Source: Oscillospiraceae bacterium
GTDB lineage: Bacteria > Bacillota > Clostridia > Oscillospirales > CAG-272
Assembly: GCA_015065335.1 (NCBI GenBank)
Contig: SVQM01000006.1
Coordinates: 1-42,826, forward strand
Length of the DNA stretch: 42,826 nt
Direction: 5' to 3'
The translations under genes were made by a program, and so were the position numbers. Shown piece by piece: positions 1-42,826 of this stretch. The notes under the pieces are model-generated. The model was not told the origin of the DNA. It did not search any database and saw nothing but the letters and a program-made list of their open reading frames with translations. Position 1 is the first letter of the stretch; every line of letters begins with the position of its first letter.

Positions 1-504
1 AAAGTAATCCATATCGTGGAAATGGATAATACCTTCCTCATGTGCTTCAACGATCTCCTGAGGGAGAAGAAGACGTCTTGTAATATCCTTTGATACCTCA
101 CCTGCCATGTAGTCACGCTGAACACTGTTGACAGTGGGGTTCTTGTTGGAGTTTTCCTGTTTTACCTCCTCATTGTTACACTCGATAAGTGTGAGGATCT
201 GATTATCGGTAGTATTAGCTTTACGCACAAGGTTACGGTTGTAACGGTAACGGATATAAAGCTTTGCTACATGATATGCACCGGTCTCCATGATCTTTGT
301 CTCAACAAGCTCCTGGATCTCCTCTACGGAAAGAGCTCTGTCCATGGACAGACAAACTGATTCAACAGATGTAGCGATCGCCTTGATCTGCTCATCGGTA
401 AGAGTACCCTTCGATTCAGCAGCATGGTTCGCTTTTGTAATTGCGGCAATGATCTTATCGGCGTCAAAAGTTACTTCTGAGCCATTACGTTTGATAATTT
501 GCAT
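1..504 (-). CDS. nrdD: Anaerobic ribonucleoside-triphosphate reductase, N-terminal ATP-cone part (truncated by window edge)
   Basis: Reverse-strand reading from ATG at 504: MQIIKRNGSEVTFDADKIIAAITKANHA...NRNLVRKANTTDNQILTLIECNNEEVKQENSNKNPTVNSVQRDYMAGEVSKDITRRLLLPQEIVEAHEEGIIHFHDMDYF; ATP-cone followed by NrdD start. Absent from ORF track because it runs off the window. Confidence 0.93.
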   Translation of the reverse strand, partial: MQIIKRNGSEVTFDADKIIAAITKANHAAESKGTLTDEQIKAIATSVESVCLSMDRALSVEEIQELVETKIMETGAYHVAKLYIRYRYNRNLVRKANTTDNQILTLIECNNEEVKQENSNKNPTVNSVQRDYMAGEVSKDITRRLLLPQEIVEAHEEGIIHFHDMDYF

Positions 505-616
505 AGTTCCACTCCTATTCCTCGAAATTAAATATAAGAAAGATGTTGTTTTGAAAATGAAGATAACAAATGTGGTCACGCAACACGACATATATGAAAC
601 ATATGGGTGTATGACC

Positions 617-628
617 ACTATATATAGT
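617..628. promoter_or_regulatory. Candidate NrdR box upstream of nrdD (ACTATATATAGT)
   Basis: Perfect palindrome containing CTATATATAG, matching the NrdR core CwAtATaTwG; a weaker CATATATG palindrome is centred 30 bp closer to nrdD (589-596). Reverse-strand TATAAT lies adjacent. Confidence 0.55.
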
Positions 629-681
629 ATTATAAACCAATACTTACAGAAATGCAATAGGTATTTAGAAAAATGTTGAAA

Positions 682-1674
682 TTATTTTTGAAGTTCCCTG
701 AGAGACAGAAAAATACTGTCATCTCTCATTTTTCGTCGAAGCTGGGAAAGCGACGGATCGAAATTATCACCTTCACCGAAAATTCCCGGGATATCTGATA
801 TATTCAAGTTATATTCGGTAATAAGTTTTTCGGTTATGTATTTGATGATCTCATGAATGGACGTATATCTGTCGGTAGAAATATAAATATTATGCGGATC
901 ATATAGGAGAATCACTGTATAAAACAACTCTGCAAGAGCAAAAACATAGTCATTCTTATCAACTGAATATTTTATCTTTGAAAAAAGTGTCCGACCGTTT
1001 AAATCACGGATTTTGCCGATATTTCCCGCAAGTCCGGATCTACCTTTAAGAACAACACCGTCGTGAATAGCCGTTAGTTTAGGATTACTGTTTCTTTCAT
1101 CGTAGATAACGTTAATTCCGTTTCTGTCCTTAAGATTCCAATAATTCTTATTTTCAAGATAAACCTTTACATCAGGCATATGTTCATTTATCATACAGAC
1201 CAGCGGAATGGCATCAAGACCCGGAACGGTACTTCCGAAAAAACCGTCTTCAGACGTATACCCGTCACTTACGAAGCAAAGGCTTTTTAGCTGATACTTC
1301 GAAGTACATATCTCGCGGATAAAAGCCGTGATTGAATCATCTAAGAAAAGCGGTTCATCTATCATGCGGCTATAAGTTCCCAGGATCTTCATATTGTATC
1401 CGAAAAAGGAAGCAGTAATATGATTATCCGAAATTTGACAAACAGCAAATATGGGATCGTGATTAAAAACAGCCGATTTGCTGTTGCGTCCCGGAGAATT
1501 ATTATTAGATGCATATTCATGTATTATTTCTGCGGAAATAAGCTTAGATATTATCATACCGGCAGAGGACACACTAATGTTTAGAGATTCTGCAAGCTCT
1601 TTTCTTGAAACAGAACCTCTGTCAAGGAGATTTGTTATTTTGAGTATAAAATCACTGTTCATTAAAAGATTCAT
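682..1674 (-). CDS. ROK-family-like transcriptional regulator (N-terminal wHTH, degenerate ROK domain)
   Basis: N-terminal HTH FILKITNLLDRGSVSRKELAESLNISVSSAGMIISKLISAEIIHEY; ROK-like VVLKGRSGLAGNIGKI. Start moved to MNLLMNSD (GGAGGAACC RBS upstream). Confidence 0.7.
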   Translation of the reverse strand: MNLLMNSDFILKITNLLDRGSVSRKELAESLNISVSSAGMIISKLISAEIIHEYASNNNSPGRNSKSAVFNHDPIFAVCQISDNHITASFFGYNMKILGTYSRMIDEPLFLDDSITAFIREICTSKYQLKSLCFVSDGYTSEDGFFGSTVPGLDAIPLVCMINEHMPDVKVYLENKNYWNLKDRNGINVIYDERNSNPKLTAIHDGVVLKGRSGLAGNIGKIRDLNGRTLFSKIKYSVDKNDYVFALAELFYTVILLYDPHNIYISTDRYTSIHEIIKYITEKLITEYNLNISDIPGIFGEGDNFDPSLSQLRRKMRDDSIFLSLRELQK

Positions 1675-1828
1675 TTCGGTTCCTCCAAATAAACTATATA
1701 GACATATTGTATAACAAATAAAGCCGCAGGTCAATCGGGTAAATATTATAATAATCGTTAGATTTGCACAAATTATTCAGTTGTCTTTTATGTAAAGAGC
1801 CAAATAAAAAAATAAATGGAGAAAAATG

Positions 1829-1857
1829 TTGACAAAACTATTAGGCATATGTATAAT
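1829..1857 (+). promoter_or_regulatory. Sigma-A type promoter: TTGACA-N17-TATAAT
   Basis: Exact consensus -35 (1829-1834), 17 bp spacer, -10 (1852-1857), upstream of the BlaI-like gene. Confidence 0.8.
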
Positions 1858-1979
1858 ATATATGTTGCGTCACCACGAAACGCAAATTCTACAATTGAAA
1901 AAAATCGCCGCCGGAAAGTTCATCTTTATTTCCGGCTGTATCTTTCAAACGATAAATCATAAAGGATATTGAATCTACT

Positions 1980-2402
1980 ATGGACAATGTAATTACAAAC
2001 GGAGCATCGGATGTAAAGACAGCATCTCCGGATTATACCAAAAAGCTTCCGGATACGGAATTTGAAGTAATGTTTGCCATTTGGAATACAGAGCCTCCGG
2101 TAAACACCGCATACCTTATGGATAAAGTAGGAAAGAATCACGGATGGAAAGCTCCTACGCTAATCTCATTTCTTGTAAGACTTGAAGAGAGAGGGTACAT
2201 AACATCCGAGAAAAAAGGCAAAGAGCGTCTTTACTCTCCTACATCCGATAAAGCTGAGTACATAAGGCTCACCTCCGAAGATTTTGTTAATCGTTATCAC
2301 AACGGTTCTTTTGTCTCAATGCTTGAGGCTCTTTATAAGGATAAGAAACTCACTGAGGAAGATATCGACCAGCTTCTCCGCTGGCTTAAAACAAAGTATT
2401 GA
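1980..2402 (+). CDS. BlaI/MecI/CopY family transcriptional regulator
   Basis: LPDTEFEVMFAIWNTEPPVNTAYLMDKVGKNHGWKAPTLISFLVRLEERGYITSEKKGKERLYSPTSDKAEYIRLTSEDF: typical BlaI wHTH plus dimerisation helix. Confidence 0.87.
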   Translation: MDNVITNGASDVKTASPDYTKKLPDTEFEVMFAIWNTEPPVNTAYLMDKVGKNHGWKAPTLISFLVRLEERGYITSEKKGKERLYSPTSDKAEYIRLTSEDFVNRYHNGSFVSMLEALYKDKKLTEEDIDQLLRWLKTKY

Positions 2403-3160
2403 TGACAGACAAAGAAAAAGATCTATTTTCGGATATCTGCCACCGTATAATATGCTCGGAGCACACGAGAAACGGCATTGGTACTTATGGCGAAAAATCT
2501 GTTCATCTTGCTCTGAAAATGTTTTTTGAGGATAATGAGAGCGCAAGAGAAGTACCTGTTGGTAAATATATAGCCGATATCAAAAATGATACGGGAATCC
2601 ATGAAATACAAACCTCCGGTTTTGGTTCTATGAGGCGAAAACTGGAGGCATATTTATCTGAGTATGATGTGGAGTTGATATTCCCTGTAATTGAAAAAAA
2701 GCGGGTTATGTGGTTGTCACCGGAAACGGGTGAAGTGGTGAAGGAGTATAATTCTCCAAGGCACGTCAATCCTGCGGAGATATTCAAAGAGCTTTTATAT
2801 ATTGCGGATCATGTTTTTTCGGAGAGGCTTTCTTTTACTCTCGTATCACTTGCAGTCGATGAAGTCTCACTTCTTGACGGTTACGGAAAGGACAAGAAGC
2901 GACGCTCTACCAAGGTCGACCGTATTCCGAGAGAGCTTCTCGAAATCAGACGGTATCATAGCGTATATGAAATGGCTGAGCTTTTTCCTTATAAAGACGG
3001 TGAAATATTCACCGCAGAAAAGATTCGCAAATTCCTTCATGCACCCGGAAGAAGCGGATGGGCGGCACTTCGATTCATGGAAATATCAGGCTTTTGTAAA
3101 AAATGCGGAAAAGACGGTAACAGGATCTTATATAAGTTTTTAGATCCACAGAAAAAATGA
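2399..3160 (+). CDS. Hypothetical protein, possible PD-(D/E)XK-like N-terminal fold with C-terminal wHTH-like region
   Basis: 253 aa ORF overlapping the BlaI-like stop (ATGA); GTYGEKSVHLALKMFFE...VGKYIADIKNDTGIHEIQTSGF resembles a D-x(n)-E-x-Q nuclease core. Confidence 0.6.
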   Translation: MMTDKEKDLFSDICHRIICSEHTRNGIGTYGEKSVHLALKMFFEDNESAREVPVGKYIADIKNDTGIHEIQTSGFGSMRRKLEAYLSEYDVELIFPVIEKKRVMWLSPETGEVVKEYNSPRHVNPAEIFKELLYIADHVFSERLSFTLVSLAVDEVSLLDGYGKDKKRRSTKVDRIPRELLEIRRYHSVYEMAELFPYKDGEIFTAEKIRKFLHAPGRSGWAALRFMEISGFCKKCGKDGNRILYKFLDPQKK

Positions 3161-3193
3161 CTGTACCACTTTAGGGTGGTACAGTCATTTTTT
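3152..3193. terminator. Bidirectional rho-independent terminator
   Basis: Perfect 18-bp stem AAAAAATGACTGTACCAC-TTTAGG-GTGGTACAGTCATTTTTT between convergent genes. Confidence 0.92.
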
Positions 3194-3932
3194 ATCCTTC
3201 ATATTCGGTATCTGCAGTATTGAATGTGATATATGCAGCAGGATCTACTTGTTCTCCGTTAATGGTAAGCTCAAAATGGACATGAGGCTCATCTGCAATT
3301 TCAAGAAGAGAAGTGTCACCGATGGAACCTATTACCTCACCGGCTGAAACTGTTGCTCCTACTGTAATATTCTCAGGAACTGAAGGAGAAAGATTTCTGT
3401 AAATACTGACGGCTCCTCCGTCATGAGATATGCTGATGCAATTTCCGGACATAGGATCTTCCCATATCTCCTTTATAGTTCCTGTTGCACATGCATAAAC
3501 ATCATCACCGACTGATCCTGATATATCTACGCCGAGATGAGGTCTGTAATCATTCATCGTTGCGGAAAATACGGGAGTGTCTCCGCTGTGACTTTTCATT
3601 ACATATCCTGCAGCAGGAGAAACAAATTCCGGAAGAACCGGTTCTGCAACAGAAGGCTCAGCGGTACTTGGTTCAGTAGTAGTAGTAGTTGTTGTTGTCT
3701 CTGTCTCCGATTCTTTTGTTGTGACATCTTCATCCGTGAGCTCAGCGATCACCTGCTTTCCTTCATCTGTCGTCGCAATGGCTTCTGCGTCCTTAGGATC
3801 ATCTGCAGATCTATTAAATGCGGCTGACATAGCAATTAAAACTGCAATAAGGATAAGCGACAAAGACAAAGTAAGGTATATCGTCCGCATCTGTGCTTCT
3901 TTGTCTTTCTTTCTGTTGTTTGGATTATTCAT
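3192..3932 (-). CDS. Membrane-anchored M23 (LytM) peptidase, SpoIIQ-like
   Basis: N-terminal TM segment TIYLTLSLSLILIAVLIAMSAAF, Thr/Glu-rich linker, LytM motifs HLGVD and HVHFE. Start MNNPNNRKKDKEAQ. Confidence 0.82.
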   Translation of the reverse strand: MNNPNNRKKDKEAQMRTIYLTLSLSLILIAVLIAMSAAFNRSADDPKDAEAIATTDEGKQVIAELTDEDVTTKESETETTTTTTTTEPSTAEPSVAEPVLPEFVSPAAGYVMKSHSGDTPVFSATMNDYRPHLGVDISGSVGDDVYACATGTIKEIWEDPMSGNCISISHDGGAVSIYRNLSPSVPENITVGATVSAGEVIGSIGDTSLLEIADEPHVHFELTINGEQVDPAAYITFNTADTEYEG

Positions 3933-3975
3933 ATGAATCTCTACCTTTCTTCTCAAAATGAGGGAATACTGCATA

Positions 3976-4006
3976 TATTTTCTGCAGCTTTGAAAGGTTT
4001 TATTCA
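3976..4006 (-). promoter_or_regulatory. Candidate sigma-F type promoter for the M23 peptidase
   Basis: Reverse strand TGAATA-N15-GCAGAAAATA, close to the B. subtilis-type sigma-F pattern (WGHATA-N15-GGNNANAHTR), about 40 nt upstream of the ATG. Confidence 0.45.
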
Positions 4007-4082
4007 CTCGTAACAAAATCAATTGACATAAATGTTATCATAGGGTATAATATATAGGATAAAAAATAAGGGAGGTATTCCC

Positions 4083-4715
4083 ATGCTTACTTTAAAGAAT
4101 ACATCTGTAATGAATATCGACGGTGCTATCCGCGGTGCACGCAATCCCATGAACAGCTGGCATAAAAGCGACAGCTACACTGACAGTAAAGGAATTTTTC
4201 ATTTAGGGGCGGCTGATCTTGATTTTGGTCACAGACTTGCCGTGGCGGGATCTGATCACAGAAAATTTCTGCGTCAGGTATTTGTATCCGTTGACATTAC
4301 GGCTCCGATATATTGGTGGAAGGAATTCGATACCTATAAGGTCGGAACCGTGGCAAATTCCACGAGCACGATGCACAAGATCCATTCAAAAGAATTCTCT
4401 GCTGATGATTTCAGTACCGATCATCTGACAGATGAGGGAATGGATGCACTAAAAGCTCTTCTTGAATTTCTTGAGAAAAGACGTGCATATTTTAATGAAA
4501 CAAAGGATAAATCCGCCTGGTATGACATTATAACTCTTCTTCCTTCCTCATACGAGCAGACAAGAACCGTTACCATGAATTACGAGAATCTCATAAATAT
4601 ATATTATGCACGAAAGGATCATAAGCTTGGCGAGTGGCATATTTTCTGTGATTGGATAAAAACTCTTCCTCATGCCAATGAATGGATCCTTATAAGGGAA
4701 AAAAATGGGCAGTAA
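4083..4715 (+). CDS. ThyX-like (flavin-dependent thymidylate synthase superfamily-like) protein
   Basis: 210 aa; SDHRKFLRQVFVSVDITAPIYWWKEFDTYKVGTVANSTSTMHKI and MNYENLINIYYARKDHKLGEWHIFCDWIKTLPHANEW resemble ThyX layout, but canonical RHR..S.NE.S.RY is not conserved. RBS GGGAGG upstream. Confidence 0.5.
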   Translation: MLTLKNTSVMNIDGAIRGARNPMNSWHKSDSYTDSKGIFHLGAADLDFGHRLAVAGSDHRKFLRQVFVSVDITAPIYWWKEFDTYKVGTVANSTSTMHKIHSKEFSADDFSTDHLTDEGMDALKALLEFLEKRRAYFNETKDKSAWYDIITLLPSSYEQTRTVTMNYENLINIYYARKDHKLGEWHIFCDWIKTLPHANEWILIREKNGQ

Positions 4716-5880
4716 CACAGTATTGACATCTGACAAAAGACTGAAGATCGGACGTATGGCGGGAATAATCGGGATCGCTGTCAATTTTCTGCTTTTTGTA
4801 CTGAAGATATGTGTCGGAATAATTACGGGGAGTGTTTCCGTTTCTGCAGATGCCATAAATAACTTATCTGATGCAATGTCATCGGTTTTCGTTCTTGTCG
4901 GTTATGTTCTTGCCGCTAAGCCTGCGGATAAGGAGCATCCCTTCGGGCACGCAAGAATGGAATACCTTTGCGGTCTTTTCATTTCCGTTATCATTACCGT
5001 TCTCGGTATTGAGATGCTGAGATCTGCCGGAGGAAGTCTTGTTGACGGCGGGAATTACAGAGGTTATTCTACCGTTACCATAATTGTAATGGTGTCTACT
5101 GCAGGTGTTAAGATAGCACTTGCTATCTTTTACCGGATACTCGGCAAAAAGATCGATTCTCAGTCACTCCGAGCATCTGCAGTCGACAGCTTCGGTGATG
5201 TTGCTGCTACTGCTGCCGTAGTCCTCGGAATGATTCTTACTCCCCATCTCGGCAACTGTACTGACGGAGTTCTCGGTATTATTATCGGTGTATATATCGT
5301 TATTCTCGGTCTTAAGCTTGTTAAGGAATCAGCGGGGACGCTTCTCGGACTTGCACCCGATTCTGAGCTTGTCAATGATGTGACAGCTAAGATAAGGCAA
5401 TATGACGGCATTCTCGGAATACATGACCTCGTTATCCACAGCTACGGAGAGGGAAGGATCTTTGCCACCGTTCATGTAGAAGTAGATTGCGATACCGATC
5501 CTTTAGTATCACATGATCTCATTGATAACATTGAGGCGGATTTTCTCAAGAACACGGGAATAACACTTGTTATACACATGGATCCGGTATGTCTTTCCGA
5601 TCCCAAAACAAACAGCCTCCGTGAGACTGTTGCGCAGATCGTTCTCGATCTTTCGGAAGAGATCGGAAGTAATGTTTCAATGCATGATTTTCGGGTTGTA
5701 TGGGGAGTTACCCATACGAATCTTATCTTTGATGTAGCAGTTTCTGATGAAATGCCGCTCACTGATGATCAGTTGTCCACACGTATCGCTGAAAAGATCG
5801 AAGCTATCGACAGTTCATACAATACGGTGATCTGTGTCGACAGAGATTATCATTCTACAAGATTCGGTACTGAAAGGTAA
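4705..5880 (+). CDS. Cation diffusion facilitator (CDF) family transporter
   Basis: GIIGIAVNFLLFVLKICVGIITGSVSVSADAINNLSDAMSSVFVLVGYVLAAKPADKEHPFGHARMEYLCGL: CDF signature with HPFGH. Confidence 0.95.
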   Translation: MGSNTVLTSDKRLKIGRMAGIIGIAVNFLLFVLKICVGIITGSVSVSADAINNLSDAMSSVFVLVGYVLAAKPADKEHPFGHARMEYLCGLFISVIITVLGIEMLRSAGGSLVDGGNYRGYSTVTIIVMVSTAGVKIALAIFYRILGKKIDSQSLRASAVDSFGDVAATAAVVLGMILTPHLGNCTDGVLGIIIGVYIVILGLKLVKESAGTLLGLAPDSELVNDVTAKIRQYDGILGIHDLVIHSYGEGRIFATVHVEVDCDTDPLVSHDLIDNIEADFLKNTGITLVIHMDPVCLSDPKTNSLRETVAQIVLDLSEEIGSNVSMHDFRVVWGVTHTNLIFDVAVSDEMPLTDDQLSTRIAEKIEAIDSSYNTVICVDRDYHSTRFGTER

Positions 5881-5884
5881 TACA

Positions 5885-7111
5885 ATGGACAGTAAATTCA
5901 GACTTGGTATAATTGGACTCGGTTGCAGAGGAATGATGCATATAAAGGATATTCTCACCGAACGAGAGGATGTCATTATTACTGCTGTTTGCGACATTTA
6001 TGAAGACCGCATGAATGAGGCGGTTTGTCTCTGTAATGAGAAAAAAGGATGGTCCGTGGCGGTCGCAGATGATTACAAGCAACTCATCGAGCGTGATGAC
6101 GTCGATGTGGTCTGTGTTTTTTCTGCATGGGAAAATCATATTCCTGCGGCGGTATATGCTATGGATCATAAAAAGCAGGTGTGTATAGAAGTCGGAGGTG
6201 CTTACAGCATTGATGAGTGCTTTGAGCTTGTCAGTGCATATGAACGTTCGGGTATCCATTGTATGATGCTTGAAAATTGCTGCTATGACCGAAACGAAAT
6301 GATGGTACTGAAGATGGTCCGAGAAGGTATATTCGGAAAGATCGTCGCTTGCGAAGGCGGTTATTGCCATGATCTCAGGGATGAGGTAGCAAGAGGGGAA
6401 GAACTACGCCATTACAGACTTCGCAATTATATCTCACGCTGTGCGGAGAATTATCCCACTCATGAGCTTGGACCTATCGCCAAAATTCTCGGGATAAACA
6501 GAGGTAATCGCATGATAAGTTTGACATCTGTATCCTCAGGTGCTTTCGGGCTTAACGATTATGCAAAAAAGCATGATAATATTAACCCTCATTTTGAAGC
6601 CTTTCCGTTTGCTCAGGGTGATATAGTTAAAACAAACATCCTTTGCAACGGAGGCGAGCTTATAACACTCACACTTGACACTACGCTTCCGAGGAACTAT
6701 TCCAGACGATTCACTGTCCGCGGAACTAACGGTATGTTCAGTGAGGATGCAAACGGTATTTTTCTTGATGACGGTACCTTTGATCATTTTTCACGTGATT
6801 TTTACGGGAATGTAGAAAAATACAGAGAAGAGTTCGAGCATCCCGTATGGCGTAAATTCGAAAACGATGGTATCAGAGGCGGTCACGGCGGTATGGATTG
6901 GCTCGTATTTGATGCGTACTTTGAGTCCCTCAGAAACGGTGATGTCCCCCCCATAGATACATACGATACTGCAGCATGGATGGCGATAACTCCATTGTCA
7001 GAGATCTCCATACAAAAACATGGTGCACCCGTTGAAATCCCCGATTTCACAAACGGTAAGTGGAAAAACCGTAATGACGTAAATAGCGGATTTTATTCTC
7101 TTGATAAATAA
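5885..7111 (+). CDS. Gfo/Idh/MocA family oxidoreductase, GH109-like (NAD-dependent glycosidase type)
   Basis: FRLGIIGLGCRGMMHIKDIL Rossmann; EGGYCHDLRDE, NYPTHELGPIAKIL, HGGMDWLVFDAYFESL as in GH109 proteins. Start at MDSKFRLG. Confidence 0.85.
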   Translation: MDSKFRLGIIGLGCRGMMHIKDILTEREDVIITAVCDIYEDRMNEAVCLCNEKKGWSVAVADDYKQLIERDDVDVVCVFSAWENHIPAAVYAMDHKKQVCIEVGGAYSIDECFELVSAYERSGIHCMMLENCCYDRNEMMVLKMVREGIFGKIVACEGGYCHDLRDEVARGEELRHYRLRNYISRCAENYPTHELGPIAKILGINRGNRMISLTSVSSGAFGLNDYAKKHDNINPHFEAFPFAQGDIVKTNILCNGGELITLTLDTTLPRNYSRRFTVRGTNGMFSEDANGIFLDDGTFDHFSRDFYGNVEKYREEFEHPVWRKFENDGIRGGHGGMDWLVFDAYFESLRNGDVPPIDTYDTAAWMAITPLSEISIQKHGAPVEIPDFTNGKWKNRNDVNSGFYSLDK

Positions 7112-7134
7112 AAAAGCTCCAACGGAGCTTTTTT
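7110..7134. terminator. Bidirectional rho-independent terminator
   Basis: AAAAAAGCTCC-AAC-GGAGCTTTTTT between convergent genes. Confidence 0.88.
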
Positions 7135-7612
7135 ATTTGCTGTAAGCAATATTTTCTTCCTCATCCGGGGAGTCGCAAAGTTCATCGTTCATAAGATACC
7201 GTAATCTCTTTTTCTCTCGAATATGTGAAATTATGGCTGAGAACAGAACAAAACTTGCGAAATATACGGCGGAAACGAAAAGAATAGACCAAAAAACATT
7301 TATCCTTGCCGGATCTGTATCGGTAGATCTTGCAAAAAACAAAGCTGAATCATATGCAAGACGCCTGAAAATACCGGTGAAATCAAAAACAGCCGTAAAA
7401 AACGTCATAAGTATCATATGTATGACACTGACAAGGGCAAATCCCGCATTACTCATCGGAGCAGTGAACAAAGCTGCAATAAAACCGAAGATAAAAGGTA
7501 TAAGCAAAACCGGCATTCCGTGGATAGCATGAAGTCCGAATACGACTCTGATAAGGACAGAGAGGAGAAATGACCATGCTGTAATTCTTAAAATCGAAGA
7601 TGAAAGTTTCAT
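7133..7612 (-). CDS. Hypothetical integral membrane protein (159 aa)
   Basis: Several hydrophobic segments (ITAWSFLLSVLIRVVFGLHAI, VLLIPFIFGFIAALFTA, ALVSVIHMILMTFFTAVF, ILFVSAVYFASFVLFSAII). Confidence 0.65.
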   Translation of the reverse strand: MKLSSSILRITAWSFLLSVLIRVVFGLHAIHGMPVLLIPFIFGFIAALFTAPMSNAGFALVSVIHMILMTFFTAVFDFTGIFRRLAYDSALFFARSTDTDPARINVFWSILFVSAVYFASFVLFSAIISHIREKKRLRYLMNDELCDSPDEEENIAYSK

Positions 7613-7686
7613 TTTTCACATCCTTTTTTCATGATAATACCATACTTTTAATAAAAAACAGCGCAGATTTTGTCAACATGAAAACT

Positions 7687-9204
7687 TTATTTTATGATTC
7701 TTACTTTTTTTAAAGCATCGCCGCAGGTGAATGTGAAAATATTTTCACCATCCTGTAAAGTCAGTACAAGTTCAAAATATCCGCCCCGTTTTCTTGTAAC
7801 ATTTTGACCGTTGACCACAAGGGGATAATCGGGATTTGACATACCGCTGAATATTACAGAATCACCTTCGAGAACAGCATCATCGAAAGAAGAGAAGAGA
7901 ATATCCTTCGGGATATCGGAGGGAGAGTAGTAGTACACTTGATCTGAAAAAGCCGATAAGGTATCATTAGATGCACCTGAGGCATTCTTCTCCAGAGCTG
8001 CATAACCGTACAGCATACTGCCTCTGTATGATATGTGATCTCTTGCGGCATTGATCTGACGGAGAAGCTCGCCTGACGGAGAATCCCAATCATTATCATA
8101 TCTGTAAAGTCCGTGAGATATGATAAGCTCAACTTCCGTGCCGTCTGTAAGAGAATTCCAGAATTTTGCAAGCTCAGTGAATGGAGCAGCACTGTCCGTG
8201 CATTTCCAGTATAGCTGCGGGGAAATAAAATCTACATATTTTCCCTTTATCCAAGCAGAGGCATCACAGTAAAGATCATTATATGCCTCCATACCGGAAG
8301 TGTCTGAACCGCCGTTAGTACCATCATTGTTCTGCCAAATTCCAAAAGGAGCAACACCGAATTTCTTATCACTTCCGTGGGATTTCACCGTGCGGTAGCA
8401 AAGCTCAATGAGATTATTTACATTATTACGGCGCCAGTCATCAAGTGACATCTTTTTGTTAGAGGCATCGTAATATGTATTGTCATCAAATTCATATATG
8501 ACACCTGAGTTGTCTGCGACAGGATACGGATAGAAGTAATCATCAAAGACGATTCCGTCCACATCATAGCGTGACATTATCTCATCTACTGCATTTGCAA
8601 CGAGTGTTAATACATCCTCATTTCCGCAGTTAAGATACAGCTTTCCGTCTCCATAGAACACGCACAGATCATCATCAAGACCGGGAGAACCTGCAGGGAG
8701 CTGTGTCTTTGCATCAGCTCTCGTTTCAGCGGGAGAAACAGATACTCTCAAAGGATTTATCCATGCAAAAAGCGAAATACCGTTTTCACGGCAAAGCTCC
8801 GACATATATCCAAGCGGATCAAAATGGAGTATACCGTCGGAATACAGATATTCAGATACGGGAAAAATATCAGAATTATATAATGCATCAGACGCAGGAT
8901 GGACCTGAAAGAAGATTGTATTCATATTATGAGATAGTACGGTATCGACGATTCCCTTGAGCTCTTCCTTGAGCTTATCCTCCGGAAGATCCGGAGCTGA
9001 CGGGAAATTTATATTATATACGGAGGCAATCCATACACCTCGTACCTCCTCACAAACATTTCCTACAGGTGAAATAGCCGTGGCAGAGGTAAATGGAGAA
9101 TTAGGATCAAGTGTCAAATTAAGATCCTCATCACTGCAGGAGTAAAGCATAAAAACAGAGATGAGAACTACGAAGGAGAGTATTCGAAGGTAAAGTTTTT
9201 TCAT
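7687..9204 (-). CDS. GHL10 (DUF187) glycosyl-hydrolase-like lipoprotein
   Basis: Lipobox LYSC; CEEVRGVWIASVYNINFP...NTIFFQVHPASDALYNSDIFPVSEYL...HFDPLGYMSELCRENGISLFAWINPLRVS. Confidence 0.92.
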   Translation of the reverse strand: MKKLYLRILSFVVLISVFMLYSCSDEDLNLTLDPNSPFTSATAISPVGNVCEEVRGVWIASVYNINFPSAPDLPEDKLKEELKGIVDTVLSHNMNTIFFQVHPASDALYNSDIFPVSEYLYSDGILHFDPLGYMSELCRENGISLFAWINPLRVSVSPAETRADAKTQLPAGSPGLDDDLCVFYGDGKLYLNCGNEDVLTLVANAVDEIMSRYDVDGIVFDDYFYPYPVADNSGVIYEFDDNTYYDASNKKMSLDDWRRNNVNNLIELCYRTVKSHGSDKKFGVAPFGIWQNNDGTNGGSDTSGMEAYNDLYCDASAWIKGKYVDFISPQLYWKCTDSAAPFTELAKFWNSLTDGTEVELIISHGLYRYDNDWDSPSGELLRQINAARDHISYRGSMLYGYAALEKNASGASNDTLSAFSDQVYYYSPSDIPKDILFSSFDDAVLEGDSVIFSGMSNPDYPLVVNGQNVTRKRGGYFELVLTLQDGENIFTFTCGDALKKVRIIK

Positions 9205-9256
9205 AAAAATCTCTCTTGATATTTAATAAAGGACGAGCTTTAAAAATATATGACGA

Positions 9257-10168
9257 TCATTTAGAAAACATTCCAAGCATTTCCATACGGCTTGTAGAAA
9301 GAGAATACGCAGCTTCAAAATCGCCTGCACTTTTTCTGCAAAATTCCAGATCACAAAGAAGCTTATATCTTGAGAAAAATCCGCCATCATCGGAAGAAAG
9401 TGCAAGATCAAACAGACGAGTTGCACCATCAAAATCACCCGATACCATTAAAACGGCACCTCGTATGTGCAGAGAGTGAAAGCTGCTCAAAAGTCCTGTT
9501 CTGAGCATAGCTGATGCACAATCGGGATCATTATTTTTGATCGACTTATAAGCAGTGAGATACAGAACACATGAAGTGGGCATTACAGTATCACCGAGGT
9601 TATCAAAATCTGTTAGCTCCTCGGGAATATCGTCATTCCCCACATAGTCGATGAGCTTCATTACAAAATGGCAAAGGCTTGCAATGGATCCCCCGATAAG
9701 CGGAATGAGAGATGCAGTACCTACAGCTTTTTTTAGATGATCATAAGCGGAAGTAAGCATGAATCTTTCAAGAAGATCCTCAGCTATATAAAGGTGAGAA
9801 AGGGAATAGTATAACCGCATTTCACCGTCAGTATCAATGTACGGCTCACATACGGTAGCCGCTTCGGCATATTTATTCTCGCTCATGAAGGAAGAAACAG
9901 CAGAAATAGCTTCTTTTTTTTCGTATAGTTTTTCTTCATCTCCCTCCGCAAAAAAATATCCTGCCGGGACGGCCAAAACATTCGATATGTGAAGAAGCGT
10001 TTCAATGGAGGGCAGTGCATTCCCCGATTCTATCATGCTGAGCATATTTCTGCTGACTGCGCCCATGGAAAGCTCACGCTGGGTAAGACCTCGTGAATTT
10101 CTCATTAGACGCATTTTTTCACCGATACATTCGGCAGTTTTTTTAAGATGGGGATCACGAAAGTTCAT
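9257..10168 (-). CDS. XRE-family HTH regulator with C-terminal TPR-like region
   Basis: IGEKMRLMRNSRGLTQRELSMGAVSRNMLSMIESGNALPSIETLLHISNVLAVPAGYFF HTH; helical repeats after it. Confidence 0.85.
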   Translation of the reverse strand: MNFRDPHLKKTAECIGEKMRLMRNSRGLTQRELSMGAVSRNMLSMIESGNALPSIETLLHISNVLAVPAGYFFAEGDEEKLYEKKEAISAVSSFMSENKYAEAATVCEPYIDTDGEMRLYYSLSHLYIAEDLLERFMLTSAYDHLKKAVGTASLIPLIGGSIASLCHFVMKLIDYVGNDDIPEELTDFDNLGDTVMPTSCVLYLTAYKSIKNNDPDCASAMLRTGLLSSFHSLHIRGAVLMVSGDFDGATRLFDLALSSDDGGFFSRYKLLCDLEFCRKSAGDFEAAYSLSTSRMEMLGMFSK

Positions 10169-11187
10169 CTAAACAGTCCGTGCTTTCTGTCAAATTCAGA
10201 TAATTTTTCACTGATCGTACGGTCAAGATCGAACTGAAGTCGTTCAATACGTCTGCCAAGATCATCTCCGCATCTTTTTACTTCATCAGCAATAAGAGAA
10301 GAATCATTTTTGGCATTACGGATACCTCGTACAAAATCATTCATACATATATCAACTGAACGGTGAAGCTCACCTGATACAGATGTTATGATATCTCTTG
10401 CGGTAGAAAGCATATCACTTCGGCATGAAGCAGCCTCATTACGTGCCCTCTCCATAATTACTGCAGTACTTTCCTCAGCACGCCTGAGCATTTCCTCTGA
10501 GGCGGTCTTAGCCTTATGCAGAAGCTCACTTGCAACCGATTCAGCTTGTTCTACTGATACGGAAGGTCTCGTATCAGACTGTCTCACGATCTCTCTCAGA
10601 CGCATTAGCTCAGCTTTATCAGCCTTTGATTCAATTGCAAGAGCCTCATGCTGTTCAGCCAGATAGCTGAGTTCTGAATTAGCGGAATCGCTGCATCTGT
10701 TAGCACAGTCAGCCTCCATCTTTGCAGCTTCAAGCTCAGTCTTAAGAGCATCGACAGTTGCCTCATATTCGTTTTTTTCAGCTGATGATAAGGCAGCTCT
10801 CTTTTTATATTCTTCGATCACTTGATCCTTATCATCGATCTCTTTTTTTAAAGATGCACATTCGGAAGTCAGACGGGCAATTTCGGCTTCAAGCTCAAAT
10901 TTTGTATTCATTAAGCTCTCGATCTTAGAATGATCAGAATCTCTTTCATGCTCCATATCAATGAGCTTATGCTCAAGCTCCTCTGCATGACGATTCAGAA
11001 GAGAAGTCTCCTCACGGACATTATCAAGATCAAATCTGAGATTACGTATGGTGCCGATATAAGATTTTTCTATATCGGCAAATTTTTTGTTTTCATTCGC
11101 AATGAATTTATTTACATCTTTTTTGTTATATCCTCTGACGGAAGATCTGAAAACGATCTTGTTTTCAATAAAGTTCATTTCGTCCAT
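10165..11187 (-). CDS. DivIVA-domain-like coiled-coil protein
   Basis: FRSSVRGYNKKDVNKFIANENKKFADIEK N-terminus followed by ~250 aa coiled coil. GGAGGG RBS upstream of ATG 11187; overlaps the XRE gene by 4 bp. Confidence 0.75.
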   Translation of the reverse strand: MDEMNFIENKIVFRSSVRGYNKKDVNKFIANENKKFADIEKSYIGTIRNLRFDLDNVREETSLLNRHAEELEHKLIDMEHERDSDHSKIESLMNTKFELEAEIARLTSECASLKKEIDDKDQVIEEYKKRAALSSAEKNEYEATVDALKTELEAAKMEADCANRCSDSANSELSYLAEQHEALAIESKADKAELMRLREIVRQSDTRPSVSVEQAESVASELLHKAKTASEEMLRRAEESTAVIMERARNEAASCRSDMLSTARDIITSVSGELHRSVDICMNDFVRGIRNAKNDSSLIADEVKRCGDDLGRRIERLQFDLDRTISEKLSEFDRKHGLFR

Positions 11188-11199
11188 ATTTACCCTCCA

Positions 11200-11215
11200 T
11201 ACCGTCTTGACGGTA
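11200..11215. promoter_or_regulatory. Palindromic putative operator TACCGTC-TT-GACGGTA
   Basis: Perfect 7-bp arms with 2-bp spacer, between reverse-strand TATAAT (11217-11222) and the DivIVA-like ATG. Confidence 0.5.
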
Positions 11216-11276
11216 AATTATAATTACCTATTGTATATAATAACACAAAAATCGAAGAAAATCAACAGTTTTGGAG

Positions 11277-11306
11277 TAATACTACTACTTTGAAATGCAT
11301 ATAAAT
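11277..11306 (+). promoter_or_regulatory. Candidate sigma-E type promoter for cwlD
   Basis: TAATACT-N14-CATATAAAT resembles the B. subtilis sigma-E pattern KMATATT-N14-CATACANT; ATG ~33 nt downstream with GGAGAAG RBS. Confidence 0.45.
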
Positions 11307-11338
11307 AGGGTAAGAAAAACACAATCGGAGAAGATCAG

Positions 11339-12097
11339 ATGGGTAAAAATGAAAAAAACATCAGAAGATTCATAGACAGCTTTATAGCACTATCATGCAT
11401 TTTTGCAACGGCGACTGTAATTTTCGGTAATACTGCCGCAAAATACATTTACAAAACCGACGCCGATGCTTCGACAGTACCTGAGCATACAGAAAGGATC
11501 ATTGTTATTGATCCGGGGCATGGCGGTGAAGATGGAGGAGCAGTTGCAACAGACGGTACCTCGGAAAAAGATCTGAACCTGAAATATTCAAAAAATCTTT
11601 CCGTTATCTGTGAGGTGCTTGGAATCAAGACAACTCTTACGAGAGAAAATGATACACTGCTTTATGACAAGTATTCCGAGCTTGAAGATTACACCGGCAA
11701 GAAAAAGGTGTATGACTTAAAAAACAGATTAAGGTTCACAAACGAATCCGGTGATGGGACAATATTTGTCAGTGTACATATGAATAAATTTTCTGACTCT
11801 AAATACCGTGGTACACAAGTGTATTATTCACCGAATGATCCGGAATCTTCAGATCTTGCCGATGCAATACAGAACAAGATTAAAAACAATCTGCAACCCG
11901 AAAATAACAGGGCTACCAAAAAAGCAGGCTCATCTATATTTCTTCTTAAAAGACTTGAGATTCCGGCAGTTCTTATAGAGTGCGGATTTTTATCAAATGA
12001 GTATGAAACGACGATGCTTAAGAGTAGTGAGTATAAAAAAGAATTCTCCCTTGCTACGGCCGTAGCATTAGGAGAATTTATAGATTCACATAATTAA
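11339..12097 (+). CDS. cwlD: N-acetylmuramoyl-L-alanine amidase, CwlD-like
   Basis: Signal/anchor, IIVIDPGHGGEDGGAVATDGTSEKDLNLKYSKNL...VSVHMNKFSDSKYRGTQVYYSPND...AVLIECGFLSNEYE. Confidence 0.88.
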   Translation: MGKNEKNIRRFIDSFIALSCIFATATVIFGNTAAKYIYKTDADASTVPEHTERIIVIDPGHGGEDGGAVATDGTSEKDLNLKYSKNLSVICEVLGIKTTLTRENDTLLYDKYSELEDYTGKKKVYDLKNRLRFTNESGDGTIFVSVHMNKFSDSKYRGTQVYYSPNDPESSDLADAIQNKIKNNLQPENNRATKKAGSSIFLLKRLEIPAVLIECGFLSNEYETTMLKSSEYKKEFSLATAVALGEFIDSHN

Positions 12098-12838
12098 TTA
12101 TTCGTGCCAGCCGTCAACTCCACCTCGTTCAAGTGCGCCGACAAGTCTCTCGTAAAGTCCTCTGTGTCGTCTGTCAAATGTGGCAAGATACTCCTTCATG
12201 ACCGCACGTTCGGTATTTCCGTCCGCAGGACATGGGCTCTCAACAATAGGAAGCGCAGCTTTTCGTGCAAAGGCTTTTATATCCTTTTCATGGGCATGGA
12301 TGAAAGGTCGTATCATCACGAGATCTTTTACAGTAAGATGAGTTACGGGAGAGAAAGAACCGAATCTGCCCTCGAAAAAGAGATTGAGCATAAGGGTTTC
12401 TGCCGCATCATCAAAATGATGACCGAGAGCAAGCTTACCTGCACCGCACTCCTTTACCGCATCGTGGAGAACACCTCTTCTCATCCTTGCGCAAAGCGAG
12501 CATGGATTCTTCTCTTTGCGGACGTCAAATATGACTCTTGCTATCTCGGAATGATGTACATAAAATGGAACACCGAGCCTTCTGCAAAGCTCTTCGATCT
12601 CCGATGTGTCTGGCGCAGGAGGAGCCGCCTCGGTAAGGTGAAAGCCCATATCAACCATAACGGCTGTAAGCTTAAAATGCTCCGGATAAAACTTACGAAG
12701 CTCGGAAAGAGCGCAGAGAAGAGCAAGAGAATCCTTACCGCCGGATACACCGACAGCAATATGATCTCCTTCTTTTATCATATCGTACTTTTGCACCGCA
12801 TAACGAACGCGGCTGAGCAGCTTTTGCATTTCTTTCAT
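12098..12838 (-). CDS. TtcA-family tRNA 2-thiolation (ATP-binding PP-loop) protein
   Basis: IAVGVSGGKDSLALLCALSEL PP-loop; CSLCARMRRGVLHDAV CxxC; LGHHFDDAAETLMLNLFFEG. Start at MKEMQKLLS. Confidence 0.88.
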   Translation of the reverse strand: MKEMQKLLSRVRYAVQKYDMIKEGDHIAVGVSGGKDSLALLCALSELRKFYPEHFKLTAVMVDMGFHLTEAAPPAPDTSEIEELCRRLGVPFYVHHSEIARVIFDVRKEKNPCSLCARMRRGVLHDAVKECGAGKLALGHHFDDAAETLMLNLFFEGRFGSFSPVTHLTVKDLVMIRPFIHAHEKDIKAFARKAALPIVESPCPADGNTERAVMKEYLATFDRRHRGLYERLVGALERGGVDGWHE

Positions 12839-12897
12839 TGTAACCTCGGCACCTCCTTCGGCATATGCTGATATCAAATACAATAAGGAGGCGTATA

Positions 12898-13458
12898 ATG
12901 CCAAAAATATATATAGATCAGGGACATAATCCGGTAAACCCAAATGCAGGAGCAGAGGGAAACGGATTTCGCGAACAGGATTTAGTACAGAGAATAGGTA
13001 TACTTACAGCAAGTGAGCTTAGAGAAGCAGGCTTTGAAGCACGGGTGTCACGACCTACTGCCGGTACTCAGCTCGGTACCTCGACCACGACCTCACTTGC
13101 CGCAAGAGTAAACGATGCAAATGCATGGGGAGCAGATCTGTTCTTAAGCCTGCATACAAACGCATCGGAGCTCTCAAGCGTTTCAGGCACCGAGGGACTG
13201 ATATTTCGCCGTGGCGGTGATGCGGAGAGAGCCGCAGAGGCTATAGTAAGACAGGTCAGCTTTGCAACGGGACTTCGTAACAGAGGAGTAAATGTTCGTA
13301 CGAATCTGTATGTACTCAGAAGAACAAGAATGCCCGCTGTTCTCCTGGAACTCGGATTTATTACAAATCCCGTTGATGCAGATCTTATGGCATACAGTCC
13401 GGGACTCTTTGCTGCAGGGATAACCAACGGCGTTCTTGAATATTACGGTATGCTTTAA
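12898..13458 (+). CDS. N-acetylmuramoyl-L-alanine amidase (Amidase_3), single domain, no signal peptide
   Basis: MPKIYIDQGHNPVNPNAGAEGNGFREQDLVQRI...DLFLSLHTNAS...AVLLELGFITNPVDADLM; AAGGAGG RBS. Confidence 0.88.
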   Translation: MPKIYIDQGHNPVNPNAGAEGNGFREQDLVQRIGILTASELREAGFEARVSRPTAGTQLGTSTTTSLAARVNDANAWGADLFLSLHTNASELSSVSGTEGLIFRRGGDAERAAEAIVRQVSFATGLRNRGVNVRTNLYVLRRTRMPAVLLELGFITNPVDADLMAYSPGLFAAGITNGVLEYYGML

Positions 13459-14171
13459 TCCTCGTCAAGAAGATCGGGACGACGTTCTTTGGTAATCTCA
13501 AGAGACTGTTCGTGACGCCATTTGTCGATGTTTGCGTGATGTCCGGAAATGAGCACTTCGGGCACCTCACGTCCTCTGAACACAGGGGGTCTCGTATATT
13601 GGGGATATTCAAGAAGTCCGTCAGAAAAAGATTCGTTCTCATGACACTCGGGGAGGGGAAGAACACCGTCTATAAGCCTTGCGACAGCATCGGTAACTAT
13701 ACATGCAGGTATCTCTCCTCCCGTAAGCACGAAATCTCCGATAGATATCTCTTCATCTACGATCTCATCGATCACACGTTGATCTACACCCTCGTAGTGA
13801 CCGCAGAGAATGAACAGCCGATCGTGCTTTGCAAGCCTCTCAGCAACGGATTGATCAAATTTTGTTCCCCTCGGAGACATATACACCACATAGGCTCCCG
13901 ACGGCTTTTCGGGAGCTTCTGTGATTATCTCATCGGGTCTTTCCGAGAGAATAGATGCATAGCAGTTGTAGATAGGCGGTGCCGCCATAAGCATACCTCT
14001 GCCGCCACCATAGGGAGTATCGTCTACACGGCGATGCTTATTCTGTGTGTAATCACGAATATTGTGCACTCGCACGTCTATTATACCCGCTTCTCTTGCA
14101 CGGCCTATAATACTCTCCGAGAGCACAGTGTCCACAAGATCGGGAAACAGAGTCATAATATCAAATCGCAC
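13455..14171 (-). CDS. trmD: tRNA (guanine-N1)-methyltransferase
   Basis: RFDIMTLFPDLVDTVLSESIIGRA...DDTPYGGGRGMLM...LCGHYEGVDQRVIDEIVDEEISIGDFVLTGGEIPA; GTG start. Confidence 0.97.
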   Translation of the reverse strand: MRFDIMTLFPDLVDTVLSESIIGRAREAGIIDVRVHNIRDYTQNKHRRVDDTPYGGGRGMLMAAPPIYNCYASILSERPDEIITEAPEKPSGAYVVYMSPRGTKFDQSVAERLAKHDRLFILCGHYEGVDQRVIDEIVDEEISIGDFVLTGGEIPACIVTDAVARLIDGVLPLPECHENESFSDGLLEYPQYTRPPVFRGREVPEVLISGHHANIDKWRHEQSLEITKERRPDLLDED

Positions 14172-14179
14172 AGTACACC

Positions 14180-14698
14180 TCAGTCCATCATTCCGTCAAT
14201 GAGATGAACGGTGATACCCGCATCATCCCCTTCGGTCACGATGTCAAGAATAAATTCAGGTACGGCAGGTATCATAAAAGTACTGCCGTCTTCTTTTTTT
14301 ATAACATATACCTGTCTGCCTGCAGGAGTGATCACATCATCAAGCACACCCACCACACCGCGGACGTCATCAGTTACGGTAAGGCCGATCATATCGCAAA
14401 CGAAATGATCTCCATCGGAAATGGGAATATCCTCACGTGCTGCATATAGGATCTGCCCCTTCATGGGAATCGCATCATCAAGAGAAGTGATCTCACGAAA
14501 AGCGGCAAGTACAGCTCCTTTGTATATTGATGAGCGTTCGGGATGCAGGGGAACGAATTCACCTTTTATCCTTCGGTAGAGAACGGGGATCTCACAAAGC
14601 ACCTCAGGGGTATCCGTCATACAGTCAAGACGAACCATGCCCTTGACACCGTGGGTGCCTGTAACACGTGCCGCCTCAAGATAATTACTTTTTGCCAT
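14180..14698 (-). CDS. rimM: Ribosome maturation factor RimM
   Basis: NYLEAARVTGTHGVKGMVRLDCMTD...PERSSIYKGAVLAAFREITSLDDAIPMKGQILYAAREDIP; start at MAKSNY. Confidence 0.92.
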   Translation of the reverse strand: MAKSNYLEAARVTGTHGVKGMVRLDCMTDTPEVLCEIPVLYRRIKGEFVPLHPERSSIYKGAVLAAFREITSLDDAIPMKGQILYAAREDIPISDGDHFVCDMIGLTVTDDVRGVVGVLDDVITPAGRQVYVIKKEDGSTFMIPAVPEFILDIVTEGDDAGITVHLIDGMMD

Positions 14699-14705
14699 AT
14701 AAGCC

Positions 14706-15965
14706 TCAATCAAATACGAAATGAACGGGGAGTCCGTCCTTGTACTCGGGATATATCTCACCGGCAGTAAAGGGGAGAATGTACTTTGCACACTCATCGG
14801 TAACATTATTTCCGCGCTCGTTTATAAATTCCTGAGGAACATGCTTTACCTGATTTGCAATAGCAAGTACATCGAGAGGCTCAAAGTGACTCTTGTATGT
14901 ATCGCCATCCTCACGGATGATCGCCATCATGCAGACACTTGTACCGCCGATAGCAGCTACAACACCTGCTTCACCAACGCCTTCCGACTCACGGATATCG
15001 GTAAGTGAAGAAATATGAGATGCGCATCTCTGGCTGATATTAAGCTCAACGGAACGAACCTTGCATCCAAGCTTTTCCTTAACGTAAAGCTCAAGAGCCT
15101 TACCTGTACCTGTGAGAGCCTTGTGACCGAATACGTCAACACCGCCGCCGCTTATCTCCTCACAGACGTATCTGCCGTCGGCAAAACGGATCCCCTCGGA
15201 AACAGCAACAACGATGTTGGGCTTCTTCTCCATAAGAGCCTTTACATCCTCAAGGAAAAAATCAAGGTCAAATGCTCTCTCGGGAAGGTATACAAGATCG
15301 GGAGCATATCCGCCGGTAACACGGGGCAGTGCAGCAGCAGCGGTAAGCCAACCTGCATCACGTCCCATTACCTCAACGATGGTAACAGCGGGAACAGTGT
15401 AAACAGCACAGTCACGGACGATCTCCTGAAGAGTGGTAGCAACATATTTTGCCGCACAGCCATAACCGGGGGTGTGATCTGTACCAACAAGATCATTATC
15501 AATAGTCTTGGGAAGACCGATTATACGCATTTCGTAATCGTGATCTCTTGTATATGCACCGAGCTTTGCGGCGGTATCCATGGAATCGTTACCGCCGATA
15601 TAGAAGAAGTAACGGATATCGTACTTCTTGAAAAGAGCGATAAGATTCTCATAATATTCGTCGTTGCCCTTAAGAGGGGGGAGCTTTTTTCTGCAAGAGC
15701 CGAGGGCCGCCGCAGGAGTCAGCGCAAGCTGTGCCAGCTTCGCCTCATCGGGAGCCTTCTTTGAAGTAAACATCTCACCGAGGTCGATCATTCTCTCCTC
15801 AAGAAATCCCTCGATACCATTTCTCATTCCGTAAAGGGCGGTGATTCCCTCATCCTTGCAAATAGACTTGACCGCACCACGGATAACACCCGCCAAAGTC
15901 GCATTGATAGCGGCAGTAGGACCACCGGACTGACCGACGATAGCCGCACCTCTTAAAATAGCCAT
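14706..15965 (-). CDS. 6-phosphofructokinase, probably PPi-dependent type
   Basis: AIVGQSGGPTAAINATLAGVI; FYIGGNDSMDTAAKLG; GLPKTIDNDLVGTDHTPGYG; VEVMGRDAGWLTAAAAL. Start at MAILRG. Confidence 0.92.
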   Translation of the reverse strand: MAILRGAAIVGQSGGPTAAINATLAGVIRGAVKSICKDEGITALYGMRNGIEGFLEERMIDLGEMFTSKKAPDEAKLAQLALTPAAALGSCRKKLPPLKGNDEYYENLIALFKKYDIRYFFYIGGNDSMDTAAKLGAYTRDHDYEMRIIGLPKTIDNDLVGTDHTPGYGCAAKYVATTLQEIVRDCAVYTVPAVTIVEVMGRDAGWLTAAAALPRVTGGYAPDLVYLPERAFDLDFFLEDVKALMEKKPNIVVAVSEGIRFADGRYVCEEISGGGVDVFGHKALTGTGKALELYVKEKLGCKVRSVELNISQRCASHISSLTDIRESEGVGEAGVVAAIGGTSVCMMAIIREDGDTYKSHFEPLDVLAIANQVKHVPQEFINERGNNVTDECAKYILPFTAGEIYPEYKDGLPVHFVFD

Positions 15966-16023
15966 ATAAATTCTCCTGTGATGATGTATTTTTGTGTCCG
16001 CTGACACTTATAATCCACATTAA

Positions 16024-16053
16024 ATTATAACATATACCGGTGTTTAGTGTCAA
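16024..16053 (-). promoter_or_regulatory. Sigma-A promoter TTGACA-N18-TATAAT for pfk-rimM-trmD
   Basis: Reverse strand TTGACACTAAACACCGGTATATGTTATAAT. Confidence 0.7.
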
Positions 16054-16125
16054 GGTAAAGACTATTGCAAATTTAACAAAGTTATGATATAATTCCATCG
16101 TCTTCACATCCGAAAGGAATCGATC

Positions 16126-16998
16126 ATGCAAAATTATCTTATTCTTCTCGCTGCCTCACTTCTCCTTGCAGGAGATTTCGCAATACAGAAAATATATCAG
16201 CAAAGATCCGGAACCGGTATTATCGCAGGACTTACCTTCAATACCGTTGTCGGCGCAGTAACGGCAGTGCTTTTCTTTATTCTCGGTGGTTTTTCTGTCA
16301 ATATTACTTGCTACGGACTTATCATGGCAGGCTCAATGAGTATCTGCGTTTTTGTATACACGATCATAGGATTCCGAATTCTCCGTGACGGTAATATGGC
16401 ATTGTACACTCTGTTTCTTATGACAGGTGGAATGGTAGCTCCGTTTGTGTACGGAATAGCCTTTCTTGAGGAAGTACCGACGCCTTTTAAAGTCATCGGT
16501 ATGATTCTTGTTACAGGAGCTGTCGTAATCTCAAATCTTAATATAAAAAGTACCGGTAAATATCAGCTTTTTCTTTGTGTTGCTGTATTATTTCTCAATG
16601 GTGCCTGCAGTATTCTTTCAAAGCTCGGTCAGACAGATACAAGATATGGGAAGATAGCTGTATACGATTTTGTCTGTATGACAGGTATCGTAAAGTTTGT
16701 CATCTGCGGTATAGCCCTGGCATTATACTTGATCTTTAGAAAATCAAAAGATGAAAAGAAGCTCACTCCTAAGATATTGCCAATAATAGCGCTCTCCGCA
16801 ATTGTGGGTGGGGTATCATATATGCTTCAGCTCATGGGGGCAGAAAGACTTCCGGCAAGTGTTTTATTCCCGATGGTATCAGGTGGAAGTATGATCTTTT
16901 CAACACTTACGGGAATAATTTTCTTCAAAGAAAAGCCTACAAAATGGCAGATCAGCGGTGTTGTGATTTGCTTTTTGGGAACGCTGTTTCTCCTCTAA
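16126..16998 (+). CDS. EamA/DMT-family transporter
   Basis: ~10 TM segments; two repeats ending FLEEVPTPFKVIGMILVTGAVVISN and FKEKPTKWQISGVVICFLGTLFLL. Confidence 0.85.
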   Translation: MQNYLILLAASLLLAGDFAIQKIYQQRSGTGIIAGLTFNTVVGAVTAVLFFILGGFSVNITCYGLIMAGSMSICVFVYTIIGFRILRDGNMALYTLFLMTGGMVAPFVYGIAFLEEVPTPFKVIGMILVTGAVVISNLNIKSTGKYQLFLCVAVLFLNGACSILSKLGQTDTRYGKIAVYDFVCMTGIVKFVICGIALALYLIFRKSKDEKKLTPKILPIIALSAIVGGVSYMLQLMGAERLPASVLFPMVSGGSMIFSTLTGIIFFKEKPTKWQISGVVICFLGTLFLL

Positions 16999-17008
16999 AT
17001 ACGTAAAA

Positions 17009-17034
17009 ATGGCTGTCACAACGGTGACAGCCAT
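17009..17034. terminator. Rho-independent terminator (convergent genes)
   Basis: ATGGCTGTCAC-AACG-GTGACAGCCAT followed by GATTTTATTT. Confidence 0.8.
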
Positions 17035-17038
17035 GATT

Positions 17039-18940
17039 TTATTTAACTATATCTTTTAAGAATACCTTTTTCCTTGCAGCAGAAGCAATGCCGAAATATC
17101 TGTCGCATTCACCGAGCATGATATATCTGTCATCACCCTCTCCCATAACAGGGTAGAGAGAATACGCCATTACCTCACCTTTTGCCATTGTGACAGTTTC
17201 GGAGGTCTTTACATTAACAAGGGAGAATTTCTTTGAGAAATACTCATAAGCAACGTAATCACCATCGGATGAAAGTCCGGGAATTACATTAAATTCAAAT
17301 GTCTCGGTCTTTGAATCGACCTCTCTGCACACATTAAATAGGGCAAGTGCAAAAGAATCAAGGAAATAGTTATACGCCTTCTGGATCGGAGCATTTTCTG
17401 CTTCACAGTTTACGAACAGACAGTCTTTCGTGGGCATCGCATGGCCTTCCATGCGGCAGATGTTGCCGTCAGAACCACATACCGGAAGAAGATTTTGAAG
17501 ATCGGTGTCACCTACAGCATCACTGACATAAACGGGACCGCCGGAGATCGCACGAAGTACGCCGCTTTCTGTCGGTGCGGATTTGCCGGACCACCACATA
17601 TCGTAGTCACCGTAGAACAAATTTGTGTGCCATACAGCACTGTACAGATTCTGTCTCAGATGCTTTGAGAAACCGTTTTCTCTGTCGGGGAAGAAGTCGT
17701 CACTGTTACGGGAGATGGCAGTAAAAGGACGTGCCAGAGCATTTACCATGCTCATTCCCATACAGTTTATAACCATTCCGCCGAAATTCTTAGCAATAGA
17801 CTGTTCAATCGCCTCATGCATACCTACAGTGCCGGAAATGGCGGAGGTCACACCTTCAAGATAGTGATACGATGTGCTCTGATTATCAACTTTCACAAAG
17901 TCGATGCCGCACTCTGCGAGATGACTGTGGAATGCATCCCAGAACACAAATCCCTTATCGGGATCAACGGAGGGGATCATCATGCCTTCCTTGGCCTCCA
18001 TAAGGCAATCGGCATACTTTATACCGATCTCGGACTCAGGATCTACACCTCTCCAGTATCCGTTAAGTGTATGCCATACGCCCACGCACTCTATGCCGTA
18101 TTCTTCCTTGATCCTACCGATACAACTACCGAGTCCCTCGGGGAATTTTGCGGGATCTGCATCAAACGATGCAAGCTTGCTATCACGAACAAAAGACCAA
18201 CCGTCATCAATGATGATCCATTTGACGGGAACGTTCTTTTCCTTGAATTCATCAAGCTTTGCATACAGCTTATCTGCTGTAACGTCCTGATAGAAAGCAT
18301 TCCATGAGCACCATCCGAAGCTCTCGAAAAGCTCGGGATACTCACGCTCATCTCGGAGAGGAACATTGACAGCTCCGGACTCTCTTGCGAAAGTGAAGCT
18401 GTCCTTTACGGCATCAATTGGCTCGGAATTTTCGGCTGCAGCGAGGAAATAACCTTCAAGCTCTGTATATCCATCACATCTTACATCAAAATGGAGTCCG
18501 TTCTTGTCTGCCTGACAGCAGAAAACATCGCCGAGAAGATTTGTAATACCGTAATATACTCCCTCCTTCTCAAAGAGAAATCCTTGAGACTGATCTCTCA
18601 TCTCAGCGGAGGTCTTCGGGAAATCATACATCATCCACCAGGGAGAATCTAGGTGGTAATCAAGAGTATTATCTGCAAAAGATGGATCGGCAATGAATGT
18701 TACGGCACGGGCAGCCAGAGGTGCATCGGAACTGAGACTGCAGTGGAACACTGCGGCTGAATCATTGCACTCTGCAGTAACAGTTGCGGTAATACCGTCA
18801 CTGTTATAATGCCATGCACACATTCCGTCACATTCGGAAAACTCGGGAATTATGTCAACGTCCGTATCATCCTTCAAATGAACGGTCAACTTCATACCGC
18901 CCATGAATCTGCCCGATAAAAGTTCAATAAGTTTATTCAT
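17039..18940 (-). CDS. GH36-like alpha-galactosidase / raffinose-synthase-like (Sip1) glycoside hydrolase
   Basis: FESFGWCSWNAFYQDVTADKLYAKLDEFKEKNVPVKWIIIDDGWS; GIDFVKVDNQS; FYGDYDMWWS; GGPVYVSDAVG. Confidence 0.88.
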   Translation of the reverse strand: MNKLIELLSGRFMGGMKLTVHLKDDTDVDIIPEFSECDGMCAWHYNSDGITATVTAECNDSAAVFHCSLSSDAPLAARAVTFIADPSFADNTLDYHLDSPWWMMYDFPKTSAEMRDQSQGFLFEKEGVYYGITNLLGDVFCCQADKNGLHFDVRCDGYTELEGYFLAAAENSEPIDAVKDSFTFARESGAVNVPLRDEREYPELFESFGWCSWNAFYQDVTADKLYAKLDEFKEKNVPVKWIIIDDGWSFVRDSKLASFDADPAKFPEGLGSCIGRIKEEYGIECVGVWHTLNGYWRGVDPESEIGIKYADCLMEAKEGMMIPSVDPDKGFVFWDAFHSHLAECGIDFVKVDNQSTSYHYLEGVTSAISGTVGMHEAIEQSIAKNFGGMVINCMGMSMVNALARPFTAISRNSDDFFPDRENGFSKHLRQNLYSAVWHTNLFYGDYDMWWSGKSAPTESGVLRAISGGPVYVSDAVGDTDLQNLLPVCGSDGNICRMEGHAMPTKDCLFVNCEAENAPIQKAYNYFLDSFALALFNVCREVDSKTETFEFNVIPGLSSDGDYVAYEYFSKKFSLVNVKTSETVTMAKGEVMAYSLYPVMGEGDDRYIMLGECDRYFGIASAARKKVFLKDIVK

Positions 18941-18954
18941 CATAACCTCCGTGG

Positions 18955-20115
18955 TCAATATTCGAGATAAGAAACAGTTCGCAAATATTCACCGTTCTTG
19001 AAATAGGCTCTCGGTACACGTCTGGCAATGCAGGAGACAAATTCATAATTGAAGGAGCTTGCCAATTCCGAAATTTCCTCAACACTGATGCGGTTATTAC
19101 CGTATGTACCGAAAAGCACCACTGTATCTCCGACTTTTGCATCGGGAACAGCAGATATATCTACCATCATCTGATCCATACATATCCTGCCGACAATGGG
19201 ACATTTTACACCACCAATAAGCACATATCCCTTACCTGAAAGGCATCTCGGATATCCGTCGGCATATCCTACAGGGATAGTGGCGATCGTAGTTTCTTTA
19301 TCGGTAACGTAAATCCTTCCGTAACTGACTCCATACCCAGCCGAAAGAGTCTTCACGTGTGATATATGAGTTATAAGCTCCATTACCGGACGAAGAGGAA
19401 AATCCTCTGCAATTACCTCGTCAGACGGATAAAGTCCATAAAGAATAATACCTGCACGTGCGAGGTCATAATTTGACTGACACAGCTCCATAATACCGGC
19501 ACTGTTGTTAAGGTGCTTTATTTCCGCATGACAGCCACGTTCAGAGAGCATACTCTCAAAACGGTCAAAACGCTCCTTTTGAGCCAGCGCATAGGTTTTA
19601 TCAAGCTCATCAGCGGTGGCATAATGACTGAACAGTCCCTTTACACGTATATTCTCAAGTGAAAATATTTTTGCAGCCGCATCAGCATCGACCTCAGAAA
19701 CCTGAAAACCTATTCTCCCCATGCCGGTATCTACGGCAATATGAACAATGGCACGCTTGCCGGATTTAGCACAGACCTTATTTAAGAGAAGAGCAGCATC
19801 ATAGCTGAATACGGTGAGCTCCACATCATATTCAAGAGCAATTGCGTATTGCTCCGGCGCTGTGAACCCGAGAATAAGGAGAGGGGAAGTGATCCCTGCA
19901 TTTCTAAGTTCGACAGCCTCTTCGATGGTAGCTATACCAAAGCTGTGACATTGTCCTTCAAGGATCCTTGCCACTTCAACCGCACCGTGTCCGTAGGCAT
20001 CCGCCTTGATGACCGCCATTATATCCGTGCCCGCCGGAAGTCTTGACTGAATAAGCTCAAAATTATGTTCAAGGGCATCAAGATCGATTTTTGCATATAT
20101 CCTGCGGTATTCCAT
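18955..20115 (-). CDS. alr: Alanine racemase
   Basis: RRIYAKIDLDALEHNFELIQSRLP...MAVIKADAYGHGAVEVARIL...HLNNSAGIME...GRICMDQMMVDIS. Confidence 0.96.
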   Translation of the reverse strand: MEYRRIYAKIDLDALEHNFELIQSRLPAGTDIMAVIKADAYGHGAVEVARILEGQCHSFGIATIEEAVELRNAGITSPLLILGFTAPEQYAIALEYDVELTVFSYDAALLLNKVCAKSGKRAIVHIAVDTGMGRIGFQVSEVDADAAAKIFSLENIRVKGLFSHYATADELDKTYALAQKERFDRFESMLSERGCHAEIKHLNNSAGIMELCQSNYDLARAGIILYGLYPSDEVIAEDFPLRPVMELITHISHVKTLSAGYGVSYGRIYVTDKETTIATIPVGYADGYPRCLSGKGYVLIGGVKCPIVGRICMDQMMVDISAVPDAKVGDTVVLFGTYGNNRISVEEISELASSFNYEFVSCIARRVPRAYFKNGEYLRTVSYLEY

Positions 20116-20144
20116 TTTTTTAATCTGATCCCTTTCAGTCGCGA

Positions 20145-20984
20145 TTAGTTTGTAGCTTCAAGATATTCTTCAAGAAGTGCATCCTGCAGCTTCTTAAGAA
20201 GCTCGGGGGCCTTGCCGCCCACAGGCTTTCCGTCAACCTCGTATGCACTGCGGCACATTGAGGTACAGCTTGACATGATCACCTCATCTGCGGTAAAGAT
20301 ATCGTCAACAGTAAAAGGAGTCTCATCAACGGGAATGCCGAGAGTGTGACACATACTGATAAGATGCTTTCTCGCAATACCGGGAAGAATAAGATTGTCA
20401 GTAGGTGCGGTGCGAAGTACACCATCTTTGAGAATATGAATGTTGGAATGTGCACATTCGGTAACACGTCCGTTTCTGTGAAGGATAGCCTCATCACAGC
20501 CCATAAGCTCTGCTTTCTGAGTTGCCATAACTGAGGGGATAAGATTAAGTGTCTTGAGATTACAGTGAAGGAAACGAGTATCAGGCTCAGTTATGAGCTT
20601 TACCTGAGAGTAAATATCCTTTACCTTTGCAGGCTTGAGCATGATAGCGATATTGCCGGGCTGATCCTCGGTAAATGCGTGATTTCTCACAGCAGTACCT
20701 CGTGAGACCTGCCAATACACGAAAAGATCACCCGTGTCCACCTTTTTTACCATGTCACAGAGAAGTGCCTTCATTTCATCGGGAGTATGAGGGATCATTA
20801 TTCTGAGTGCCGCTGCACTGTTGTAAAAACGTTCAACATGATCGTCAATCGCAAAGATCTTATAATTGCGTGAATATGTGGCGTCATAAACACCGTCGCC
20901 AAAATAAAACGCACGATCAAGCATCGGTATCTGCATTTCCTCAAGGGGACCGAATTTACCGTTATAATATCCGAGTTTTTCCAT
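20145..20984 (-). CDS. dat: D-amino-acid transaminase (class IV PLP aminotransferase)
   Basis: GYYNGKFGPLEEMQIPMLDRAFYFGDGVYDATYSRN...LKTLNLIPSVMATQKAELMGCDEAILHRNGRVTECAHSNIHILKDG. Confidence 0.88.
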   Translation of the reverse strand: MEKLGYYNGKFGPLEEMQIPMLDRAFYFGDGVYDATYSRNYKIFAIDDHVERFYNSAAALRIMIPHTPDEMKALLCDMVKKVDTGDLFVYWQVSRGTAVRNHAFTEDQPGNIAIMLKPAKVKDIYSQVKLITEPDTRFLHCNLKTLNLIPSVMATQKAELMGCDEAILHRNGRVTECAHSNIHILKDGVLRTAPTDNLILPGIARKHLISMCHTLGIPVDETPFTVDDIFTADEVIMSSCTSMCRSAYEVDGKPVGGKAPELLKKLQDALLEEYLEATN

Positions 20985-21196
20985 AATTACCTCCAAATTT
21001 ATGTAATTGCGGAATCAATTTGCACAGTGCAAAGGATATCCGCATAAACAAACCCATATTATTATAAATCACAATGCTTGCAAAGTAAAGACATAGCTGA
21101 AAAATTAATTAAAAAAGTTCGCTGTGACAAAATCAAAATTTTACATATTTTTTTCAAAAAAAGTACGATAAATGCTGAAATTAACACAATAAATCT

Positions 21197-21225
21197 TTGA
21201 CATAATATTTTCTATGTGGTATAAT
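21197..21225 (+). promoter_or_regulatory. Sigma-A promoter TTGACA-N17-TATAAT for ruvC
   Basis: Exact consensus hexamers with 17-bp spacer (21197-21202, 21220-21225). Confidence 0.82.
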
Positions 21226-21259
21226 AATTTAATATGAATGATGAAAGAGGGTGCCGTTT

Positions 21260-21865
21260 GTGATAATACTTGGGATAGATCCGGGTATAGCTATCGTCGG
21301 TTGGGGCGTTATCTCATATGAAGGCGGCTCCTTCAAAACACTCGGTTACGGAGCGATACGTACAGATTCCGGAATGGCTGTCGAGGACAGACTTGCTTCC
21401 ATCTACAGAGAGCTGTCACAGATCATCGAAAAATACAGACCGGTATGTATGTCTGTCGAAGAGCTTTTCTGGAATACCAATCAAAAGACCGGTATCGTTG
21501 TCGCCGAGGCACGAGGTGTTATCATTTGTCTTGCGAGAATGATGGGACTGAAAATTTTTGAATACACACCGCTTCAGGTAAAACAAGCTGTTACCGGATA
21601 CGGCAGAGCCGATAAAAAGCAGATGGAGATGATGGTAACTACTCTCCTTAACCTTGCCGAAACTCCCAAACCCGATGATACTGCCGATGCACTTGCCATA
21701 GCAGTGTGTCATGCTCATTCGGGAGCATCGGGGCTCGGTGCTTATTACAATAAGACCGTTACAGCAGGAAAAGGTGTAACACGCCGCATAACGGATCCAA
21801 GGATACTCAACGGCACCAACATCGTTATTCCCGCAAAGAAAAAGACAAACGTGAAAAAAGACTGA
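21260..21865 (+). CDS. ruvC: Holliday junction resolvase RuvC
   Basis: ILGIDPGIAIVGWGVISYEGG; VEELFWNTNQKTGIVVAEARGVI; GYGRADKKQMEMMV; KPDDTADALAIAVCHAHS. GTG at 21260 preferred (AAAGAGG RBS); 21251 possible. Confidence 0.94.
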   Translation: MIILGIDPGIAIVGWGVISYEGGSFKTLGYGAIRTDSGMAVEDRLASIYRELSQIIEKYRPVCMSVEELFWNTNQKTGIVVAEARGVIICLARMMGLKIFEYTPLQVKQAVTGYGRADKKQMEMMVTTLLNLAETPKPDDTADALAIAVCHAHSGASGLGAYYNKTVTAGKGVTRRITDPRILNGTNIVIPAKKKTNVKKD

Positions 21866-21879
21866 TAAGAGGTAAAATT

Positions 21880-22761
21880 ATGCGTGCAAGTGAAAACTGG
21901 CAGGATTATACACTCATAGATGCATCGGACGGAAACCGTCTTGAGGTGTGGGGAGACTATGTGCTCATCCGTCCCGATCCGCAGGTTATATGGGATACCC
22001 CAAAAACTGACCCACTGTGGAAAAAAGCTCATGGAATATACAGGCGTTCTAAATCCGGTGGCGGTGCATGGACAAATTACGGTATGCCCGATAATTGGTG
22101 CGTAACATACGGTGATCTTACATTTAAGCTCCGTCCAATGGGATTTAAGCACACAGGGCTTTTCCCCGAGCAGGCGGCTAACTGGGATCTCACATCTTCA
22201 CTTATCCGTAACAGGATCAAGAACGGCGGTGAAGTATCAGTTCTCAATCTTTTCGCCTACACGGGCGGTGCCACAGCCGCAGCGGCGAAGGCAGGTGCAG
22301 CCGTATGTCACGTTGATGCCGCAAAAGGAATGGTGCAGGCAGCCAAAGAAAATCTTGCTCTTTCAGGACTCTCCGATGCACCTGTCAGATATATTGTTGA
22401 TGATTGCCGCAAGTTCGTTGAAAGAGAGATCCGCAGAGGGCGAAAGTATCACGGTATAATAATGGATCCTCCCTCATACGGCAGAGGCCCCGGTGGGGAA
22501 GTGTGGAAGCTTGAGGAGGCGGCGTTCGGACTAATCTCACTTGCTGCAAAGCTTCTTGCAGATGAACCTTTGTTTTTCCTTATAAATTCCTATACTACAG
22601 GTATCTCCCCCTCATCAATGGGATATATGCTCCAGAGCTGTATGCCCGAAGGAATGAGATCATGCGGCAAAATGATCGCAGACGAGCTTGGAATTCCCGT
22701 GAAAAACAGCGGACTTGTACTTCCGGCAGGTGCTTCTGCCATCTGGATCGCCGACAAATAA
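21880..22761 (+). CDS. Class I SAM-dependent RNA methyltransferase (RlmI/COG1092-like)
   Basis: GLFPEQAANWDLTSSLIRNRIKNGGEVSVLNLFAYTGGATAAAAKAGAAVCHVDAAKGMVQAAKENL...IIMDPPSYGRGPGGEVWKLEE. Confidence 0.88.
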   Translation: MRASENWQDYTLIDASDGNRLEVWGDYVLIRPDPQVIWDTPKTDPLWKKAHGIYRRSKSGGGAWTNYGMPDNWCVTYGDLTFKLRPMGFKHTGLFPEQAANWDLTSSLIRNRIKNGGEVSVLNLFAYTGGATAAAAKAGAAVCHVDAAKGMVQAAKENLALSGLSDAPVRYIVDDCRKFVEREIRRGRKYHGIIMDPPSYGRGPGGEVWKLEEAAFGLISLAAKLLADEPLFFLINSYTTGISPSSMGYMLQSCMPEGMRSCGKMIADELGIPVKNSGLVLPAGASAIWIADK

Positions 22762-22785
22762 TCAATAATTCAGGATGATTTTCAA

Positions 22786-23679
22786 ATGACTGATGAAAAC
22801 AAAGGCACACCGATAGTTAGCCTTAAAAACATAAATTTTGCATATCCCGGAGATGAGGATACTCCTCCCGTTCCGGTCCTCCATGATCTTTCCCTTGATG
22901 TTCATGAGGGAGAGTTCGTTGCCGTGCTCGGTCACAACGGATCGGGAAAATCTACCCTCGCAAAGCTCATTTGCATGGTACTTTCTCCCGACAGCGGATC
23001 TGTTATCGTACAGGGAAAGGATCTGTGCGGAGATGAGATTACCGAAAAAGATATTTACGCTGCACGGCGTGACATAGGTCTTGTTTTTCAGAATCCCGAC
23101 AATCAGCTTGTGGCAACTATCGTTGAAGAAGATGTCGCTTTCGGATGTGAAAACCTCGGTATCCCCTCTAAAGAAATACGCATACGTGTTGATGAAGCCC
23201 TTGCGGCTGTAGGGATGAGTGATTATGCCCGTTCTACCGTATATAAGCTCTCGGGCGGTCAGAAGCAGCGTGTTGCGATCGCAGGAGCACTTGCGATGAA
23301 AAGACGCCTCATCGTTTTCGATGAAAGTACAGCTATGCTTGATCCCTCGGGCAGACGTGAAGTCATGAAGGCTGTAGAACGCCTCAATAAGGAAGATGGC
23401 GTGACAGTTATCTTCATTACACATTACATGAACGAGGCTGCAATGGCTGACAGAGTAGTGGTGATGGACAGAGGTCGCATCGTAATGGACGGATCTCCGA
23501 GAGATGTATTTACAAATGTCAGTGAGCTGAGGGAGATAGGTCTTGACGTCCCTCAGACGACTGAGCTTCTTTATATGCTTAAATGTGACGGCTATGACGT
23601 TTCACTTGATGCAATAACTGTTGATGAATGCACAAATGAGCTGAAACGTCTTACCGGTAAATTTGAATTAAACGGCTGA
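22786..23679 (+). CDS. ecfA1: Energy-coupling factor transporter ATPase EcfA1
   Basis: LGHNGSGKSTLAKLI; VGLVFQNPDNQLVATIVEEDVAFGCENLGI; YKLSGGQKQRVAIAGALAM. Confidence 0.94.
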   Translation: MTDENKGTPIVSLKNINFAYPGDEDTPPVPVLHDLSLDVHEGEFVAVLGHNGSGKSTLAKLICMVLSPDSGSVIVQGKDLCGDEITEKDIYAARRDIGLVFQNPDNQLVATIVEEDVAFGCENLGIPSKEIRIRVDEALAAVGMSDYARSTVYKLSGGQKQRVAIAGALAMKRRLIVFDESTAMLDPSGRREVMKAVERLNKEDGVTVIFITHYMNEAAMADRVVVMDRGRIVMDGSPRDVFTNVSELREIGLDVPQTTELLYMLKCDGYDVSLDAITVDECTNELKRLTGKFELNG

Positions 23680-23698
23680 ATAGCCTTGGAGTATATTG

Positions 23699-24571
23699 AT
23701 GTCAATTCTTGAAGTGCGCGGAGTTTCCTTCAGCTATAAGGGAAGCGCCGCCGGAAAATGTGCATTAAAGGATATAGATCTATCCTTTCAGGATAATATG
23801 ATAACCGGCCTTATCGGTCATACCGGCTCGGGAAAGTCAACTCTTGTACAGATGTTCAACGGACTCCTGAAGCCCGATTCCGGTCAGATCCTGCTTGACG
23901 GTAAGGATATCTGGAGTGACGAAGTAAAAATAAGAGATGTCAGATTCCGTGTGGGGCTTGTCATGCAATACCCGGAATACCAGCTTTTTGCAGAAACAGT
24001 TGAGGCTGATATCGCATACGGTCCCGGTAATATGGGTATGTCCGACGATGAGATCTCAGATGCCGTCATAAAATCCGCAGGATTTGTAAATCTTGATCCT
24101 TCACAACTCAAAAAATCCCCCTTCGATCTTTCCGGCGGACAAAAAAGACGTGCTGCTCTGGCGGGAGTTATCGCTATGGGGCCGGAGATTCTTGTTCTCG
24201 ATGAGCCTGCAGCAGGACTTGATCCCGCAGGCAGACGTGAGATCCTCGGTAAAATAAAGGAATATCAGCGTGCTTCGGGTACTACTGTCATAATAGTCAG
24301 TCACAGTATGGAGGATATGGCTATGTACTGTGACAGAGTTGCCGTTTTGGCACAGGGCCGGCTTATGTTCGAAGGTACTACTCCGGAGGTATTCAGTCGC
24401 TATGACGAGCTTGTACGAGTAGGTCTTGATGTTCCGGAAATAACCCGTCTTGCCGCAAGGCTTGATGAAGAAGGCATCGGTATCGGTCGGGATGTCTATA
24501 CCGTTAAGTACGCCTACGAAAAATTTACCGAATTCCTCAAGGAATCGAAGGGAGGCGGTAAAAATGAATAG
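23699..24571 (+). CDS. ecfA2: Energy-coupling factor transporter ATPase EcfA2
   Basis: IGHTGSGKSTLVQMFNGLLKPDSG; VGLVMQYPEYQLFAETVEADIAYGPGNMG; FDLSGGQKRRAALAGVIAM. Confidence 0.94.
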   Translation: MSILEVRGVSFSYKGSAAGKCALKDIDLSFQDNMITGLIGHTGSGKSTLVQMFNGLLKPDSGQILLDGKDIWSDEVKIRDVRFRVGLVMQYPEYQLFAETVEADIAYGPGNMGMSDDEISDAVIKSAGFVNLDPSQLKKSPFDLSGGQKRRAALAGVIAMGPEILVLDEPAAGLDPAGRREILGKIKEYQRASGTTVIIVSHSMEDMAMYCDRVAVLAQGRLMFEGTTPEVFSRYDELVRVGLDVPEITRLAARLDEEGIGIGRDVYTVKYAYEKFTEFLKESKGGGKNE

Positions 24572-25391
24572 CGGCGCATCCTTCGGTCAGTATTTTGAAG
24601 GAAATTCATTTATTCACAGGCTTGATCCCCGAATCAAGCTCACTGCCTCGATCATATATATAGTCGTAATTTTTCTCGCCAAAAGTCTTTTTTCCTTTGC
24701 CTTGATACTTGCCGTAACATTGGGGCTTATGTTGTCCACGGGAATCCCATTCGGGCGTTTCATAAGAGGTCTCAGGCCCATCCTGTTCATTATGGCGTTT
24801 ACTGCGATCATCAATATCTTTTGGTATACCGGTGATACCTTGCTCGTCGATTTCTATTTTATTGAGATCTATCTTGAAGGTATAATAAACGCCGTTCTTA
24901 TTGCGCTTCGCATAATTTTTCTGATAGCCGGGACATCGGTGCTTCTCACATATACCACAACTCCTCTTGCACTTACCGATGGCCTTGAGAGCCTTCTCTC
25001 ACCACTGAAATATATTAAAGTACCCGTACATGATTTCGCAATGATGATGACGATCGCACTCAGGTTCATTCCTACACTTACCGAGGAGACTACAAAGATC
25101 ATGAATGCCCAAAAGGCAAGAGGTGCCGATTTCACCTCCGGCAGCTTTATAAAACGTGCAAAATCACTCATACCAATCCTCATACCTCTTCTCGTCTCTG
25201 CATTCAGGAGAGCAGAGGAGCTTGCAGATGCAATGGAATGCCGATGCTATACCGGCGGTGCGGGGCGAACAAGAATGAATGTGCTGAGAACTAAGCTTGC
25301 AGACTATATTTTTCTTTTCAGCATTATTACACTCGGTGCCGCAGTTGTCATTCTTAATATGTATGTTCCCGGAATCGCTCTGGGTATCTGA
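24564..25391 (+). CDS. ecfT: Energy-coupling factor transporter transmembrane protein EcfT
   Basis: FIHRLDPRIKLTASIIYIVVIFLAKSL; MTIALRFIPTLTEETTKIMNAQKARGADF; ELADAMECRCYTGGAGRT. Overlaps ecfA2. Confidence 0.94.
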   Translation: MNSGASFGQYFEGNSFIHRLDPRIKLTASIIYIVVIFLAKSLFSFALILAVTLGLMLSTGIPFGRFIRGLRPILFIMAFTAIINIFWYTGDTLLVDFYFIEIYLEGIINAVLIALRIIFLIAGTSVLLTYTTTPLALTDGLESLLSPLKYIKVPVHDFAMMMTIALRFIPTLTEETTKIMNAQKARGADFTSGSFIKRAKSLIPILIPLLVSAFRRAEELADAMECRCYTGGAGRTRMNVLRTKLADYIFLFSIITLGAAVVILNMYVPGIALGI

Positions 25392-25417
25392 ACGTATCCT
25401 TACAACGGAGGTAAAAG

Positions 25418-26206
25418 ATGAAGCTTGCAATATTAGTTAAATATCTCGGTACCTCCTTTGAGGGATTTCAGGCACAGCCATCGGGAAATACCATACAACA
25501 GCATCTTACTTCAGCATTTTCTGATTTTTTCGGTTTCGAATGTGCAGTAACCGGATGCAGCAGAACGGACAGCGGTGTTCATGCTAACGGCTTTGTTGCA
25601 ACTGTTATGCCCGTTGATCCCGTTATAGCTGAGAAAGAATGGTGCAATGTGCCGTGTGAAAAACTACACCGAGCAATATATCCGTTTCTTCATAATGACA
25701 TAGCCGTTATCGGAGCCGAAAACGTACCGAATACTTTTCATCCTCGATATGATGCAAAATATAAAGAATATATCTATATTATAAAAGATACTCCTGCAAA
25801 CGATCCGTTCCTTTCCGGAAGAGTATGGCATATCAAAAGGCCGGTTTCTAATGAAGAGCTTAGGAAAATGCAGGATGTATGCAGTCTTTTTGTCGGCAAA
25901 CATGATTTCGGAGCATTTATGTCAAAGGGATCATCTGTTACCGATACCGTCAGAGATCTGAAGTATGCTTCTATCGAAAGAATTGACGGACTCATCAGGT
26001 TTACCGTTTCTGCCGATGGATTTCTTTATAATATGGTAAGGATCATGGCTGGTACTCTTGTAGGTATTGCTTACGGGGAGGATATTGACGTAAGAGGCGC
26101 TCTGACTGTAAAAGACAGATCAAAGCTCGGAATAACTGCTCCGCCTTGCGGTCTGTATCTAAACCGTGTGATCTATGACCCCGAAATCGACTTCAAATGC
26201 AAATGA
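25418..26206 (+). CDS. truA: tRNA pseudouridine(38-40) synthase
   Basis: VKYLGTSFEGFQAQPSGNTIQQHL; GCSRTDSGVHANGFVATV; NTFHPRYDAKYKEYIYII; FLYNMVRIMAGTLVGIAYGE. Confidence 0.96.
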   Translation: MKLAILVKYLGTSFEGFQAQPSGNTIQQHLTSAFSDFFGFECAVTGCSRTDSGVHANGFVATVMPVDPVIAEKEWCNVPCEKLHRAIYPFLHNDIAVIGAENVPNTFHPRYDAKYKEYIYIIKDTPANDPFLSGRVWHIKRPVSNEELRKMQDVCSLFVGKHDFGAFMSKGSSVTDTVRDLKYASIERIDGLIRFTVSADGFLYNMVRIMAGTLVGIAYGEDIDVRGALTVKDRSKLGITAPPCGLYLNRVIYDPEIDFKCK

Positions 26207-26229
26207 TATTCAGCTAAAGGAGGTCCTCA

Positions 26230-27459
26230 ATGGCAAAAATAAGAAAAACTTCCGTTGTTGACAGCACTGCCTCCGTTGAAACAGAAGCTCCTGCTAATAA
26301 ATACTATCTGCTTATATCGGAAAGATATATGCGGGCAAAGTATTTTTTAATTATATTTCTCGTTCTGTTTTTGGCAATTGTTATTTTTCTTTTCAAGGTC
26401 AATATCACTTATGCTAATCTCATGTATCTGATGAGAGATCTTAATTCAGGTGATGCTTCGTATTCTGTAGGCTTTGATCCGATCAAATACGATGAGCAGG
26501 ACAACATGAATTTTACGATTTTCAGAGATGAGCTTGCCGTGATCGGTAACAGATCTCTGAAGTTCTACAATACAAAAGGCAAGGAAAACAGAAATTATGA
26601 GCTTGGATATCTTGATCCTGTGATCGTGTCATCGGATAAGTATCTTGTCGCTTACGATATAGGTACAGATTCATACTCTGTATTCACTTCTCTCGCTAAG
26701 GTAAACAGCGGAATTGCTGAAGGTAACATTGAGAGTGCACATGTCAATGATAAAGGAGAATATCTGCTCGTATGCCGTTCAGACGAAACTAAATATGTTG
26801 TGTACACTTTCGATTCTTCCTTCCGTGCCATTGCAAAATACTACAAAAACAGGTATATCACATCTGCCGCTATTTCTGAGGATTCAGATGTAGTTATCGC
26901 TTCCTTCAATTCTGACGGCACGGGATTCGACTGCGAGATCGAGCTGTATCGTGATGGTCAGGAATCTCCTGCAGAGGTATATAAAGAAAACGGTGTATTC
27001 CCCGTAAAATGCGGTATCTGGGATAACGGTGCATATTACGTTATATGTACAGACCGTGTTCTGTTCTTTGATAACAACGGAAGGCTTGTAAAAAATAACG
27101 TTCGGACCGGCGGATACACGTCATTTTCCGAGGGTGACGGTACTCTTGCACTTGCAGCTTCGGGTGATGTTCTCGGTGATACATCTGAAGTATCTGTATT
27201 TGACTCAACCGGTGAACTGCTGTATAATAATAGTATTGATAGCAGTATTTCATCCCTTGCTCTTTCTAAAAATGAAGTGTTTGTTCTGGCTGATGAGGCT
27301 GTATACATGATCTCCCTCGAAGATAATAAAACAGATATGATCGACCTTCCCGGTGGCGGTGATATGATATTTTTCACCGGATCCTCTGCACTTGTGTGCC
27401 GTAGAGACGGTGCTGAGGGAATCGATTTTTCAGATAGTGCTGCCGATAATGTAAAATAA
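26230..27459 (+). CDS. DUF5711-like protein: single TM plus predicted beta-propeller
   Basis: N-terminal TM AKYFLIIFLVLFLAIVIFLF followed by repetitive beta-rich extracytoplasmic sequence. Confidence 0.68.
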   Translation: MAKIRKTSVVDSTASVETEAPANKYYLLISERYMRAKYFLIIFLVLFLAIVIFLFKVNITYANLMYLMRDLNSGDASYSVGFDPIKYDEQDNMNFTIFRDELAVIGNRSLKFYNTKGKENRNYELGYLDPVIVSSDKYLVAYDIGTDSYSVFTSLAKVNSGIAEGNIESAHVNDKGEYLLVCRSDETKYVVYTFDSSFRAIAKYYKNRYITSAAISEDSDVVIASFNSDGTGFDCEIELYRDGQESPAEVYKENGVFPVKCGIWDNGAYYVICTDRVLFFDNNGRLVKNNVRTGGYTSFSEGDGTLALAASGDVLGDTSEVSVFDSTGELLYNNSIDSSISSLALSKNEVFVLADEAVYMISLEDNKTDMIDLPGGGDMIFFTGSSALVCRRDGAEGIDFSDSAADNVK

Positions 27460-27497
27460 TAACTAAAACTTTAACCATTATAAGAAAGGGAATAATA

Positions 27498-28235
27498 ATG
27501 ATCAGCTTTATTCTTGACGGTATTCTTATTGCAATTTGCGCCTTTGTGCTTTTTTTCAGCGTGAAGCGAGGATTTGTCAGAACAATCCTGTCCATCGTTT
27601 CTTCAGTTGCGGCGATCCTTATATCTGTCGTTTTTACTCCCACCGTTTCGGAATTTATTTACAATAAATTTCTTCTGAATTCCATAACATCAGGGATATC
27701 CGGTACAGTTTCGTCCCTTGCCGGATCTGATGACGGATCCGGTGTCATAAAACTCTTTGAGGATATGCCTGAGGCTTTTGACAATATTCTCACGAGATAC
27801 AATGTCAGTAATTCTTCTGCTGCCTCAATGCTTGAGGGTGCAAAAAACGGAACGGAAAATGTAAGCAGTATTTCCGAGAAGATCGCATCTCCGGTGGCTT
27901 CTACGATATCGAATGCACTTGCTTTTATTATCTGTTTTGTAGTTGCAATGATAATCCTTAAGATAATCATTGCAGTGATTGATAATTTCTTCAAGCTCCC
28001 TCTGCTTAATTCAGCAAATAAAACAGCAGGGGTAATTCTCGGTGTCGTGCTTGTCTTTGTAGTACTGTCAGTATACAGCAGTGTAGCAGTTCAGCTTGTT
28101 GATGCACTCGGATCAGTTTCACCGGAGCTTTTTGGAAAAAATGCTATTGACGGCACGATCATAGTTAAATTTTTCTCCGAGCATAACATATTCGGAATAA
28201 TAAAAGATGCTATTTCAAAAAACACAGTACTGTAA
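27498..28235 (+). CDS. CvpA family membrane protein
   Basis: SFILDGILIAICAFVLFFSVKRGFVRTILSIVSSVAAILISV; KLPLLNSANKTAGVILGVVLVFVVLSV. Confidence 0.85.
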   Translation: MISFILDGILIAICAFVLFFSVKRGFVRTILSIVSSVAAILISVVFTPTVSEFIYNKFLLNSITSGISGTVSSLAGSDDGSGVIKLFEDMPEAFDNILTRYNVSNSSAASMLEGAKNGTENVSSISEKIASPVASTISNALAFIICFVVAMIILKIIIAVIDNFFKLPLLNSANKTAGVILGVVLVFVVLSVYSSVAVQLVDALGSVSPELFGKNAIDGTIIVKFFSEHNIFGIIKDAISKNTVL

Positions 28236-28308
28236 ATAGCTGCAGGCGACTAATTAAAAATTAAAACAGGAGTGCCCCAATATCCCATAGGGGCGAAATT
28301 CAGAGCTG

Positions 28309-30633
28309 ATGATGGTTTGTTCAAGATGTCACAAAAGACCCGCTGTGGTCTTTATCACAAAATTAGAAGGTGGAGAATCCAAAAACGAAGGGCTTTGTAT
28401 TACATGTGCCCGTGAGCTTGGAATAAAGCCTGTAAACGATATTATTAAAAACATGGGACTCACTGATGAGGACCTGGAACGCATGGACGCCGATATTGAA
28501 AATCTTATGGAGAGCATGGGAGAAGGCGGGCTTCCCGATATTCTGCCTTTTGGTGGAGAATCTATGCCCGGTGATACCCCTGACGGAAAAGCCCCTGTCA
28601 TAAATTTTCAAAAGCTTTTGAAGGAAGGCTTTGGTGCCGCAGCCAACAAAAAAGGCGATAACAAGGAAAATAAGGGAGAATCCAAGGCCAAAAAGGAGCG
28701 AAAGTGCCTTGATACCTACTGTACTAATCTGACGGCGAAAGCCGCAGAAGGAAAGCTCGACCGTGTTGTAGGACGTGACCGTGATCTCGGGCGTGTCATA
28801 CAGATACTTTGCAGACGCCAGAAAAACAACCCTTGTCTTATCGGTGAACCGGGTGTCGGAAAGACTGCGATCGCCGAGGCTCTTGCACAGCGCATCGTAA
28901 ACGGTAATGTTCCGTACATTCTTAAAAACTGTGAGGTATATCTCCTTGATCTTACTGCCCTAGTAGCCGGTACTCAGTTCAGGGGTCAGTTTGAGTCGAG
29001 AGTTCTCACTCTACTCAATGAGATAAAGGCTGCAGGAAATATTATTCTTGTCATTGACGAAGTGCATAATATCGTAGGTGCAGGAGATGCAGAAGGTAGT
29101 ATGAATGCCGCAAATATCCTAAAGCCCGCATTGTCTCGGGGTGAGATTCAGGTGATCGGTGCTACCACTCTTAAGGAATACAGGAAATTCATCGAAAAGG
29201 ATTCTGCACTTGAGCGTCGTTTCCAACCTGTTACGGTAAATGAACCCAGTATCAAGGACACCGAGGAGATTCTTCGCGGCATCAAGCATTATTACGAAAC
29301 ATTCCACGGTATAAATATACCTGACAATATTCTTTCATGGGCTGTACGCCTCAGTGAAAGATATATAACCGACAGATTCCTTCCCGATAAGGCTATCGAT
29401 CTTCTGGATGAGGCAGCATCGCACATATCTCTTTCCAGCAGAGCCATCAACGAAAGAAGGGAAGCTATCGACCGAAAAAATGAGCTTGAGAGAAATCTTT
29501 CCGATATCGAAAGCAAGCCTCCTCAGCCTGATGCCGATCAGTCTGCCACGGAAGAATACTACAAAAATATAGCTGATATGAAAGCCGGGATCATACGTCT
29601 CACAGATCAGATCGACTCACTCAAGGAAGAATGCGACTCCGTCACAATGGAGATTTCCGATCTTGCGGACGTTATTGAGATATGGACAGGCATCCCTGCC
29701 TCAACCATAAATGAAGATGAATTTGACCGTCTTGAACAGCTTGAAGAAAGACTTTCCTCAAAGATCATCGGTCAGGGAGAGGCGGTATCTGCCGTCGCTC
29801 GTGCGATCAAACGTCGCCGTGCAGGTGTTTCTGCAGCCAGACGTCCTGTATCATTCATTTTTGCAGGTCCCACAGGTGTTGGTAAAACTGAGCTTGTAAA
29901 AGTGCTCTCACGGGATCTGTTTTCTACCCCGGATAATCTCGTGAGACTTGATATGAGTGAATACATGGACAAATTCTCCGTGTCAAGAATCGTTGGCTCT
30001 CCTCCCGGATATGTGGGATATGACGACGCAGGACAGCTCACTGAGCGTATCAGAAGACATCCGTATTCGGTAGTTCTTTTCGATGAGATCGAAAAAGCAC
30101 ATCCCGATGTAATGAATATCATGCTGCAGATCCTTGATGACGGACGTATTACCGACTCTGCAGGCCGCGAAGTTAATTTCGAAAATACAGTTATCGTGAT
30201 GACTACCAATGCCGGTGCTCTCGGAGGAAATGCTTATGCCGGCTTTACAAAAGAAGAAAATGGCCGTGATCACGAGAGAACCATGAAAGCCCTCTCCGGA
30301 TTCCTTCGTCCCGAATTCATCAACAGAGTTGATGAGATCATCACTTTCCGTCACCTTGAAAAAGATGACTTCAAAAAGATCGCATCACTTCTTCTTGATG
30401 AGCTTGCCGATGCATTGCGTGATAAGGGGGTATCATTCGGTTACTCCGACACCGCTGCTATGTTCATTGCCAATGAATCTTATTCCGTTAAATACGGTGC
30501 CAGAAATATGCGCAGATACATCCAGACAAAGGTAGAGGATATGATCGCCTCTGAAATGATAAGCTCAAAGGGAAAGCTGTCATCCGTATTCCTTGATGTT
30601 ACGGACGGCAAGCTGACTGTTGAATCTTTATAA
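28309..30633 (+). CDS. ClpE-like Clp ATPase: N-terminal zinc finger plus two AAA+ modules, no Clp_N repeats
   Basis: CSRCHKRPAVVFITKLEGGESKNEGLCITCARELGI CxxC/CxxC; Walker A GEPGVGKTA and GPTGVGKTE; MSEYMDKFSVSRIVGSPPGYVGYDDAGQLTE. Confidence 0.9.
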   Translation: MMVCSRCHKRPAVVFITKLEGGESKNEGLCITCARELGIKPVNDIIKNMGLTDEDLERMDADIENLMESMGEGGLPDILPFGGESMPGDTPDGKAPVINFQKLLKEGFGAAANKKGDNKENKGESKAKKERKCLDTYCTNLTAKAAEGKLDRVVGRDRDLGRVIQILCRRQKNNPCLIGEPGVGKTAIAEALAQRIVNGNVPYILKNCEVYLLDLTALVAGTQFRGQFESRVLTLLNEIKAAGNIILVIDEVHNIVGAGDAEGSMNAANILKPALSRGEIQVIGATTLKEYRKFIEKDSALERRFQPVTVNEPSIKDTEEILRGIKHYYETFHGINIPDNILSWAVRLSERYITDRFLPDKAIDLLDEAASHISLSSRAINERREAIDRKNELERNLSDIESKPPQPDADQSATEEYYKNIADMKAGIIRLTDQIDSLKEECDSVTMEISDLADVIEIWTGIPASTINEDEFDRLEQLEERLSSKIIGQGEAVSAVARAIKRRRAGVSAARRPVSFIFAGPTGVGKTELVKVLSRDLFSTPDNLVRLDMSEYMDKFSVSRIVGSPPGYVGYDDAGQLTERIRRHPYSVVLFDEIEKAHPDVMNIMLQILDDGRITDSAGREVNFENTVIVMTTNAGALGGNAYAGFTKEENGRDHERTMKALSGFLRPEFINRVDEIITFRHLEKDDFKKIASLLLDELADALRDKGVSFGYSDTAAMFIANESYSVKYGARNMRRYIQTKVEDMIASEMISSKGKLSSVFLDVTDGKLTVESL

Positions 30634-30647
30634 TCATTGGAGTAGCT

Positions 30648-32789
30648 ATGGATAATGGTACAGGATGGAAGAAAAAACACCCATCTGAGATCATGAGAGC
30701 CCTTGGATCTGATGAATCCGTCGGACTGAGACGAAGATCTGTCAGTGAGCTCAGACACAGGCTCGGAAAGAATGATCTGTGGAATACCGGACACCCTCTT
30801 ATGTTCTTCAGAACCGAAAGCGGTTTTTCCGTTGTCGGATGTATTGTAATGGTTATATCCGCACTTTCTGCGGCTGCATTTGAAAAATGCAGTGACGCAC
30901 TGTTTATCTTTCTTTCGTTGTTTGCCGGATGTGTTGTCACATTTGCTGTTTATATCTCATGTGGTATCCTTTGCAAAAAGAACTGCAGTAAATGGATCCC
31001 CGTATGTACCGTCATGCGTGAGGGGAAAATCATCGTAATACGTGCAGACGCTCTTGTTTCCGGTGATATCGTTATGCTCTCAGGAGGAGATACTGTTTGT
31101 GCAGATCTCAAGCTTATTGAGGCTGATGAGCTGTTTGTAAAAGATATCTCTCTAAATAAAAATGATAATATCGTACAAAAATATTCCGCATACGGTGCAC
31201 TTATCTCAGATGAACAAGCCATGCCCGACGATTTTATCTGTGCAGGCTCACAGATCATTTCCGGAAGTGCAAAAGCTGTTGTATGTGCTGTAGGTGAGAG
31301 AACTGATATCGGAAAGAAAAGAAAGATAAATCTTATCCCTCAAGCCGAACCTCAGGAGCTTCGTGTTTCACGAAAGCTCGGTACAGCTACAGGTACATTT
31401 GCAATGATATTTGCTTTTGTTGCGGTGGTAATAGGTGTATTTTCACCTTTTTTGGCAACTGATTTCATCGGACTTCTTCTTATTTTTCTTGCTTATGCAG
31501 TTTCTGCAGGCGGTGAGCTTATCTCGATCTTGTGCTGTCTCAAATACGTTCTTTCCATGCGTTTTTGTGCCGATAACGACGTTGTCGTGCGAGATATTGG
31601 TGCTCTGGAATACTTTATTTCATGTGACGGTATCGCTGTTGAAAATTCGTCTTTGATGAAAACAGGTACTTCCAAACTGAATTTATCTTTTGCATCAGAT
31701 AAGATCATTGAGCCCGGAAGCATTGAAGGTGATGAATTATTCTCTCTCCTTTACACGGGAACCGGATACGGAAAAGGGAAGTACGGCTCCGAAGTAGTAC
31801 GGTCACTGACGGAGCATCTATCCGACAGATGTGATTATCAAAAATTTGTATCGGGCATTGAGACGACCAAGATCGTTCTCGAACACAAATCTGTCGGTGG
31901 AGTACACAATTGTCTCTATGCCTCGGGCGGAGAATACTATTTTTTGCTTACCGGAGCCATTGATGAGGTCATTAGTAAATGTACGAAGCTCAGTACGCCT
32001 AACGGTTTTTCTGCCCTTGACAGAAGTATTCTTTCTGATATCCTCAGTGCGGCATCGGATGCATCAAAAAATTCCAATTCACTCATTGCAGTCGCTGTCA
32101 GAAAATCGCCGTACAACAGTATGAAGCGTATGTCTGTGCTGGCAAACGATCTTGCTTTTGTAGGATTTATTGCAGTTGATACACCTGCTGATCCAAGACT
32201 TGTTTCCGATCTTGCATTTCTCAAAAGGGAACACGTTCCGTTTTTTCATTTTACAGACGGAAGTGGTGAGGAGGTAAGCTTCGCACGCCGTGCCGGTATA
32301 ATAAACAGCAGGGACGATCTTGTATTCGGCAATGATCCCGACACAGCTGTCACAAAGCTTCTTTCTGAAAAAAGCTACGGCGGTACTGTTTGTATCGGTG
32401 ATGAGAGTGAGATGTCTGCTGTTCTCGGTTCTGCAAAAAATGCAGGAAAAAGACTTATTTGCATCGGGAATTCCGACCATATGCGCACATCAGGCTTGTC
32501 TGTAGTAACAGGGAAACCTCTTCCGGGAACAGGCGCTTTTGTCTCCTGCGGTGAGAATAAATGTGTGACTGCTGTTATAGGAATTATTAAGATCCTCGGT
32601 GAAATGTCACGAAGATTCGGTGCAGCGAAAAAATATCTCACCATATCTGCTGTAGTACGTGCTGTATTTGCCGCCTCAGTTTTATTCGGAGTTCCTTATG
32701 TTTACCCTTCAATAATTCTTGCATGGGGCTTCTTGCTTGATTTTGCCGTGGCAGCGGCGATCCTATCACTTGGTCACAAAAAATCATAA
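30648..32789 (+). CDS. P-type ATPase-like protein lacking catalytic motifs (predicted pseudoenzyme)
   Basis: Intact 713 aa ORF with P2-type layout (cation ATPase N-domain, M1-M2, actuator DALVSGDIVMLSGGDTVCADLKLIEADELFVKDISLNKND, M3-M4, P/N region, M5-M6) but with DKTGTLT, TGES, PEGLP and GDGxND all replaced. Confidence 0.82.
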   Translation: MDNGTGWKKKHPSEIMRALGSDESVGLRRRSVSELRHRLGKNDLWNTGHPLMFFRTESGFSVVGCIVMVISALSAAAFEKCSDALFIFLSLFAGCVVTFAVYISCGILCKKNCSKWIPVCTVMREGKIIVIRADALVSGDIVMLSGGDTVCADLKLIEADELFVKDISLNKNDNIVQKYSAYGALISDEQAMPDDFICAGSQIISGSAKAVVCAVGERTDIGKKRKINLIPQAEPQELRVSRKLGTATGTFAMIFAFVAVVIGVFSPFLATDFIGLLLIFLAYAVSAGGELISILCCLKYVLSMRFCADNDVVVRDIGALEYFISCDGIAVENSSLMKTGTSKLNLSFASDKIIEPGSIEGDELFSLLYTGTGYGKGKYGSEVVRSLTEHLSDRCDYQKFVSGIETTKIVLEHKSVGGVHNCLYASGGEYYFLLTGAIDEVISKCTKLSTPNGFSALDRSILSDILSAASDASKNSNSLIAVAVRKSPYNSMKRMSVLANDLAFVGFIAVDTPADPRLVSDLAFLKREHVPFFHFTDGSGEEVSFARRAGIINSRDDLVFGNDPDTAVTKLLSEKSYGGTVCIGDESEMSAVLGSAKNAGKRLICIGNSDHMRTSGLSVVTGKPLPGTGAFVSCGENKCVTAVIGIIKILGEMSRRFGAAKKYLTISAVVRAVFAASVLFGVPYVYPSIILAWGFLLDFAVAAAILSLGHKKS

Positions 32790-32880
32790 AATCCGGAAGT
32801 TTTCGTTTTTCACTTGAAAAAACAAACTTTTTGGTATAAAATAATAGAGATATATAAATCAAAGACAGGAGATGATATAA

Positions 32881-33714
32881 ATGGCAGACGAGAACAACTG
32901 CACACATGACTGTTCTACCTGCTCGGCAAACTGCTCTTCAAGAGAACAGCAGGCGCCCACATTTGAGGCTCCCCATGCGGGATCCAAGATCAAACGAGTT
33001 ATCGGTATCGTTAGCGGAAAGGGAGGAGTAGGTAAATCTATCGTTACCTCCATGCTGTCCGTTATCATGCAGCGTAGAGGACTTAAGACCGCTATCCTTG
33101 ATGCGGATATTACAGGTCCTTCCATCCCAAAGGCTTTTGGCGTAAAGGGACAGGTCTACACCGTAGGTGACGGTCTTATGCCTCTTGAAAGCACCACCGG
33201 TATCAAGGTGATGTCTCTCAATCTTCTTCTCGAAGAAGAGACTCGTCCGGTAGTATGGAGAGGCCCCGTTATTGCAGGAGCTGTTAAGCAGTTCTGGACA
33301 GACGTTATCTGGGAAGATGTAGACTATATGTTCGTTGATATGCCTCCCGGAACGGGTGATGTGCCTTTGACCGTGTTCCAGTCTATTCCTCTTGACGGAA
33401 TCGTTGTTGTAACAACTCCTCAGGATCTTGTTTCAATGATCGTTGAGAAAGCGCTCAACATGGCAAAGCTGATGAATATTCCGATCCTCGGAATCGTTGA
33501 GAACATGGCTTATGTCGAGTGTCCCGATTGCGGAAAAAAGATCAATGTTTTCGGCGGTACAGACCGTGACAATATCGACGGATGCCCCATCATCGGAAAG
33601 CTTCCTCTTGATCCCAAGCTTGCGGCACTTTGCGACAAGGGTATTATCGAGCTCATGGAGAACGATTACCTTGACGCTGCAGCGGATAAGATCGAAGCCT
33701 CTTTTGAGAAATAA
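32881..33714 (+). CDS. Mrp/ApbC/NBP35-family Fe-S cluster carrier ATPase with N-terminal Cys cluster
   Basis: CTHDCSTCSANCSS; GIVSGKGGVGKSIVTSML; ILDADITGPSIPKAFGV; YMFVDMPPGTGDVPLTVFQ; CPDCGKKINVFGG. Confidence 0.95.
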   Translation: MADENNCTHDCSTCSANCSSREQQAPTFEAPHAGSKIKRVIGIVSGKGGVGKSIVTSMLSVIMQRRGLKTAILDADITGPSIPKAFGVKGQVYTVGDGLMPLESTTGIKVMSLNLLLEEETRPVVWRGPVIAGAVKQFWTDVIWEDVDYMFVDMPPGTGDVPLTVFQSIPLDGIVVVTTPQDLVSMIVEKALNMAKLMNIPILGIVENMAYVECPDCGKKINVFGGTDRDNIDGCPIIGKLPLDPKLAALCDKGIIELMENDYLDAAADKIEASFEK

Positions 33715-33727
33715 GTTTTTTAATTAT

Positions 33728-33761
33728 GCGAGAGAACCCTTTTTTCAAAAAGGGTTCTCTC
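33728..33761. repeat. Long inverted repeat downstream of mrp (GCGAGAGAACCCTTTTT-TC-AAAAAGGGTTCTCTCGC)
   Basis: Near-perfect 34-bp palindrome; followed by GCTCTCTCCCAAAAAAC rather than a T-tract. Confidence 0.75.
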
Positions 33762-33910
33762 GCGCTCTCTCCCAAAAAACTTTCAAACTATAATTATTTG
33801 ATAGCAAGTGCAAAACAAAAATTTTTAAAATTAACCAACCTTTCCGAAATCTCTTACACTATATAGTCAAACGGCGCCGTGTTACCCCGGGAAATGAAAG
33901 GCAAAAATGA

Positions 33911-35536
33911 ATGAACAAACAAAGAGTAGATGAGATCATAACCGAATATCTGCCGAAGATCTACGGATTTTCCGTAAAAAAGGCATTCACCTACGATGAA
34001 GCTGAAGAGATATCTGCCATGATCGTAGAACAGGTGTATACTTCACTCCTCAAGATGGATGAAGTGTACAACATCGACGGTTACATACGCAGGATCTCAA
34101 AGCATGCATATTCAAAATATGTCTCATCGGTGAAGCGGCACGAAGGCGTATCTATCGACGGAATGATGATCCCGTTTGAACAGGATTTTACTCTCACCGA
34201 GGAAGTCGAAGACGAGATACTTCGCCTTCGTCGTGAGATCGCATTCCTCACCAAGACTCGACGAGAGATCGTATATTCATTCTATTTTGCGAACAAGAAG
34301 ATATCCCGTATTGCAGATGATATGGGGATTCCCGAGGGGACAGTTAAATGGCATCTTAACAGAGCCAGAAATGAAATGAAGGAAGGATTCACAATGGAAA
34401 GAAAAATAGGAAAACTGGGGATTAACCCCGTTAAAGCAAGAGGTTTCGGACACGGTGGGCATACCGGCAGCAATGACGGTCCCGAGTATTATCTCGGCGA
34501 CAGTCTTAATCTAAATATTGTGTACAGTGTGTACTTTGAACCCCGTACTAAAGAAGAGATCGCAGAAGAGCTCGGTGTGACGCTTGTATTCATTGAGGAC
34601 AGGATCGCCACCCTTGAAGAGAACGGATTCCTCGTAAGACAGGCAGGGGATAAATATACGACGTATGTGCATTTTGATCCCGAAACTTTCTCTCTTGAAA
34701 TGCTTGAAACAAAACGCAAGAGTCAGCTTGAAGTTGCTAAAATGCTGGCAGAGAAGTATGTACCTGCAATTCGTGAATCTATCTCGGGAATCAATGATGT
34801 CTATATTCCGAGTGGAAACAGAGAGCTTTTTGAAGCCGCTATGATCTTCTATGGTATCAATCATTGTTGTTCGTGTAAAACAAACAAAGATCTATCAAAA
34901 TATTATGTCCGTACAACTGCAGGAGGCGAATTTATTTGCTATGTCCGTTTTGAGCAAACACAAAATGATACAGATTATATTGCTACACTTGATCTTCCGG
35001 GATATAACGGATGCGGTGATATGATACGTGATTCTGTAAAGTATCCGTCGGTATCCTCTTGGTCGGTAGATACAAGATATGATACACGTGAGGGTGCATG
35101 GAAGAATAACCTATATTCTGATTATGAATACCTTTATGAATATTTAACCTCTACAATTGACGACATTCCTGCAAATTCGGAAAAGTTTGAAAGATTGAGA
35201 TCAAGAGGATTTATCACAGATGACGGTCGTGTTAATCTAATGATTGCAAAAGGTGATAGAAACACTTTCTTTGATATGATTCCAGAGCCAAACGAGGATA
35301 TTAAAAAAATAATAGCTGATAATTCTCTCGATATAGCAACAATGACAGTAAAGGATTATCCCACACAAATGCAAGATCTTGTTTATGAAATCATTTGCAA
35401 TAATTTTGCTGGCGGATTCACCGTCGCCCTCATGGTCATGGATATCCTCTACTCCAACGGAACATTCCGTCCCCTTACCGAAGACGAGCGTGTCACCTCA
35501 AATCTCATAATGTTCAGTGACGTTCTCCCCAAATAA
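33911..35536 (+). CDS. ECF-type sigma-70 factor with ~370-aa C-terminal extension containing a wHTH-like segment
   Basis: Region 2 (EYLPKIYGFSVKKAFTYDEAEEISAMIVEQVYTSLLKMDEVYNIDGYIRRISKHAYSKYV) and region 4 (LTKTRREIVYSFYFANKKISRIADDMGIPEGTVKWHLNRARNEMKEG), then long extension. Confidence 0.8.
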   Translation: MNKQRVDEIITEYLPKIYGFSVKKAFTYDEAEEISAMIVEQVYTSLLKMDEVYNIDGYIRRISKHAYSKYVSSVKRHEGVSIDGMMIPFEQDFTLTEEVEDEILRLRREIAFLTKTRREIVYSFYFANKKISRIADDMGIPEGTVKWHLNRARNEMKEGFTMERKIGKLGINPVKARGFGHGGHTGSNDGPEYYLGDSLNLNIVYSVYFEPRTKEEIAEELGVTLVFIEDRIATLEENGFLVRQAGDKYTTYVHFDPETFSLEMLETKRKSQLEVAKMLAEKYVPAIRESISGINDVYIPSGNRELFEAAMIFYGINHCCSCKTNKDLSKYYVRTTAGGEFICYVRFEQTQNDTDYIATLDLPGYNGCGDMIRDSVKYPSVSSWSVDTRYDTREGAWKNNLYSDYEYLYEYLTSTIDDIPANSEKFERLRSRGFITDDGRVNLMIAKGDRNTFFDMIPEPNEDIKKIIADNSLDIATMTVKDYPTQMQDLVYEIICNNFAGGFTVALMVMDILYSNGTFRPLTEDERVTSNLIMFSDVLPK

Positions 35537-35548
35537 ATCAATACTTTT

Positions 35549-35590
35549 GAACGACTGAGCCCCTATTTTACGGGGCTCTCGTTCTTTTTT
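35549..35590 (+). terminator. Rho-independent terminator after the sigma-factor gene
   Basis: GAACGA-CT-GAGCCCC...GGGGCTC-TCGTTC then TTTTTT. Confidence 0.85.
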
Positions 35591-35783
35591 ATCGGGTTTG
35601 TCGAAACTAACCGCAAAAAGATAACAAAATATCGGTTTTTTGCCCCTATTTTCCGAAAATATTTTTAAAAATCTATGGAAAAAAGATTTTAAGTATAGTA
35701 TAATATAAGTTGTGGAAAAGTGTAATATAATATCTTTATATTACGTTAACTATTATAACAAAATCCGGGAGGAATTTTGAACT

Positions 35784-36278
35784 ATGAAGAAAAAGATGAC
35801 CACAGTTGCGTTCACAGGAACGCCCGAGCAGCAGGAAAAGCTTGATGCTATCATTGCGGCTCACAAGGGTGAAGAGGGTGCTGTAATGCCCATTCTTCAA
35901 GAAGCTCAGGAAGTATATGGATATCTTCCCGAGGAAGTACAGAAGTACATCTCCCTCGCACTTGATGTCCCCATGTCCGAGGTTTACGGAGTTGCTACCT
36001 TCTACTCACAGTTCCAGCTTAATCCCAAGGGAGAGCACCCCGTTGCAGTATGTCTCGGTACCGCTTGTTACGTTAAGGGCTCCGGTATCCTCATGGATAA
36101 GCTTGAGGAAATGCTCGGTATCGGTAACGGTGAGATCACCGATGACCGTAAATTCAGCCTTGATGCTACCCGTTGCATCGGTGCTTGCGGACTTGCTCCC
36201 GTTCTTACTATCGGTGAGGATGTATACGGAAGACTTGTTCCCGAGGATCTCAAGGATATCATCGCTAAGTATCAGTAA
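35784..36278 (+). CDS. NuoE-like [2Fe-2S] subunit of electron-bifurcating hydrogenase (HydC/HndA-like)
   Basis: GAVMPILQEAQEVYGYLPEEVQKYISLALDVPMSEVYGVATFYSQF; CLGTACYVKGSG; ATRCIGACGLAPVLTI. Confidence 0.94.
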   Translation: MKKKMTTVAFTGTPEQQEKLDAIIAAHKGEEGAVMPILQEAQEVYGYLPEEVQKYISLALDVPMSEVYGVATFYSQFQLNPKGEHPVAVCLGTACYVKGSGILMDKLEEMLGIGNGEITDDRKFSLDATRCIGACGLAPVLTIGEDVYGRLVPEDLKDIIAKYQ

Positions 36279-36324
36279 TTACATATTGCCACAAGGCATA
36301 TGCAGGAAAGGATTGGATTAGATT

Positions 36325-36687
36325 ATGAAGATCCGTCAGATACAGTCGCTTATGGAGGCTGATCTTCTCACAGGAGAAGATGAACTTGATTCAGATGTGT
36401 TTTCCGCTTGTGCAAGCGATATGATGAGCGATGTACTCGCATTCGTAAAGGATCAGGGTGTTCTCATCACCGGTCTTGTAAATCCTCAGGTGATCCGCAC
36501 CGCAGCCATGATGGATATGCGCTGCATAGTGTTCGTCAGAGGTAAGAACCCCGGGGAGGATGTGATCTCTCTCGGTGATGAGGCGGGTATCGTCATTATG
36601 ACATCAAAGCTCAGAATGTACGAGGCTTGCGGAAGGCTTTACACCGCCGGACTTCATGCCGGCTCAATAACTACACCGGAGGAATAA
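36325..36687 (+). CDS. DRTGG-domain-like protein
   Basis: MKIRQIQSLMEADLLTGEDELDSDVFSACASDMMSDVLAFVKDQGVLITGLVNPQVIRTAAMMDMRCIVFVRGKNP. Confidence 0.75.
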   Translation: MKIRQIQSLMEADLLTGEDELDSDVFSACASDMMSDVLAFVKDQGVLITGLVNPQVIRTAAMMDMRCIVFVRGKNPGEDVISLGDEAGIVIMTSKLRMYEACGRLYTAGLHAGSITTPEE

Positions 36688-36688
36688 A

Positions 36689-37111
36689 ATGGCTGAATCG
36701 GTAATGTTTCATTTTGACGTTGACGGCGAAAGCTTTGAATCCGCCGGAGAAGCGTCTATCGTAGTAAAGAAAAGACTGAGGCAGCTTGGTCTTGCACCCG
36801 ATATAATCCGCAGAGTGTCTATCGCAATGTACGAGGGTGAGATCAATATGGTCATCCACGCAAACGGCGGTACCGCAGATGTTGAGGTAACTCCCGAGGA
36901 GATCATCATTGTACTCGCAGACAAAGGTCCCGGAATTCCCGATGTTGACCTTGCGATGCAAGCAGGATATTCTACTGCTAAGGATAATATCCGTTCTCTC
37001 GGATTCGGTGCAGGTATGGGATTGCCCAACATGAAAAAATATTCAGACAGCATGGAAATCGACACTACAGTCGGAGTTGGTACCACCATCACCATGAAGG
37101 TAAAGCTCTGA
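36689..37111 (+). CDS. ATP-binding anti-sigma regulatory factor-like (HATPase_c/RsbW-type) protein
   Basis: VSIAMYEGEINMVIHANGGTADVEVTPEEIIIVLADKGPGIPDVDLAMQAGYSTAKDNIRSLGFGAGMGLPNMKKYSDSMEIDTTVGVGTTITM. Confidence 0.88.
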   Translation: MAESVMFHFDVDGESFESAGEASIVVKKRLRQLGLAPDIIRRVSIAMYEGEINMVIHANGGTADVEVTPEEIIIVLADKGPGIPDVDLAMQAGYSTAKDNIRSLGFGAGMGLPNMKKYSDSMEIDTTVGVGTTITMKVKL

Positions 37112-37136
37112 CAAATACGCAAAGTGGGAGTAGGCC

Positions 37137-38438
37137 ATGAAAGATTATAAGCATTCCGTTTCACTGAATGCAGATAAGTGCAAGGGGTGTACACATTGCC
37201 TCAAACGCTGTCCTACTGAAGCTATCCGTATCCGTGACGGGAAAGCCGAGATCGATACCACTCGCTGTATTGATTGCGGCGAATGTATCAGGGTATGTCC
37301 TTATAAAGCAAAGAAATCCATTTGTGACAAGCTCGCTGATCTTGACCGTTTCAAGTTCAAGATAGCACTTCCTGCACCTTCTCTTTACGGCCAGTTCGAT
37401 CATCTCGATGATATCGAATTTATAATCGACGGACTGTACAAGGCAGGATTTGATATGGTATTTGAGGTTGCAAAAGCCGCTGAGATCGTATCAAGCTACA
37501 CACGAATGTATCTTCGCCGTGAAAATATTACAAAACCTGTTATTTCTTCAGCTTGTCCCGTAATCGCAAGGATCGTCGGAATGAGATTCCCGTATCTTCT
37601 TGAAAATCTGATACCCCTTCTTCCTCCAATGGAGATAGCGGCTCAGATGGCAAGGGAAGAAGCACTGGAAAAACATCCCGATCTTTCTCCCGATGATATC
37701 GGAGTATGCTTTATTTCCCCCTGTCCCGCAAAAGTGAGTTATGTTAAGAACTCCTCAGGTGTCGGAAAAAGCGCCGTTGATGTTGTAATATCCATCCGTG
37801 AGATATACTTCCTGCTCATCGATCTTATGAAGGGCGATGAACAGCCGGAGCATTTCACAGAATCGGGTATGATCGGCATTAGCTGGGCATCAACAGGTGG
37901 GGAATCCTCCGCAATATTCAACGAAAAATATCTTGCCGCTGACGGCATCGAGAATGTAATTAAGGTTCTTGACCAGATCGAGAATGCTGAGTTTACAGAT
38001 CTTGAGTTCGTAGAGCTGAATGCCTGTCCCGGCGGATGCGTGGGCGGAGTCATGACAGTGGCAAACCCCTATATTGCAAAAGCAAGACTGCAGTCGCTGA
38101 AGCGTTATCTTCCCGTATCACCCAACTGGGTATTCGATAAGGAAGAGATCCCGGTAAGTGCTGTGGATCTAACCGAACTTACATACACTCCCGCCGGAAC
38201 CCTTTCCGATTCCGGCATAACTGCAATGCAAATGATGGCCAGAATACAGGAGATCAGAGAAACTCTCCCCGACATTGACTGCGGATTCTGCGGTGCGCCT
38301 ACCTGTGCCGCTTTTGCAGAGGATGTTGTCAGAGGGGAAGCCTCTCCCAATGATTGTATCTGGCGTCTCCGTGAAAAGCTCGGTACCATTCCTGATAATT
38401 TAGGGGATGATCCCGATGATAATGTCGGAGGTAAATGA
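37137..38438 (+). CDS. Sensory-type [FeFe]-hydrogenase-like Fe-S protein (2[4Fe-4S] ferredoxin + H-domain + C-terminal 4-Cys Fe-S module)
   Basis: CKGCTHCLKRCP, CIDCGECIRVCP; variant H-cluster motifs SSACPVIARI, SPCPAKVSYV, ELNACPGGCVGGV; C-terminal CGFCGAPTCAAFAEDVVRGEASPNDC. Confidence 0.88.
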   Translation: MKDYKHSVSLNADKCKGCTHCLKRCPTEAIRIRDGKAEIDTTRCIDCGECIRVCPYKAKKSICDKLADLDRFKFKIALPAPSLYGQFDHLDDIEFIIDGLYKAGFDMVFEVAKAAEIVSSYTRMYLRRENITKPVISSACPVIARIVGMRFPYLLENLIPLLPPMEIAAQMAREEALEKHPDLSPDDIGVCFISPCPAKVSYVKNSSGVGKSAVDVVISIREIYFLLIDLMKGDEQPEHFTESGMIGISWASTGGESSAIFNEKYLAADGIENVIKVLDQIENAEFTDLEFVELNACPGGCVGGVMTVANPYIAKARLQSLKRYLPVSPNWVFDKEEIPVSAVDLTELTYTPAGTLSDSGITAMQMMARIQEIRETLPDIDCGFCGAPTCAAFAEDVVRGEASPNDCIWRLREKLGTIPDNLGDDPDDNVGGK

Positions 38439-38773
38439 TGACTGTAAAATATATATCCGAAAAGCTTGAGCTTGACGTGCTATGCGGAGATACCGACCGT
38501 GAGGTCAACGGTGTGTATACCGGTGATCTTCTGAGCTGGGTAATGAGCAAGCTTACGGCTGACAAGGTATGGATCACTATTATGTCTAACATCAACGTAA
38601 TTGCAGTTGCAAGCCTTGCAGATGCCGCTTGTGTGATTCTCGCTGAAGGTGTTGAACCTGATCCCGAAGCGCTTGAGGCTGCAAAAAGCAAGGATGTTAC
38701 GCTTCTGTCAAGTCCTCTTGATGCATATTCACTTTGTGTCAGGATATCGGAGTTGACAGGAGAATCAAAGTGA
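38438..38773 (+). CDS. Second DRTGG-domain-like protein
   Basis: MTVKYISEKLELDVLCGDTDREVNGVYTGDLLSWVMSKLTADKVWITIMSNINVIAVASLADAACVILAEG. Confidence 0.78.
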   Translation: MTVKYISEKLELDVLCGDTDREVNGVYTGDLLSWVMSKLTADKVWITIMSNINVIAVASLADAACVILAEGVEPDPEALEAAKSKDVTLLSSPLDAYSLCVRISELTGESK

Positions 38774-39510
38774 GCCGTTATTTCTACGATCTCCACCTGC
38801 ACTCATGTCTCTCACCCTGCGGTGATGATGATATGACTCCTGCGAATATCGCCGGTATGGCGGCACTCAAGGGTCTTGGGATCGTAGCACTCACAGACCA
38901 TAATTCTACCAAAAACTGTCCGGCTTTCTTTAAAGCTTGTCGTGCACAGGGAATAATTCCTGTGGCAGGTATGGAGCTCACTACATCGGAGGATGTTCAC
39001 CTCGTATGTCTCTTTCCCGATCTTGATTCTGCCATGGCTTTCGGCGATGAAGTCGAATCACGCCGTTCACCCATGAAGAACAGACCTGAGATCTTCGGGA
39101 GGCAGATCATTATGGATCATGAGGACGGAGTGATAGGCGAGGAAGAAAAAATGCTCCTTTTCGCAACGGATATTTCCCTTGAAGAAGGGAAGGAGCTTTG
39201 TGAGAGCTTCGGAGGTGCCGCTTATCCTGCTCATATCGACAGAGAGTCCAACGGGATCGTTGCCGTGCTCGGCGAGGTGCCTGAGGAATCACATTACTAC
39301 GCATATGAGCTGAACGACGGCGGATCTGCCGAAGAGTATAAAGGAAGATTTCCTCACCTCTCGGAAATGATACAGCTCGTTTCATCCGATGCTCATTATC
39401 TCTGGGATATATCGGAAGCCGAGAATTTCATTGAGATCCCCGATGAGCCGTACAGCAGCGATCTTGTAAGACGTAATCTTATCGATATCATTAAAGGAGC
39501 CAAGGCATGA
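38770..39510 (+). CDS. PHP-domain metal-dependent phosphoesterase-like protein
   Basis: YFYDLHLHSCLSPCGDDDMTPANIAGMAALKGLGIVALTDHNSTKNCPAFF...VAGMELTTSEDVHLVCLF; likely GTG start overlapping the previous stop (GTGA). Confidence 0.9.
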   Translation: MSRYFYDLHLHSCLSPCGDDDMTPANIAGMAALKGLGIVALTDHNSTKNCPAFFKACRAQGIIPVAGMELTTSEDVHLVCLFPDLDSAMAFGDEVESRRSPMKNRPEIFGRQIIMDHEDGVIGEEEKMLLFATDISLEEGKELCESFGGAAYPAHIDRESNGIVAVLGEVPEESHYYAYELNDGGSAEEYKGRFPHLSEMIQLVSSDAHYLWDISEAENFIEIPDEPYSSDLVRRNLIDIIKGAKA

Positions 39511-40058
39511 AGGAGCTTTCACTTTATATCCTTGATATAACTATGAATTCCGTCAGAGCAGGGGCAAAAAACATCGGTATTACTCTTACGGAAAAGGATC
39601 ATGTCCTTGATATGTATATCACGGATAACGGCTGTGGTATGACAGCCGAACAGGTAGAAAAATTATCAAATCCCTTTTTTACAACGAGAACCACAAGAAA
39701 AGTAGGACTCGGTGTTCCGTTTCTCAGAATGCTCGCTGAAATGACAGGTGGCTCGGTCACGATCACCTCCGTCCACGAAAGTGTCGGCAAAGATCATGGT
39801 ACTGAGGTCCACGCCACCTTTCATACGGATCATATTGATTTCGTGCCTCTTGGAAACATAGTCGAAACGGTGATAACCCTCATTCAGGGAAGTCCCGATG
39901 TTGATTTTGTGTTTATCCATGAGACTGAAGTGGGACAGGTGAGACTATCTATCCCCGAGATCAGACAGATCCTCGGCGAGGACATACCGCTTTCAAGTTT
40001 TGAAGTGCTTGAGTGGATAAAGGGATATCTCTCAGAGCAATATGCTGCTCTGCAATAA
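39507..40058 (+). CDS. Histidine-kinase-like ATPase (HATPase_c) protein without kinase phosphoacceptor domain
   Basis: LYILDITMNSVRAGAKNIGITLTEKDHVLDMYITDNGCGMTAEQVEKLSNPFFTTRTTRKVGLGVPFLRMLAEMTGGSVTI. Confidence 0.88.
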   Translation: MKELSLYILDITMNSVRAGAKNIGITLTEKDHVLDMYITDNGCGMTAEQVEKLSNPFFTTRTTRKVGLGVPFLRMLAEMTGGSVTITSVHESVGKDHGTEVHATFHTDHIDFVPLGNIVETVITLIQGSPDVDFVFIHETEVGQVRLSIPEIRQILGEDIPLSSFEVLEWIKGYLSEQYAALQ

Positions 40059-40105
40059 ATTAGTTTATAAAAAAATAATATAAACCAACCGAAAGGAAAA
40101 GTATC

Positions 40106-40477
40106 ATGAAATCACTTGAAGAGCTGATGAAGATCAGAGAGCAGATGAAGGACAAGGTAGCTATCCGTAACGGCTCAGGAGACATCCGTGTCGTTGTAGG
40201 TATGGCAACTTGCGGTATTTCTGCAGGTGCGCGCCCCGTTCTTAACACATTTGTTGAGGAAGTAACCAATGCAGGTCTTGCAGATAAGGTTACCGTAACC
40301 CAGACCGGTTGTATCGGTATCTGCCAGTACGAGCCCGTTGTTGAGATTTTCGAGGACGGCAAGGAAAAGGTTACATATGTAAAGATGGATGCTGACAAGG
40401 CAAAGCGCATCGTAAAAGAGCACCTCGAGGGTGGCAAGCCCGTTGAGGAGTACACCATCGGCAACACAAATCTTTGA
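40106..40477 (+). CDS. (2Fe-2S) ferredoxin-domain protein
   Basis: VVVGMATCGISAGARPVLNTFVEEV...VTQTGCIGICQYEPVVEI: thioredoxin-like [2Fe-2S]. Confidence 0.9.
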   Translation: MKSLEELMKIREQMKDKVAIRNGSGDIRVVVGMATCGISAGARPVLNTFVEEVTNAGLADKVTVTQTGCIGICQYEPVVEIFEDGKEKVTYVKMDADKAKRIVKEHLEGGKPVEEYTIGNTNL

Positions 40478-40496
40478 GATTAGGAGATAAAGAGCT

Positions 40497-42293
40497 ATGA
40501 TTAGATCTCATGTACTTATTTGCGGAGGTACAGGCTGTACATCCTCCGGAAGTGTTACAATTCAGGAGCGTCTCCAGAAAGAGCTCGATGCAAAGGGCCT
40601 TTCCGAAGAGATTAAAGTCGTTCAGACCGGATGCTTCGGCCTTTGTGCTCTCGGTCCGATCATGATCGTATATCCCGAGGGAACCTTCTACAGCATGGTT
40701 ACTGTGGATGATATCCCCGAGATCGTTGAGGAGCACCTCCTCAAGGGACGTATCGTTGAGCGTCTTGTATATAATGATACAGGCTCTGCTGAGCCTTCAG
40801 TTGAGGTTACATCCCTTAACGATACTGCTTTCTACAAGAAACAGAAGAGAGTTGCTCTCCGTAACTGCGGTGTTATCAACCCCGAGAAGATCGAAGAGTA
40901 CATCGCAATGGATGGTTACTTTGCTCTCGGTAAGGTTCTTACCGAAATGAGCCCCGACGATGTTATCAATTGCATCCTCGATTCCGGTATCCGCGGACGC
41001 GGAGGCGGCGGATTCCCCACAGGCCGTAAGTGGATGTTTGCTAAGGCAAGCGTTTCCGATAAGAAGTACGTTGTATGTAATGCAGACGAGGGTGACCCCG
41101 GTGCGTTCATGGACCGTTCTATCCTTGAGGGTGATCCTCATGCTCTTATCGAGGCTATGGCTATCGCCGGCTATGCTATCGGTGCTGATGAAGGTTACGT
41201 TTACGTTCGTGCCGAGTATCCCATCGCTGTTAAGAGACTTAACATCGCTATCAACCAGGCAAGAGAGCAGGGACTCCTCGGTAAGAATATCTTCGGTACC
41301 GACTTCTGCTTCGATATGCACATCAGACTTGGTGCAGGTGCCTTCGTTTGCGGTGAGGAGACCGCACTTCTGACCTCTATCGAGGGTAACAGAGGTGAGC
41401 CTCGTCCCCGTCCTCCGTTCCCTGCAGTTAAAGGTCTGTTCGGCAAGCCTACCGTTATCAACAACGTTGAGACCTACGCCAACATTCCTCAGATCATCCT
41501 GAAGGGTGCTGAGTGGTTTGCATCAATGGGTACCGAGAAGTCCAAGGGTACTAAGGTATTTGCTCTCGGCGGCAAGATCACCAATACCGGACTTGTTGAG
41601 ATCCCCATGGGTACAACTCTCCGTGAGGTTGTTGAGGAGATCGGTGGCGGTATTCCCAATGGTAAGAAGTTCAAGGCTGCTCAGACCGGTGGTCCTTCCG
41701 GTGGATGTATTCCCGCCTCTCTTATCGATACTCCCATCGACTACGATAACCTTATCGCTATCGGTTCTATGATGGGCTCCGGTGGACTTATCATCATGGA
41801 CGAGGATACTTGTATGGTTGACATGGCTAAGTTCTTCCTCGAATTCACCGTAGATGAGTCCTGCGGTAAGTGTGCACCCTGCCGTATCGGTACTGTAAGA
41901 ATGCTTGAGATCCTTAACAAGATCACATCCGGTAACGGTGAGATGGAAGACCTTGATAAGCTTGAGGAGCTTGCTAATTACATAAAGAGCGCATCCCTCT
42001 GCGGACTTGGTCAGACTGCACCTAACCCCGTTCTTTCTACTATCAAAAACTTCCGTGACGAGTACATTGCTCACATCGTTGACAAGAAGTGTCCCGCAGG
42101 CGTATGTAAGGATCTTCTTTCCTACTCCATCATCGCTGACAAGTGTAAGGGCTGTACACTCTGTTCAAGAGTTTGTCCCGCAGGTGCTATCAGCGGCACT
42201 GTTAAGGAGCCTCACGTTATCGATACCGATAAGTGCGTAAAGTGCGGCGCTTGTATCGAGAAGTGTAAGTTCGGCGCAATCGTAAAGAAATAA
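40497..42293 (+). CDS. hydB: NuoF-like flavoprotein subunit of electron-bifurcating [FeFe]-hydrogenase
   Basis: N-terminal [2Fe-2S] domain; GRGGGGFPTGRKW; CNADEGDPGAFMDRSILEGDPH; GAGAYICGEETAL-like GAGAFVCGEETALL; ESCGKCAPCRIGT; C-terminal CKGCTLCSRVCPAG..CVKCGACIEKCKFGAI. Confidence 0.95.
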   Translation: MIRSHVLICGGTGCTSSGSVTIQERLQKELDAKGLSEEIKVVQTGCFGLCALGPIMIVYPEGTFYSMVTVDDIPEIVEEHLLKGRIVERLVYNDTGSAEPSVEVTSLNDTAFYKKQKRVALRNCGVINPEKIEEYIAMDGYFALGKVLTEMSPDDVINCILDSGIRGRGGGGFPTGRKWMFAKASVSDKKYVVCNADEGDPGAFMDRSILEGDPHALIEAMAIAGYAIGADEGYVYVRAEYPIAVKRLNIAINQAREQGLLGKNIFGTDFCFDMHIRLGAGAFVCGEETALLTSIEGNRGEPRPRPPFPAVKGLFGKPTVINNVETYANIPQIILKGAEWFASMGTEKSKGTKVFALGGKITNTGLVEIPMGTTLREVVEEIGGGIPNGKKFKAAQTGGPSGGCIPASLIDTPIDYDNLIAIGSMMGSGGLIIMDEDTCMVDMAKFFLEFTVDESCGKCAPCRIGTVRMLEILNKITSGNGEMEDLDKLEELANYIKSASLCGLGQTAPNPVLSTIKNFRDEYIAHIVDKKCPAGVCKDLLSYSIIADKCKGCTLCSRVCPAGAISGTVKEPHVIDTDKCVKCGACIEKCKFGAIVKK

Positions 42294-42311
42294 TAAGGAG
42301 CGAGTGCTAAA

Positions 42312-42826
42312 ATGGATATGATAAATCTTAAAATAAATAACGTTGAATACAGCGTTCCTGCAGGTATTACCGTCCTTGAGGCGGCAAGATACGCAGGTAT
42401 CGACATCCCCACTCTCTGCTATCTCAAGGATGTAAACGAGATCGGTGCTTGCCGTCTCTGCCTTGTTGAGGTAACAGGAGCAAGAGGACTTGTAACTGCT
42501 TGTGTTTACCCCGTAAATGAGGGTATGGAGATCTTTACCAACACAGACAGAGTTAAGGAAGCAAGAAAGATGAACATCCAGCTCGTTCTTTCTGCTCACG
42601 AGAAGAAGTGTCTGTCTTGCGTTCGTTCCACCACCTGTGAGCTTCAGAAGTATGCTCAGGAGTTCGGTGCTGACGCAGGCTACTTCAACAGCGGTTATGC
42701 TGAGAGCAATCTTGACACCTCCACTCCTTTCCTCGTTCGTGACAACAACAAGTGTATCCTTTGCCGTCGTTGCGTAGGTGCTTGTAACAACGTACAGGGA
42801 ATCGGTGCTATCGGTGCTCTGAACCG
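42312..42826 (+). CDS. hydA: [FeFe]-hydrogenase catalytic subunit, N-terminal part (truncated by window edge)
   Basis: INLKINNVEYSVPAGITVLEAARYAGIDIPTLCYLKDVNEIGACRLCLVEVTGARGLVTACVYPV...HEKKCLSCVRSTTCELQ...NKCILCRRCVGACNNVQGIGAIGAL. RBS AAGGAG upstream. Confidence 0.9.
   Translation, partial: MDMINLKINNVEYSVPAGITVLEAARYAGIDIPTLCYLKDVNEIGACRLCLVEVTGARGLVTACVYPVNEGMEIFTNTDRVKEARKMNIQLVLSAHEKKCLSCVRSTTCELQKYAQEFGADAGYFNSGYAESNLDTSTPFLVRDNNKCILCRRCVGACNNVQGIGAIGALN

Follow-up and report, generated by a model that had tools for sequence, protein, structure and literature searches.

The protein encoded at positions 30648-32789 on the forward strand of the window (the whole 42,826-nucleotide stretch of DNA analysed here) belongs, almost certainly as judged from sequence, predicted fold and evolution, to a conserved family of pseudoenzymes within the P-type ATPases. 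The defining feature of this superfamily is a phosphorylated Asp, and a large, old and selected lineage without this residue would be, as far as we found, the first described pseudoenzyme family of the superfamily. The best overall explanation, which we regard as equally likely to be right or wrong, is a neofunctionalised pseudo-ATPase with a locked membrane domain that serves as a scaffold or adaptor for the neighbouring ClpE-type unfoldase.

Results

The open reading frame starts with ATG, is intact and encodes 713 residues with A, P and N domains and membrane helices M1-M6. The protein stops after M6, with 91 nt between its stop codon and mrp, and its relatives are about 200 residues longer; the loss of M7-M10 is shared by only a few other members. 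The Pfam family E1-E2_ATPase matches residues 119-307 above the gathering score (2.5e-17; 6e-25 to 8e-24 in relatives), and among solved structures LMCA1 matches best (2e-18). NCBIfam gives weak matches to P3B, P2A and P3A pumps, all far under cut-off: about 75 bits against 611 for the top match, TIGR01524, and 73 and 62 bits for the P2A Ca2+-ATPase families TIGR01522 and TIGR01116, against curated cut-offs of 798 and 703. AlphaFold gave confident models both for the window protein (pLDDT 85.8, pTM 0.80) and for a full-length family member (pLDDT 86.4, pTM 0.83), with the A, P and N domains and the M1-M6 core. Foldseek matched both over their whole length to PDB structures of SERCA-phospholamban (TM 0.79), SPCA1, MgtA and LMCA1, with MgtA (8uy7) as the first fold match of the window protein; the conformation picked by AlphaFold was given no weight as evidence. 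The window protein is thus a true P-type ATPase homologue, and the profile search and structural comparison that the earlier note had proposed agree with its reading of an intact frame with P-type layout and no M7-M10.

A motif scan found none of DKTGT, TGES, PEGL, KGA, TGD and GDGxND anywhere in the window frame. An alignment of 76 pseudo homologues with seven canonical sequences identified what stands in their place. The position of LTGES reads L169-N170-K171-N172-D173 (actuator loop N170-D173, 31155-31166, forward strand, as are all features below), that of PEGL in M4 reads G289-E290-L291-I292, and that of TGD reads T536-D537-G538, all three as first noticed from the sequence. E290 (31515-31517) is the equivalent of SERCA E309, and the Pro that precedes it in pumps is replaced by Gly. 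The earlier note was also right that DKTGT and GDGxND are lost, but it erred in where two of the columns lie. It had taken D327 for a retained catalytic Asp; the column aligns without gaps to E332 (31641-31643). In the model this residue lies where strand 328-331 ends C-terminally, a site that in pumps belongs to the phosphorylated Asp, so the window protein has not kept the Asp. The GDGxND region, which had been placed at 'VTGKPLPG...', aligns to I606-G607-N608. In M5 the canonical Glu (SERCA E771) is replaced by R671 (32658-32660), and in M6 (G694 to D698, 32727-32741) the equivalent of SERCA N796 is Gly and that of D800 is kept.

The same replacements recur in related genomes, and these homologues rule out that the window frame is an isolated oddity. 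In a first search of 97 related genomes most best matches lacked all the motifs, and a profile built from 26 motif-less matches and run on 297 genomes gave strong matches in much of the family to which the window belongs. The fetched loci hold 77 non-redundant motif-less proteins, mostly of 850-1230 residues, and 10 canonical ones. The two-way split is clean: the complete canonical proteins have all six motifs, and DKTGT or GDGxND occurs in no motif-less protein. Canonical pumps in the same and in other genomes keep their motifs. The catalytic Asp is present in one of the 76 family members, with Pro in 41 and Glu in four; the TGES Glu is kept in seven, and GDGxND is missing in all pseudo members checked. 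The nucleotide pocket of the N domain is lost as well, since FDSxRKMM is gone and the KGA Lys is found once, mostly replaced by Arg. In the membrane, the M4 position is Glu in 61/76 and acidic in 65/76, with the M4 Pro in 1/76. The M5 Glu has become Arg (63/76) or Lys (7/76), and the M5 Phe has become Tyr (73/76). In M6, Asn is replaced by Gly (71/76) and Thr by hydrophobic residues, and Asp is present in 70/76. DN is replaced by GG (72/76 at the first position, 69/76 at the second). The triad of M4 Glu, M5 Arg or Lys and M6 Asp is found in 61 of the 76, and the same columns read E-E-D in five and E-G-D in two of the seven canonical proteins.

Conservation across the family is strongest in the actuator domain and the membrane helices. 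For unsaturated close pairs of relatives (dS 0.49-0.77), dN/dS is 0.042-0.089, which indicates purifying selection. Nearly all homologues, from dozens of genera, are intact frames; one split copy was seen (L218; in G183 of genus g45 the gene is split into two frames). The low dN/dS, the open frames and the fixed new residues rule out a family of decaying pseudogenes, and lineage-specific replacements that have become fixed point to a new function, not to decay. This supports the conserved pseudoenzyme first proposed, whose losses were predicted to be fixed in orthologues with intact frames, non-neutral dN/dS and no surviving motif. Some pseudo-ATPases (L038, L045, L052, L086) have 100-300 extra C-terminal residues, charged or of low complexity; no Pfam domain was found in this part of the L038 protein. 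AuxB was considered as a relative from a weak NCBIfam match of one member and was dropped, as none of ten members tested gave this match again.

Directly upstream, across a gap of 14 nt, lies a gene for a ClpE-type AAA+ unfoldase (28309-30633) with an N-terminal zinc finger, two AAA modules and an AGF tripeptide in the ClpP loop. It is preceded by genes for a CvpA (Colicin_V) family membrane protein (27498-28235) and a DUF5711 protein (26230-27459), both conserved in the operon, and by ecfA1-ecfA2-ecfT-truA (22786-26206), named from sequence appearance and order. The gene next downstream encodes an Mrp/NUBPL-type iron-sulfur carrier ATPase (32881-33714), an adjacency found in some relatives only. 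The block from ecfA1 to clpE (22786-30633 in the window; L120-L175) is order-wide and independent of the pseudo-ATPase. Many relatives have a frame of about 190 residues between cvpA and clpE.

For all genera but one in which both loci could be read, the pseudo-ATPase gene is the next gene 3' of clpE and has the same orientation. Over 53 non-identical clpE loci the median distance between the two genes is 15 nt, and in six they overlap; the synteny suspected from the window alone extends to named genome records. The exception is genus g45 (G044, G139, G183, G226), where the contigs place it elsewhere than clpE. Twelve clpE loci of the window's family are without a pseudo-ATPase, and several genera keep clpE alone; profiles run on the downstream genes found no gene remnant 3' of clpE in genera without the pseudo-ATPase. 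The ClpE-type unfoldase is apparently intact, to judge from the patterns of Walker A in the first (92/95) and second module (84/95) and of the xGF loop (92/95), and the window genome encodes clpP. HAD-like genes were seen at two loci: the relocated pseudo-ATPase gene of g45 overlaps an upstream HAD-like hydrolase gene with a DFDGT motif (L062:1344-2021), and one lies directly 3' of clpE at a locus without pseudo-ATPase (L127:7308-7940).

The hosts are uncultured anaerobic Clostridia of dozens of genera, mostly from gut and rumen. Besides the window's family, two more families of its order have motif-less proteins (loci L141, L159, L100 and L175). Scans of the class (388 genomes) and phylum (299), together 687 genomes of which part belong to the window's order, returned as best matches at the threshold used canonical pumps only, none adjoining clpE, which argues against a wider spread. 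The family is confined to one order and to three families within it. A scan of named genomes with an alignment as query gave 30 loci, all motif-less, in MAGs of uncultured Clostridia from rumen, gut and digesters; a contig scan of named genomes with a single protein as query gave no match. One of the records (L192) carries the clostridial operon under the title Candidatus Colimorpha enterica (Bacteroidales per NCBI), a label that is probably wrong.

In a pump tree with long branches and a P2A-like canonical set, a branch with 100% support separates the pseudo-ATPases from the seven canonical sequences. Mapped on the clpE tree, their presence takes 9 changes, compared with 30 for shuffled patterns, which is consistent with one early gain and several losses, gain and loss not being strictly separable. 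The trees also show that the pseudo-ATPase evolves faster than ClpE. Genome G011 has two pairs of clpE and pseudo-ATPase (L047, L171), both at contig edges and with pseudo-ATPases 70% identical, which reflects either duplication or mixed strains.

Discussion

Our data suggest that an ion pump was converted to a role as scaffold, sensor or adaptor. The ancestor was a P2/P3-type cation pump, and its descendants have lost autophosphorylation with DKTGT and GDGxND, dephosphorylation with TGES, and the FDSxRKMM nucleotide pocket, keeping the actuator fold and the membrane helices. Because the phosphorylation, dephosphorylation and nucleotide motifs are all gone, no transport cycle is expected. The triad columns are those of SERCA E309, E771 and D800, which coordinate Ca2+ in SERCA. 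By homology, the M5 Arg or Lys would lie between the M4 Glu and the M6 Asp and could form a salt bridge in place of the ion, as a built-in counter-ion. Such a bridge probably locks the membrane domain and would preclude a transport cycle.

The large cytosolic A/N/P head may then act as a scaffold or adaptor that brings ClpE (with ClpP) or its substrates to the membrane. We favour this role because the gene constantly found next to it encodes a ClpE-type unfoldase that appears intact and because clpP is present in the genome; the pseudo-ATPase has travelled with clpE since an ancestor of the lineage, and the two genes are probably co-transcribed. For a membrane scaffold or adaptor role with ClpE, which we infer from synteny, the chances are evenly balanced; our confidence is moderate because genus g45 is an exception, the gene has been lost in places and the operon holds further genes. 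The faster evolution of the pseudo-ATPase than of ClpE also counts against this role. ClpE itself does not depend on the pseudo-ATPase, since several genera keep clpE without it, and the link may be one of expression only, as the operon also holds ecfA/T, truA, DUF5711 and cvpA. The most specific form of the proposal, a family in which a Glu-Arg-Asp salt bridge has replaced the ion site and the dead pump is a dedicated membrane adaptor of ClpE(P), is put forward tentatively, as rather less probable.

The upstream genes could also be taken as the true partners, with the protein as a scaffold for the CvpA/DUF5711 part of the operon, at the membrane or envelope, its neighbours being co-expressed with no physical link to ClpE. 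Both gene families do lie just upstream across the order, and g45 has the pseudo-ATPase without an adjoining clpE, but wherever the upstream gene is readable outside g45 it is clpE and not cvpA, often with a short gap or an overlap; we regard this as unlikely, at perhaps one chance in a handful. Slightly less likely is an ion or pH sensor, in which a proton or cation would still be bound by the M4 Glu and M6 Asp and would thereby move the A/N/P head, as a signal to ClpE or to CvpA/DUF5711 without ATP hydrolysis. Retention of the M4 acid and the M6 Asp despite lost catalysis would fit a sensor, and P3A proton pumps also have an M5-Arg/M6-Asp pair. However, the M5 Arg or Lys would neutralise the site, ion ligands have been removed by the changes of M6 Asn to Gly and M6 Thr to hydrophobic residues, and about 15% of members have no M4 acid.

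It is improbable that the window copy alone is decaying, with M7-M10 deleted and the family functional elsewhere. Its 713 residues against some 900 in most relatives and its branch of 2.35 against a median of 0.77 point that way, and the 97 related genomes searched held no congeneric genome for dN/dS. On the other hand, no stop interrupts the 713 codons, which none of 2000 base shuffles reproduced, GC by codon position resembles that of the genes around it, the protein retains the E290-R671-D698 triad as well as G694 and Y663, and short intact members exist in other genera (L120, 698 aa; L121, 684 aa; L129, 757 aa). That the protein is an active pump with non-canonical motifs is hardly credible: the overall fold is kept, but the Pro and few Glu at the phosphorylation site leave no conserved alternative acidic nucleophile, and TGES and GDGxND have disappeared along with the nucleotide pocket.

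Of known pumps, the P2A Ca2+-ATPases (LMCA1, PMR1/SPCA, SERCA) have in common with the pseudo-ATPases the domain order, Cation_ATPase_N, the actuator and membrane folds, the M4 Glu and the M6 Asp, and the best NCBIfam matches of pseudo-ATPases are often PMR1-type. They differ in that the pseudo-ATPases lack the phosphorylation site, TGES, GDGxND and the nucleotide motif, have Arg or Lys in M5 and score far under every curated cut-off. The likeness to MgtA-type P3B Mg2+-ATPases lies in the first fold match and in TIGR01524, also the top match of several relatives, but the score is far below cut-off and the catalytic motifs are lost. The M5/M6 pair is shared with P3A H+-ATPases, whose catalytic machinery the pseudo-ATPases lack, their overall sequence being nearer to P2A/P3B. 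We know of no P-type ATPase family with conserved loss of catalysis, and none was described in the open literature searched. A 2023 review (PMC10654040) lists families P1-P6 and, in the passages found, goes no further than to speculate on scaffold roles for P4B. Pseudokinases and pseudophosphatases, according to PMC7586955 and PMC8269279, are conserved with fold kept and catalysis lost, and act as scaffolds or regulators; the pseudo-ATPases belong to a different superfamily and follow a like principle.

In this family nature provides separation-of-function variants of a pump fold that would then be useful without transport, and the family may connect ClpE with the membrane in a large group of uncultured gut bacteria. 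The pseudo-ATPase is not the sole pump-like gene of the window genome, since two other P-type ATPase genes, L002 (partial, at a contig edge) and L003, carry DKTGT. In genome G007 (L039:3885-6671; L190) a canonical P-type ATPase gene with all motifs adjoins the pseudo-ATPase gene in convergent orientation.
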